From: Egibacter sp. | GTDB lineage: Bacteria; Actinomycetota; Nitriliruptoria; Euzebyales; Egibacteraceae | Length of the DNA stretch: 44,843 nt | Direction of reading: 5' to 3' | Assembly (NCBI GenBank): GCA_003553795.1 | Contig: PWFH01000168.1 | Location: 1 to 44,843, forward strand | Shown: positions 1 through 44,843 of the stretch, piece after piece | Numbering within the stretch: position 1 is the first letter of the stretch | Layout: every line of letters starts with the position of its first letter | Notes under the pieces: model-generated | Seen by the model: only the letters and a program-made list of their open reading frames with translations | Told to the model about the DNA's origin: nothing | Database searches by the model: none | Made by a program: the position numbers and the translations under genes

Positions 1-120
1 GAGCGGCAGCCGCCCCGCCACCCTCAGCAGCGGCCGCCCCGCCACCCTCAGCAGCGGCCGCCCCGCCACCCTCAGCAGCGGTCGCCCCGCCACCCTCAGC
101 AGCGGCCGCCCCGCCACCCA
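1..120. repeat. 24-bp tandem repeat (minisatellite), about five copies
   Basis: A 24-bp unit (gcagcggccgccccgccacc plus ctca) recurs head to tail. The marker ccctca ends at 26, 50, 74 and 98, a strict 24-bp period, and one copy carries a C-to-T change (gtcg instead of gccg). Because 24 is a multiple of three, every frame gives a periodic peptide. In the frame of the following DAHP synthase gene it reads as AAAAPPPS units and stays open into the gene; another forward frame ends at a TGA overlapping the ATG at 171. I cannot tell whether it is the tail of an upstream gene or non-coding. Confidence 0.9.
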
Positions 121-170
121 CCCGGGGCGCGCCAATTGCGCTTGCGGCCCCGGCGAGCGACCATACGCCC

Positions 171-1532
171 ATGAGCCTCTCCGCCCCCCCCTCGGCCTGG
201 ACGCCCGACTCCTGGCGCGAGCGACCCGTGGCCCAGCAGCCCGACTGGCCCGACGCCGCCGCCCTCGATGCCGCCCTCGCCGAGCTCCGCTCCCAGCCGC
301 CCCTCGTCTTCGCCGGCGAGGCCCGCGCGCTGCAGGGCCAGCTCGCGCAGGTCGCCGCCGGCGAGGCCTTCCTCCTGCAGGGCGGTGACTGCGCGGAGAC
401 CTTCGCGGCGTTCTCCGCCGACGGCATCCGCGACAAGCTCAAGGTCCTCCTGCAGATGGCCGTCGTGCTGACCTACGGGGCGCAGCTGCCGGTCGTGAAG
501 GTCGGCCGCATCGCCGGGCAGCTCGCGAAGCCGCGCTCGAAGCCCGAGGAGACCCTCGACGGGGTCACCCTGCCGGTCTACCGCGGCGACGCCGTCAACG
601 GCCTCGCCTTCGACGCCGAGGCACGCGTGCCCGACCCCGCGAGGCTCGTGCGCGCCTACCACCAGTCCGCCGCCACGCTCAACCTCCTGCGCGCCTTCAC
701 CCGCGGGGGGTTCGCCGACCTCGAGCGCGTCCACCAGTGGAACCGCGAGTTCGTCGCCGAGAGCGCGCAGGGCCAGCGCTACGCCGCGCTCGCCGACGAG
801 ATCACCCGCGCGCTCGCGTTCCTCCGTGCCTGTGGCGTCGCCGTCGACACCGACCCGACGTTCCACACCGTCGACTTCTGGACCTCCCACGAGGCCCTGC
901 TGCTCGGCTACGAGGAGGCGCTGACCCGTCAGGACTCCCTCACCGGGACGTACTACGACTGCTCGGCGCACATGCTCTGGGTCGGCGAGCGCACCCGCGA
1001 CGTCGACGGCGCCCACGTGCACTTCCTCTCCGGCGTCGGCAACCCCGTCGGGGTGAAGATCGGCCCGGGCGCCGAGCCCGACGAGATCGCCGAGCTCGCC
1101 AAGCGCCTCAACCCCGACGCCGTGCCCGGCAAGCTCACGCTCATCACGCGCATGGGCGCCGAGCGGGCGCCCGAGCGGCTGCCCGACATCGTCCGTGGGG
1201 TGCGCGACCTCGGGCTGCCGGTCGTGTGGTCCTGCGACCCCATGCACGGCAACACCTACACCGTCAACGGGGGCACGAAGACCCGGCACTTCACCGAGGT
1301 GCTGAGCGAGATCCGCACGTTCTTCGCCGTGCACGCCGAGGAGGGCACCGTCCCCGGCGGCATCCACATCGAGCTCACCGGCGAGGACGTCACCGAGTGC
1401 CTTGGCGGGGCGCAGGAGATCGTCGACAGCCACCTCGGGCAGCGCTACGAGACCGCCTGCGACCCGCGCCTCAACAACCGTCAGTCCCTGGAGCTCGCCT
1501 TCCAGGTCGCCGAGATGCTCCGGGGGGCGTGA
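171..1532 (+). CDS. aroG: 3-deoxy-D-arabino-heptulosonate 7-phosphate (DAHP) synthase, class II
   Basis: Cytosolic first enzyme of the shikimate pathway: it condenses phosphoenolpyruvate with erythrose 4-phosphate. The 453-residue length fits the class II family, which is distinct from the E. coli AroFGH type. The hallmark QGGDCAETF lies near residue 70, with Cys74 as the expected metal ligand; the KPRSKPEE and SCDPMHGNT motifs and a C-terminal [15 protein letters not shown] segment are also present. The ATG at 171 gives the normal N-terminus ([14 protein letters not shown] resembles actinobacterial homologues). The frame stays open upstream through the minisatellite, so a longer product cannot be excluded formally, but the family does not need it. 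It converges with the MarP-type gene, with only 4 bp between the stops. Confidence 0.95.
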
Positions 1533-1536
1533 GCGC

Positions 1537-2715
1537 TCAGAAGCGGCAGGCGCCGCTGCCCACCGACGTGTCGCGGGCGACCGCCTCGGCGACGACGTCG
1601 CGGACCTCCCCGGCGCTGAGGGCGTAGCCGACGGCGGCCTCCCCCGCCGATGAGGCGAAGACCACCCCGGCCACGGTGCCCTCGGGGGTGACGAGGGCGG
1701 CACCGGAGTCGCCCTGCTCGACGCTCGCCGAGAGCGTGAGGACCTCCCGGTCGACCCGCCCGCGCCCGTAGATGTCGCGCCCGACCGCTGGCGCGAGCGA
1801 GCGCACCGCCGCGCTCTTGGGCGCGAGCGCCTCCCCGCCGCCGGGGTAGCCGAGGATCGCCACGGTCTTTCCCCGCTCGGGCGCCTCCTCGGCCCAGCCC
1901 AGCGTCGTCGCGGTGAGCCCCTCGGCGCGCAGCACCGCGAGATCGCGGTCGACGTCGAGGTGGACGACGACGGCATCGCGGGCCCCGCCACGGTCGTCGA
2001 CGGCGACCTCATCGGCGCCGGCGACGACGTGGGCGTTCGTGACGACGAAGCCCTCGGCGACGGCGAAGCCGCTGCCGAACGACGAGGCGTCGCACCCGTT
2101 GGCCCGCACCCGCACCGCCCCGTCGGCGGCAGCGGCGACGGCCGCCTCGACCGCGGCCTCGTCGGGCGGGTCCACCGGCGCCGCGACCCCGGCGCCGAGC
2201 CCGGCGACGGCCTGCGGGAAGCCCTGCTGGTCGAGGTAGGCGCCGACCCGGCCGACGAGGTCGGGCGGCGGCGGCAGGAGCCGCGCGATCTCGCTCGTGG
2301 CGCGGGACTGCGTGATCTGCTGGGCGAGCCACGGCGAGGGGCCCTGGGCGAGGATGCTCGCGAGCAGCCAGACGGCGAGCGCGAGGGTGGCGACGCTGAC
2401 GACGAGGCCACCGACCTGGTCGAGGGGGCGCCCCCCGGCACCGGCGAGCCCGCGCCCGAGCGAGGCGCCGAGCCACACGCCGAGGGCCTGCCCGGCGATG
2501 AGCCCGGCGAGCACGACGCCGATCGTGACGAGCGCGAGAGCGGGACCGGGCTGGCCGACGACCCACCCCGCCACGCCCGGCCCGAGCGCGAAGCCGGCGA
2601 CGAGACCCGAGATCGCGCCGAGCAGCGAGCCGAGCTGGACGAGCGCGCCGCGGCGGAAGCCGCGCAGCGCGGTCACGAGGACCGCGACGAGCAGGACGAC
2701 GTCGAGGAGGTTCAC
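1537..2715 (-). CDS. marP: MarP-type membrane-anchored serine protease (CvpA domain plus trypsin-like domain)
   Basis: Envelope protease: four predicted N-terminal membrane helices (CvpA/colicin V production-like, residues about 2-125) followed by a periplasmic chymotrypsin-fold domain. The triad is His229 (TNAHVV), Asp258 (DRDLAVL) and Ser337 (EQGDSG). The spacing of 29 and 79 residues equals that of M. tuberculosis MarP (H235/D264/S343). Cys208 and Cys390 match the disulfide pair that tunes MarP activity, and the C-terminus VGSGACRF resembles VGTGACVS. MarP is known to be needed for acid and oxidative stress survival; that role here is inference. The GTG at 2715 was chosen because the first membrane helix starts there. 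The frame stays open upstream but would run into the divergent dehydratase gene. Confidence 0.9.
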   Translation of the reverse strand: MNLLDVVLLVAVLVTALRGFRRGALVQLGSLLGAISGLVAGFALGPGVAGWVVGQPGPALALVTIGVVLAGLIAGQALGVWLGASLGRGLAGAGGRPLDQVGGLVVSVATLALAVWLLASILAQGPSPWLAQQITQSRATSEIARLLPPPPDLVGRVGAYLDQQGFPQAVAGLGAGVAAPVDPPDEAAVEAAVAAAADGAVRVRANGCDASSFGSGFAVAEGFVVTNAHVVAGADEVAVDDRGGARDAVVVHLDVDRDLAVLRAEGLTATTLGWAEEAPERGKTVAILGYPGGGEALAPKSAAVRSLAPAVGRDIYGRGRVDREVLTLSASVEQGDSGAALVTPEGTVAGVVFASSAGEAAVGYALSAGEVRDVVAEAVARDTSVGSGACRF

Positions 2716-2814
2716 GAGCGCCAGAGTGCCAGCCCCCGCCGAGCGGCGGGCCCGCCGCCTCGTCCAACCGGCACAGCGCCGGCCGCGCCCGCCCCCGGGG
2801 GCGTTGAGGCCCGC

Positions 2815-2820
2815 TAGCGT
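2815..2820 (+). promoter_or_regulatory. -10 box TAGCGT, probable leaderless transcript
   Basis: TAGCGT fits the actinobacterial TANNNT -10 element and lies 6 nt before the ATG at 2827, so transcription would start at or next to the start codon. No Shine-Dalgarno sequence is visible, which agrees with leaderless translation. No convincing -35 element is seen. Confidence 0.5.
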
Positions 2821-2826
2821 AGGGCC

Positions 2827-3837
2827 ATGGTCGACGCCGACGACGTGGCCCGCGCCGCCTCCAGGCTCGCCGGGGTGGCGCGGCGCACCCCGGCACTGTC
2901 CTCGGGCGTGCTCGACGCCAGCACCGGGGCCCGGGCGACGCTCAAGGCCGAGAGCCTGCAGCACACGGGCTCGTTCAAGTTCCGCGGGGCCTTCAACGCC
3001 GTCGCGAGCCTCACCCCCGCGCAACGCCGCGCCGGGGTCGTGACGTACTCCTCGGGCAACCACGCCCGGGCGCTCGCCCACGCCGCCGCGCGGCTCGGCA
3101 CCTCAGCAGTCATCGTCATGCCCCACGACGCCCCCGCGGGCAAGGCGGCGGCCACCCGGGCCGCCGGTGGGCGCATCGTCGGCTACGACCGCTACGGCGA
3201 GGACCGCGCCGCCATCGCCGCCGACATCGCCGAGCGTGAGGGGCGCACGCTCGTGCCGCCCTTCGACCACCCCGCGGTCATCGCCGGGCAGGGCACGGTC
3301 GCCGCGGAGCTCTGCGAGCAGGCCGGGCCCCTCGACGTCCTCCTCGTGTGCGTCGGCGGCGGCGGGCTCGCCGCCGGCTGCGCGATCGCCGCCCACGCGG
3401 TGAGCCCGGCCACGCGGATCGTCGGCGTCGAGCCGGCCGCCGGCGACGACGTGCGCCGCTCCCTCGCCGCCGGGCACCGCGTCACGATCCCGGTGCCGCA
3501 CACGATCGCCGACGGCCAGCAGGTCACCAGCCCCGGGGAGCTGACCTTCCCGCTGTTGCAGGCGCACCACTGCGAGGTCGTCACCGTCACCGACGCCGAG
3601 ATCGTCGCGGCGATGGCCTTCGCGGCCCGCGAGCTCAAGCTCGTCCTCGAGCCCAGCGGGGCCTCGGCCCTCGCTGCGCTGCTCACCGGGGCCGTCGACG
3701 TCGGCGGCGCCCGCGTCGGCGTCACGCTCTCGGGCGGCAATGTCGACCTCGACCGCTTCAGCGCCCTGCTCAGCGCGTTCGCGGCGACCGCCGACGGGGC
3801 GCCCGACTCAGACGAGGCGCCGGATCTCCCCGTCTGA
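2827..3837 (+). CDS. Threonine/serine dehydratase-like PLP enzyme (fold type II)
   Basis: Cytosolic PLP enzyme of the tryptophan-synthase-beta fold, expected to deaminate L-threonine or L-serine to a 2-oxo acid. Lys51 in TGSFKFRGA is the Schiff-base lysine, SSGNHARALA is the substrate-loop motif, and VGGGGLAAG is the glycine loop that holds the PLP phosphate. The 336-residue length matches the short catabolic/serine-racemase-like branch and leaves no room for the C-terminal ACT-like regulatory domain of biosynthetic IlvA. Serine racemase activity is therefore an alternative. The last 30 bp overlap the 3' end of the convergent gene at 3808-4314. Confidence 0.88.
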   Translation: MVDADDVARAASRLAGVARRTPALSSGVLDASTGARATLKAESLQHTGSFKFRGAFNAVASLTPAQRRAGVVTYSSGNHARALAHAAARLGTSAVIVMPHDAPAGKAAATRAAGGRIVGYDRYGEDRAAIAADIAEREGRTLVPPFDHPAVIAGQGTVAAELCEQAGPLDVLLVCVGGGGLAAGCAIAAHAVSPATRIVGVEPAAGDDVRRSLAAGHRVTIPVPHTIADGQQVTSPGELTFPLLQAHHCEVVTVTDAEIVAAMAFAARELKLVLEPSGASALAALLTGAVDVGGARVGVTLSGGNVDLDRFSALLSAFAATADGAPDSDEAPDLPV

Positions 3838-4314
3838 GGCCCGCAGCACCGCGCGCGCGGCCTCGTGCAGCGCGGCGTGCGCCGCGCGGAAGGCGTCGAT
3901 GTCGTCCGCGGCCCGGGTGTCGTCGGCCGGCGCCCCGAGCTCCCCGTCCTCGTCGCCGTCGAGCTCGGCGAGCGCGGCGTCCCAGTCGGTCTCCGCCACG
4001 GCGTAGCGCAGGTGCATCCCCGGGGCCTGCATGAGGGCCCGCTCGAGGTCCTGGATGACGGTGAGGACGACGTCGGTGGTCGTGCGCACCCCGGGGGTGG
4101 TGAGCAGGTGCAGTGCCTGGAGCTTGCGCATCGCCATCGCCATGACGTACTGCGGGTCCCCGAGCTCCTCGACGGCGGAGTCGACGGTGCGCAGGTCGAT
4201 CGTCACCGCGGTGGGCACGCCGAACCAACGCTGCAGCGTGGCGAAGAGGGTCGCCGCGGCGTCGCGTGCCGCGAGCAGCTCCCGGGGCTTTGGCAGGTCC
4301 TCGGAGTCGTGCAT
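3808..4314 (-). CDS. Conserved-looking hypothetical protein, 168 residues
   Basis: No family recognised. The product is soluble and helical-looking, with a conserved-seeming segment FGVPTAVTIDLRTVDSAVEE, a middle section VVLTVIQDLERALMQAPGMH and an acidic loop (LDGDEDGELGAPADD) before a last helix rich in Ala and His. There is no signal peptide or membrane segment. The start at 4314 (MHDSEDLPKP) is supported by a -10 box 7 nt upstream. Codon use is as GC3-rich as in its neighbours, so I treat it as a real gene. It is divergent from serB, sharing a 67-bp intergenic region, and it overlaps the 3' end of the dehydratase gene antisense by 30 bp. Confidence 0.7.
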   Translation of the reverse strand: MHDSEDLPKPRELLAARDAAATLFATLQRWFGVPTAVTIDLRTVDSAVEELGDPQYVMAMAMRKLQALHLLTTPGVRTTTDVVLTVIQDLERALMQAPGMHLRYAVAETDWDAALAELDGDEDGELGAPADDTRAADDIDAFRAAHAALHEAARAVLRASDGEIRRLV

Positions 4315-4321
4315 GGCACGC

Positions 4322-4327
4322 AGGCTA
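4322..4327 (-). promoter_or_regulatory. -10 box TAGCCT for the hypothetical gene at 3808-4314
   Basis: On the minus strand TAGCCT is followed by 7 nt and the ATG at 4314, the spacing expected for a leaderless mRNA. It lies back to back with the -10 box of serB in the 67-bp divergent region. Confidence 0.5.
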
Positions 4328-4368
4328 TACGGTGCCCGGCCCGGCTCGGCGACGGCAGCGCGCTCGGC

Positions 4369-4374
4369 TAGGCT
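4369..4374 (+). promoter_or_regulatory. -10 box TAGGCT for serB, probable leaderless transcript
   Basis: TAGGCT (TANNNT type) is followed by 7 nt and the ATG at 4382. No Shine-Dalgarno sequence lies in this gap, so leaderless initiation is the simplest reading. Confidence 0.55.
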
Positions 4375-4381
4375 GCGTGGC

Positions 4382-5602
4382 ATGGACGACGCGACCGCCC
4401 TGCTCGTGACGATCACGGGCCGCGATCGGCCGGGGATCACCTCCGCGCTGTGCACGACCCTCGACGAGCGCGGTGCCCGCATCCTCGACATGGAGCAGGT
4501 CGTGCTGCGCGACCGTCTCGTCCTCGGGATCCTCGTCTCCTGCGGGGAGGACGAGGAGGCGACCCGGCGCGAGCTCCACGCCACCGCCGAGCGCCTCGGC
4601 GTCGACATCGAGTGCCAGACGATGGCCGCCCGTCGTCCGCAGGCCTCGACGGCGCGCCATGCCGTCGTCTTGCTCGGCCAGCCCCTGCCCGCGAGGGCGA
4701 TCGCCGCGTGCGCGACGGCGATCGCCGAGTGCGGCGCGAACATCGACCGCATCGTGCGCCTCTCGCGGTACCCGATCATGAGCTTCGAGCTCCTCGTCTC
4801 CGGGGGCGACCCCGACCAGCTCCGCGCGGCGCTGGCCCAGACCGCAGCCGAGCAGCACATCGACGTCGCGGTGCAGCGCGCGACGATCTACCGGCGCGCG
4901 AAGCGCCTCATCGTCATGGACGTCGACTCGACGCTCATCCAGGGCGAGGTCATCGAGCACCTCGCCGAGCACGCAGGGGTCCGGGAGGCCGTTGAGGACA
5001 TCACCGCCCGGGCGATGGCCGGCGAGCTCGACTTCGAGGCGTCGTTGCGCGAGCGCGTCGCGCTGCTCGAGGGGCTGCCGGTCGAGACCGTCGAGCACGT
5101 CCGCGACCGCCTCGAGCTCACGCCGGGGGCGCGCACGCTCGTGCGCACACTGCGTCGGCTCGGCTTCGTCCTCGCGGTCGTCTCGGGGGGGTTCACGCAG
5201 GTCACCGACCACCTGCGCGAGGAGCTCGGGCTCGACTTCGCCGAGGCCAACACCCTCGAGGTCGTCGACGGGCGGCTCACCGGCCGTCTCGTCGGCCCGA
5301 TCGTCGACCGGCAGGCCAAGGGCGACGCACTCGAGCGCTTCGCCGCCGAGGCCGGCGTGCCGGTGAGCCAGACCGTCGCGGTTGGCGACGGCGCCAACGA
5401 CCTCGACATGCTCGGCCGGGCGGGGCTCGGCATCGCCTTCAACGCCAAGGCCGTGGTGCGCCAGGCCGCCGACACCGCGGTGAGCGTGCCCTACCTCGAC
5501 GCGATCCTCTTCCTCCTCGGCATCACCCGGGAGGAGATCGAGGCCGCCGATGCCGAGGACCCCGCACTCCTCGACGCCACCGGCGCCCGGAGTCACGAAT
5601 GA
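4382..5602 (+). CDS. serB: Phosphoserine phosphatase SerB with tandem ACT domains
   Basis: Last step of L-serine biosynthesis: hydrolysis of O-phospho-L-serine in the cytosol. Two ACT-type domains come first (about residues 5-80, starting LLVTITGRDRPGIT, and about 95-165), then a HAD phosphatase domain with motif I VMDVDSTLI (Asp180 nucleophile, Asp182 acid/base), motif II VVSGGF and motif IV VAVGDGANDLDM. The 406-residue length and architecture match actinobacterial SerB2, where the ACT domains mediate serine feedback. The ATG at 4382 is chosen from the -10 spacing and the natural ACT start. A 9-bp hairpin overlaps the stop codon. Confidence 0.95.
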   Translation: MDDATALLVTITGRDRPGITSALCTTLDERGARILDMEQVVLRDRLVLGILVSCGEDEEATRRELHATAERLGVDIECQTMAARRPQASTARHAVVLLGQPLPARAIAACATAIAECGANIDRIVRLSRYPIMSFELLVSGGDPDQLRAALAQTAAEQHIDVAVQRATIYRRAKRLIVMDVDSTLIQGEVIEHLAEHAGVREAVEDITARAMAGELDFEASLRERVALLEGLPVETVEHVRDRLELTPGARTLVRTLRRLGFVLAVVSGGFTQVTDHLREELGLDFAEANTLEVVDGRLTGRLVGPIVDRQAKGDALERFAAEAGVPVSQTVAVGDGANDLDMLGRAGLGIAFNAKAVVRQAADTAVSVPYLDAILFLLGITREEIEAADAEDPALLDATGARSHE

Positions 5603-5623
5603 GGCCCGCCGGAAGCGGGCCTC
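5601..5623. terminator. Bidirectional terminator-like hairpin between serB and dps
   Basis: gaggcccgc (5601-5609) pairs perfectly with gcgggcctc (5615-5623) around a 5-nt loop. There is no U-tract, as is usual in GC-rich actinobacteria. The serB stop codon lies at its left foot, and the convergent dps gene ends 27 bp further on, so it can serve both genes. Confidence 0.7.
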
Positions 5624-5649
5624 AGCCTTGCGCCGTGCTCGAGGTCAGC

Positions 5650-6126
5650 TCAGCGCTCGAGGGGGGCGCGGACGAACCACTGCTGCATCTCGAGCTTGTC
5701 GGCCTGGGCGATGAGCATGTCCTGGGAGACGAGGTCGAGATCGTCGAGCTCGGCGATGACCTTGCGGTGGTCGCCGATGACCCCGTCGTAGACGCGCTCG
5801 AGCGCGGCGAGGTGCTCGGGCACGTTGGCCTTGGCGAGCTTGTAGTCGTCCCAGGTCCGGTGGCTTGCCACGTAGCCGGGCGTGCCCATCGGCTCGCCCC
5901 CGAGCGTGGCGATGCGCTCGGCGATGGCGTCGGTCATGAGCTGGACGTCGGCCACCCAGGGGTCGAGCATCTCATGGACGCCGATGAAGTTCGCTCCGAC
6001 GACGTTCCAGTGCACGTGCTTGAGCGTGAGCTGGAGGTCGATCGTGGCGTTGAGCCGCTGCTGCAGCATCTCGATGATCTTGTCGGCGGTCGCCTCATCG
6101 AGGCCGGGCACGGTGTAGCGGTCCAT
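5650..6126 (-). CDS. dps: Dps-family DNA-binding/ferritin-like protein
   Basis: Dps proteins form 12-subunit shells that oxidise Fe(II) with peroxide and protect DNA. The family signature KHVHWNVVGANFIGVHEMLD followed by TDAIAERIATLGGEP contains the ferroxidase His, His, Asp and Glu ligands shared across the subunit interface. At 158 residues it is a normal Dps length; the N-terminus is short, with few basic residues, so DNA binding is uncertain. The start is the ATG at 6126: AAGGAG lies 8 nt before it, whereas the in-frame GTG at 6135 overlaps that ribosome binding site and cannot use it. Convergent with serB. Confidence 0.93.
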   Translation of the reverse strand: MDRYTVPGLDEATADKIIEMLQQRLNATIDLQLTLKHVHWNVVGANFIGVHEMLDPWVADVQLMTDAIAERIATLGGEPMGTPGYVASHRTWDDYKLAKANVPEHLAALERVYDGVIGDHRKVIAELDDLDLVSQDMLIAQADKLEMQQWFVRAPLER

Positions 6127-6290
6127 GCGGGACACTCCTTGTCACGTGTTGCGGGAGGGTGGGTGAAAGCCATTCCCGGGGACCCGGCACCCTACACGCT
6201 GGCCACCCCGACGGTGCGGCCGCTTGACGGGCGCGGCCTCCCACCGCACCGTGAGTGCGGACCTCTCAACGACGAGAAACGAGGAAGACG

Positions 6291-7496
6291 ATGAGCCCGA
6301 CCACCCCCGACCCCCGGTCGCAGCGCGTCCAGGGCCTGTCGGCCTCGGTGACCCTGGCGATCACCGCGAAGGCCAAGGAGATGCGCGCTGCCGGCGAGGA
6401 CGTCATCGGCTTCGGTGCCGGTGAGCCCGACTTCGCCTCCCCACCCCACGTCGTGGAGGCGGCGCAGAAGGCCTGCGCGGAGCCGGCGAACCACCGCTAC
6501 ACCCCACCTCCCGGGCTGCCCGCCCTGCGCGAGGCCATCGCCGAGCGCACGAAGGTCGTCTCCGGGCTCGACTGCAGCCCCGGCGACGTCGTCGTGGCCA
6601 ACGGCGCGAAGCACGCCCTCTACGCCGCCTTCCAGGCCCTCATCGACCCCGGTGACGAGGTCCTGCTGCCGGCGCCCTACTGGGTCAGCTACCCCGAGCA
6701 GGTCGCCCTCGCCGGCGGCCACGCCGTCGCCCTGCCGACGACCGCGGCGAGCGGCTGGCGGGTGACGATCGAGGAGCTCGAGGCGGCGCTCACCCCACGG
6801 ACGAAGGCCCTGTGCTTCACCTCGCCGTCGAACCCGACTGGCGCGGTCTACCCGCCGGAGCAGGTGGCGGCGATCGGCCGCTGGGCCGCCGAGCGGGGGC
6901 TCTGGGTCATCACCGACGAGATCTACGAGCAGCTCGTCTACGAGCCGGCGCGCCACGCCTCGATGCCGGTCGTCGCCCCGGAGATCGCCGAGCGCTGCGT
7001 CGTCGTCAACAGCGTCGCGAAGGCCTACGCGATGACCGGCTGGCGGGTCGGCTGGACCATCGCCCCCGCCGAGCTCACCCAGGCGATGTCGAAGATGCAG
7101 AGCCACACGACGTCGAACGTCGCCAACGTCTCCCAGCACGCCGCCATCGCCGCGCTCACCGGCCCGCAGGACATCGTCGCCGAGATGCGGACGACCTACG
7201 ACCGCCGCCGCCACCTCGCCCACGAGCGCCTCAGCGCGATCCCCGGGGTGAGCTGCCCGCTGCCCGAGGGCGCCTTCTACACGTTCCCGTCGGTCGAGGG
7301 GGTGCTCGGTCGCAGCTACGGGGGCCGGGAGATCACCTCCTCGCTCGAGCTCTGCGACCACCTGCTCGAGCACGCCCGCGTCGCGCTCGTGCCCGGCGAG
7401 GGCTTCGGCTCCCCGGGATCGATGCGGCTGTCCTACGCCCTGGCCGACGCCGAGATCGAGCGCGGGCTCGAGCGCATCGCCGACACGCTGTCCTGA
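6291..7496 (+). CDS. aspC: Pyridoxal-phosphate aminotransferase, aspartate aminotransferase type (class I, 1-gamma-like)
   Basis: Cytosolic transaminase of 401 residues, most likely aspartate/2-oxoglutarate. It shows the N-terminal GFGAGEPDF glycine motif, the cofactor region VVANGAKHALYAAFQA, the SPSNPTGAVY and DEIYEQLVY motifs, and the PLP lysine Lys244 in SVAKAYAMTGWRVGW, followed by the conserved arginine. Closely related enzymes also aminate prephenate, which would fit the DAHP synthase gene nearby, but that is inference. The ATG at 6291 has a purine-rich ribosome binding site (gaggaaga) at good spacing; the upstream in-frame GTG at 6255 does not. Confidence 0.9.
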   Translation: MSPTTPDPRSQRVQGLSASVTLAITAKAKEMRAAGEDVIGFGAGEPDFASPPHVVEAAQKACAEPANHRYTPPPGLPALREAIAERTKVVSGLDCSPGDVVVANGAKHALYAAFQALIDPGDEVLLPAPYWVSYPEQVALAGGHAVALPTTAASGWRVTIEELEAALTPRTKALCFTSPSNPTGAVYPPEQVAAIGRWAAERGLWVITDEIYEQLVYEPARHASMPVVAPEIAERCVVVNSVAKAYAMTGWRVGWTIAPAELTQAMSKMQSHTTSNVANVSQHAAIAALTGPQDIVAEMRTTYDRRRHLAHERLSAIPGVSCPLPEGAFYTFPSVEGVLGRSYGGREITSSLELCDHLLEHARVALVPGEGFGSPGSMRLSYALADAEIERGLERIADTLS

Positions 7497-7498
7497 CC

Positions 7499-7521
7499 CG
7501 GCCGGCGGGTGCCGCCGGCCG
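7499..7521 (+). terminator. Strong GC hairpin after aspC
   Basis: A perfect stem (ggccggcgg at 7500-7508 with ccgccggcc at 7512-7520, plus one more closing pair) with a 3-nt loop begins just after the aspC stop. No U-tract follows. It lies 30 nt before the next gene, so it may terminate or only attenuate read-through. Confidence 0.6.
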
Positions 7522-7552
7522 CAGCCACCGCACCGAGGAGGTCGATCACGAG

Positions 7553-8023
7553 ATGGCGGAGCTCCGCCTCACGAGCCCGGCGTTCGCCCCCGACGAGGAG
7601 ATGCCGTCGCGCTACCGCGGCGACGGCGAGAACCTCTCCCCGCCCCTGGCCTGGGAGGGGGTGCCCGAGGGCACCGAGGAGCTCGTCCTCGTCTGCGAGG
7701 ACCCCGACGCCGATGAGGGGGTGCTCACGCACTGGGTCGTCTACGGGCTGCCGCCGACGACCGACCGCCTGCCCGAGGGCCTGCCGCACGACGCGGTCAT
7801 CGACGGGCCCGTCGAGCTGCTGCAGGGGCTCAACGAGTTCGGGGAGGTCGGCTACGTCGGCCCGCAGGCGCGCGAGGAGCGGGGCCCGCACCGCTTCTTC
7901 TTCCGCATCTCGGCGATCGGCCGGGAGCTGCTCGAGGTCCCCCCGGGGGCCACGCGCGAGGAGCTGCGCGAGGCCGCCACGCCCCACGTCCTCGCCCGCG
8001 CCGAGCTCGTGGTCATCGGGTGA
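7553..8023 (+). CDS. YbhB/YbcL-type phosphatidylethanolamine-binding-like (PEBP) protein
   Basis: Small soluble protein of 156 residues of the bacterial Raf-kinase-inhibitor-like family. It has the conserved ligand-pocket motifs: SRYRGDGENLSPPLAWEGVP, LVCEDPDAD, THWVVYGLPP (the histidine lines the anion pocket), YVGPQA, and PHRFFFRISAI near the end. No signal peptide is seen. The biochemical role of bacterial members is poorly defined. The ATG at 7553 is preceded by gaggagg about 11 nt upstream. It lies between aspC and the S9 peptidase on the same strand; a small hairpin (8027-8041) follows the gene. Confidence 0.88.
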   Translation: MAELRLTSPAFAPDEEMPSRYRGDGENLSPPLAWEGVPEGTEELVLVCEDPDADEGVLTHWVVYGLPPTTDRLPEGLPHDAVIDGPVELLQGLNEFGEVGYVGPQAREERGPHRFFFRISAIGRELLEVPPGATREELREAATPHVLARAELVVIG

Positions 8024-8060
8024 GGGCCGGACCACGTCCGGCGGGTCCGGGAGGACGGCG

Positions 8061-9848
8061 TTGAGCGGCGTGGAGGCGGCCTGGCGCCGACGCTTCCGCG
8101 CGCCGCAGGTCTCGCTGCCCCACGCCCCACCGGAGGCGCCGGGGCGCTGCGTCTACGCGACGAGCGCCTCGGGGGTCTGGCAGCTCGCCACCTGGGACCT
8201 CGACGACGGGCAGCACCGGACGATCACCGACAAGCCCACCGGCGTGCGAGCGGGGCAGGTCAGCCCTGACGGCACCGGGGTCGTGTGGTTCGACGACGGC
8301 GACGGCGACGAGGTCGGCCGCTACGTCGTCACCCCCTTCGAGGGCGGGGCCGCCCGGGACCTGCTCGGCGAGGAGGTCGCCGAGGGCTGGGCCGCGGGCC
8401 TCGCCCAGCGCCCCGGACGGACCGTGGCCGGGCTCGCCGACCGCGACGGCTTCCACGTCTGGGTCGACGACGCCGCGGGCCTGCGCCGCCTCGACGACTT
8501 CAGCCACCCCCTCGGCGTCGCCGACCTCTCGCCCGACGGACGGCTCGTGGCGATCGAGCACGCCGAGCACGGCGACGTCCTGCACCCCTCGACGCGCGTC
8601 TACGACGCCGTCGACGGGCGCTGCCTCCTCGACCTCGGCGATGCCGACGCGACCCTCGTGCCGGTGGCGTTCAGCCCCGTGCCCGGCGACACCCGCCTCG
8701 CCCTCGCCGGCGACCACCACGGACGGCTGCTGCCTGAGCTCGTCGACGTCGCCACCGGCGAGCGCCGTGTCCTCGGCGCCGACCTGCCCGGTGAGGTCGA
8801 CCTCGCCGACTTCTGGCCCGACGGTCGCAGGGTGCTGCTGCGCGCCGAGCACGAGGGCCGCAGCACCCTGGCCGTCCTCGACCTCGAGCGCGACGCCCTG
8901 ACCCCCCTCGAGGTGGGGCCGGGCACCGTCGGTGGCGCGCTCGTGCGGCCCGACGGCGCGGTGTGGTACCGCTTCGGCAGCGCCGCCGAGCCCGCCCGCC
9001 CGCGCGTCCGCGACACCGTCGGCGACCGGGTCCTGCTCGCGCCCGAGGGGGAGCCCGCGCCGCCGGGCTCGCCGTACCACGCGCTGCGCTACCCCAACGA
9101 GGACGGCGAGGAGGTGCACGCCTTCCTCGCCCTGCCCGACGGGCAGGCGCCGTTCCCGCTCGTCGTCGAGGTCCACGGCGGGCCGGCCGCGCACGTCAGC
9201 GACCATCTCGACCCCTACGTCCAGGCCTGGGTCGACCACGGCTTCGCGGTGCTGCAGCCGAACTACCGCGGCTCGACAGGCTTCGGCAAGGCCTGGGAGG
9301 AACGCCTCATCGGCGACCCGGGCGGCCCGGAGCTCGCCGACCTGCGCTGCGGGCGCGACCACCTCGTCGCCGACGGCCTCGCCGACCCCGGGCGCGTCGT
9401 CCTCGCGGGGGCGTCCTGGGGCGGCTACCTCACCCTGCTCGGCCTCGGCACCCAGCCGGAGAGCTGGAGCCTCGGGGTGGCCACGGTGCCCGTCGCCGAC
9501 TACCTCTCGGCCTACCGCGACGAGTCCCCCGACCTCCAGGCCTACGACCGCGGGCTCTTCGGGGGCTCGCCCGAGGAGCTGCCCGCGCTCTACCGGGAGC
9601 GCTCACCGCTGACCCACGTCGACGGCGTGGCCGCTCCGGTGCTCGTCATCACCGGGGCCAACGACACGCGCTGCCCCCTGCCCCAGGTCGAGGGCTACGT
9701 CGCCGCGCTCGCCGAGCGTGGGGTCGACCACCACTTCGACGTCTTCGAGGCCGGCCACGGCTCCCTCGCCGTCGACGAGCAGATCCGCCAGCAGGGGCTC
9801 GCGCTGGCCTTCGCCGCCGCCCGCCTCGGCACGCCCGGGCCGCGCTGA
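8061..9848 (+). CDS. S9-family serine peptidase (prolyl oligopeptidase/acylaminoacyl-peptidase type)
   Basis: Cytosolic peptidase or esterase of 595 residues. An N-terminal beta-propeller-like half of about 350 residues has repeated blade strands such as GQVSPDGTGVVWFDDG and VADLSPDGRLVAIEH. It is followed by an alpha/beta-hydrolase domain with an HGGP oxyanion motif, nucleophile Ser452 in GASWGGY, acid Asp535 in GANDTRCP and base His566 in EAGHGS. This is the S9C pattern. The TTG at 8061 is chosen because GGAGG lies 6 nt before it; the GTG at 8070 is the alternative. No signal peptide. Exact peptide specificity cannot be read from the sequence. Confidence 0.88.
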   Translation: MSGVEAAWRRRFRAPQVSLPHAPPEAPGRCVYATSASGVWQLATWDLDDGQHRTITDKPTGVRAGQVSPDGTGVVWFDDGDGDEVGRYVVTPFEGGAARDLLGEEVAEGWAAGLAQRPGRTVAGLADRDGFHVWVDDAAGLRRLDDFSHPLGVADLSPDGRLVAIEHAEHGDVLHPSTRVYDAVDGRCLLDLGDADATLVPVAFSPVPGDTRLALAGDHHGRLLPELVDVATGERRVLGADLPGEVDLADFWPDGRRVLLRAEHEGRSTLAVLDLERDALTPLEVGPGTVGGALVRPDGAVWYRFGSAAEPARPRVRDTVGDRVLLAPEGEPAPPGSPYHALRYPNEDGEEVHAFLALPDGQAPFPLVVEVHGGPAAHVSDHLDPYVQAWVDHGFAVLQPNYRGSTGFGKAWEERLIGDPGGPELADLRCGRDHLVADGLADPGRVVLAGASWGGYLTLLGLGTQPESWSLGVATVPVADYLSAYRDESPDLQAYDRGLFGGSPEELPALYRERSPLTHVDGVAAPVLVITGANDTRCPLPQVEGYVAALAERGVDHHFDVFEAGHGSLAVDEQIRQQGLALAFAAARLGTPGPR

Positions 9849-9894
9849 CCCGCCGGCCCGGCGGTCCCGCCAGGCCTGCGCCCCGGCTGGGCGC

Positions 9895-10779
9895 TCAGCC
9901 TTGCGTGGCGCGGCGCGCGCCGGCGCGCAGGAGCAGGCGCAGCGCAGCGAACGCCGCGACGCCGAGGGCGACGACGAGCACGCTGTGGACCGACGCCGGT
10001 GGGGCCTCGAGCGTCCGGCCGTCACCGAGCCACGGCCAGAGCGCGCGCAGCGCCCCGACCATGAGCCCGGTCAGCGCCGCCATCGTGAGGTCGTGGCGCC
10101 GGGCGAGGAGGGTCTCGAGGAGCCTCGCGAACGCCCCGAGCCCGATGACGGCCCCCGCAGCGAAGGTCGCGATGTAGACGACGTCGAGCTCGCGCAGCGC
10201 GGTGAGGGTGGCCTCGTAGATCCCCAGCGCCGCGAGCAGGAAGGCCCCCGAGACCCCGGGCAGGATCATCGCGCAGATCGCCACCGCCGCCGACGACGCG
10301 ATGCGCAGCGTCGAAGGGTCCCCTGCGGCGAGCTCGGGCAGCCCGACGAGGGTGAACGCGAGGAGCGCCGCGCCACCGGCGAGGGCGTAGGAGCCGGGGC
10401 CGCGCTTGCGGATGCGGCCCCACGGCAAGGCCAGCGAGGCGACGATGAGACCGAAGAACACCGCGGAGGTCTCCGCCCGGTAGGCCTCGAGCAGCGGGGG
10501 GATGAGCACCGAGCCGGCGCCGATCGCGAGGGCGATGCCGCCGGCGAGCGGCAGCACGAGCGGCCAGTCGACCTCGGCCAGCCGGGCCCGGGCGGCGGCC
10601 GGCCCCCCGCGGACGAGGGCGGCGGGCGCGGCGGTGGCCGCGCGAATCGAGGAGACGAGCCGGGCGTAGATCCCGACGACGAGCGCGACGGTGCCCCCCG
10701 AGACCCCCGGCACGACGTCGGCGGCGCCCATGAGCAGCCCCTGGGCGAGGTGGACGAGCGGACGCGGTGCGGCGGGCAT
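9895..10779 (-). CDS. DUF368 membrane protein, undecaprenyl-phosphate translocase PopT-like
   Basis: Polytopic membrane protein of 294 residues. It carries the two family-defining repeated motifs: GAADVVPGVSGGTVALVVG near residue 20 and CAMILPGVSGAFLLAALG near residue 170, which reflect an internal duplication. About eight to nine hydrophobic segments follow one another with short loops. DUF368 proteins (PopT) have been shown in other bacteria to recycle the C55-P lipid carrier across the membrane for wall polymer synthesis; that role here is by family. It converges with the S9 peptidase, 46 bp apart, and is divergent from the RecB-like nuclease. A -10 box lies 6 nt before the ATG. Confidence 0.88.
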   Translation of the reverse strand: MPAAPRPLVHLAQGLLMGAADVVPGVSGGTVALVVGIYARLVSSIRAATAAPAALVRGGPAAARARLAEVDWPLVLPLAGGIALAIGAGSVLIPPLLEAYRAETSAVFFGLIVASLALPWGRIRKRGPGSYALAGGAALLAFTLVGLPELAAGDPSTLRIASSAAVAICAMILPGVSGAFLLAALGIYEATLTALRELDVVYIATFAAGAVIGLGAFARLLETLLARRHDLTMAALTGLMVGALRALWPWLGDGRTLEAPPASVHSVLVVALGVAAFAALRLLLRAGARRATQG

Positions 10780-10785
10780 GGGGCG

Positions 10786-10791
10786 AGGCTA
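10786..10791 (-). promoter_or_regulatory. -10 box TAGCCT for the DUF368 gene
   Basis: Minus-strand TAGCCT, then 6 nt, then the ATG at 10779. The spacing is that of a leaderless mRNA. It shares a 61-bp divergent region with the nuclease promoter. Confidence 0.5.
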
Positions 10792-10827
10792 CCGCCGGCG
10801 GGAATGCCGGCGATCACCCCCGGCCGC

Positions 10828-10833
10828 TACCCT
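10828..10833 (+). promoter_or_regulatory. -10 box TACCCT for the RecB-like nuclease gene
   Basis: TACCCT followed by 7 nt and the ATG at 10841. No Shine-Dalgarno sequence is present in the gap, again suggesting a leaderless transcript. Confidence 0.5.
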
Positions 10834-10840
10834 GCCGGCC

Positions 10841-11776
10841 ATGACCCCGCGTCCTGCGCCCGCGACCGCCGATCTCCTCGGGACCTCGCCCGACGACGGC
10901 GGGCCGACGCTGCGGCTGTCGTTCAGCCGGGTCGACACCTACCGCCAGTGCCCGCTGAAGTACCGCTACCGCTACGTCGACGGCCTGCCCGAGCGCCCGA
11001 GCCCCCACCTGTCGTTCGGCTCCTCGATCCACCGGGCGCTCGAGGCCTTCTGGGACCGCAAGCTGCCGGACCCGCCACCGCTGCAGACGCTGCTCGACGC
11101 GCTCTACGACGGCTGGGACTCCAGCGGCTTCGCCGAGGTCGAGCGCGACGAGCAGGTGCGCTACTACCACCACGCCCGCGACGTCCTCGCCGCCCACCAC
11201 CACCGCTTCGCCGACGTCGCCCTCACCCCGGTGGCCGTCGAGCAGTGGTTCCGCCTGCCGCTGCCCGACGGCCTCGAGGTCGTCGGCGCGATCGACCTCG
11301 TCGAGCCCGCCGAGGGGGGCGGGCTCGGGGTCGTCGACTGGAAGACCAACCGCCGGGCCAAGAGCCGCGAGGAGGTGGCCTCCAGCCTGCAGCTCGCGAT
11401 CTACGCCCTCGCCGTCGAGCACCTCTGGGGCCAGCCCCCGGCGTGGGTGGCCCTCGACTTCGTCGTGCCCGGCGTGCGCGTGACGGTGCCCCGCGAGGCC
11501 ATCGACACCGACGCCGCGGTCACGGCGATCCGCGAGGTCGCCGCGGCGGTGCGCGGGGAGGCGTTCGCGCCGCGGCCCTCACCGCTGTGCGACTGGTGCG
11601 ACTTCCGGGCCGAGTGCCCGGCCTTCGCCGGCGAGGGCCCCGACGTCGCCGGCACGGCGCTCACCGAGCTGCGGCGCCTGCGGCGGCGCCAGGCACGCGA
11701 CGCCGAACGCGCCGCCACGCTCGAGCGCGTCGTCCGCGAGCGCCTCGGCGAGCAGGCGCTCGCCGAGCTCGACTGA
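10841..11776 (+). CDS. Stand-alone RecB-family PD-(D/E)XK nuclease with Fe-S cluster cysteines
   Basis: Single-domain nuclease of 311 residues resembling the C-terminal nuclease domain of RecB/AddB and Cas4. The start FSRVDTYRQCPLKYRYRY is the typical N-terminal motif. GAIDLV (Asp152) and VVDWKTN (Asp166, Lys168) give the metal-binding D...DxK core, and a QLAIYAL helix follows. Cys37 with Cys250, Cys253 and Cys259 (CDWCDFRAEC) has the C-x(n)-C-x2-C-x5-C layout that holds a 4Fe-4S staple in this group. There is no helicase domain and no CRISPR context. Stand-alone members are common in actinobacteria and probably act in DNA end processing. Confidence 0.9.
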   Translation: MTPRPAPATADLLGTSPDDGGPTLRLSFSRVDTYRQCPLKYRYRYVDGLPERPSPHLSFGSSIHRALEAFWDRKLPDPPPLQTLLDALYDGWDSSGFAEVERDEQVRYYHHARDVLAAHHHRFADVALTPVAVEQWFRLPLPDGLEVVGAIDLVEPAEGGGLGVVDWKTNRRAKSREEVASSLQLAIYALAVEHLWGQPPAWVALDFVVPGVRVTVPREAIDTDAAVTAIREVAAAVRGEAFAPRPSPLCDWCDFRAECPAFAGEGPDVAGTALTELRRLRRRQARDAERAATLERVVRERLGEQALAELD

Positions 11777-11815
11777 GGGCCGCCCGGGGCGGGTGACCGA
11801 CGCCGGGCGCCCGGC

Positions 11816-12667
11816 TCAGCGCGGCTCGGCGTCGACCGCGGTCGGCGACGGCACGCCGAGGCGCTGCTCGAGGGCGAGGGCGACGCCGTCGTCGTCGTTG
11901 CTCGCGGTGACCGCGTCGGCGACCTCGTGCACCGAGGGGTGGGCGTTGGCCACGGCCACCCCGGTGCCCGCCCAGGCGAGCATCGGGATGTCGTTGGGCA
12001 TGTCGCCGAAGGCGAGGACCTCCCCGGGCTCGGCGCCGAGCCCGGCCACGACGTCGGCGAGGCCGGCTGCCTTGTTGACGCCTGGGGCGGCGACCTCGAG
12101 GAGCGTCGCGCTCGAGTACGTGCACTCCCCCTGCCCGTCGAGGACCTCCGCGGCGGCCTCGAGGAGCTCGCCGAAGCCCAGCGCGGGGTGGCGCACGAGG
12201 AGCTTGGCGACCGGCTCGCCGTCGACCCAGCCGGCGTCGTCGACGACGGCGTCGCCGGGGATCGGCCACTCGTTGTGCTCGGCGAAGCGCCGCTCGCAGC
12301 GGAACTCCCGCGCTCCCTCGACGGCGAAGGCCACGCCCGGCAGGCGCGCGCGCAGCGCGGCCCCGAGCTCGGCGACGACCGCCGTCGACAGCGTCCGCGC
12401 GGCGACGACCTCGTCGTGGCGCGCGTCGTAGAGGACCGCCCCGTTGGCGCACACCACGGGGGTGTCGAGGTCGAGCGAGCGGGCGAGGTCGACGACGTAG
12501 CGGGTGGGCCGCCCGGTCGCGAGCACGACGTGGCCGCCGGCCTCACGCACCGCGGCCAGGGCGTGGCGGGAGCGCGCCGACAGTCCGCCGGTCGAGGTCA
12601 GCAGCGTGCCGTCGAGATCGGAGGCGACGACGTCGGTGGGACGCCGCCGCGCGGGCCTGCTCGTCAT
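11816..12667 (-). CDS. Cof-type HAD-IIB sugar-phosphate phosphatase-like protein
   Basis: Cytosolic HAD phosphatase of 283 residues. Motif I is ASDLDGTLLTS, motif II VVLATGRP, the C2B cap lies in the middle (about residues 85-185), and motif IV is LAFGDMPNDIPML. The NKAAGLADVV segment with Lys is the usual motif III of the Cof subfamily, whose members hydrolyse sugar phosphates or pyridoxal phosphate. The ATG at 12667 has AGGAG 7 nt before it. It is the last gene of the minus-strand run that starts with the PotD-like lipoprotein, but a 127-bp gap separates it from the isochorismatase gene, so it may have its own promoter. Confidence 0.88.
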   Translation of the reverse strand: MTSRPARRRPTDVVASDLDGTLLTSTGGLSARSRHALAAVREAGGHVVLATGRPTRYVVDLARSLDLDTPVVCANGAVLYDARHDEVVAARTLSTAVVAELGAALRARLPGVAFAVEGAREFRCERRFAEHNEWPIPGDAVVDDAGWVDGEPVAKLLVRHPALGFGELLEAAAEVLDGQGECTYSSATLLEVAAPGVNKAAGLADVVAGLGAEPGEVLAFGDMPNDIPMLAWAGTGVAVANAHPSVHEVADAVTASNDDDGVALALEQRLGVPSPTAVDAEPR

Positions 12668-12794
12668 GCCATCTCCTGGGCCGGCCTCGCGCGCGTGACG
12701 GGCGCGCGGGGCGCGGGCGATCGACCTTCGGCTCAGCCTACCCGCGGCCCCGGAGGACAGACATGCCCCGTGCCCCGCGAGCGCCCCGCCGCGC

Positions 12795-13400
12795 TCACCC
12801 GAGGGCGAAGGACCGGGCGATGGCCTCCTCGGCGGTGGCCAGCCGGACCTGCTCCGGCAGTCGCGCCGCGGCGGCCAGCAGCCCCGCATGCCCCTGCGGG
12901 TCGGGGCCGACGAGCGCGTCGGTGACGAGGGTCACCGCCACCCCGTCGTCGACGGCGGCGTAGAGCGTCGCGGCGACGCAGCAGTCGGTCTCGCAGCCGG
13001 CGACGACGAGCTCGCTGCCCGCGGGGTCGCCGAGCCGGGCCTGCAGCGCGGGGAGGCCGTAGGCGCCATACGTCGACTTGTCGACGACCGCGGCGCCGTC
13101 GGGCACCGCCGCGGCGACGGGCTCGAGCAGCTCCCAGTGCGCCGGGTCCTCCTCGAGGTCGGCCCAGCGCTCGGCGAAGGCGCGCCAGCGGCCGCGACCG
13201 TCGGGGACGAGGCGGTGGCGGGTCAGCACCGAGGCGGGCCCGAAGGCCGTGAGCAGCGCGGCGACCGGCGGCAGGATCCCCTCGACGCCGGGAACCTCCC
13301 ACGGTGCTCCGGGGCCGACGACCCGCTGGAGGTCGACGACGACGAGGGCGCGGCGGTCGACGGCCGCGCCCGTCTGCTCCGCGCGTTGGCGCTCAGGCAC
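12795..13400 (-). CDS. Isochorismatase-like (nicotinamidase-related) cysteine hydrolase
   Basis: Cytosolic hydrolase of 201 residues with the catalytic triad of the family: Asp23 in VVVDLQ, Lys108 in VVDKSTYGAYG and Cys141 in CETDCCVAATLYAA. The cis-peptide region before the cysteine is present. Substrates in this family include isochorismate, nicotinamide, N-carbamoyl compounds and other amides, so the substrate is open. The GTG start at 13400 overlaps the stop of the glycosidase gene by 8 nt, indicating translational coupling to the transporter-glycosidase operon. Confidence 0.85.
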   Translation of the reverse strand: MPERQRAEQTGAAVDRRALVVVDLQRVVGPGAPWEVPGVEGILPPVAALLTAFGPASVLTRHRLVPDGRGRWRAFAERWADLEEDPAHWELLEPVAAAVPDGAAVVDKSTYGAYGLPALQARLGDPAGSELVVAGCETDCCVAATLYAAVDDGVAVTLVTDALVGPDPQGHAGLLAAAARLPEQVRLATAEEAIARSFALG

Positions 13401-15678
13401 CGTCGTCGCTCCCCGAGAGCAGCAGCGTCACCGCGACGGGCCGCTCACGCGGCCCGACGCTCACGCCCACCCCGGCGCCGTCACGCTCGGCCTCGACGGC
13501 CCGGCCATCGACGAGCGCCGCGGCGAGCGTCCCCGCCGCGGGCTCCAGGCGCACCCGGGCCGGGGCGCTGCCGGCGGGCAGGGTCAGCCGCAGCAGGTCG
13601 GCCTCGGCGTCGACGCCGGTAAGATGGTCGGCGCCGTCGACGCGCAGGCGCGGGCCGCGGGGCGGGGCGACGTCGAGCCCGCCGTCGCGGGCGGCGACGT
13701 GCCACCACCGCCCGTCGAGCAGCGTCGCACCGCTGCCAGGTCCGAGCCGGGCGCCGTCCCAGGGGGTGACGTCGCCGACCTCGGCGAGGGCGAGCAGCGG
13801 CAGCAGCGCCGACCACGTGTAGAAGGTGTCGACGTCGGGCTCGAGGTGGTCGCCGTCGGCGCGCACGTCGTAGTGCTCGAGCGCGGCGCGCTCGTCACGC
13901 CACGGCCCGGCGAACAGCGCCCACGCCCGCTCGGCGAGCTCGGCGGCGACCGCCCGGTGGCCGCTGCGGTGCAGGCCGAGGTGGACGAGGAAGGACAGCG
14001 GCGGCCAGACGCGCCCGCGCCAGTACGCGCCGTCGGCGGTGGCGGCCTCCCGCAGGGCGTTCGACGGCAGCGCCGGCGCGCCCCAGAACCCCTCGGGGTC
14101 GCAGAGGTGGCCCTCGACGAGGGCTTCGGCCTGCGCCTCCTCGGCGATCCCGGCGAGCAGCGGGTAGAAGCTCGTCGGCGACAGCGAGGGGCTGAACGTC
14201 CCGTCACCGCGCCGCCCGGCGAAGACCCCCCGCTCGTCGTCCCAGAGGTGGCGGCGCACCGCCTCGGCGCGGCGTGCGGCGGCCTCGGCGAGGGCGTCGG
14301 CCTCGGCGGCCCGCCCGGCGTCGCGGGCGATCCCCGCGAGCACCTGCCCATCGAGGGCGTGCAGGGCGTTGAGGCCGACCTCGGCGAGGTCGAGCACGCC
14401 GCTGTCGGTGAGCCCGACGCCGTCGAACATCGGCGAGTTGTCCATCGACGACTCGTTGCGCGCGGCGAGGTCGGTGCCGACGTAGAGGCCCCGGCCGGTC
14501 GGCGAGGTCCCGTAGGCGAGCAGCCCGTCCCCGGCGGCGCGGTGCCGCTCCCACCAGTGGTGGGCGCGCAGGAGCGTGTCGAGGTGGCGCCGCGGCAGCG
14601 AGCGGTCGCCGAGCCGCGCGGCGCACTGCCAGACCACGAGCGCGGCGAGCGGCGGGTGGGACCGGTCGACCCATTCGGTGCGCGCGCTGAGCAGGCACGG
14701 CAGGTTGCCGGCGGGCTGCGCGCCGTGCAGCACCGCCTCGAGGTTGGCCGCGACGAGCTCGGCGTCGCCGAGCGTGGCGGCGAGCAGCGCGGCGTAGAGG
14801 ACGTCGCTCTGCCAGACGAGCCAGCCGCCGAACTTCCGGCTCGTCCAGTGCCGGCTGAGCGCCGTGGCGACCCGGGCGTTGGCGGGGTCCCAGCAGGTGT
14901 TCCAGGCGAGGACGTCGCGCACCGCTGCGGAGGCCTCCCCGCCGGCCTCGGTCCCGGCGCGCCGGCCCGCGGCGGCGATCGTGGCGTCGGCCTCGGTGAG
15001 GGCGGCCCGCGCCGCACCCTCGGCGGCCTCGGCGTCGGTGGCGAGCGCGGCGGCGAAGCGCACCGTCGCGGTGGCCTCGTGGTTGAAGCGGGCCACCGCC
15101 GCGCCCGGCTCGGCGACCGGCTCCCGCTGCGGCGGGAAGTAGCCCTCGGCCTCGAGCTCGGTCGTGGCCTCAACGGCCGTGGCGTAGCCGCCGCAGACCG
15201 CCGGCTCGGGGTCGCAGACCACCGCGAGGTGCTCGCTGCGCGCCGTCGCGCGCAGCACGACACCGCCCGCGCCGGGCTCGGCGGGGCGCTCGGGCACCGC
15301 CCCGAGCGTGGCGTCGTCGAGCCGGCCACCGGCGGCGTCGCGCTCGAGGACGAGCAACGTCCAGAGCCGCAGCCGCAGCTCCTCGGCGTGCTCGATGGCG
15401 ACCCGGCCGACGATCGTCGTCGGGGCGTCGCGGTCCTTGGCGACCTCGAGGCGCAGACGGCTGCCGGCGACGTCGAGCTCAGCCTCGACGTAGGCGCCGT
15501 CGAGGGTGTGGGCGCCGAGCCGCACGCCCTCGGCGCCGGCGAAGTCGACGACGCGCCCGGCGCGTCCGCTGTAGCCGGCGACGCGCAGCTGCAGTCCGCT
15601 CGCGACGTCGCTGAGCGCCGTCGGGTACGCCGGGTGGTGCGTGCCCCACCGGCGGTCGGCGCTGACCGGCCTCACCAT
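13393..15678 (-). CDS. GH63/MGH1-like glycoside hydrolase, 761 residues
   Basis: Probable cytosolic glycosidase with an (alpha/alpha)6 barrel. An N-terminal beta-sandwich domain (about residues 1-230) is followed by the barrel, with the family motifs ESSMDNSPMFDG near residue 411 and AYWRGRVWPPLSFLVHLGL near residue 553, then DTFYTWSALLPLLAL and a C-terminal beta domain. These resemble GH63 enzymes such as bacterial mannosylglycerate/glucosylglycerate hydrolases and the MGH1-like domain, although the protein is longer than the roughly 450-residue hydrolases. No signal peptide is seen, so the substrate should be intracellular or imported. It lies 52 bp after the ATPase gene of a PotABCD-like transporter and overlaps the isochorismatase-like gene. 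Substrate unknown. Confidence 0.8.
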   Translation of the reverse strand: MVRPVSADRRWGTHHPAYPTALSDVASGLQLRVAGYSGRAGRVVDFAGAEGVRLGAHTLDGAYVEAELDVAGSRLRLEVAKDRDAPTTIVGRVAIEHAEELRLRLWTLLVLERDAAGGRLDDATLGAVPERPAEPGAGGVVLRATARSEHLAVVCDPEPAVCGGYATAVEATTELEAEGYFPPQREPVAEPGAAVARFNHEATATVRFAAALATDAEAAEGAARAALTEADATIAAAGRRAGTEAGGEASAAVRDVLAWNTCWDPANARVATALSRHWTSRKFGGWLVWQSDVLYAALLAATLGDAELVAANLEAVLHGAQPAGNLPCLLSARTEWVDRSHPPLAALVVWQCAARLGDRSLPRRHLDTLLRAHHWWERHRAAGDGLLAYGTSPTGRGLYVGTDLAARNESSMDNSPMFDGVGLTDSGVLDLAEVGLNALHALDGQVLAGIARDAGRAAEADALAEAAARRAEAVRRHLWDDERGVFAGRRGDGTFSPSLSPTSFYPLLAGIAEEAQAEALVEGHLCDPEGFWGAPALPSNALREAATADGAYWRGRVWPPLSFLVHLGLHRSGHRAVAAELAERAWALFAGPWRDERAALEHYDVRADGDHLEPDVDTFYTWSALLPLLALAEVGDVTPWDGARLGPGSGATLLDGRWWHVAARDGGLDVAPPRGPRLRVDGADHLTGVDAEADLLRLTLPAGSAPARVRLEPAAGTLAAALVDGRAVEAERDGAGVGVSVGPRERPVAVTLLLSGSDDGA

Positions 15679-15730
15679 CGCCGGACCCCCACGCAGGAGC
15701 GCCGGCCTCGCGCGGCGGCGGCCGGGGCGC

Positions 15731-16861
15731 TCACGGCCGGGATCCCGCGGGCGCGGTGGCCTCGGTGGCCTCGGTCGGCTCGGCGGCGGGCTCCTCGAGG
15801 ACGTGGACGTCGTCGGGCGCAGCGTGCAGCGACACCTCGACGCCCTCCTCGAGGCGGGCGACCTGGGAGGACAGCACGGTGAGCGCGAGCTCGCCGAGCT
15901 CGCTGTCGAGTCGGCACTCCCCCACCTGACCGCTGAGCTGGACGCTGCGCACCGTCGCGCGCAGGGCGAGGCCGTCGGGCGCGGCGCCGTCGTCGCCGGC
16001 GAGGCGCCAGCGCTCAGGCCGCACGCAGACCGTCACGCGGTCGCCGGTGCGGGAGCCCTCGGGCAGGATGAGACCGTGCGCGGGCAGGCCGCCGAGGTCG
16101 ATCCGGCTCGGCTCGACGGCGTCGACCGTGGCGGGCAGGAGGTTCGCGCTGCCAAGGAAGGTCGCCACGAAGCGGCTGCGCGGGTGGCTGTAGACCTCGG
16201 CGGGGCGGCCCTCCTGGCGCACCTCGCCGGCGTCGAGGACCATGAGCCGGTCGCCGAGCGCGAGCGCCTCCTCCTGATCGTGGGTCACGATGATCGCCGT
16301 GACCCCGGCCTCGCGCTGGATGCGCCGCAGCTCGACCTGCATCTCCTGGCGGATCTTGCGGTCGAGGGCGCTGAGCGGCTCGTCGAGCAGGAGCGCCTTG
16401 GGTCGGGTCACGAGCGCGCGGGCGAGCGCGACGCGCTGCTGCTGGCCGCCCGAGAGCTCGTCGGGGTAGCGCGCCTCCATCTCCGGCAGGCCGACGAGGG
16501 CGAGCAGCCTGGTGACCTCGGCGCGCTGCTCGCGCGCGCGCACCCGGCGCATGCGCAGCCCGAAGCCGACGTTCTCGCCGACGGTGAGGTGCGGGAAGAG
16601 CGCGTAGCTCTGGAAGACGATGCCGAGGTCGCGGCGCTCGGGCGGCACGCCGCTGACGTCCGAGCCGTCGAGGACGACCCGGCCGGCGTCGGGGGCGACG
16701 AAGCCGCCGAGGACCTTGAGGATCGAGGTCTTGCCCGAGCCCGACGGCCCGACCATCGCGTAGAACTCGCCGTCAGCGACATCGATCGACAGCCCCCGCA
16801 GGACCGGCGGGCCCTCGGGGCTGTAGGACATCCAGACCTCGTCGAGGCGAAGGTCAGCCAT
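15731..16861 (-). CDS. potA: ABC transporter ATP-binding subunit, PotA-like
   Basis: ATPase of 376 residues for the import system encoded just upstream. Walker A is GPSGSGKT (residues 38-45), followed by the Q-loop region VFQSYALFPHLTV, the signature LSGGQQQR, Walker B ALLLDEPLSALD and the H-loop VTHDQEEAL. The C-terminal third is a TOBE/OB-fold domain (VRPERWRL), as in PotA, UgpC and related regulatory ATPases. The gene begins 6 bp after the PotC-like permease gene. The C-terminal tail (AAEPTEATEATAPAG) looks disordered. The PotA name is by family; the substrate could be other than polyamine. Confidence 0.88.
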   Translation of the reverse strand: MADLRLDEVWMSYSPEGPPVLRGLSIDVADGEFYAMVGPSGSGKTSILKVLGGFVAPDAGRVVLDGSDVSGVPPERRDLGIVFQSYALFPHLTVGENVGFGLRMRRVRAREQRAEVTRLLALVGLPEMEARYPDELSGGQQQRVALARALVTRPKALLLDEPLSALDRKIRQEMQVELRRIQREAGVTAIIVTHDQEEALALGDRLMVLDAGEVRQEGRPAEVYSHPRSRFVATFLGSANLLPATVDAVEPSRIDLGGLPAHGLILPEGSRTGDRVTVCVRPERWRLAGDDGAAPDGLALRATVRSVQLSGQVGECRLDSELGELALTVLSSQVARLEEGVEVSLHAAPDDVHVLEEPAAEPTEATEATAPAGSRP

Positions 16862-16867
16862 GGGCGC

Positions 16868-17776
16868 TCATCCCCACATCTCCTGGAGGCGGCTCGTCGC
16901 GGTCGCGTCCCCGCCCCGCCGCCGCGCGACGGCGAGGAGCACGAGCCCGAGGCCCACCGCGACGCTAATGAGCACCGTGGCGAGGGCGTTGATGTCGGGG
17001 TCGTAGCCGGAGAGGACGAAGGTGTAGATCTCCATCGGCAGGGTGTTGAACCCGAAGGGCGCGAGGAAGAAGTGGATCGGGAAGTTGTTGAAGGTGATGA
17101 TGAAGGCGAGCAGCGTGCCGCTGAGCACGGACTTGCCGATGAGCGGCAGGGTGACGAGCCGGAAGGCCGTCAGGGGGCGCGCCCCCAGCGAGCGGGCGGC
17201 CTGCTCGAGCTCGGTGCCGAGGCCCTGCAGCCGCGCGACGACGACGAGCACGACGTAGGGCATCGCCACCGCGAGGCTGCCGAGGAACAGCAGGGGCAGA
17301 CCGCGCCCGACGCCGACGGCGTTGGCGACGAGGAGCATCGCCACGGCGAGGATGAGCCACGGGATCGTGATCGCCGTCGTGAGCAGGGCGGTGAAGAGCG
17401 TCGCGCCCGAGCGGGCGAAGCGCACCATCCACAGCGCGAGGGCGGTGCCGAGCGCCGCGGCGACCGCCGCGACGCTCGTCGACAGCACGAGGCTGCGCCC
17501 GGTCGCCGAGATGAGGGCGTCGTTGCCGGCCAGGGCGACGTACCACTCCGCGGTGAACGCGAACGGCAGCGTGCCGTAGCGCGAGGCGTTGAACGACAGG
17601 ACCATCACGACGAGCACCGGGGTGTAGACGACCCCCAGCACGAGCCAGAGCCAGGCCAGCCAGCCGCGCCGCTGGCGGCGCGCCCGGCCATGCCCGTCGG
17701 GGCGTGGCCCGCCGACGTCGCCGGAGGACGCGGGGGCGGCGGTGGACTCGGGCGGGGCCGCGGTGTTGGTGGCCAT
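16868..17776 (-). CDS. potC: ABC transporter permease, PotC-like
   Basis: Inner-membrane permease of 302 residues. A cytosolic Pro/Ala-rich N-terminus of about 35 residues is followed by six predicted membrane helices. The EAA loop EQAARSLGARPLTAFRLVTLP contacts the ATPase. The segment ITFNNFPIHFFLAPFGFNTLPMEIY is typical of PotC in polyamine and related importers. It lies 3 bp after the PotB-like gene and 6 bp before the ATPase gene, a tight operon. Confidence 0.88.
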   Translation of the reverse strand: MATNTAAPPESTAAPASSGDVGGPRPDGHGRARRQRRGWLAWLWLVLGVVYTPVLVVMVLSFNASRYGTLPFAFTAEWYVALAGNDALISATGRSLVLSTSVAAVAAALGTALALWMVRFARSGATLFTALLTTAITIPWLILAVAMLLVANAVGVGRGLPLLFLGSLAVAMPYVVLVVVARLQGLGTELEQAARSLGARPLTAFRLVTLPLIGKSVLSGTLLAFIITFNNFPIHFFLAPFGFNTLPMEIYTFVLSGYDPDINALATVLISVAVGLGLVLLAVARRRGGDATATSRLQEMWG

Positions 17777-17779
17777 CGC

Positions 17780-18706
17780 TCAGCGCCCCCCGCGCAGGGC
17801 GCCGGGGAAGGCCCGCCTGAGGGTCGCGCGGACCCCGCCGAGCAGGACGAGGATCGCCACGAGCAGGATGACCGACATCGCCGCGGCGCGGGGCTGGTTG
17901 TTCACGCGCGAGACCTGCTCGCTGATGAGCGTGCCGAACATCATCCCGTCGGTCCCGCCGAGGATGCGCGCTTCGACGAAGGCGCCGGCGGCTGGCGTGA
18001 AGACGATGACGAGCCCGGCGAGCATGCCGGGGACCGTGAGGGGCAGGACGACGTGGCGGAACCGCTGCCAGGCCCCGGCGCCGAGGCTGCGGGCGGCGTC
18101 GAGCACGGTGTCGTCGATGCGCTCGACCGCGGCGTACAGCGCCATGACCATGAACGGCAGGAAGAGGTAGGCGAGCATGAGCAGCACCGCCCACCGGGTG
18201 AAGAGCAGGGTGTCGCCGGGCTCGGCGAGGCCGACGCCGGTGAGCGCGGCCATGAGCGGGCCGCCCGGGGCGATGAGGACGTACATCGCGTAGATGAGCA
18301 GGAGCGAGGACGTGAGGTGGGGGATGATGACGAGCGCGAGGTAGAGCGACCGCAGGCGGCGGACGTGGCGCGAGAGCGCCCAGGCGGTCGGCCAGGCCAC
18401 GAGGATCGTGAGCACCGTGGCGGCGAGGCCGAGCACGAGCGAGCGGACGAGCAGGCGGCCGTAGAGGTCCGGCTGGCCCGCGATGCGGGCCCACTCCTCA
18501 CCGGTGACCGGCCCGTCGACGCCGGGACCGGCGAGCAGCCCGAAGTAGACGAGCAGGAACAGCGGGACGACGACGAGGGCGAGCAGGAGCAGCGCGCTCG
18601 GCAGCATGAGCCCCGAGCTCGACCAGCGGCGCCACCCGACCGCCGCCGACCGACGCGGGGGGTCGTCGGTCGACGACGGCGGAGCGACGCCGCTGGCCTT
18701 GGTCAC
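17780..18706 (-). CDS. potB: ABC transporter permease, PotB-like
   Basis: Inner-membrane permease of 308 residues with six predicted helices, the first near residues 33-55. A characteristic large periplasmic loop (GPGVDGPVTGEEWARI) follows the first helix. The EAA motif is DAARSLGAGAWQRFRHVVLP. The FVEARILGGTDGMMFGTLI segment is typical of PotB-type permeases. It starts 7 bp after the stop of the binding-protein gene, in the same operon. Confidence 0.88.
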   Translation of the reverse strand: MTKASGVAPPSSTDDPPRRSAAVGWRRWSSSGLMLPSALLLLALVVVPLFLLVYFGLLAGPGVDGPVTGEEWARIAGQPDLYGRLLVRSLVLGLAATVLTILVAWPTAWALSRHVRRLRSLYLALVIIPHLTSSLLLIYAMYVLIAPGGPLMAALTGVGLAEPGDTLLFTRWAVLLMLAYLFLPFMVMALYAAVERIDDTVLDAARSLGAGAWQRFRHVVLPLTVPGMLAGLVIVFTPAAGAFVEARILGGTDGMMFGTLISEQVSRVNNQPRAAAMSVILLVAILVLLGGVRATLRRAFPGALRGGR

Positions 18707-18713
18707 TCGTGCC

Positions 18714-19874
18714 TCACTGCACCCCGGCCTTGACCTCCGCGAGCAGGTCGGTGTAGGCCTGCTGCTCCTCCTGGCTGAGGCTGCCCATGATCGCGAGGTC
18801 CTCGACCTGCTCGGGGTAGGCCTGAATGCGCGCCTTGACGTCCTCGGAGAGCTGCTCCTGGGCGAGCTCGTTGGCCGGCGCGGGCGCGTTGCCGGTCGGG
18901 TCCTCCGCCCACTCGACGAGGAACTCCTCGCTGATCATCCAGTCGATCCAGGCGTGGGCGAGCTCGACGTTGGGCGCGTCGGCGACGACCGACCACGTCG
19001 ACAGCCAGCCCGCGGCGCCCTCCTCGGGGATGACGTAGCCCACCGGCTCGCCCTCCTCCATCATCGAGCCGGCGTCGCCGGCCCAGAAGTTGCCGACGCT
19101 GATCGCCTCGGTGGTGAAGGCCCGGGTCCAGTCGTCGCTCGAGCCCCAGTAGAGCTCGACGTTGGGACGCATGTCGATGAGGGCCTCACGGACGGCGTCG
19201 AGGTCGGGATCGTGGGGGTCGTCGCCGAGGTAGAGCGCGGTGAGCATGACCGCCTCGACGGGGCTGTCCATGAAGCCGACCTGCCCTTCCCACTCGTCGT
19301 CCCAGAGCACGCCCCAGCTCGTGGGCTCCTGGTCGAAGTGCTCGGTGTTGTAGGTCAGCCCCGTGCTGCCCCACACCCACGGCACACCGTAGAGCTCACC
19401 GTCGACGTAGATGTCGTCGATGTCGAGGAAGTCGTCGTAGACGCCGTCGAGGTTGTCGAGCAGGTCGGGGTCGACCGCCTCGATCGTGCCCTCCTCCTGC
19501 ATCTGCTCGACGTACGTGGGGTTGGGCAACGCGACGTCGATCTCGCCGACGCCCCCGGTGCGCAGGACCTCCCGGAGCTCCTCGCCCCCGGAGTGGTAGA
19601 CGTGCTCGACCGTCGCGCCGGTGCGCTCCTCGAAGCCGGCGATGGCGTAGTCCTGGTCCGAGCCGTAGTCGTTCCAGTTCAGCACGGTGAGCGTCTCGCC
19701 CTCGAAGGGCAGAGCGGCGTCCTCGTCGGTCGTGTCATCGACGTCGTCGGTCGTCTCGTCGACGTCGTCGGTCACCTCGTCGACGTCGTCGGCCTCGTCC
19801 TCGGCACACGCCGCGAGCATCAGGGCACCGGCCAGGGCCAGCGCGAGGAGGGATGCGTACCGTCTCGTCTTCAT
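18714..19874 (-). CDS. potD: PotD-like extracellular solute-binding lipoprotein
   Basis: Substrate-binding lipoprotein of 386 residues for the PotABC-like importer. The signal peptide ends in the lipobox LAAC with lipidated Cys23. A very acidic linker (about residues 24-48) encoded by a 21-bp tandem repeat follows, then the binding fold: LTVLNWNDYGSDQDYAIAGF, VPWVWGSTGLTYNTEHF and AHAWIDWMISEEF are typical of spermidine/putrescine-type proteins. The start at 19874 has AAGGA about 7 nt upstream; the longer in-frame reading to 19928 lacks this and would bury the signal peptide. First gene of the operon, with a promoter at 19938-19967. Confidence 0.88.
   Translation of the reverse strand: MKTRRYASLLALALAGALMLAACAEDEADDVDEVTDDVDETTDDVDDTTDEDAALPFEGETLTVLNWNDYGSDQDYAIAGFEERTGATVEHVYHSGGEELREVLRTGGVGEIDVALPNPTYVEQMQEEGTIEAVDPDLLDNLDGVYDDFLDIDDIYVDGELYGVPWVWGSTGLTYNTEHFDQEPTSWGVLWDDEWEGQVGFMDSPVEAVMLTALYLGDDPHDPDLDAVREALIDMRPNVELYWGSSDDWTRAFTTEAISVGNFWAGDAGSMMEEGEPVGYVIPEEGAAGWLSTWSVVADAPNVELAHAWIDWMISEEFLVEWAEDPTGNAPAPANELAQEQLSEDVKARIQAYPEQVEDLAIMGSLSQEEQQAYTDLLAEVKAGVQ
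19735..19797. repeat. Three 21-bp tandem repeats in the lipoprotein linker
   Basis: Units at 19735-19755, 19756-19776 and 19777-19797 share the core tcgacgtcgtcgg. They encode the seven-residue repeats DDVDEVT, DDVDETT and DDVDDTT just after the lipidated cysteine. The array is likely length-variable and keeps the reading frame. Confidence 0.85.
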
Positions 19875-19930
19875 CTCCGGTCCTTTCTCGGCACCCCTGC
19901 GCGACGCTGCGCTGTGGAGGGAGCCCACCC

Positions 19931-19948
19931 TGAGAAAACCTTATCTCA
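19931..19948. promoter_or_regulatory. Imperfect palindrome overlapping the pot operon -10 box (possible operator)
   Basis: TGAGAAAACCTTATCTCA matches its own reverse complement at 14 of 18 positions, with perfect TGAGA/TCTCA arms. It covers the -10 box and start region of the promoter, a usual place for a repressor site. No specific regulator is recognised, and no regulator gene lies next to it. Confidence 0.4.
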
Positions 19949-19967
19949 CGCCTGGCGCTGAGGGCAA
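19938..19967 (-). promoter_or_regulatory. Promoter of the transporter-glycosidase operon
   Basis: On the minus strand a -35 box TTGCCC (19962-19967) and a -10 box TAAGGT (19938-19943) are separated by 18 bp. The expected start is near 19931, giving a leader of about 57 nt before the lipoprotein ATG. This is one of the few AT-richer spots in the region. The rest of the 378-bp gap up to 20252 shows no gene and no other clear element. Confidence 0.55.
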
Positions 19968-20252
19968 GCGTGCCCCCTCCACCGTAGCGAGTCAGGCGAA
20001 CCCACAGGGAGCGCCGATCCCGGACAGGAGCGTCACCGCAGTCGCCACAACGAACCTCCCGGTGCGCGCGGTTCCCTCTGACCGCAAGGTCGCGGTCTCG
20101 GCGCCCCGGACCCCGGCCCCCTGCTCGAGGCTCGGGGCGTGACCGCCTTGGAGCGCGACCGAAGGGCTACGCTTGGTGACGCGGTCAACGTCCATGCGGG
20201 ATGAGGGGCGGCCGCAGCCCAGCACGTGACCGGCCCGAGCAGGGGGTCTCCG

Positions 20253-23200
20253 ATGCACGCTGCCCACGATGAGCGTGGTGCGCGCCCCCCTGCCCGATCC
20301 TGGGCCCTGGGCGGCGTTGCGGCCCTCGTCCTCGCCGTGCTCGTCGCGGCCGCGGCATGGGATGCGACCCATGCCCGCGCCGACGTCGATCCCGAGCCCA
20401 CACCGGCCGAGGCCACGGTGTCGGTGACGCTCAAGGTGCTTGACCGTCACGAGGAGCCCGTCCCCGACGCCGATGTGGACGTAGGCAGCGACGAGGCGAC
20501 GGTGACGCCGACCAACGGCACGGAGGGGACGAGCTTCGAGGTCACCGGCGAGCCCGACGACGTCGTCACCTTCGACGTGTTCACCGATCGCGGCAGCGCC
20601 GAAGCGACGTTCGACGTCGCAGAGCTCGAGGACCTCGACGACCCGGTCGAGATCACCGTCGAGCCGGATGCGTGGGGCACCGTCGTCGACCCCGACGGCA
20701 ATGGCGTCGGCGACGTCACAGTGTCCGCGTGGAGTGGGACCGACCACATGTCCCGCCACGGAGCCGCGGATCGGATCACCACGAGCGACACCGGCGGCCG
20801 CTGGGAGCTGCACCGCGGCAGCCGCATCGACGACGCGCTCGTCGTCGTCGCCGTCGGCGCGGCCATCGAGGCCGAGCAACGCGCCCTGCCCGACGCCGCC
20901 GAGGCCGGCGGTGAGGTCGAGCTGCGGTGGGTGCCCGCGATCGACGTCACGCTCGCCGGGGTCGCCCATCCGGAGAGCCGCAGCCTCGAGGCCTACACCC
21001 TCACCTTCGAGGACGAGGCCGGTGGCGGCGTCGAGGTGGCGCCGTCGCCCTTCGTCGAACCCGACCCGCGGGGGGCGACCCGCGGCGAGCTCAGCCTGCC
21101 CGACGCCTTCGACGGAACCTTCGTCGAGGCGTTCGCCATTGACGAGCGCGCCGCGCGGGCCACGCTGCGCGACCCGCAGGGCGCGACCGCGACCGTCGGC
21201 CTCGAGCCGTCGCCCGAGTCGGAGCCGGGGCAGGGGGCCGATGTCTCCCTCGCCGCCGCCGCCGTCGAGCTGCGCGACACCGACGGCGGCGCGCCCGTCG
21301 ACGGCGACGTCGAGCTCGCGATCCAGCTCGACCCTGCCGCTGAGGGCGAGCTCACGACGATCGTCGATGCGGCGACGAGCGATGGGCAGGCCGTCGGCCT
21401 CGTCGACGCCAGCGACCGGGGCGGCAACCTACCTGGGGCGGACGAGCTGACCGACGCCCGGGTGACGGTGAGCGCTGAGGGCTACGCGCCCGTCGACGAA
21501 GCCATCGAGCTCCCGACCGGCGCGAACCTGCCGGGCGGCGACGGCACCGTGCCCTACGGGCCGGTGACCTCCGAGGCCCTCACCGTCGACCTGACCCCTG
21601 AATCCGACCCGGCGCCGGCTCCGGACCCCGAGCCCGAGCCCGAGCCCGAGCTCGGCGGCGCCGGCGTCACGGTCACCGACGACCGGGGCGCGCCCCTCAC
21701 AGGCGCCACGGTCGCCCTCACCGACGGCGACGGTGTGCTGGCGGAGAAGGCCACTGACGGCGACGGCCTTGCGGTCTTCGCTGACCTGCCCGCCGGCGGG
21801 TACACCGTCACCGCGAGCGCCGCCACCCATGAGCCGGCCACGAGCAGCGACCTCACCGTCGCCGCCGAGGCCGAGGCGAGCCTCACCCTCGCACTGGCGC
21901 GCCTGGCAGGCAGCCTCGAGGTCACCGTCGTCGACGCCGGCTCCGGCGCAGCGCTCGACGGTGCCGTGCTCGTCGTCGCCCCCGATGAGGCCAGCGCCGA
22001 CCCCGCCGAGGCCGACCCCCTCGAGCTCGTCACCGACATGGGTGAGGCGCGCGCCGATGGGCTGCCCGCCGGGGCCTACCGCGTGCGACTCGACGCCGAC
22101 GGCTACGAGCCGGTGCACGCGGGCGCGGTCATCGAACCCGCTGCGACGGCGACCGTCCGTCTCGAGTCGGTCGGCGACCCGACGGCGCTCGTCGTCGACG
22201 TCACCGACACCGACGGCGCGCCCGTGCCCGGCGCTGAGATCACCGCGACGGCAACCGTCGACACGGTCATCACGCTCGCCGAGACCCGGACGGTCACGTT
22301 GCAGGGCGAGACCGATGCCGAGGGCCGCGCCGATCTCGGAGCCGCCCCGCCGGGCGAGTACCGCGTCACCGCCACACGCAACGGCTTCCGCAGCTGGCAG
22401 GGCGCGCACACCCTCGTGCTCGCCGCGCCCGAGGACGACACCGCAGGGCTCACCGGCCCCGAGGCCACCGCGCCGGACACCGGTGGGCCCGCCACCGCGG
22501 CAGCCGCGGACGCCGACCCCGGGGGCACACCGGTGCCCGCACCGGCGGCGGAGCGCCTCGCCGGCGGCCTCCCACCCTCGATCGACGGGCCGGACACGCT
22601 CCACGAACCCGGCGCCGCGCCGCGCGACGGCGGGACGTCGGCCGCGGGCGAGCCCGACACGGCCCCGGGGCCGGCTCCCGAGTCCACGGAGGTCCTGCTC
22701 GCCAACGCCGTCGGCGCGTTCGGCAGCTCGTTGCCGACCATCGCGCACGGGCCCGCCAACCCGGCCCGGGTCGCGGCGAACACCGCGCTCGCTGCCCTGC
22801 TCGCCTTCCTGCTCATCCTGCCGGCGGAGCTCTTCAACGCGACGCTGCGGGAGAACTACGACAGCGTCGTCGGCCGGCTCGGCCGCGCCCGCGACGCCGT
22901 CCGCACCTTGCTCGACCGCGTCGCCGCCGTGGTGCCGCGCGCACGACTCGTCGGCGGCGCGACCCTCACGATCGTCGTCGCCGCCGCCGCGAGCGCGCTC
23001 GACCCGCGCTTCGGCGGCGGGGTCGGATCGCTGCGGCTCATGGCCGCGCAGACCGTCGGGCTCGTCGTCACGACCTACGCCGTCAGCGCGATCGCGCTGC
23101 TCGCGGCCCGACGACGCGGCACGGCCGCGAGCATGGCCTTCCGCCCCGCCGCGCTGCTCGTCGTCGTCGTGGTCGTGCTCGTCAGCCGCACCGTCGACCT

Positions 23201-23714
23201 CTCCCCCGGCTTCCTCTACGGCTTCGTCGCCGCCGCGGTGTTCCATGACCGCATCACCGTCGCCCAGCTCGGGCGCATCACCCTGCTGCAGGGCGTGTTC
23301 ATGGTCGGTGCCGGCGTCGGCGCATGGCTGCTGCTCGCCCCGGCACAGCTCGCCGCGGCTGCCGGAGGCTTCCTGCCCGCGCTGGCCGCCGAGGCGCTGA
23401 CCGCGGTGTCGGTCGGGGCGCTGACGAGCCTCGTCCTCGCGTTCGTGCCGCTGACGTTCACCCACGGCGAGCGCCTCTTCGCGTGGAGCCGCCCGGCCTG
23501 GCTCGCGGTCTACGGCGCCGGGCTCCTCGCGTTCCTGTCGATCGCCGTCAACCCCGTCTTCGGTCAGCTTTCCGCGACCCGCTCACTCAGCGTGGCGATC
23601 GGCGCCTACGCCGCCTTCGCGCTCGGGTCGATCGCCTTCTGGCTCGCCTTCCGACGCCGCGCGGATGCCCCGCACGAGCGACTCACCCGCCCGGTCGGCC
23701 ACCCGCCCTCCTGA
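20253..23714 (+). CDS. Large membrane protein with carboxypeptidase-regulatory-like repeats and a C-terminal multi-pass domain
   Basis: Function unknown; 1153 residues. An N-terminal hydrophobic segment (about residues 18-40) could be a signal anchor. The extracellular part holds several beta-sandwich repeats of the CarboxypepD-regulatory/CNA-B kind: GAPLTGATVALTDGDG...FADLPAGGYTVTA, ARADGLPAGAYRVRLDADGYE and DGAPVPGAEITATA...PPGEYRVTATRNGF. A Pro-Glu spacer (PAPAPDPEPEPEPE, near residue 455) separates them from the first half. From about residue 838 there are some eight to nine membrane helices, beginning LLILPAELFNATLRENYD. That motif recalls actinobacterial proteins annotated as FGLLP-motif membrane proteins, from memory only. 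The ATG at 20253 has AGGGGG 6 nt upstream. It is a single gene with no operon partner. Confidence 0.8.
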   Translation: MHAAHDERGARPPARSWALGGVAALVLAVLVAAAAWDATHARADVDPEPTPAEATVSVTLKVLDRHEEPVPDADVDVGSDEATVTPTNGTEGTSFEVTGEPDDVVTFDVFTDRGSAEATFDVAELEDLDDPVEITVEPDAWGTVVDPDGNGVGDVTVSAWSGTDHMSRHGAADRITTSDTGGRWELHRGSRIDDALVVVAVGAAIEAEQRALPDAAEAGGEVELRWVPAIDVTLAGVAHPESRSLEAYTLTFEDEAGGGVEVAPSPFVEPDPRGATRGELSLPDAFDGTFVEAFAIDERAARATLRDPQGATATVGLEPSPESEPGQGADVSLAAAAVELRDTDGGAPVDGDVELAIQLDPAAEGELTTIVDAATSDGQAVGLVDASDRGGNLPGADELTDARVTVSAEGYAPVDEAIELPTGANLPGGDGTVPYGPVTSEALTVDLTPESDPAPAPDPEPEPEPELGGAGVTVTDDRGAPLTGATVALTDGDGVLAEKATDGDGLAVFADLPAGGYTVTASAATHEPATSSDLTVAAEAEASLTLALARLAGSLEVTVVDAGSGAALDGAVLVVAPDEASADPAEADPLELVTDMGEARADGLPAGAYRVRLDADGYEPVHAGAVIEPAATATVRLESVGDPTALVVDVTDTDGAPVPGAEITATATVDTVITLAETRTVTLQGETDAEGRADLGAAPPGEYRVTATRNGFRSWQGAHTLVLAAPEDDTAGLTGPEATAPDTGGPATAAAADADPGGTPVPAPAAERLAGGLPPSIDGPDTLHEPGAAPRDGGTSAAGEPDTAPGPAPESTEVLLANAVGAFGSSLPTIAHGPANPARVAANTALAALLAFLLILPAELFNATLRENYDSVVGRLGRARDAVRTLLDRVAAVVPRARLVGGATLTIVVAAAASALDPRFGGGVGSLRLMAAQTVGLVVTTYAVSAIALLAARRRGTAASMAFRPAALLVVVVVVLVSRTVDLSPGFLYGFVAAAVFHDRITVAQLGRITLLQGVFMVGAGVGAWLLLAPAQLAAAAGGFLPALAAEALTAVSVGALTSLVLAFVPLTFTHGERLFAWSRPAWLAVYGAGLLAFLSIAVNPVFGQLSATRSLSVAIGAYAAFALGSIAFWLAFRRRADAPHERLTRPVGHPPS

Positions 23715-23830
23715 CCCCGGCTCGACGGGCCGCCGGTCGCACCGCTGCGCGCCGACGCCGCAGGGCGTCCAGGGTGCCCCTCGCGCGGACGTCGCCGCAG
23801 GGCCCGGCCGGCAGCCAGCGGCCGCCAGGA

Positions 23831-24205
23831 CGAGGGGAGCCAGCCGATAAGCCGGATTCTGTGCCCGACGCGGTGCGTCGGGCGGCGGCCATCTCTCTGG
23901 GCCGGACGTCACCGTCCGGCTCGTGCGGCCTACCTGGCGCTCGGCGGGCCACCTCGATGCGCCTGCTTGGCCTTGCTCCCGACGGGGCTCCCTGGCCGTC
24001 GACGTCACCGCCGACGCCGGTGCGCTCTTACCGCACCCTTTCACCCTCACCACGCACGCCCTGACGGGCGCCGTTCGGCGGTCTGCTCTCTGTTGGCTTG
24101 TCCCGCGCGTCACCGCGCCTGGGCGTTACCCAGCGTCGTGCCCTGTGGAGTCCGGACTTTCCTCGACGGCTCACGCCGCCGCGGCCGCCTGGCCGACTCC
24201 CCTCG
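23831..24205 (-). ncRNA. rnpB: RNase P RNA (bacterial type A)
   Basis: The catalytic RNA of RNase P, which trims tRNA 5' leaders. The minus strand contains the universal 5' core GAGGAAAGTCCGGACTCC followed by ACAGGGC, and the 3' core ACAGAATCCGGCTTATCGG. The two ends form a P1 helix of about 15 bp: CGAGGGGAGUCGGCC at the 5' end pairs with GGCUGGCUCCCCUCG at the 3' end, including two G-U pairs. This fixes the ends to within a few bases and gives about 375 nt. Open frames across this stretch are spurious. Confidence 0.95.
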
Positions 24206-24212
24206 CGGTGCC

Positions 24213-24218
24213 AGGGTA
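24213..24218 (-). promoter_or_regulatory. -10 box TACCCT for rnpB
   Basis: Minus-strand TACCCT lies 7 nt before position 24205, the 5' end predicted independently from the P1 helix. No good -35 element is seen 16-18 bp upstream. Confidence 0.5.
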
Positions 24219-24279
24219 CCCACGGGGCGGCGGGCGGGATGCCCGCGCGCACGACGCCGAACGACCGCGACCGGCACGC

Positions 24280-25014
24280 TCAGCCGGTGAGCACGAGGAT
24301 GCGCTCGCACTGCTCGCAGCGCGGCATGCCACCCTTAGCCTCGGCCTTGACCTCCTCGAGCTCGATCGCAGTGAGCTCGAGGCGACAGCCCGCGCACATC
24401 CGCCCCTGGAGCTCGGCGACGGCGAGGCCCTGCTTGCGCTCGAGGAGCTCCTCGTAGAAGGCGAGCAGCGACGCCGGCAGCGGCTCGGCGGCCGACGCCC
24501 TGGCACGGCGACGCTCGGCGAGCTCGGCGTCGATGTCGGTCGCGGCCTCGTCGCGCTGCCGCGCGAGCGCCTCGACGCTCGTCTCGAGCTCGGCGCGGCG
24601 GGTGGTGAGCTCCTCGCTCAGCGACTCGAGCTCCTCACGGCGCTCCATGACCTCGAGCAGCTCGTCCTCGAGGTCGGACTTGCGGGTCTTGAGCGAGCCG
24701 AGCTCCCCGCGAATCGCCGCGAGCTCCTTCTCGGAGGTGATCTGCCCGGAGTACATCCGGCCCTCCTCGGACCTCCGCCGGCTGTCGACGGTGGCGATCT
24801 CGCCCTCGAGGCGGGTCTGGCGACGCTCGACGGTCGCGAGCTCCTCGCGCGCGGTGGCCAGCTCGCCGCGCACGCGCTCGAGGGTCTCGATCTCGGCGTC
24901 GAGCTGCTGTTGCTCGGGCAGGTGCGCGCGGCGGTGCTCGAGCTGGCGGATCGTCGTGTCGACGGCCTGGAGGTCGAGGAGCTGGCGCTGCTGCTCTGGT
25001 GTGGCCGTCGTCAT
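24280..25014 (-). CDS. Coiled-coil protein with C-terminal C4 zinc ribbon (DUF164 type)
   Basis: Soluble protein of 244 residues. Residues about 10-180 form a long heptad-rich coiled coil full of Glu, Arg and Leu, with the conserved turn EEGRMYSGQITSEKELAAI in the middle. The C-terminus is a zinc ribbon with Cys207-x2-Cys210 and Cys233-x2-Cys236. Homologues occur next to Nif3-family genes in many actinobacteria; the function is unknown, with nucleic-acid or protein scaffolding often suggested. The ATG (25012-25014) overlaps the stop of the Nif3 gene in an ATGA, so the two are translationally coupled. rnpB follows 75 bp downstream. Confidence 0.88.
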   Translation of the reverse strand: MTTATPEQQRQLLDLQAVDTTIRQLEHRRAHLPEQQQLDAEIETLERVRGELATAREELATVERRQTRLEGEIATVDSRRRSEEGRMYSGQITSEKELAAIRGELGSLKTRKSDLEDELLEVMERREELESLSEELTTRRAELETSVEALARQRDEAATDIDAELAERRRARASAAEPLPASLLAFYEELLERKQGLAVAELQGRMCAGCRLELTAIELEEVKAEAKGGMPRCEQCERILVLTG

Positions 25015-26195
25015 CGAGACGTGCCTTCCTCGTCGGTGGCCGCGGCGCCCGCCGCGGCCGGTGGGGGTCGGTAGCCCGCCCAGGGGTCGGTGTCGACGGC
25101 GCTGGCGCTGACCTGCGCGGCGAGCCCGCGGGCGGCCGCGCCCTCGACGAGCGCGGCGCGCAGCAGCGGCAGCGCGGCGGCCTCGGTGGCGTGGTGGCCC
25201 GCGTCGATGAGCGCGAGACCCTGGGTGCGGGCGTCGAGCGCGGGGTGGTGGCGCAGGTCGCCGGTGACGTAGAGGTCGGCGTCGGCGGCCAGCGCCGCGT
25301 CGATGAGGCCGTCGCCGGCGCCGCCGCAGGCGGCGACGCGACGCACCGGCCGGTCGAGGTCGCCGGCGACGCGCAGGTGCGGGCTCGGCAACCCCACCGC
25401 GAGGGTGTCGGCGATCGCGCGCAGGCTCGTCGGCTCGGTGAGCTCGCCCACGCGGCCGAGGCCCTTGTGGGGCCGGCGCTGGTCGTCGAGGACGTAGACG
25501 TCGTAGGCCACCTCCTCGTAGGGGTGGGCCTCCTCGAGCGCGGCGAGCGCCGCGGCCATCACGTCCCGGCGCACCTCGACCTCGAGGCGGTCCTCGGCGA
25601 CCTCGTTGCGCTGCCCGCGCGCGCCGCGCTCGGGGTTGGCCGCCGCCGACGGGCGGAAGGTGCCGGTCCCGGGCACCCGGAAGGTGCACTCGTCGTAGGC
25701 GCCGATGACGCCTGCTCCCGCCGCCGAGAGCGCGGCGATCACCGCGCCGGTGTGCTCCCGCGGCACGAAGGTCGTGAGCTTGCGGACCTCGCCACCGGGG
25801 TCGGGGCGCGGGTCGAGGGGCCGCACCCGGACGAGCCCGAGGAGCTCGACGATCGGCGTCGTCGTCGCCTCCTCGGCGACGTCGAAGTTCGTGTGCGCGG
25901 CGAGGACCGCCCGGCCCTCGCGGGCGGCCCGCAGCGCGAGGCGTCCCGCGGCGCTGGCGGGGGTGAGCGAGGCGAGCGGGCGGAAGACGAGGGGGTGGTG
26001 GGTGAGGACGAGCTCGGCGTCGACCGCAGCGGCCTCGTCGAGGACGGCCTCGGTGACCTCGAGCGCGACGAGGACCCGGGTGACGGCGTCCTGCGGGTCT
26101 CCGACCTGCAACCCGACGTTGTCCCAGGGCTCGGCGTCGCCCGGCGGGTAGCCCGCGGCGAGGAGCTCGACCCAGTCCGCAACGCGATCAGCCAT
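25011..26195 (-). CDS. Nif3-like dinuclear metal-centre protein (YqfO type with insert)
   Basis: Cytosolic protein of 394 residues of the NIF3/GTP cyclohydrolase I type 2 family, which forms toroidal hexamers with a two-metal site. The metal motifs are LTHHPLVF (His66, His67), AAHTNFDVAE, and near the C-terminus GDLRHHPAL and DAGHHATE. The middle insert (about residues 135-240, KLTTFVPREHTGAVIAALSAAGAG and AHPYEEVAYDV) is the PII/CutA-like domain of the YqfO subtype. The true reaction of the family remains unclear. It is coupled by ATGA to the zinc-ribbon gene. A TACGAT box lies 8 nt before the ATG. Confidence 0.9.
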   Translation of the reverse strand: MADRVADWVELLAAGYPPGDAEPWDNVGLQVGDPQDAVTRVLVALEVTEAVLDEAAAVDAELVLTHHPLVFRPLASLTPASAAGRLALRAAREGRAVLAAHTNFDVAEEATTTPIVELLGLVRVRPLDPRPDPGGEVRKLTTFVPREHTGAVIAALSAAGAGVIGAYDECTFRVPGTGTFRPSAAANPERGARGQRNEVAEDRLEVEVRRDVMAAALAALEEAHPYEEVAYDVYVLDDQRRPHKGLGRVGELTEPTSLRAIADTLAVGLPSPHLRVAGDLDRPVRRVAACGGAGDGLIDAALAADADLYVTGDLRHHPALDARTQGLALIDAGHHATEAAALPLLRAALVEGAAARGLAAQVSASAVDTDPWAGYRPPPAAAGAAATDEEGTSR

Positions 26196-26203
26196 GGCCT
26201 CGC

Positions 26204-26209
26204 ATCGTA
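26204..26209 (-). promoter_or_regulatory. -10 box TACGAT for the Nif3/zinc-ribbon operon
   Basis: Minus-strand TACGAT followed by 8 nt and the ATG at 26195, close to the leaderless spacing seen at other genes in the window. Confidence 0.45.
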
Positions 26210-26267
26210 GGGATCCCCGGTGCGCGGCGCACCCTTCGATCGGGGGCCGCGACGGGAGGTGCGTCGG

Positions 26268-26582
26268 CTACGGGGCGCCGTCGAGCTGGATCGTCGCGCG
26301 GTCCGCGGCGATCGGGGCGAGGCGCTCCTGGACGACGGCGACGTGGGCGGGGTGGGTGCGGTAGGTGTGGTAGCCCTCGGCGTCGTCGAACGTCGCGACG
26401 ACGGCGTAGTCCCAGCTCGCGTCGCTGACGCCCTCGAGCAGGCCGAGGTCGGCGCCGAAGGTGAACGAGCGCAGCGAGGGGACCTCCCCGGGCAGGGCCG
26501 CGAGCCCCTCGGCGAGCGCAGCCACCTGCGCGCTCGTGGACTCCTCGGTGAAGCGGAACATCGCGACGTGGGTCACGGCCAT
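26268..26582 (-). CDS. Dabb-domain (stress-responsive A/B barrel) protein
   Basis: Small dimeric ferredoxin-like barrel of 104 residues. The start VTHVAMFRFTEESTSAQVAALAEG, the central SFTFGADLGLLEGVSDASWDYAVVATF and the end EGYHTYRTHPAHVAVVQERLAPI are all typical of the Dabb family. Catalytic activity is known for a few members only. The ATG at 26582 has a strong ribosome binding site, AGGAGGA. It lies on the same strand between the PhzF-like gene and the Nif3 operon, with gaps of 105 and 72 bp. Confidence 0.88.
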   Translation of the reverse strand: MAVTHVAMFRFTEESTSAQVAALAEGLAALPGEVPSLRSFTFGADLGLLEGVSDASWDYAVVATFDDAEGYHTYRTHPAHVAVVQERLAPIAADRATIQLDGAP

Positions 26583-26687
26583 GGGCTTCCTCCTGCGCTC
26601 GGGCTCGCCGACGGCGGCGGGCCACCGTGGGGGTCACGCCCCGGTGCCTTCCCCGTCCGTGGGGGTCTCACCCGCCGCGGCGCGACC

Positions 26688-27353
26688 TCAGGCCCGGGCG
26701 ACGAGCCCGCCCACCTCGGTCGTGCCGTCGGGCCCGGGCCGTGCGCGCAGCTCCGAGCCCGCCCCCTGGCGGATCGTGAGGGGCCGGTCGAGGGCGGCGG
26801 CCAGGCGCAGCGCCGCCGAGCCGGTGGCCTCGTCCTCGGCGATGCCGGCCTCGGCGGCGAAGGCCCGCGCGCGGACGAGCCCGCGCTCCTCGTCGAGGTA
26901 GGCCCAGCAGTAGGCGAACCCCACCCCCGGCGGTGGCCCCTGCAGGCGCTCGACCTCGGCGGGCGAGACGCAGGCGAGCAGCACCATCGGCGGGGCCCAG
27001 GACGCGCGTCCGCGGATCCACCGGCGCGCGCCCTCGGTCCAGGTCGGCACTGCGCCGGCTGGTGGGCGCAGCACACCGGGATCGGCGCCCTCGCGGGCGA
27101 GCAGCCAGGCGGTGCCGACGAGCGGATGGCCGGCGAAGGGCAGCGGCATCGTCGGCGTGCGGATCTCCACGACGCCCTCGTCGGGATCGTCGACGAAGAC
27201 CGTCTCGCTGAAGCCCAGGCGGGCGGCCTCGGCCTGACGCCGCGCGGGCGGGACCGCCGCACCGACGAGGTGCACGCCGAGGGGGTTGCCGCCGCTGCCG
27301 TCAGCGTCGGTGAAGACCCGCAGCACGCGCAGGTCGGCGGTCTCGTCGTCCAC
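26688..27353 (-). CDS. PhzF-family isomerase-like protein, short form
   Basis: PhzF-fold protein of 221 residues; family members isomerise or epimerise small acids through a conserved glutamate. RVFTDADGSGGNPLGVHL opens the first lobe, GFSETVFVDD carries the expected acid, and TPTMPLPFAGHPLVGTAWLL is the strongest family signature. EDEATGSAALRLAAAL marks the second lobe. It is shorter than the usual 260-300 residues, with a reduced second half. The GTG at 27353 is chosen from GGAGG a few bases upstream. The substrate cannot be inferred, and no phenazine genes are nearby. Confidence 0.83.
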   Translation of the reverse strand: MDDETADLRVLRVFTDADGSGGNPLGVHLVGAAVPPARRQAEAARLGFSETVFVDDPDEGVVEIRTPTMPLPFAGHPLVGTAWLLAREGADPGVLRPPAGAVPTWTEGARRWIRGRASWAPPMVLLACVSPAEVERLQGPPPGVGFAYCWAYLDEERGLVRARAFAAEAGIAEDEATGSAALRLAAALDRPLTIRQGAGSELRARPGPDGTTEVGGLVARA

Positions 27354-27615
27354 GTCGCCTCCGTCCTCTCGCCAGGCTGTCGGGCGGCCACGGCGCGCAG
27401 GCTGCCACGCCCTGCCGCTGCCGCGCCGTTGGAGCCCAGCGGACAGCGCAGCGCCGTGCCTGCGCTCACCGCCCGCTGGCTCGTCGAGCCCTAGGCGGGC
27501 GCCGTCGACGCCTCCCCGGTTGGCGGGCCGGGCTGCGTAGACTGCGGGCGACCTCCCCGATGGGGCGCTCGGCGCCACCTCCGCGCCGGGGCAGGCCGCC
27601 CTCGCAGACGGTGCG

Positions 27616-29052
27616 ATGCTCTTCCCGACGGTGCAGTACGCGATCTTCTTCGCGATCGTGCTCGTCGCGAGCTGGCTGCTGACCCCACAGCCGGTGCGCT
27701 GGAAGCTCTTCATGCTCGGCGCGAGCTACGTCTTCTACGCGGCCTGGGACCCCCGCTTCCTCCTCCTGCTCGCCGGGGTCACGGTCTTCAACCAGGTCAT
27801 GGCGCTGCGCATCGCCGCCGCCGACGACGACGACCGCCGCCGCGCCCTCGTGCGCTGGACGGTGGCCGGCGACCTCGCGGTGCTCGGCTGGTTCAAGTAC
27901 TACGGCTTCTTCGTCGCCTCGATGGCCAACCTCCTCGCGCGCTTCGGGGTGTCCCAGCCGTTCCCGCTGCTCGAGATCGTCCTGCCGGTGGGGATCTCCT
28001 TCTTCACCTTCCAGGCGATCAGCTACGTCGTCGACATCGGCCGCGGCAAGCTCGAGCCCGCCAGCCACCTCGACGTCGCGGTCTTCCTCGCCTTCTTCCC
28101 CCAGCTCGTCGCCGGGCCGATCGTCCGCGCGCGGGAGTTCCTGCCCCAGCTCGCGACCCGCGCCGGGCAGGTCCTCGACACCGGCCGGGCGTTCGGCCTC
28201 ATCACCGCGGGGCTGTTCAAGAAGGTCGTCGTCGCGAGCTTCCTCGCGAGCGCGATCGTCGACGAGGTCTTCGCCAACCCCTCGGCGTACTCCTCGGGGG
28301 AGATCCTCGTCGCCGTCTACGGCTACGCCGCGCAGATCTACACCGACTTCTCCGGCTACACCGACATCGCGATCGGCTGCGCGATGCTGCTGGGCTTCAC
28401 CTTCCCCGACAACTTCAACCGCCCCTACGCGGCGACGACGCTGCGCGACTTCTGGCGCCGCTGGCACATGACGCTGTCACGCTGGCTGCGCGACTACCTC
28501 TACATCCCCCTCGGCGGCTCGGCGCACGGGCGGGCGCGCACCTACCGCAACCTCATGCTCACGATGCTCCTCGGCGGGCTGTGGCACGGCGCGGCATGGA
28601 CGTTCGTGGCCTGGGGCGCGCTGCATGGCGGCTGGCTCGCGCTCGAGCGCTACCTCGAGGAGCGCCGCCAGGCCCGGCCAGCGCCACGCCGTCCCGGCCT
28701 CGCCCCCCTCGAGCCGTGGTGGATCGAGACGCGACGCTGGCTCGTGACCTTCCACGTCGTCTGCCTCGGCTGGGTGTTCTTCCGCGCCGAGTCCTTCGAC
28801 GTCGCCACGACGATGCTCACCCGGCTGGCCACCGCACCGGGCCCCGCGCCGCTCGTCACCGTGCCGGTGCTCGCGGTGATCGTCGCGACGATCGCGGTGC
28901 AGTTCCTGCCGGAGGGCACCGGCGAGGCGATCCAGGCGCAGTTCAGCCGTCTGCCGCTGGCCGGGCAGGCCCTCGCGCTCGCCGGCGCCCTCGTTGTCAT
29001 CGACGCCCTCGGCCCACCGGGGGTCGCCCCGTTCATCTACTTCCAGTTCTGA
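27616..29052 (+). CDS. MBOAT-family O-acyltransferase (AlgI/DltB/PatA type)
   Basis: Polytopic membrane acyltransferase of 478 residues that would move an acyl (usually acetyl) group across the membrane to a polymer. The opening MLFPTVQYAIFFAIVLVASW, KYYGFF, LPVGISFFTFQAISYVVD, FFPQLVAGPIVRA, and FWRRWHMTLSRWLRDYLYIPLGG are AlgI-like landmarks. The catalytic histidine is expected at His324 in GGLWHGAAW, with His337 in GALHGG. The SGNH-domain gene begins 52 bp downstream, giving the MBOAT plus SGNH pair typical of extracellular O-acetylation. A TAGACT box at 27538 could drive the gene with a leader of about 70 nt. Confidence 0.92.
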   Translation: MLFPTVQYAIFFAIVLVASWLLTPQPVRWKLFMLGASYVFYAAWDPRFLLLLAGVTVFNQVMALRIAAADDDDRRRALVRWTVAGDLAVLGWFKYYGFFVASMANLLARFGVSQPFPLLEIVLPVGISFFTFQAISYVVDIGRGKLEPASHLDVAVFLAFFPQLVAGPIVRAREFLPQLATRAGQVLDTGRAFGLITAGLFKKVVVASFLASAIVDEVFANPSAYSSGEILVAVYGYAAQIYTDFSGYTDIAIGCAMLLGFTFPDNFNRPYAATTLRDFWRRWHMTLSRWLRDYLYIPLGGSAHGRARTYRNLMLTMLLGGLWHGAAWTFVAWGALHGGWLALERYLEERRQARPAPRRPGLAPLEPWWIETRRWLVTFHVVCLGWVFFRAESFDVATTMLTRLATAPGPAPLVTVPVLAVIVATIAVQFLPEGTGEAIQAQFSRLPLAGQALALAGALVVIDALGPPGVAPFIYFQF

Positions 29053-29104
29053 TGGGCCGGCCTCGCGGACCCGCGCACGCCGGCCTGCCATCCTGGCGTG
29101 TGCG

Positions 29105-30238
29105 ATGAGCACCGACACCGAGCCCCGCGCCGCCGCGGCCCGACCCCGCGGGCCCTCCGGCGAGGAGGAGACGCCGCCGACGCGGCGATGGCTGAGCCCG
29201 GCGCAGGCCGTCGCGGTGCTGCTCGCCGCGCTCCTGCTCGGCGCGGTCATGAACGCCTCGTCGCTCGCGGCCACCGCCGAGCGCCAGCCCTTCGGCTGGC
29301 AGCGCAGCGTCGCCGTCGCCGTCGTCGGGCCCGTCGAGGCGCTCGCCGAGGTGACCGGGCTCGGCCGTGTCCACGCCTGGCTCGTCGAGGGCCTGGGCGG
29401 GTGGTTCCGCCCGGCGATCCGCGAGCCGGCCGCCCCCGGCGAGCCGACCGGCACACAGGCGGCGGGCGGCGACCCTGCCGAGGCGGCGACCGCCGAGGGC
29501 GAGCAGGACGCCACCGCCGAGGGCGAGCAGGACGCCACCGCCAACGACGGGGCCACCCGGGGGTCGGAGACCGACGACGCCGGGCCACGTCGGTCACCGA
29601 CCGAGGAGGACCCCCTCGCGGTGTGGGTCGCCGGCGACTCGCTCGTCGAGCCGCTGGGCGCCGCGCTGTCCTCGGCGCTCGAGGGACGTCTGCCCGCTGA
29701 GGTGGCCGCCGAGCCGCAATACTCCACCGGGCTGGCCCGACCCGACTACTTCGACTGGCCGGCGCACGCCGGGGCGACGGTCGGGGAGGACGACCCCGAC
29801 CTCGTCGTCGTCATGCTCGGGGGCAACGACGACCAGGACATGCGCGGCGACGAGGTCATCCACCGCCGCGACGACGAGTGGCTCGAGGAGTACCGCGGGC
29901 GCGTCGATGACTTCCTCGACGCGCTCACCGCCCAGGGCGCGGAGGTCCTCTGGGTTGGCCTGCCGGTGATGCAGGACGCGACGTTCGACGGCGCGATGCG
30001 CGAGCTCGACGAGGTCTACGCCGCAGGCGCCGAGGACCATCCCCGCGCGACCTACGTGCCCACCCGCGACCTGCTCGCCGACGACGGTGGGTACGCGACC
30101 TACCTCGAGGGCGCCGACGGCGGGGTCGAGCGCATGCGCCGCGACGACGGCATCCACCTCACCCCCGATGGCGGTCGGCTCCTAGTCGAGGCGCTGCTCG
30201 CCCAGGCGATCCTCGAGCGCTGGGCTCCCGACGGCTAG
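29105..30238 (+). CDS. Membrane-anchored SGNH hydrolase-fold protein (DUF459-like)
   Basis: A protein of 377 residues with one N-terminal membrane anchor (about residues 34-56, AVAVLLAALLLGAVMNASSL), a disordered acidic linker with a perfect 8-residue duplication, and an extracellular SGNH domain. Block I is WVAGDSLVEPLG with Ser179, the oxyanion Asn is in MLGGNDDQ, and block V is DGIHLTPDGG with Asp348 and His351. It lies directly after the MBOAT gene, so it is probably the partner that completes acetyl transfer or trims acetyl groups, as PatB or AlgX do. The target polymer is unknown. Its last 57 bp overlap antisense with the gene at 30182-30769. Confidence 0.88.
   Translation: MSTDTEPRAAAARPRGPSGEEETPPTRRWLSPAQAVAVLLAALLLGAVMNASSLAATAERQPFGWQRSVAVAVVGPVEALAEVTGLGRVHAWLVEGLGGWFRPAIREPAAPGEPTGTQAAGGDPAEAATAEGEQDATAEGEQDATANDGATRGSETDDAGPRRSPTEEDPLAVWVAGDSLVEPLGAALSSALEGRLPAEVAAEPQYSTGLARPDYFDWPAHAGATVGEDDPDLVVVMLGGNDDQDMRGDEVIHRRDDEWLEEYRGRVDDFLDALTAQGAEVLWVGLPVMQDATFDGAMRELDEVYAAGAEDHPRATYVPTRDLLADDGGYATYLEGADGGVERMRRDDGIHLTPDGGRLLVEALLAQAILERWAPDG
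29489..29536. repeat. Perfect 24-bp tandem duplication in the SGNH linker
   Basis: Positions 29489-29512 and 29513-29536 are identical and encode TAEGEQDA twice within the disordered linker. The reading frame is kept. Confidence 0.9.
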
Positions 30239-30769
30239 CCCCGGGACCGCCGTCGGGGCCCGGGACCCCCGTCGGGACCTGGCCGGCTCCTCCGCCGGCT
30301 GCAGCGTGTAGGTGTAGAGCGTGGTGCCGGCCGGACGGTCCGCGGAGATGCCGACGTTCCAGCCGAAGCCCTCGAGCTCGGCCTCGGCGGACTCGGCCAT
30401 CCCCTCCTGCTCGACGCCGCTGGAGCGCACGAGCTCCCAACCGTCGCCCTCGAGGCCCTCGAAGTAGGCGACGGCCTCCTCGATCTCCTCGTCGGTGCGG
30501 TACTGCGTCTGGATGAGGAAGACCTCGCCATCGTCGCCATCCTCGACGATCGGGTTGGCGATCTCCACGCCGTCGTGGACCGCCAGCTCGGCGGGCCAGT
30601 CCTCGGGCAGGCCCTCGGCGGGACCAGCGTCGTCATCGCCGTCGTCGTCGGCCTCGGCGGCCTCGTCGGCCACGTCATCCTCGCCGGTGTCGCCCGCGTC
30701 GTCGGCGTCGGCGGCGACGCGCCCGAGGAGGACATCGCCGGTGCCCGGATCCCAGTCGGCGAAGCCCAC
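30182..30769 (-). CDS. Acidic hypothetical protein, N-terminus uncertain and possibly truncated
   Basis: Not recognised. The readable part has a long Asp/Glu/Ala linker (DDAGDTGEDDVADEAAEADD) followed by a small compact domain: LPEDWPAELAVHDGVEIANP, then EEIEEAVAYFEGLEGDGWELV and GFGWNVGISADRPAGTTLYTY. This layout recalls small actinobacterial lipoproteins, but no signal peptide or lipobox precedes it in any frame. The only in-frame start I can find before the coding signal fades is the GTG at 30769, without a ribosome binding site. Typical GC3 use seems to begin a little upstream of it, so the 5' end may have been lost. The 3' end overlaps the SGNH gene by 57 bp. Confidence 0.5.
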   Translation of the reverse strand: MGFADWDPGTGDVLLGRVAADADDAGDTGEDDVADEAAEADDDGDDDAGPAEGLPEDWPAELAVHDGVEIANPIVEDGDDGEVFLIQTQYRTDEEIEEAVAYFEGLEGDGWELVRSSGVEQEGMAESAEAELEGFGWNVGISADRPAGTTLYTYTLQPAEEPARSRRGSRAPTAVPGLAVGSPALEDRLGEQRLD

Positions 30770-30906
30770 GGTGTCGGCATCGACGACGTCGCGGGGCGCG
30801 GTGACGTCACTCGTCCTCGCGATGCCGTTCGTGGCTGTGCACCTGTCCGCGCTCGAACCGCGCCCAACCCCGTGGGGCCCGACGATCCCGCGAACGCCCG
30901 CTTGGC

Positions 30907-31632
30907 CTACGAGCGGCCGTCCTCCTCGTCGGCGCGTTCCTGTCGCGCTTCGAGGAAGTAGGCCCCGATCATCCCGGCAAGGGAAGCGAAGACGACGATG
31001 GCATAGACCGAGAGCGCGATGGCCAGCAGACGGCCGGTCACCGTCACCGGCTCGTGGACCATGTTGGCCGCGAGGCCCAGGTTCGCCGACCACCACAGCG
31101 CATCGCCGAGGCTGGTGAGGGCCCCCTCGCGTCCGCGCTCGAGCACGAACAGCAGCTGGCCGCTGCCGAACACGACGACCACGGTCGCGGCCAGCAGGAA
31201 CTGCAGCCGGCCGGTCAGCAACACACGGGCGGTGCCGACCGCGCGGTAGGACGAGCCGACCACGCGGCCCAGGGGCAGGACGCGCACCAAGCGCAGCGCG
31301 CGGAACAGGCGCAGGACCCGCAGCAACGGCAGCACGAGGAAAAGCACGGAGGGCCAGTGACGACGCAGGAAGCGCGCCGGCCGCCTCGACACCACGAGTT
31401 TGGCGATCAACTCGACCGCGAACAGCCCCCAGATGACGTTGCTGACCACGGCCAGCACCTCGCGCTGGTCGCGTGGCGCGGTCAGCTCGTAGGCCACCAA
31501 CCCCGCCCACACGACGGCGAGCACGGCCATCGGTATGTCGAGCCGGCGTTCGAGCAGCGCGGCCAGGCGTTCGCGCTCGGTCGGCTCGTCGTTCGGATCG
31601 GGATCGAGGGTGGGGGAAGCCTCGTCGCTCAT
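30907..31632 (-). CDS. Voltage-sensor-type ion channel protein with altered pore motif
   Basis: Membrane protein of 241 residues with the 6-TM cation channel layout. Helices S1-S3 are about residues 34-105. An arginine-rich S4 (LRVLRLFRALRLVRVLPLGR) follows, then S5 (RLQFLLAATVVVVFGSG), a pore loop near residues 178-197 and S6 (LAIALSVYAIVVFASLAGMIGAYF). The pore loop keeps the ALWW start and the EPVTVTGR end of potassium channels, but the filter TVGYG is absent; the stretch reads SANLGLAANMVH. Ion selectivity is therefore open, and a non-conducting sensor is possible. The ATG at 31632 is preceded by a weak GAGGTG. Confidence 0.8.
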   Translation of the reverse strand: MSDEASPTLDPDPNDEPTERERLAALLERRLDIPMAVLAVVWAGLVAYELTAPRDQREVLAVVSNVIWGLFAVELIAKLVVSRRPARFLRRHWPSVLFLVLPLLRVLRLFRALRLVRVLPLGRVVGSSYRAVGTARVLLTGRLQFLLAATVVVVFGSGQLLFVLERGREGALTSLGDALWWSANLGLAANMVHEPVTVTGRLLAIALSVYAIVVFASLAGMIGAYFLEARQERADEEDGRS

Positions 31633-31960
31633 CGTCCCGACACCTCGGTCAGACGGCCGTGGGTCCCGACAGCCAGGCTGGAACAGTCACCGACCGGCGA
31701 ACGCCACCATCGGAGATATCGCGGCTGTCGGATATGCCCTCCTCGACGTCGGCTCCCCCGAGCCTACTGACCGCCACGCCGCCCACGACCTCGCACCGGG
31801 GCACTCACCAACAGCCCGAGGGGCTCGCCCAGGCCCCGCAACCACATGCCGGCGCCCGCGGCACCGCCCCCAAGGCGCCAGGCGAGCCCTGCGAGCTGCC
31901 CTGGTCCGCATCACGCGGAGACCCCGGAACGGCTCAGCGGACGCGCTGGAGGGCCCGCCG
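31633..31960. other. Gene-free interval between the ion channel gene and tRNA-Val
   Basis: About 330 bp with no coding sequence I can support. It should contain the promoter of the channel gene; a TAGGCT box lies on the minus strand at 31761-31766, about 130 bp upstream of its start, and a few AT-richer patches (gatatc, ggatatg) lie nearby. The tRNA terminator should be at the right side of the interval, but no clear hairpin with a U-tract is seen. Confidence 0.5.
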
Positions 31961-32034
31961 TGGGCGCTGCAGGGCTCGAACCTGCGACCTCGTGCTTGTA
32001 AGGCACGCGCTCTCGCCACCTGAGCTAAGCGCCC
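31961..32034 (-). tRNA. tRNA-Val, anticodon UAC
   Basis: A 74-nt cloverleaf on the minus strand. The acceptor stem GGGCGCU pairs fully with AGCGCCC and is followed by discriminator A. The D-arm is GCUC/GAGC, the anticodon stem is CGUGC/GCACG with loop CUUACAA (anticodon UAC, reading GUA/GUG), the variable loop has 5 nt, and the T-arm GCAGG-UUCGAGC-CCUGC is perfect. The CCA end is not encoded. It lies alone, not in a tRNA cluster. Confidence 0.95.
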
Positions 32035-32041
32035 CGGGGCG

Positions 32042-32047
32042 AGTCTA
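32042..32047 (-). promoter_or_regulatory. -10 box TAGACT for tRNA-Val
   Basis: Minus-strand TAGACT is followed by exactly 7 nt and then the first G of the mature tRNA. If used, transcription would begin at or within one base of the mature 5' end. No convincing -35 element is present. Confidence 0.4.
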
Positions 32048-32248
32048 ACCGCCACGCAGACGGGGGTGCGGGCCCCGGACGCGGACCGTTGCCGCACGAC
32101 GCCGTCCCACGCCCGTGCCCCTCGTCTTGCCGCCCTGCGTGCAGTACGTTGCGGTCCGCGACCGGGGAACACGTCGCCGAACGCTCCGCACCACGCGCGA
32201 TCGGGGGACTGCGCGGCGTGCGCGATCGGCTCGACCAGGGGAGAGATC

Positions 32249-33016
32249 GTGAGGTACTACATCATCACCGGCACCAGCCGAGGCCTGGGCAAGGCGCTCG
32301 TCGGCGAGCTCGCCGACGAGGAGGCCACCATCTTCTGCGTCTCGCGCTCGGGGACCGACACGAGCGCGCTCGGCTCCCGCACCGCAGAGGTTGTCGACGT
32401 CGCCTTCGACCTCGCCCGCGTCGACGAGCTCGAGGGGTTGATGGCCGAGATCTTCGCGCGGATCGACCTCGCGAGCGCCGAGGGGATCTACCTCATCAAC
32501 AACGCGGGTCTCGTGGACCCCGTCGCCGCGGTCGAGCGCCTCGACCCGCAGGCGACGGCGCTGCACGTCACCGTCAACCTCGTGGCACCGATGCGGCTCA
32601 CGTCCCTCTTCCTCGGCCACACCGAGGAGGCGACCTGCCGCCGTGTCGTCGCGAACATCTCCTCGGGCGCCGCGGCGAACCCGTACCGCGGCTGGGGCGT
32701 GTACTGCGCGGCGAAGGCGGGCCTCGACCAGTTCGGCCGCGTCGCCGGCCTCGAGCAGCGCCACCGCGCGGAGGAGACCGGCGCCGAGCCGGTGGTCGTC
32801 TACTCGGTGGCGCCCGGCAAGGTCGACACGGCGATGCAGGCCACCCTGCGCGAGCACGACCCCAGCGACTTCCCCGACCGCGACGCCTTCGTCACGCTCA
32901 AGGAGACGGGAGCGCTCAACGATCCCGCGGCCGCCGCGAGAGCCGTGGCGGGGACGCTCGACCACCCGTCGATCAACCCCGGCGACGTCATCGACGTCCG
33001 CGACTTCGCGAGCTAG
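32249..33016 (+). CDS. Short-chain dehydrogenase/reductase, sepiapterin/benzil reductase-like
   Basis: NADP(H)-dependent SDR of 255 residues. The cofactor motif TGTSRGLG lies at residues 7-14, INNAG follows at the end of strand 4, and the catalytic set is Ser138, Tyr152 and Lys156 (VYCAAKAG). The segment SSGAAANPYRGWGVYCAAKAG and the later VAPGKVDTAMQ resemble YueD-type (S)-benzoin-forming benzil reductases and sepiapterin reductases. The physiological substrate is unknown. The GTG at 32249 has AGGGGAGA just upstream. It converges with the MDR oxidoreductase gene, the two stops being 7 bp apart. Confidence 0.87.
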   Translation: MRYYIITGTSRGLGKALVGELADEEATIFCVSRSGTDTSALGSRTAEVVDVAFDLARVDELEGLMAEIFARIDLASAEGIYLINNAGLVDPVAAVERLDPQATALHVTVNLVAPMRLTSLFLGHTEEATCRRVVANISSGAAANPYRGWGVYCAAKAGLDQFGRVAGLEQRHRAEETGAEPVVVYSVAPGKVDTAMQATLREHDPSDFPDRDAFVTLKETGALNDPAAAARAVAGTLDHPSINPGDVIDVRDFAS

Positions 33017-33023
33017 CCCCCGG

Positions 33024-33959
33024 TCAGTCCGCCGGGCGCAGCAACGCCTTGCCCCCGGCGTGGCCCGCATCGACGAGCGCGAGCGCGCGCTCGGCCTGCC
33101 CCAACGGCGCCTCGACGACGACGCGCGAGCGCAGCGCCCCACGCGCCACGCGGTCGAGCAGGTGCGCGAGGACGGTGGCGTCGGGATGCACGAGCGGCCG
33201 GCTGCCGAAGAAGTCCCGCAGCGCGTCGGCGTCGCCCGGCAGCGACACGAGGGTCACCCGACGGGTGTGGTCGCCCACCCCGGGCATCGCGAGGACGTCA
33301 TCGACGGCGGTGACGGTGTTGACGACGAGGTCGATGCGCTCGTCGACCGCGGTGAGCGACTCGCTCGTGTAGTCGACGACACGGTCGGCGCCGAGTGCGG
33401 CGCACAGACCGGCGTTGCGCGCCGAGGCGGTCGCCACGACGCGGGCCCCGGCGGCGTGGGCGAGCTGGATGAGCTGCTGGCCCACACCGCCCGCACCCCC
33501 CGTCACGAGCACCGTCTCGCTCGCGGAGAGGCCGCCGTGCTCGAAGAGCGCCTGCCAGGCGGTGAGCCCGACGAGCGGCAGGGCCGCCGCCTCGGCGTCG
33601 CCGACCCCGGCCGGGATGGCGACGACCTCGTCGGGCCGCGCGAGGACGTACTCCGCGAATCCGCCGGGCGCCGAGGGGAAGCCGACCATCCCGCACACCC
33701 TCGTGCCCACCGCCAAGTCCCCCTCGCCCGCGTCGCGGACGATCTCGCCGGCGACGTCGTAGCCGGGCGTGAGCGGGAGCCGGTCGGCGAGGCCAGGGTC
33801 GGCAGGGCGGCCTGCGCAGGTCTTGAGGTCGACGGGGTTGACCGCCGCGGCCTGCACGCGCACGAGCACGCCGCGCTCGGCGTCGGGCTCGGGAATCGGC
33901 ACCGACACCAGGCGCAGGTCACGCCACGAGCCGAACGCCGCGAGTCGCAGCGCCCGCAT
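33024..33959 (-). CDS. MDR-family NADPH:quinone reductase-like alcohol dehydrogenase
   Basis: Zinc-independent medium-chain oxidoreductase of 311 residues. The GroES-like N-terminus starts MRALRLAAFGSWRDLRLVSVP and includes AAAVNPVDLKTCAGR and TPGYDVAGEIV. The Rossmann domain has VLVTGGAGGVGQQLIQLAHAAGARVVATAS, and GADRVVDYTSESL follows. Lack of the catalytic-zinc Cys/His set places it with quinone or enone reductases. The ATG at 33959 is the usual family start; a GTG at 33980 with a better Shine-Dalgarno sequence (GAGGAG) would add seven residues and is a real alternative. Confidence 0.88.
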   Translation of the reverse strand: MRALRLAAFGSWRDLRLVSVPIPEPDAERGVLVRVQAAAVNPVDLKTCAGRPADPGLADRLPLTPGYDVAGEIVRDAGEGDLAVGTRVCGMVGFPSAPGGFAEYVLARPDEVVAIPAGVGDAEAAALPLVGLTAWQALFEHGGLSASETVLVTGGAGGVGQQLIQLAHAAGARVVATASARNAGLCAALGADRVVDYTSESLTAVDERIDLVVNTVTAVDDVLAMPGVGDHTRRVTLVSLPGDADALRDFFGSRPLVHPDATVLAHLLDRVARGALRSRVVVEAPLGQAERALALVDAGHAGGKALLRPAD

Positions 33960-34091
33960 CGTCGCGCCCTGCCCGGCCACGCCTCCTCCTCGCTCCTCGC
34001 CCCGCACGCTTGCCCAGCGCCCGCCCGGCGTCAACCCCGGCGCCCCCGGGTCGGGCCCACCAACGTCGGTGCCCGCCCCCAGGCAACGGGT

Positions 34092-34139
34092 TCACCACAC
34101 CCGTGCGCATCGTCACACCAGGGCCCATCACCACACCCG
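34092..34139. repeat. 12-bp direct repeats upstream of the FGGY kinase promoter
   Basis: TCACCACACCCG occurs at 34092-34103 and again at 34128-34139, 36 bp apart, with a partial copy (gtcacacca) between them. The second copy ends 54 bp before the -35 box of the promoter at 34194. The layout would suit an activator with two sites, but no regulator is identifiable. The remaining sequence between 33960 and 34190 shows no gene. Confidence 0.4.
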
Positions 34140-34193
34140 GGCGACCGGCTCGGTGGGGCCTGTCGACGACCTTGCGAAAGCACGGAAAAGTAC

Positions 34194-34222
34194 TTGACCG
34201 TACCCGTGCAGCCATCTATAAG
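34194..34222 (+). promoter_or_regulatory. Sigma70-type promoter of the FGGY kinase gene
   Basis: -35 box TTGACC (34194-34199), 17-bp spacer, -10 box TATAAG (34217-34222). This is the best match to the housekeeping promoter consensus in the window, in a locally AT-richer stretch. The -35 box is flanked by two GTAC tetramers (34190-34193 and 34200-34203), and AAGTACTT (34188-34195) is a perfect palindrome overlapping it, so repression at this site is conceivable. The start near 34229 gives a leader of about 290 nt. Confidence 0.65.
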
Positions 34223-34231
34223 GGTGGTGCT

Positions 34232-34287
34232 GAAGGTGGCGCCTGCAGGGGATACGGATTGTCGGCGCCACCTCGATGCCAACCTTC
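34232..34287 (+). promoter_or_regulatory. Structured leader with mutually exclusive hairpins before the FGGY kinase
   Basis: AGGTGGCGCC (34234-34243) pairs perfectly with GGCGCCACCT (34264-34273) around a 20-nt loop. The overlapping segment GAAGGTGGC (34232-34240) can instead pair with GCC-A-ACCTTC (34278-34287), with one bulged A. The two folds cannot coexist, as in attenuators and riboswitches. I do not recognise a known riboswitch class. The stem begins only a few bases after the predicted transcription start. Confidence 0.45.
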
Positions 34288-34518
34288 GGTGCCAGTGAGT
34301 CGGCAACGGTCCCTCTTCGACTCGTCGAACGCGACGCTGCCGCATGACACCGCCTCTGAAGGGGTTGCCGTGCAGCGAACGGCCCGGGCAGAGAGCTGTC
34401 ACGTCGCAGGGTTCCGCGGCAGGACCATCGCGCATCCCGGCGACAGGAGGGACTCCTCGCCCGCGCCGCCCGCCTCGACGGCGACGCCGCCACCCACGCC
34501 GCTCGAGCAGGGGGAACC

Positions 34519-36057
34519 ATGACCAATTACTACATCGGATTCGACTGCGGGACCATGGGAACCAAGGTCGCCATCTACGCAGACGATTCGAACCTCGTGG
34601 CCGAAGCGTACCGTCCGCACAAGATCGACTTCCCCAAGCCGGGCTGGGCGGAGATGGACCCGGATCAGTTCTATCGTTGCGTCGTCGACGGCATCAAGGA
34701 GTGCGTCACGACCAGTGGGATCGACCCCAAGCAGGTTCGCGGGATCTCCTGCAGCGGGATCGTGTGCGGGTTCGTGCCCATCGACGAGAACTGGGATCCG
34801 ACGCGGCCCTACATCTGCTTCCTCGACACCCGGGCGAAGAAGGAGGCCGAGGAGGTCGCCAACCTCGACGAGAAGCCGTGGTACGACGAGGCCGGCAACG
34901 CCGAGCCCGGCGCGTACATGCCCCCGATGTTCATGAAGTGGCTGCTCACCCACGAGCAGGAGAACATGGGCCGCGCGAAGTCGGTCGTGCACGGCGCGCA
35001 CTACGTCCTCGGGCGGCTCGGCGAGCTCAGCGGCAAGGACGCCTTCACCGACTGGGCCCACGCCTCCGGCTGGATCATCGGCTTCGACGCCCGCAAGCGG
35101 CAGTGGTCGGACCGCCAGTTCGACGCGCTCAACATCCCACGCGAGCTCATCCCCAAGATGAACAAGCCCTGGGACGTCGTGGGCGAGCTCAGCCCGCGCC
35201 AGGCCGAGGCCTGCGGCCTCGTGGCCGGCATCCCCCTCGTCACCGGCGCCGGCGACGTCATGCAGTCCAACCTCGGCTCCGGGGTCATCGACATCGGGAT
35301 GTCCTCCGACGTCGCGGGAACGGCGTCGATCTTCACCTTCGTCGCCCCCGACTTCAAGCGCGAGGTCACCGACCAGAAGGCCATCCTCAACTCGATGGGC
35401 ACCCTCGAGGACCAGTACGTCTACTGGAGCTTCATCCCCGCGGGGGGCCTGAGTCTGCGCTGGTTCCGCGACGAGGTCCTCATGCGCGAGGGCGACGAGG
35501 AGATCTTCAAGGAGCTCGACCAGATGGCCGCCAAGGTGCCGCTCGGCTCCGAGATGTCGCTGTTCTTCCCCTACCTCCAGGGCCGCAGCAACCCGTCGTG
35601 GCCGGAGGCCAGCGCCTCCTTCATCGGCATGCACGGCAGCAACAACGCCGGGACGATGTGGCGCTCGATGATGGAGTCGATCGCCTTCGAGTACCTCTCC
35701 TGGGTCTCGCTCATGCGCGGCGTCGGCATCGACCTCGAGGAGGTCATCGGCACCGGTGGCGGCTCGAAGAGCAAGATCTGGAACCAGATCAAGGCCGACG
35801 TCCTCGACGCGCCGTACACGACGCTGAAGCGGACCGAGGGCGCGGTGCTCGGCAACGCCGTCGTCGCCGCCTACGGTGTCGGCGACATCCCCGACATCCC
35901 CTCGACGATCAAGCAATGGCTCGAGCGCAAGGAGACGTTCCAGCCCAACGCCGAGAACACCGCGGCCTATCGCAGGGTCTTCGAGCAGCGCGAGAAGATC
36001 CTCAACGGACCGCTTCGTGAGGTCATGCGCGAGCTTGGCGCCCTGCACGACGCCTAG
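34519..36057 (+). CDS. FGGY-family carbohydrate kinase, xylulokinase-like
   Basis: Cytosolic sugar kinase of 512 residues. The N-terminal phosphate-binding loop is YYIGFDCGTMGTKVAIY. GWAEMDPDQFY and the catalytic-loop region VTGAGDVMQSNLGSG, with the presumed base Asp in GAGD, follow. The C-terminal FGGY signature region is IGTGGGSKSKIWNQIKADVL. It resembles the xylulokinase/ribulokinase branch, but the exact pentulose or hexulose cannot be read. The ATG at 34519 has AGGGGG 6 nt upstream. It stands alone with no isomerase, transporter or regulator next to it. The first codons are less GC3-rich than its neighbours, which may hint at transfer. Confidence 0.88.
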   Translation: MTNYYIGFDCGTMGTKVAIYADDSNLVAEAYRPHKIDFPKPGWAEMDPDQFYRCVVDGIKECVTTSGIDPKQVRGISCSGIVCGFVPIDENWDPTRPYICFLDTRAKKEAEEVANLDEKPWYDEAGNAEPGAYMPPMFMKWLLTHEQENMGRAKSVVHGAHYVLGRLGELSGKDAFTDWAHASGWIIGFDARKRQWSDRQFDALNIPRELIPKMNKPWDVVGELSPRQAEACGLVAGIPLVTGAGDVMQSNLGSGVIDIGMSSDVAGTASIFTFVAPDFKREVTDQKAILNSMGTLEDQYVYWSFIPAGGLSLRWFRDEVLMREGDEEIFKELDQMAAKVPLGSEMSLFFPYLQGRSNPSWPEASASFIGMHGSNNAGTMWRSMMESIAFEYLSWVSLMRGVGIDLEEVIGTGGGSKSKIWNQIKADVLDAPYTTLKRTEGAVLGNAVVAAYGVGDIPDIPSTIKQWLERKETFQPNAENTAAYRRVFEQREKILNGPLREVMRELGALHDA

Positions 36058-36079
36058 CAGCGCCATCCCCGCCCCGAAC

Positions 36080-36113
36080 GCGGCCCACGTGCGTGCGATC
36101 GCGCGTGGGCCGC
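36080..36113 (+). terminator. Intrinsic-terminator-like hairpin after the FGGY kinase gene
   Basis: GCGGCCCACG (36080-36089) pairs perfectly with CGTGGGCCGC (36104-36113) over a 14-nt loop that can fold further. It starts 22 bp after the stop codon. No U-tract follows. Confidence 0.7.
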
Positions 36114-36229
36114 AGCGCGGCCGCGGACGGCGTCGGTCGAGGGGACGCTCCCACCCTCCCACTCCTCCCCTAGCATCGGGGCTCCACCGCCAACCCCGGG
36201 TTGACGGACCTACGAGGCAAGGGCACACG

Positions 36230-36529
36230 ATGAGCGACGAACCGACCCCACCCGAGCAGAGCGGCGGCAGCAGCAAGCTCAACGTCAGCGTCAACGACGA
36301 GCTCAAGCACGGGACCTACGCGAACTTCCTCCTCGTCAGCCACTCCCCCCATGAGTTCACCCTCGACTTCTGCCAGGTGCTGCCGGGTGGCGAGCCGGGC
36401 AAGCCGCGCGCCGAGGTCGTCAGCCGCGTGAAGGTCGCGCCGACCCTCGTGGGCAAGATCATCCAGGCGCTCAACACGAACATGACGAACTACGAGGACA
36501 AGCACGGCATGGTCCGCGACGTCGGCTGA
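36230..36529 (+). CDS. DUF3467 family protein
   Basis: Small soluble protein of 99 residues. KHGTYANFLLVSHSPHEFTLDFCQVLPG is the strong DUF3467 signature, and the second half (EVVSRVKVAPTLVGKIIQALNTNMTNYEDKHG) matches the helical end of the family. The function of DUF3467 is unknown. The N-terminal 18 residues (DEPTPPEQSGGSS) look disordered. The ATG at 36230 follows a purine-rich stretch (aggcaaggg). A TAGCAT box lies about 55 bp upstream. It converges with the AhpE-like gene, 37 bp apart. Confidence 0.88.
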   Translation: MSDEPTPPEQSGGSSKLNVSVNDELKHGTYANFLLVSHSPHEFTLDFCQVLPGGEPGKPRAEVVSRVKVAPTLVGKIIQALNTNMTNYEDKHGMVRDVG

Positions 36530-36566
36530 GCGCCACGCACGGCGACGAGCCGCGACGCGCCCAGGC

Positions 36567-37031
36567 TCAGCCCTCGAGACCGTCGATGGCCTCCTTGAGC
36601 TCATCGAGGTCACGCGCGTCGGCGATGCCGTTGACCGTGCGGTAGCGCACGACCCCTTCGCGGTCGACGAGGAATGTCGCCCGCCGGGCGACGCCGAAGC
36701 GCTCGTCGAAGACGCCGTAGCGGCGCGCGACGTCACCGTGGGGCCAGAAGTCCGAGAGCAGCGGGAAGCGGTAGCCGTCCTCCTCGGCCTGCCGGCGGTG
36801 GGTGGCCGGCGCGTCGCAGGACACCGCGAGCAGCGCGACGTCGTCGTTGTCGTAGGCGCTGATCTCCTCGCGCAGCCCGCCGAGCTCACGGTCGCAGATC
36901 CGCGAGAAGGCCATGAGGTAGAAGACGACGGCCACGTGGCGCTTGCCGCGGTAGTCGGCGAGCCGGACCGGCTGGTTGTGCTGGTCGCGCAGCTCGAAGT
37001 CGGGGGCTTGCGCACCCACGTCGACAGGCAC
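36567..37031 (-). CDS. AhpE-like one-Cys peroxiredoxin with altered active-site loop
   Basis: Thioredoxin-fold peroxidase of 154 residues close to M. tuberculosis AhpE: VGAQAPDFELRDQHNQPV, FPLLSDFWPHGDVARRYGVF and ATFLVDREGVVRY align along the whole length. The peroxidatic cysteine is Cys46 (AFSRIC), with Ser43 in the Thr/Ser position. The proline normally opening the PxxxTxxC loop is Leu39 here (FYLMAFSRIC), confirmed from the codon ctc. A second cysteine in AVSCDAPATH could be a resolving residue. The GTG at 37031 has GGAGGAG upstream. The gene is divergent from the LplA-like gene. Confidence 0.87.
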   Translation of the reverse strand: MPVDVGAQAPDFELRDQHNQPVRLADYRGKRHVAVVFYLMAFSRICDRELGGLREEISAYDNDDVALLAVSCDAPATHRRQAEEDGYRFPLLSDFWPHGDVARRYGVFDERFGVARRATFLVDREGVVRYRTVNGIADARDLDELKEAIDGLEG

Positions 37032-37123
37032 GGTGCTCCTCCATAGGGGTGGTGGGACGGCGGCGCGGCGGCGGGCGATGCCGACGCGGGAGTCTACTGC
37101 CGCGCGGGCCATGCGCTGCTCGC

Positions 37124-37129
37124 TAGGCT
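37124..37129 (+). promoter_or_regulatory. -10 box TAGGCT for the LplA-like gene
   Basis: TAGGCT, 6 nt, then the ATG at 37136; no ribosome binding site in between. Same leaderless layout as serB. Confidence 0.5.
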
Positions 37130-37135
37130 GCGGCG

Positions 37136-37912
37136 ATGCCCGCCTCCCCTGCTCGCTCCACCGCCCACTGGCGCAGGCTGCCGCTCGAGACCGCCGGGGC
37201 CGCGGCCCTGCTCGAGGGCTCGGCCGCCCTCCTCGACGGGCTCGCCGACGATCCCGCGCCGACGCTGCGGTGGTACCGCGCCAGACGCACCGCCATCGTG
37301 CTCGGCCGCGGTCAGCGCCGCCTCGAGGTGCGTGCGGGCGCCGACGTCGACCTCGTGCGCCGGGACTCCGGAGGGGGGGCGGTCCTGCTCGATCCCGAGC
37401 TGCTCTCCCTCGACGTCGCCGTGCCGGCGGGCCACCCGTGGATCGACCCCGGCGACCTCGGCGCGGTCTTCGCCCGGGTCGGCGCCGCCTGGGCTGCCGC
37501 GCTCGGTGACCTCGGCCTGCGCGGCGCGGTCGTCCACGAAGGCCCGTCGACGACGCCAAGGGCCACCGATACCCGCAGCAGCCTGCTCGCCGCGGTGTGC
37601 TACGCCTCGCTCGGACGCGGCGAGGTGCGCGTGGGGCCACGCAAGCTCGTCGGGCTCTCCCAGCGCCACCGTCGCCACGGCGTGCTCGTGCAATGCGGTC
37701 TCCTGCGACGCTGGCGGCCCGCCGCGCTGCTCGAGGCCCTCGACGCCGACCCTGCCGACGCCGAGGTCACCGGCGCCGCGGTCGGCCTCGAGGACCTGCT
37801 CCACCCCGCGCCCGGCGACGCCGAGGTCATCGGCGCGGTCGAGGCGGCCTTCGAGCGTGCCGTCGCCGCGCCACACCCCCCGCCCGACGGCACCGCCACC
37901 GAGGTGGCCTAG
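37136..37912 (+). CDS. Lipoate-protein ligase/octanoyltransferase-like protein (BPL/LplA fold)
   Basis: Cytosolic protein of 258 residues of the biotin/lipoate transferase fold, which attaches lipoyl or octanoyl groups to a lysine of 2-oxoacid dehydrogenase or GcvH proteins. Motifs are LVRRDSGGGAVLLDPELLSLDV (Ser78-Gly81 glycine loop), GPRKLVGLSQRHRRHGVLVQCGLL with the ligand-binding Lys170, and an upstream AIVLGRGQR. It lacks the separate C-terminal accessory domain of E. coli LplA. Whether it is a ligase, an octanoyltransferase or an inactive paralogue is open. Its stop overlaps the stop of the convergent XdhC gene in a CTAG. Confidence 0.82.
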   Translation: MPASPARSTAHWRRLPLETAGAAALLEGSAALLDGLADDPAPTLRWYRARRTAIVLGRGQRRLEVRAGADVDLVRRDSGGGAVLLDPELLSLDVAVPAGHPWIDPGDLGAVFARVGAAWAAALGDLGLRGAVVHEGPSTTPRATDTRSSLLAAVCYASLGRGEVRVGPRKLVGLSQRHRRHGVLVQCGLLRRWRPAALLEALDADPADAEVTGAAVGLEDLLHPAPGDAEVIGAVEAAFERAVAAPHPPPDGTATEVA

Positions 37913-38691
37913 CCGGCGTCGAGCGACCAGTCGAGCCCGAGCGGCCCGCCGCGGCGTCCGCGCTCGGCGGCGATGACCTCGGCGATGATGGAGATCGCGA
38001 TCTCCCCGGGGCTGCGCCCACCGATGTCGAGGCCGACCGGCGCGCGCAGACGGGCGAGGTGGGCCTCGGGCACGCCGGCGTCACGCAGCCGCCGCACCGC
38101 GCCCGGCGCATGCCTGCGGCTGCCGAGCATCCCCACGAAGGCCGCCTCGCTCGCGAGCGCGACCCGCAGGGCCTCGTCGACCCACCCGGCGTCATGGTCG
38201 CTGACGAGCACGGCGTCGCCCTCGCCTGGCGGGGCGGCGAGGAGGTAGCGACCAGGGTCGTCGGCCTTGACCTCGACGCCGGCGGGCACACCGACGTGCC
38301 CGCCCACGGCGACGAGGACGACGCGGCGCTCGGCCAGGCGCGCGACCTCGCAGACCGCGCGGGCCACCGGAGTGGCGCCGAGGACGAGCACGCACGGCTC
38401 GGGCTCGTGGACCTCGGCGAAGAGCTCGAGATGGCGTGGCTCGTCGTGGCCCTCGAGGCGCTCGGTGCGCCGCACGGCCCGCCCGGCGGCCAGGGCCTGC
38501 TCTCCGAGCCCGGCACCGACGGCGTCGAACTCCGAGCAGCCAAGCGTGCCCGCGACCACGCCGCGCTGCTCGTCGACGACGAGCTTGGCCCCGGGATGGC
38601 TCGCGACGTCACCGGTGACCTCGAGGACGGTGACGAGGGCGACTCGGCGTCCCTCGCCTCGGGCCTTGGCGAGCGCATCGAAGACGGTCAT
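37909..38691 (-). CDS. XdhC/CoxI-family protein (molybdenum cofactor maturation type)
   Basis: Protein of 260 residues with the N-terminal XdhC_CoxI domain (ALVTVLEVTGDVASHPGAKLVV and GVVAGTLGCSEFD) and the C-terminal Rossmann-type XdhC domain (CVLVLGATPVARAVCEVARL, DAVLVSDHDAGWVDEAL, FVGMLGSRRHAPG, GLDIGGRSPGEIAISIIAEVIA). XdhC proteins insert or sulfurate Mo cofactor for xanthine dehydrogenase-type enzymes, but no such enzyme is encoded here. The cysteine of the usual GGCVE motif appears as GCSE. The ATG at 38691 is preferred over 38724, which overlaps the upstream gene and lacks a ribosome binding site. The genes are 13 bp apart, so they are probably co-transcribed. Confidence 0.87.
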   Translation of the reverse strand: MTVFDALAKARGEGRRVALVTVLEVTGDVASHPGAKLVVDEQRGVVAGTLGCSEFDAVGAGLGEQALAAGRAVRRTERLEGHDEPRHLELFAEVHEPEPCVLVLGATPVARAVCEVARLAERRVVLVAVGGHVGVPAGVEVKADDPGRYLLAAPPGEGDAVLVSDHDAGWVDEALRVALASEAAFVGMLGSRRHAPGAVRRLRDAGVPEAHLARLRAPVGLDIGGRSPGEIAISIIAEVIAAERGRRGGPLGLDWSLDAG

Positions 38692-38704
38692 CGGCGCGGC
38701 GTCC

Positions 38705-40138
38705 TCACTCCTCGACGACACCATGCCGCGGCGGCCCGTCGACAGGGTCGGCGGCCTCGAGGTCCTGCGCGGCCTCGAGGAGGTCGGCGACGGCCTCGTG
38801 GTAGAAGGCAGTGAGGCGGTCGAGGTCGGGCATCGCGCGGCGGTCGCCGAGCAGCCCCACGCAGACGCTGCCGAGGTAGCTGCTCACCGCGATCGACAGC
38901 CCGGCGTCGCCGCTCAAGGGGATGAAGGCGCAGCTCGACTCCAGCGCCACCCCCGCGAGCCAGCGTCGGCGCTGCGGGCCGGGGGCGTTGGAGAGCGCGA
39001 CGTTGTGGCGCTGCTCGCCGATGACGATGCGCGCCGCCATCGCGTGCAGCACCGGGGGGCTGTAGCCCGCGAGCAGCGCGAGACGGTCGGCGGCGACGGC
39101 CTGGCGGGACTCCTTGAGCCCGGCGAGCTCGCCGATGACGCGGTAGAGCCGCGCGACGGGGTCCATGGCCATGACGGGCAGCGGCGCGAGCACGCCGACC
39201 GCCCCCTCACCCCAGCGCTCGGCGGGCGCGCCCTCGGGGGCGGCGACGCGCACCGGCACCATCGCGCGCAGGTCGAGGTCCTTGGTCTCGTGCCCCCTGG
39301 CGCGCAGGAGTCGGCCGACGGCGTCGGCGCTCACCGCGACGACGACGTCGTTGATCGTGCCCCCGCACGTCGCCCGGATCGCCTTGAGGTCGTCGAGGGC
39401 GAGGCTCGCGGTCGCGAAGCGCCGATGCGGGGTCAGCGGCATGTTCAGCGGGCTGCGCGGAGCCGAGCGCGCCAGCCGCGCGGCGAGCCCGGCGGCGGCA
39501 CCGGCGGCGGAGCCGAGCGCCGCGGTGGCCTTGCGTGGCGACGTGGCGAGCTCGGCGAACCCGGCTGCGGCGCCGGCGACGCCGCGGGCCCGCTCGCGCA
39601 CCCCCTCGACGGCGAGCTCGAGCGCCTCGGGCTCGCGCTCGGGCCGCCAGGGCGGTGGCTCCGGCGGCGGCGCCGCGTCCGGCGCGTCGTCGAGCAGCAG
39701 CGCGAAGAGGTCGGCGTGCTGGGCGCCGGCCATCGCGAGGTGCACCTTGCGGAATACCGCGGTGCGCTCGCCCTCGAGGCCCTCGATGACGTAGAGCTCC
39801 CACAGCGGCCGGTCGCGGTCGAGCGGCCGCGCGATGAGGCGGCTGATGGCCTCACCGAGCTGGGCGGCGTCGCCCGGGCGGGGCAGGGCGGCGTGGCGCA
39901 GGTGGTAGGAGAGGTCGAAGTCGTCGTCGTCGATCCAGCGGGGGCCGGCGCCGAGGGGCACGTCGACGACCTTGCGGCGCGCGAGGGGGACCTCGTGGAG
40001 GCGGGCGGCGAGGCGGTCGTGGACGTCCTGGAAGCCGAGGCCGGGCGCGAAGACGCTCACCCCGCCGGTGTGCAGGGGCGCAGTCGGCGTGTCGAGCGCG
40101 AGCACCGAGGCGTCACGCGGGGACAGCCGGTAGGGCAT
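38705..40138 (-). CDS. Wax ester synthase/diacylglycerol acyltransferase (WS/DGAT) family protein with degenerate active site
   Basis: Homologue of actinobacterial triacylglycerol synthases, 477 residues. The opening MPYRLSPRDASVLALDTPTAPLH, the RPLDRDRPLWELYVIEG (PLW) motif and GGTINDVVVAVSADAVG (ND) motif are all present. The C-terminal half has the expected NVALSNAPGP. However, the catalytic HHxxxDG motif reads HLAMAGA at residues 133-139: only the first His remains, and the essential second His is Leu. It may bind acyl-CoA or lipid without catalysing transfer. A TAGGCT -10 box and a purine-rich ribosome binding site precede the ATG at 40138. Confidence 0.85.
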   Translation of the reverse strand: MPYRLSPRDASVLALDTPTAPLHTGGVSVFAPGLGFQDVHDRLAARLHEVPLARRKVVDVPLGAGPRWIDDDDFDLSYHLRHAALPRPGDAAQLGEAISRLIARPLDRDRPLWELYVIEGLEGERTAVFRKVHLAMAGAQHADLFALLLDDAPDAAPPPEPPPWRPEREPEALELAVEGVRERARGVAGAAAGFAELATSPRKATAALGSAAGAAAGLAARLARSAPRSPLNMPLTPHRRFATASLALDDLKAIRATCGGTINDVVVAVSADAVGRLLRARGHETKDLDLRAMVPVRVAAPEGAPAERWGEGAVGVLAPLPVMAMDPVARLYRVIGELAGLKESRQAVAADRLALLAGYSPPVLHAMAARIVIGEQRHNVALSNAPGPQRRRWLAGVALESSCAFIPLSGDAGLSIAVSSYLGSVCVGLLGDRRAMPDLDRLTAFYHEAVADLLEAAQDLEAADPVDGPPRHGVVEE

Positions 40139-40176
40139 CGTCGCGTCGCTCCCCCTCGGTCGGCCAGGGCGGCTCC

Positions 40177-40182
40177 AGCCTA
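40177..40182 (-). promoter_or_regulatory. -10 box TAGGCT for the WS/DGAT-XdhC pair
   Basis: Minus-strand TAGGCT lies 38 nt before the ATG at 40138; with a start near 40170 the leader is about 32 nt and contains the purine-rich site GGGGGAG. Confidence 0.45.
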
Positions 40183-40208
40183 GGTCGCGTGGACGGGTCG
40201 CGGGCCCC

Positions 40209-40886
40209 TCAGCCGGCGCGGGCGCGGACCTCGCGGGCGGCGCGGACCTCGGTGCCGACGGCGATCTCGGCGAGGCGGGCGAGGTGGGCGAGCTCGACGC
40301 TGCGGAAGCGGGGCCCCCGTGCCCGCGCGACGAGTACCGCCGTCGTGGGCTGACCCAGCGGCGCCGCGGCGACCTCGATGCGCCCGTCGGCCGACCAGGC
40401 CTCGGGCATCCACACCGCGGCGGGCAGCCGTCGCGGAGCCTCCAGCGGCAGCCACGGGGTGGCGAGCCCGTCGAGCGGGGGGGCCTCGGCGCTGCGCGCG
40501 AGGGGTTCGACGCCGCCCACGCCGTTGGCCAGCGCCGCGCTCCACGTCGCGCCGAGCGCCTCGGGCAGTCGCTCGACGAGGGTGGCGACCGCGCCGCGGC
40601 CCTGCCCGACGCAGAGGGCGGCAAGATCCATGGGGTCGAGGGCGGGCGTCGTGCCGTCGCGTCGCTCGAGCGATTCGACGACCGCGCCGGGAGCCGACTC
40701 CACGGCCTCCCGCAGCGACGCCGCGTCGACGTCGACGACGAGGCGCACGTCGTCGACCGCGACGCCGTCGCTGCGCTCGACGACCTCGACTCGCTCGATG
40801 TCCCCGCGCAGCCGGGCGATCGCCCCGGTCACCCCGCTGAGGGCGCCGGGCCGGTCGGGCAGCGAGATCCGCAGGGCGTAGCGCAT
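40209..40886 (-). CDS. ACT-domain protein with uncharacterised C-terminal domain
   Basis: Soluble protein of 225 residues. Residues 1-80 form an ACT domain (RYALRISLPDRPGALSGVTGAIARLRGDI and a second strand set to VVESLE). The rest (about 90-215) has a GAF-like flavour, with strands such as PLGQPTTAVLVARARG and a final helix SVELAHLARLAEIAVG, but I cannot assign it firmly. Such proteins could sense amino acids. The ATG at 40886 has a strong GAGGAGGAG ribosome binding site, and a TAGGCT box lies at 40909-40914. It is 70 bp upstream of the WS/DGAT gene on the same strand. Confidence 0.78.
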   Translation of the reverse strand: MRYALRISLPDRPGALSGVTGAIARLRGDIERVEVVERSDGVAVDDVRLVVDVDAASLREAVESAPGAVVESLERRDGTTPALDPMDLAALCVGQGRGAVATLVERLPEALGATWSAALANGVGGVEPLARSAEAPPLDGLATPWLPLEAPRRLPAAVWMPEAWSADGRIEVAAAPLGQPTTAVLVARARGPRFRSVELAHLARLAEIAVGTEVRAAREVRARAG

Positions 40887-40997
40887 CGCCTCTCCTCCTC
40901 GGGGATCGAGCCTACGCCGGCCACGTCACGAGGCGGTGAGCGCGACGTTGCCGCGCGGTTTCGCGCGCGCGCCCGGTGGGCGGCAAAGCGCGCCGGC

Positions 40998-41420
40998 TCA
41001 CAGCCCGGCGATGCCGAGGCGGCGGTTGAGGGCGGCCAGCGTGGCCTTCGCGCCGGCGACGGCGACGCCGTCCTGCGCGACGATCGCCGCGCCGGCGTAG
41101 CGCATCGGCGTGCCGGCGACGTCGACGCCGACCATCGTGGCGACGACCTCGGGCAGGCCCTGGCCGGGGTCGAGGCGCTCGCACCACTCGAGGGTGAAGC
41201 GGATCGCGTCGGGGGTGAAGGTGTCGAGCGCGGCGGTCGTCGCGCCCGCCGCCGCGAGCGCCGGCTCCTCGTCGCCCTCACTGAGCACGCGCTCCCCGAC
41301 GTAGAGCGCGGTGTTGTACTCGAGCGCCACCCGGGCCCGCTGTCCCTGGGGCCCGTCGACGATCGCGGCCTCGACGAGCAGGGGGCGGATCGTCTCGAAG
41401 GACTCGAGGGGCTCGCTCAT
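40998..41420 (-). CDS. Hypothetical protein, 140 residues
   Basis: No family recognised. The product is soluble, acidic and of mixed alpha/beta appearance: RPLLVEAAIVDGPQGQRARVALEYNTALYVGERV in the first half, then FTPDAIRFTLEWCERLDPGQGLPEVVATMVGVDVAGTPMRYAGAAIVAQ, ending with a helix LAALNRRLGIAGL. There is no signal peptide. Codon use is like that of the neighbours. The ATG at 41420 is preceded by a TACGCT box 10 nt upstream, so the leader would be very short. It is divergent from the DUF2203 gene. Confidence 0.65.
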   Translation of the reverse strand: MSEPLESFETIRPLLVEAAIVDGPQGQRARVALEYNTALYVGERVLSEGDEEPALAAAGATTAALDTFTPDAIRFTLEWCERLDPGQGLPEVVATMVGVDVAGTPMRYAGAAIVAQDGVAVAGAKATLAALNRRLGIAGL

Positions 41421-41502
41421 GGTGCGCAGCAGCGTAGCCGCAGGCGGGACGCTCGTCACGTCCCGTGGCGTGAGCGCCACCGGGAGCGGGTAGGCAGGCG
41501 CC

Positions 41503-41835
41503 ATGGAGCGAGAGTTCAGCGTCGACGAGGCCCGCGCGCTCATGCCCGAGGTCCGCGAGCGGGTCGAGGCGATCATCGCCGCTCGGCGCGACGTCGCGCT
41601 GCTCGCCGACGGCCCGACCGCCGAGCGCAAGGCCGCCGAGGCGCGCCTGGCCGAGGAGGTCGAGTGGTTCGTGCGCACCGGGGTGCAGGTCAAGGGCATC
41701 GCCCCGATCGTCCTCGACTTCCCCGGCCGCGTCGACGGCGAGCCCGCCCTGCTGTGCTGGCTCGAGGGCGAGACCGACCTCGACTGGTTCCACCGTCCCG
41801 AGCACGGCTTCATGGGGCGCCAGCAGCTGCCCTGA
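41503..41835 (+). CDS. DUF2203 family protein
   Basis: Small protein of 110 residues. The N-terminal half is a helical hairpin (FSVDEARALMPEVRERVEAIIAARR). The C-terminal half carries the DUF2203 signature: GVQVKGIAPIVLDFPGRVDGEPALLCWLEGETDLDWFHRPEHGFMGRQ. The Cys-Trp, Trp-Phe-His and GFxGRQ elements are the conserved ones. Function unknown. The ATG at 41503 is used; only a weak TAGGCA box lies 6 nt upstream. It converges with the LhgO gene, 12 bp between stops. Confidence 0.88.
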   Translation: MEREFSVDEARALMPEVRERVEAIIAARRDVALLADGPTAERKAAEARLAEEVEWFVRTGVQVKGIAPIVLDFPGRVDGEPALLCWLEGETDLDWFHRPEHGFMGRQQLP

Positions 41836-41847
41836 GGGGCGTGCCCC

Positions 41848-43056
41848 TCAGCCGGCCGGGCCGTCGAGGTGATCGGCGAGATGCTCGGCGATCGCCAGCG
41901 AGGCCGTGGCCGCCGGCGAGGGGGCGTTGCGCACGTGGACGATCGTGTCGTCGCCGGTGATGAGGAAGTCGTCGAGCAGCGCCCCGTCGGCGCCGAGCGC
42001 CTGTGCGCGCACGCCTGACGGGCCCTTGCGCAGGTCGCCGCGTCCGATCTGGGGCACGTAGCGCTGGACCTGGCGGGCCACCGGCGCCCGCCGCAGCGAG
42101 TGGTGCACCTCGGTCACGCCGACGCGCCAGTGCGCCCTCGCGAGCTCGCGGGTGCCCGGCCAGGTCGCCGTGGCCCAGAGCTCGGGTGGACGGACCACGC
42201 CCCAGCTGTAGCCCTCGCGCGCGAAGGCCGGCACGGCGTTGGGCCCCACCCAGACGTCGTCGTAGACGGTGCGCGTGAGGTGCACCCCGAGGAACGGCAG
42301 CCCATCGGCGGGCACGGGGTAGACGAGGCCGCGGACGAGGTGGGCCTTGGCGGGGTCGACGCGGAGGTACTCCCCGCGGAACGGCACGAGCCGTACGGGG
42401 GTGTCGTCGCCGCTGCGCACCGCGAGGGTGTCGGAGTGCAACCCGGCGCAGTTGACGACCTGCCCGGCGTGCAGCTCGCCGCGGTCGGTACGGAGCACGA
42501 CCCCCCCGTCGCGACGGGCGAGCTCGGCGACGGTGACGTCGAGGCGGACCTGCCCGCCACGCCGTCGGAGGTCGGCTGCGAGGCTCTCGGCGACGGCGGC
42601 GAAGTCGGTGACCGCGGTCAGTGGCGAGTGCAGCGCGCGCAGGCCGGTGACGAACGGCTCGACCTCACGCAGCTCGCTGGGCCCCAGCAGGGCGAGGCCC
42701 TCGACGCCGTTGGCCGCCGCCCGCTTGGCGATGGCCTCGAGGCCGGCGAGCTCGTCCTCGCGAGTGGCCACGACGAGCTTGCCGCGCTCGAGGTAGGGCA
42801 GGCCGCGCTCGGCGCAGTAGGCCTTGAGCCGGGACCGCCCCGCGACGCAGAGCCGCGCCTTGAGCGAGCCCTCCGGGTAGTACAGGCCCGCATGCACGAC
42901 GCCGCTGTTGCGGGCCGACTGGTGGCGCGCGACCCGGTCCTCCTTGTCGAGGACCGCCACCGAGAGGTCGGGGTGGCGCTCGAGCAGCGCGTTGGCCAGC
43001 GACAGCCCGACGAGGCCCGCGCCGACGACGGCGACGTCCCAGGGGCGCTCGCGCAT
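41848..43056 (-). CDS. lhgO: L-2-hydroxyglutarate oxidase LhgO-like FAD protein
   Basis: FAD-dependent oxidoreductase of the DAO fold, 402 residues, expected to oxidise L-2-hydroxyglutarate to 2-oxoglutarate at the membrane face and pass electrons to quinone. The dinucleotide motif is [46 protein letters not shown] is highly characteristic of Lhg[42 protein letters not shown] and a C-terminal [20 protein letters not shown] follow. The ATG at 43056 has GAGGGAGT upstream. The frame stays open through the minisatellite beyond it, but the Rossmann start shows that extension is not part of the protein. Confidence 0.92.
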
Positions 43057-43141
43057 CCCACTCCCTCCTCGACGGCGACGCTTGCTCGCCTGCCCGGCCG
43101 GGGGGAGTCTAGAGCGGCCGCTGCGGCGTGGGCGAGCCGTG

Positions 43142-43266
43142 GGCCAGGCGTCAGCCCTCGGCCCGGTGTCAGCCCTCGGCCCGGCGTCAGCCCTCGGCCC
43201 GGCGTCAGCCCCCGGCCCGGCGTCAGCCCCCGGCCCGGCGTCAGCCCCCGGCCCGGCGTCAGCCCC
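43142..43266. repeat. 18-bp tandem repeat between lhgO and the HAD gene, seven copies
   Basis: The unit cggcccggcgtcagcccc repeats with gtcagcc starting at 43150, 43168, 43186, 43204, 43222, 43240 and 43258, a strict 18-bp period. The lhgO-proximal copies have ccctcg, the others cccccg. On the minus strand every unit contains TGA, and the copy at 43258 supplies the stop codon of the HAD gene. There are no spacers, so this is a minisatellite and not CRISPR. Confidence 0.9.
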
Positions 43267-43960
43267 CGACGAGGCGCAGCACGAGGGCGAGGCCGTGGGC
43301 CGGCCCGGCGGTCGGCGGCAGCAGCAGGGTGCGGATGCCGAGCTGTGCGGCGCCGGCGTCGTCGCGCCAGCTGTCGCCGACCATGAGCGTGCGCTCAGGC
43401 GCGACGCCGAGGCGGCGGGTGGCCTCCTCGAAGATCCCGACGTGGGGCTTGACCACGCCGAGCTCGTAGGAGAGCACGACGGCGTCGAGCAGCTCGGCGA
43501 GCCCCTCGTCGGCGAGCAGGCCACGCACGTCGATGCCGATGTTCGACACGAGTCCGGTGCGCACGCCGCGGTCGCGCAGCGCTGAGAGCACCGGCACGGC
43601 GTCGTCGTAGGGACGCCAGGTCGGCAGCATCGTGGCGTAGAGCGCCGCGGCGAGCTCGGCGTCGACGCCGGGGGCCTCACCGACGACGGAGATGAAGACG
43701 CTGCGGTGCCGGACCGGGTCGAGGTCGCGCTCGCTCGCGGGGTCGACGTCGCGGGCGTGCTCCCAGACGCGGTCGGCGAACGCCGCGAGCCGCTCGAGCG
43801 CGGCGTGGCCGAGCCCCTCGGCGGCGTCGCCGGGGCGGCCGGCGTGGCGCCAGGCGCGCTCGATCCAGTCGGTGGTGTCGCCCTGGTCGACGAGGGTGGA
43901 GTGGAAGTCGAACAGCACGGCCTCGACGGGCTCGGCGGTGCAGGGCGGCGGGGCGTCCAT
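43259..43960 (-). CDS. HAD-superfamily hydrolase with atypical motif I (DxHST)
   Basis: HAD subfamily I hydrolase of 233 residues with a helical cap (about residues 25-120). Motif I is [11 protein letters not shown]: Asp18 is the nucleophile, but the usual second Asp is His20. Motif II is TGLVSNIG, motif III is the lysine in [11 protein letters not shown], and motif IV is [15 protein letters not shown]. Substrate unknown; phosphatase-like activity is possible but the general acid differs. The stop codon lies in the first unit of the 18-bp minisatellite. Start ATG at 43960; no strong ribosome binding site. Confidence 0.85.
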
Positions 43961-43992
43961 GCGCCCAGCCTCGCACACCCTCCCGCGCGGGC

Positions 43993-44364
43993 TCAGAACG
44001 GCACGTCGCCGGGGACGACACCGTCGTCGTCGGGCTCCCCGACGGCCCCGTCGACGGGTTCGCCCTCCTCCGCGGCCCCGCGGGCGGCGGACTCGCGCAG
44101 GCTGAGCTGGGCGAGCTCCTCGGTCACCCGCGTGACCTCGACATCGGCGGCGTCGAGGTGGCGCCGGCAGGCGCGCACGAGCTCGGCGCCGCGGGCGACC
44201 TTGCCGCCGAGCTCGTCGATGCCGATGCGGTCCTCGCTCACCGCCTCGACGATCTCCTCGAGCTCGGCGAGCGCGGCCTCGAACGACAGCGTCTCGGGCG
44301 CCTCGGCCCCGGCGTCCTGCGGGGCGGCGACGTCGGCCTCGGGCTGCGGCTTCGGTGCGGTCAT
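43993..44364 (-). CDS. xseB: Exodeoxyribonuclease VII small subunit
   Basis: XseB of 123 residues. The central coiled-coil hairpin TLSFEAALAELEEIVEAVSE and GIDELGGKVARGAELVRACRRHL is the family domain (about residues 25-80); it binds along the XseA coiled coil. The C-terminus DDDGVVPGDVPF resembles the acidic tail ending in DVPF seen in actinobacterial XseB. The N-terminal 24 residues are Pro/Ala-rich. The ATG (44362-44364) overlaps the xseA stop in an ATGA, showing translational coupling. Confidence 0.9.
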   Translation of the reverse strand: MTAPKPQPEADVAAPQDAGAEAPETLSFEAALAELEEIVEAVSEDRIGIDELGGKVARGAELVRACRRHLDAADVEVTRVTEELAQLSLRESAARGAAEEGEPVDGAVGEPDDDGVVPGDVPF

Positions 44365-44700
44365 CGTGGGCTCCTGTCGTCGGCGTCATCGCGGACGTGC
44401 GGGGGGCTGTGCAGGACCGCCTCGCCGTCGGCGAAGCGCGCGGTGACCGGCTCGCCGTGGGGCAGCTCGCGCCGCCGCGCGATCGTCGCGCCCCGGGCGC
44501 TGCGCAGCTGGACGAAGCCGCGCTCGAGCACCCGCTGGGGGTCGGCGGCGCGCAGCGAGGCCTCGGCGACGTCGACCCGCCCGGCGGCGGAGGACCGCCG
44601 CAGCCGGGCGAGGCCGACGAGGCGCTCGCCGGCGTGGCGGACCTCGGCCTCGGCGCGGGCGAGCGGGCGCCGCGGGGCGGTGCCGGCGAGCACCCGCCGG
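44361..44700 (-). CDS. xseA: Exodeoxyribonuclease VII large subunit, C-terminal part only
   Basis: Only the last about 110 residues are recognisable: a coiled-coil stretch RRVLAGTAPRRPLARAEAEVRHAGERL and VDVAEASLRAADPQRVLERGFVQLRSARG, then GEPVTARFADGEAVLHS, the typical XseA C-terminal barrel end. Upstream of about 44700 the frame continues but the residues (PYNPTRIPPRP) no longer look like XseA and lack its coiled coil, nuclease and OB-fold regions. The opposite strand reads as a different protein there. The gene is therefore cut, by a real rearrangement or by a chimeric assembly edge. Coupled to xseB by ATGA. Confidence 0.8.
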
Positions 44701-44843
44701 CTGACCACCGCGCTGACCCTCACGGGCCTGGGTGGGATCCTGGTCGGGTTGTACGGGCTGCTGGACGGCAGCGGCCCGGCGATGCTGGGCCTGCCCACCC
44801 TGCTGGCCGGCGTCGTGGTCGCCGCGGCCTCGCTCAAGACCGC
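44683..44843 (+). pseudogene. Fragment resembling an ECF transporter T component (EcfT/CbiQ), cut at both ends
   Basis: The plus strand from about 44683 to the window end reads PASTRRLTTALTLTGLGG, then ILVGLYGLLDGSGPAMLG and LPTLLAGVVVAAASLKT. The GLYGLLDG and LGLPTLLAG segments and hydrophobic spacing recall a late membrane hairpin of actinobacterial EcfT/CbiQ proteins. No start codon or family N-terminus precedes it, because the sequence to its left belongs to xseA on the other strand. It continues beyond the window. The identification is by eye and moderate. Confidence 0.5.

Follow-up and report, generated by a model that had tools for sequence, protein, structure and literature searches.

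Selectivity filters are a textbook case of strict conservation. BacNav Na+/Ca2+ channels carry an acidic residue in a TLESW-like filter, CNG channels combine a TIGE-type filter with a cyclic-nucleotide-binding domain, and the voltage-gated potassium channels of the Kv and KCNQ types place a TxGYG filter within a six-helix fold with an arginine at every third residue of S4. The NirBac channels, which are KirBac relatives, are described in passages of the published account as having a potassium channel scaffold whose pore loops bear no relation to known filters, as forming stable oligomers consistent with tetramers and as showing no selectivity in liposome flux assays, with little selectivity among monovalent cations (PMC4607889). 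The abstracted record of the alkaliphile channel NsvBa presents it as a non-selective voltage-gated channel (PMC4225499), while TbIRK, as summarized in its report, lacks the signature sequence and still retains a K+ over Na+ selectivity greater than 7 (PMC5429665). In the KefF-KefC system, an excerpt places the oxidoreductase gene 5′ of, and overlapping, the efflux gene (PMC10224563). Here we describe a six-helix protein of the Nitriliruptoria in which the potassium filter is replaced, and which belongs to a group, termed G1, for which no description was found in the open-licence literature searched, although subscription papers may hold one.

The channel gene and its filter stretch

The window, namely the 44,843 nucleotides of Egibacter sp. 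contig PWFH01000168.1 that were analysed, harbours the G1 gene on its reverse strand. The gene was identified by its open reading frame, Pfam match and orthologues, and its features are as follows:

30907..31632 (-), G1 channel gene encoding 241 amino acids, stop codon included
31480..31536 (-), S1, residues 33-51, boundaries approximate; the acidic position 49 is Glu in 20 and Asp in two of 22 G1 rows
31390..31452 (-), S2, residues 61-81, boundaries approximate; F71, E74 and K78 each in 22/22 G1 rows
31330..31356 (-), S3, residues 93-101; Ser95 in place of the usual canonical Asp
31279..31329 (-), S4, residues 102-118; R105, R108, R111, R114 and R117
31138..31233 (-), S5, residues 134-165; the last residue, E165, in 22/22 G1 rows
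31084..31110 (-), pore helix LGDALWWSA, residues 175-183; mean pairwise identity of about 0.84 in G1 (residues 174-183)
31051..31083 (-), replacement of the K+ filter, NLGLAANMVHE, residues 184-194; N184 is the sole invariant residue
31030..31050 (-), pore exit PVTVTGR, residues 195-201, like that of Kv-type channels
30949..31029 (-), S6, residues 202-228; A216 in place of the canonical Gly

The sequence ANLGLAANMVHEP occupies the TVGYGD position of the window protein, between a pore helix and an exit that are both Kv-like. By codon arithmetic, NLGLAANMVH (residues 184-193) corresponds to positions 31054-31083 of the window, with ALWW at residues 178-181 and EPVTVTGR at residues 194-201. The translated product matches Pfam Ion_trans (PF00520) with 37 bits against a cut-off of 25 (36.5 bits in the whole-genome search), while Ion_trans_2 falls under its cut-off (14.8 versus 22.5 bits). 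A Pfam scan up to E 1 recovered nothing beyond Ion_trans and the weak Ion_trans_2 match, and thus no recognizable cytoplasmic effector domain in the 241 residues. The relatives with solved structures found by sequence search of the PDB are KcsA and KCNQ channels, with the alignment spanning the missing filter; a KirBac scaffold with its cytoplasmic Kir domain was found neither in the Pfam scan up to E 1 nor among these PDB relatives, and both the TIGE filter and the cyclic-nucleotide-binding domain of CNG channels are absent from the protein. An Hv1-type voltage sensor lacking a pore was considered and ruled out, as S5, the pore helix and S6 are present and conserved.

The likeness to Kv and KCNQ channels extends to the six helices, the S4 arginines at every third residue, five in all from R105 to R117 in the window protein, the F..E pattern of S2, a pore helix with WW and the P-V-T..G-R exit. 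G1 departs from them in the absence of TVGYGD, a loop one residue shorter, and the replacement of the S3 Asp by Ser and of the S6 Gly by Ala. The TVGYG motif is also absent from the other two frames of the filter stretch in the window, so a simple frameshift does not explain its loss.

A first AlphaFold2 model, built with 11 close rows, had a pLDDT of 53.6 and was discarded. When 38 further channel rows were added, the mean pLDDT was 78.6 and the pTM 0.67 for the monomer, with residues 120-132 below pLDDT 50. This second model places helices at the S1-S6 positions and a pore helix at residues 175-188, followed by a loop to residue 197. It was matched by Kv, KCNQ, Slo and CNG-type channels, the best Foldseek match being Kv2.1 (E 3.6e-4; four matches at E ≤ 0.001) and the highest VIA-align Z 14.8 (Slo2.2; 221 aligned residues; rmsd 5.7). 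The six-helix fold of G1, with the S4 arginines kept in 21-22 of 22 rows, is thus that of voltage-gated potassium channels, in a model that 38 TVGYGD channels among its 49 alignment rows bias towards that fold. Because the added rows are canonical potassium channels, the model offers no independent proof of a potassium channel-like pore, and as Z values near 13-14 can reflect a common arrangement in helical models, we take the fold evidence as supportive only.

Distribution, ancestry and conservation of the filterless group

The G1 gene is present in 23 of the 66 genomes compared from the Nitriliruptoria class, that of the window included, and TVGYG is absent at the same place in all 23, the copy of G061 being cut by a contig end. 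The 20 other rows compared share 60-87% amino acid identity with the window protein, and the consensus around the filter reads SANLAIxSNLVxEPVTLAGR. Among 396 sampled genomes of the phylum, all 13 profile matches of G1 strength (E < 1e-90) belong to this class. The ten named relatives are all Nitriliruptoraceae metagenome genomes. Members of the Nitriliruptoria are listed, in the accessible summary of one survey, with the Actinobacteria that abound in hypersaline soda-lake sediments (PMC6146748). No relative was recovered when IMG/VR was scanned with the G1 alignment, and the four plasmid matches to the window protein are all weak, none covering 80%; those read comprise a canonical TVGYGD channel from Vibrio and TTIGSEYWP-type proteins from Deinococcus and Sinorhizobium.

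The gene is under purifying selection, with dN/dS values against the window gene of 0.17, 0.21, 0.18, 0.18, 0.28 and 0.38 in six relatives, the highest belonging to the most distant. A decaying potassium channel or a sequencing artefact could have been suspected from the fact that two copies are imperfect: the same-genus draft G001 (76% complete) holds a fragment only, and the G028 copy runs off the family frame near its end. We regard this explanation as scarcely credible and reject decay or a frameshift, given that 23 genomes carry the gene, that dN/dS is low, that the other frames lack TVGYG and that the change characterizes a well-supported clade. The preliminary description had proposed that decay be judged by whether the window sequence alone differs, and it does not, since 23/66 genomes agree and dN/dS is 0.17-0.28 in five of the six pairs. 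Its central observation, a potassium filter replaced in a Kv-type six-helix protein with S4 arginines, is confirmed by the reading frame, the Ion_trans match and the absence of TVGYG in 23 genomes, while its interpretation is partly supported.

The fragment in G001 (L033; G001:C88:5101-5505) joins both gene ends in one open frame, with approximately residues 68-152 missing, and TVGYG is absent there too. As this draft of the same genus shows a fragment only, the gene may be dispensable. The G028 orthologue (L030, on C10) leaves the family frame after about residue 216, a possible frameshift, and in G052 (C349:8521-8640) a 40-residue fragment with an 80% match to residues 110-149 is found some 5 kb downstream of the complete gene.

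A second filterless group of the same phylum, G2, shares about 40% identity with G1 and carries an AxATITGEP-like stretch in the filter place. More distant still are proteins reading TTVGSELYPVT or TTIGSEYWPVT, followed by the canonical TVGYGD channels. A first tree comprised 85 rows, and a second 77, from which the filter columns and eight long-branch rows were removed; L033, L123 and L030 are in neither. In the 77-row tree, support is 100/98 for G1, 100/99 for G2, in part through labelling, and 100/98 for the canonical channels, while G1 and G2 together with one further row, L072, are supported by 98/95. The TTVGSE types form a grade adjoining G1 and G2 and no clade, and the canonical channels stand apart. 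The motif rule left seven rows unlabelled; after the first tree, L040, L035, L080, L041 and L101 were assigned to G2 on the basis of their position and a motif resembling G-E/Q, and the TVGYGD-bearing L111 was assigned to the canonical group. The single origin of G2 is therefore partly a matter of labelling, six changes being needed before relabelling, while that of G1 is independent of it. On the sequences compared, the filter loss is common to the whole G1 and G2 clade, next to the TTVGSE-filter grade.

As the sister group, G2 likewise lacks TVGYG and has an S6 with Ala216 and Gly223, but its loop is shorter still, WW and E165 are lost and one Gly is found in 22/22 rows. The TTVGSE and TTIGSEYWP proteins, which in the set compared come from Actinomycetota, resemble G1 in loop length, which is equal by letter count, and in the S6 residues Tyr 210 and Phe 215 (17/17 rows), but they keep a T-(T/S)-x-G/S-S-E/D pattern, one residue shorter in the TTVGSE type than the canonical filter, and the S3 Asp in 15/17 rows. 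G1 and G2 never share a genome (0/66; 23 and 11 genomes; Fisher p 0.006, with relatedness ignored), which suggests one shared role; the mutual exclusion shrinks to P 0.09 among the 33 best genomes (10 and 6). The TTIGSEYWP type also occurs on plasmids: it was read in records from two cyanobacteria, a Deinococcus and a Sinorhizobium (13 matches; four of the five records examined gave a readable frame), in which the protein, where annotated, goes by "potassium channel family protein" or "ion transporter". Filters of the T(T/S)(I/M/L)GS(D/E)(Y/F)(W/F)P type are likewise found in several phyla under generic channel names (L235-L238, L092).

Residue counts for G1 were made on 22 rows, leaving out L033 (a fragment), L123 (short) and L030 (off frame near its end). 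Mean pairwise identity of the filter stretch against the core is 0.53 versus 0.67 in G1 (ratio 0.79), 0.53 versus 0.48 in G2 (1.11), 0.67 versus 0.58 in the TTVGSE types (1.16) and 0.80 versus 0.35 in the canonical channels (2.30), values which, the groups differing in depth, are comparable by ratios and ranks only. Ranked from the lowest among all 11-residue stretches, the filter takes place 11 of 196 in G1, 57 of 183 in G2, 157 of 196 in the TTVGSE types and 167 of 170 in the canonical channels; the five lowest stretches of G1 lie around the S1-S2 loop. N184 is invariant (22/22), as is no other position of the segment, while positions 187-192 keep residue classes, namely I/V/L, A/S/T, S/A/G, N/T/S, L/I/M/V and V/I. 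Gly occurs at residues 187-193 in just four of the 22 rows, and His at position 193 in eight. To the question posed in the preliminary description, whether NLGLAANMVH is conserved in homologues, the answer is yes for position, length and residue class, and no for the sequence itself, which is among the least conserved stretches.

The surroundings of the segment are strongly kept. The pore helix is the best kept segment measured in G1 (0.84), E165, P195, G200 and R201 are each found in 22/22 rows, and the S4 residues R105, R108, R111, R114 and R117 are Arg in 22, 22, 21, 22 and 22 rows, respectively. A pore helix of such conservation beside a poorly kept filter segment indicates that the pore architecture is retained and the filter chemistry relaxed. 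At S3 position 95, Ser is present in 22/22 G1 rows and Asp in 19 of 23 canonical rows; at S6 position 216, Ala is present in 22/22 G1 rows and Gly in 21 of 23 canonical rows. These replacements throughout G1 suggest that gating may differ or be lost.

No TxGYG filter is present in any G1 row, and residues 184-193 contain no Asp, Glu, Lys or Arg in 22/22 rows, so that the acidic residue of a BacNav-type filter is absent as well; the preliminary description had likewise seen no fit to potassium, sodium or calcium filter patterns. A pore made selective for K+, Na+ or some other ion by a novel filter, formed by N184 and a ring of A/S-A/S-N/T residues, would draw on the invariance of N184, on the residue classes kept (aliphatic, small, small, N/T/S, aliphatic, V/I) and on the precedent of TbIRK, whose selectivity persists in the published excerpt despite the missing signature. 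We consider it improbable, as the segment reaches 0.53 where the core reaches 0.67, while a canonical filter stands at 2.3 times its core average, and neither G-x-G nor a charged ring is present. The low conservation makes a strict new filter less likely and favours low selectivity or no conduction; the new selectivity proposed in the preliminary description is, if sharply tuned, the less likely outcome. The proton or anion path also raised there, whether it runs through the voltage sensor or the pore, would be compatible with the uncharged segment and the lost S3 acid of the charge-transfer centre; it is very improbable, no positive or proton-selecting pattern being conserved in the pore segment and His193 occurring in 8/22 rows only.

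Gene neighbourhood

The window gene has no conserved partner when its neighbours are compared with 28 loci. Upstream lie a tRNA-Val gene (31960-32034) and an SDR gene, and downstream, on the other strand, a DUF459/SGNH gene and an MBOAT gene. In the latter region (27616-30238, forward strand) the MBOAT acyltransferase gene overlaps the DUF459/SGNH hydrolase frame, a likely acylation pair. The same-strand open reading frame just downstream of the channel gene (P0002; 30182-30877 frame) matched no family above cut-off and has no relative beside the orthologues. An MDR gene at 33027-34034 is just 31-40% identical to the MDR1 and MDR2 proteins described below, and its nearness to the channel gene is treated as chance.

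A gene for a quinone-reductase-like enzyme, MDR1, precedes the G1 gene on the same strand at 0-86 bp in eight of the 22 genomes examined (five genera by group code; gap measured up to where the match with the window protein begins), G064 being the 23rd G1 genome, outside these 22. In two of the eight the two genes overlap as GTGA. Within 50 bp after the channel comes a YbaK-like tRNA-editing gene in 7/8, and farther along the locus, also in 7/8, is another quinone-reductase-like gene, MDR2, five copies of which lie within 2.2 kb of the channel start and one, partial, at 6.4 kb. A divergent methylglyoxal synthase gene (mgsA) is located upstream in 5/8, with MgsA above cut-off in all five. MDR1 is of the zinc-binding-dehydrogenase type, nearest to the NADPH:quinone-reductase model of NCBIfam (315 of 348 bits), MDR2 scores 202 of 297 bits against the NCBIfam quinone-reductase model and YbaK 106 of 153 (TIGR00011); since these scores are under the cut-offs, the three are named by nearest model, and MgsA alone passes.

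The arrangement is missing from 14 of the 22 genomes, the window genome among them, and the link is therefore lineage-specific. Furthermore, divergent mgsA-MDR1 pairs exist without the channel in at least six genomes (by coordinates: G036, G037 with a partial mgsA match, G047, G055, G057 and G064), which indicates that the channel joins an existing locus. The window genome holds mgsA and its best MDR1 match (55%) on two other contigs. None of MDR1, MDR2, YbaK and MgsA was found beside G2 or TTVGSE genes, within flanks of about 1.5 kb or less; some G1 loci likewise have short flanks, and L011 has none upstream. The divergent pair of methylglyoxal synthase and quinone-reductase-like genes recurs in the class with or without a channel (L241-L244 and L246; G036:C160, G055:C69, G064:C98 and others).

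The MDR1 neighbour, as read from gene order, hints at a redox or electrophile role for G1. The layout recalls that of Kef, in that an oxidoreductase gene is directly 5′ of a membrane-protein gene, with a few-base overlap in 2/8 and methylglyoxal synthase near in 5/8 of these genomes. The parts differ: in Kef, a K+/H+ exchanger bearing a KTN domain (KefC) is paired with an FMN protein (KefF), whereas the G1 locus combines a six-helix protein with an MDR-type enzyme; the exchanger, KTN domain and FMN oxidoreductase were not found, the channel matching Ion_trans only, and the window lacks the Kef-like layout altogether. By this analogy G1 could be the membrane component of a system through which Nitriliruptoria release ions under electrophile or redox stress, a filterless pore on a Kv scaffold opened by an NADPH-dependent MDR1 in a KefF-KefC-like layout of unrelated parts, which we consider unlikely.

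Conduction, sensing and the role of G1 proteins

Other channel proteins are encoded in the same genomes. That of the window encodes a canonical six-helix channel as well, L002, whose filter reads TTVGYGD, and G1 might be a silent subunit co-assembling with this potassium channel of the same cell. The identity between the two is about 28%, and strong canonical-profile matches (E < 1e-40; filter read in 9/13) occur in 5/23 G1 genomes versus 13/66 overall, showing no association (Fisher p 0.76); the absences are soft, since incomplete genomes are numerous and truncated channels miss the threshold (e.g., G052:C197). Such co-assembly is, in our estimation, highly unlikely. A further protein of the window genome, L222 (G000:C97:1965-2621), is Ion_trans-like, with a voltage-sensor-like half and a short DPTS..R stretch in the P-loop place. 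Its relatives, 46-92% identical, are found in 29 of the 66 class genomes, its own included, and in 16/23 G1 genomes (Fisher p 0.004, with relatedness ignored); no P-loop is recognizable in the 13 rows aligned.

Judged by its sequence, the G1 protein, which is conserved among soda-lake and related bacteria, is probably no potassium channel in decay but a pore that is either poorly selective or silent. The main rival to a poorly selective pore is a voltage sensor without conduction, in which the aliphatic segment would plug the pore and the protein would signal membrane potential to a partner enzyme or itself act as a scaffold. The segment's rank of 11 from the lowest among 196, its uncharged and mostly glycine-free composition and the almost invariant S4 arginines are all consistent with this, as are the quinone-reductase-like gene preceding the channel in 8/22 genomes and the presence of an L222-type protein lacking a recognizable P-loop in the window genome and 28 others of the class. 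The pore helix, E165, P195, G200-R201 and S6 are, however, kept more strongly than a mere scaffold needs, and no cytoplasmic effector domain was recognized. We regard the silent sensor as rather doubtful.

Our tentative preference, short of firm confidence, is that G1 is a working member of a filterless Kv-type clade, forming a tetrameric pore that passes monovalent cations with little selectivity. Four subunits would most likely assemble into a pore coupled to the voltage sensors, with an outer mouth lined by the small, polar and aliphatic residues A188, A189, N190, M191 and V192; as this mouth would present no stacked backbone carbonyls, little selectivity among monovalent cations may be expected. 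The pore would be opened by depolarization or, in some lineages, by a redox or electrophile cue that the quinone-reductase-like enzyme of the adjacent upstream gene would provide. The well-kept pore helix beside a poorly kept filter would be unexpected of a dead pore. By analogy with NirBac, which shares the potassium channel scaffold and a pore loop unrelated to known filters in the account available, and which differs in being related to KirBac where G1 is of the six-helix voltage-sensor type, a poorly selective, voltage-sensor-coupled cation pore is the best-supported reading (PMC4607889). Against it, a filter segment more variable than most of the core also fits no conduction.

Beyond the preliminary description, the sequence comparison adds the loss across the whole G1 and G2 clade, the accompanying changes of S3 Asp to Ser and S6 Gly to Ala, and the quinone-reductase-like neighbour in some relatives. 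The family offers a natural series: the six-helix channel is otherwise retained, while its filter passes from TVGYGD by way of TTVGSE into a stretch that is poor in glycine and loosely conserved. With this series, the function left to a voltage-gated pore that has lost its filter becomes open to experiment, and the quinone-reductase-like neighbour suggests a physiological condition under which to look.
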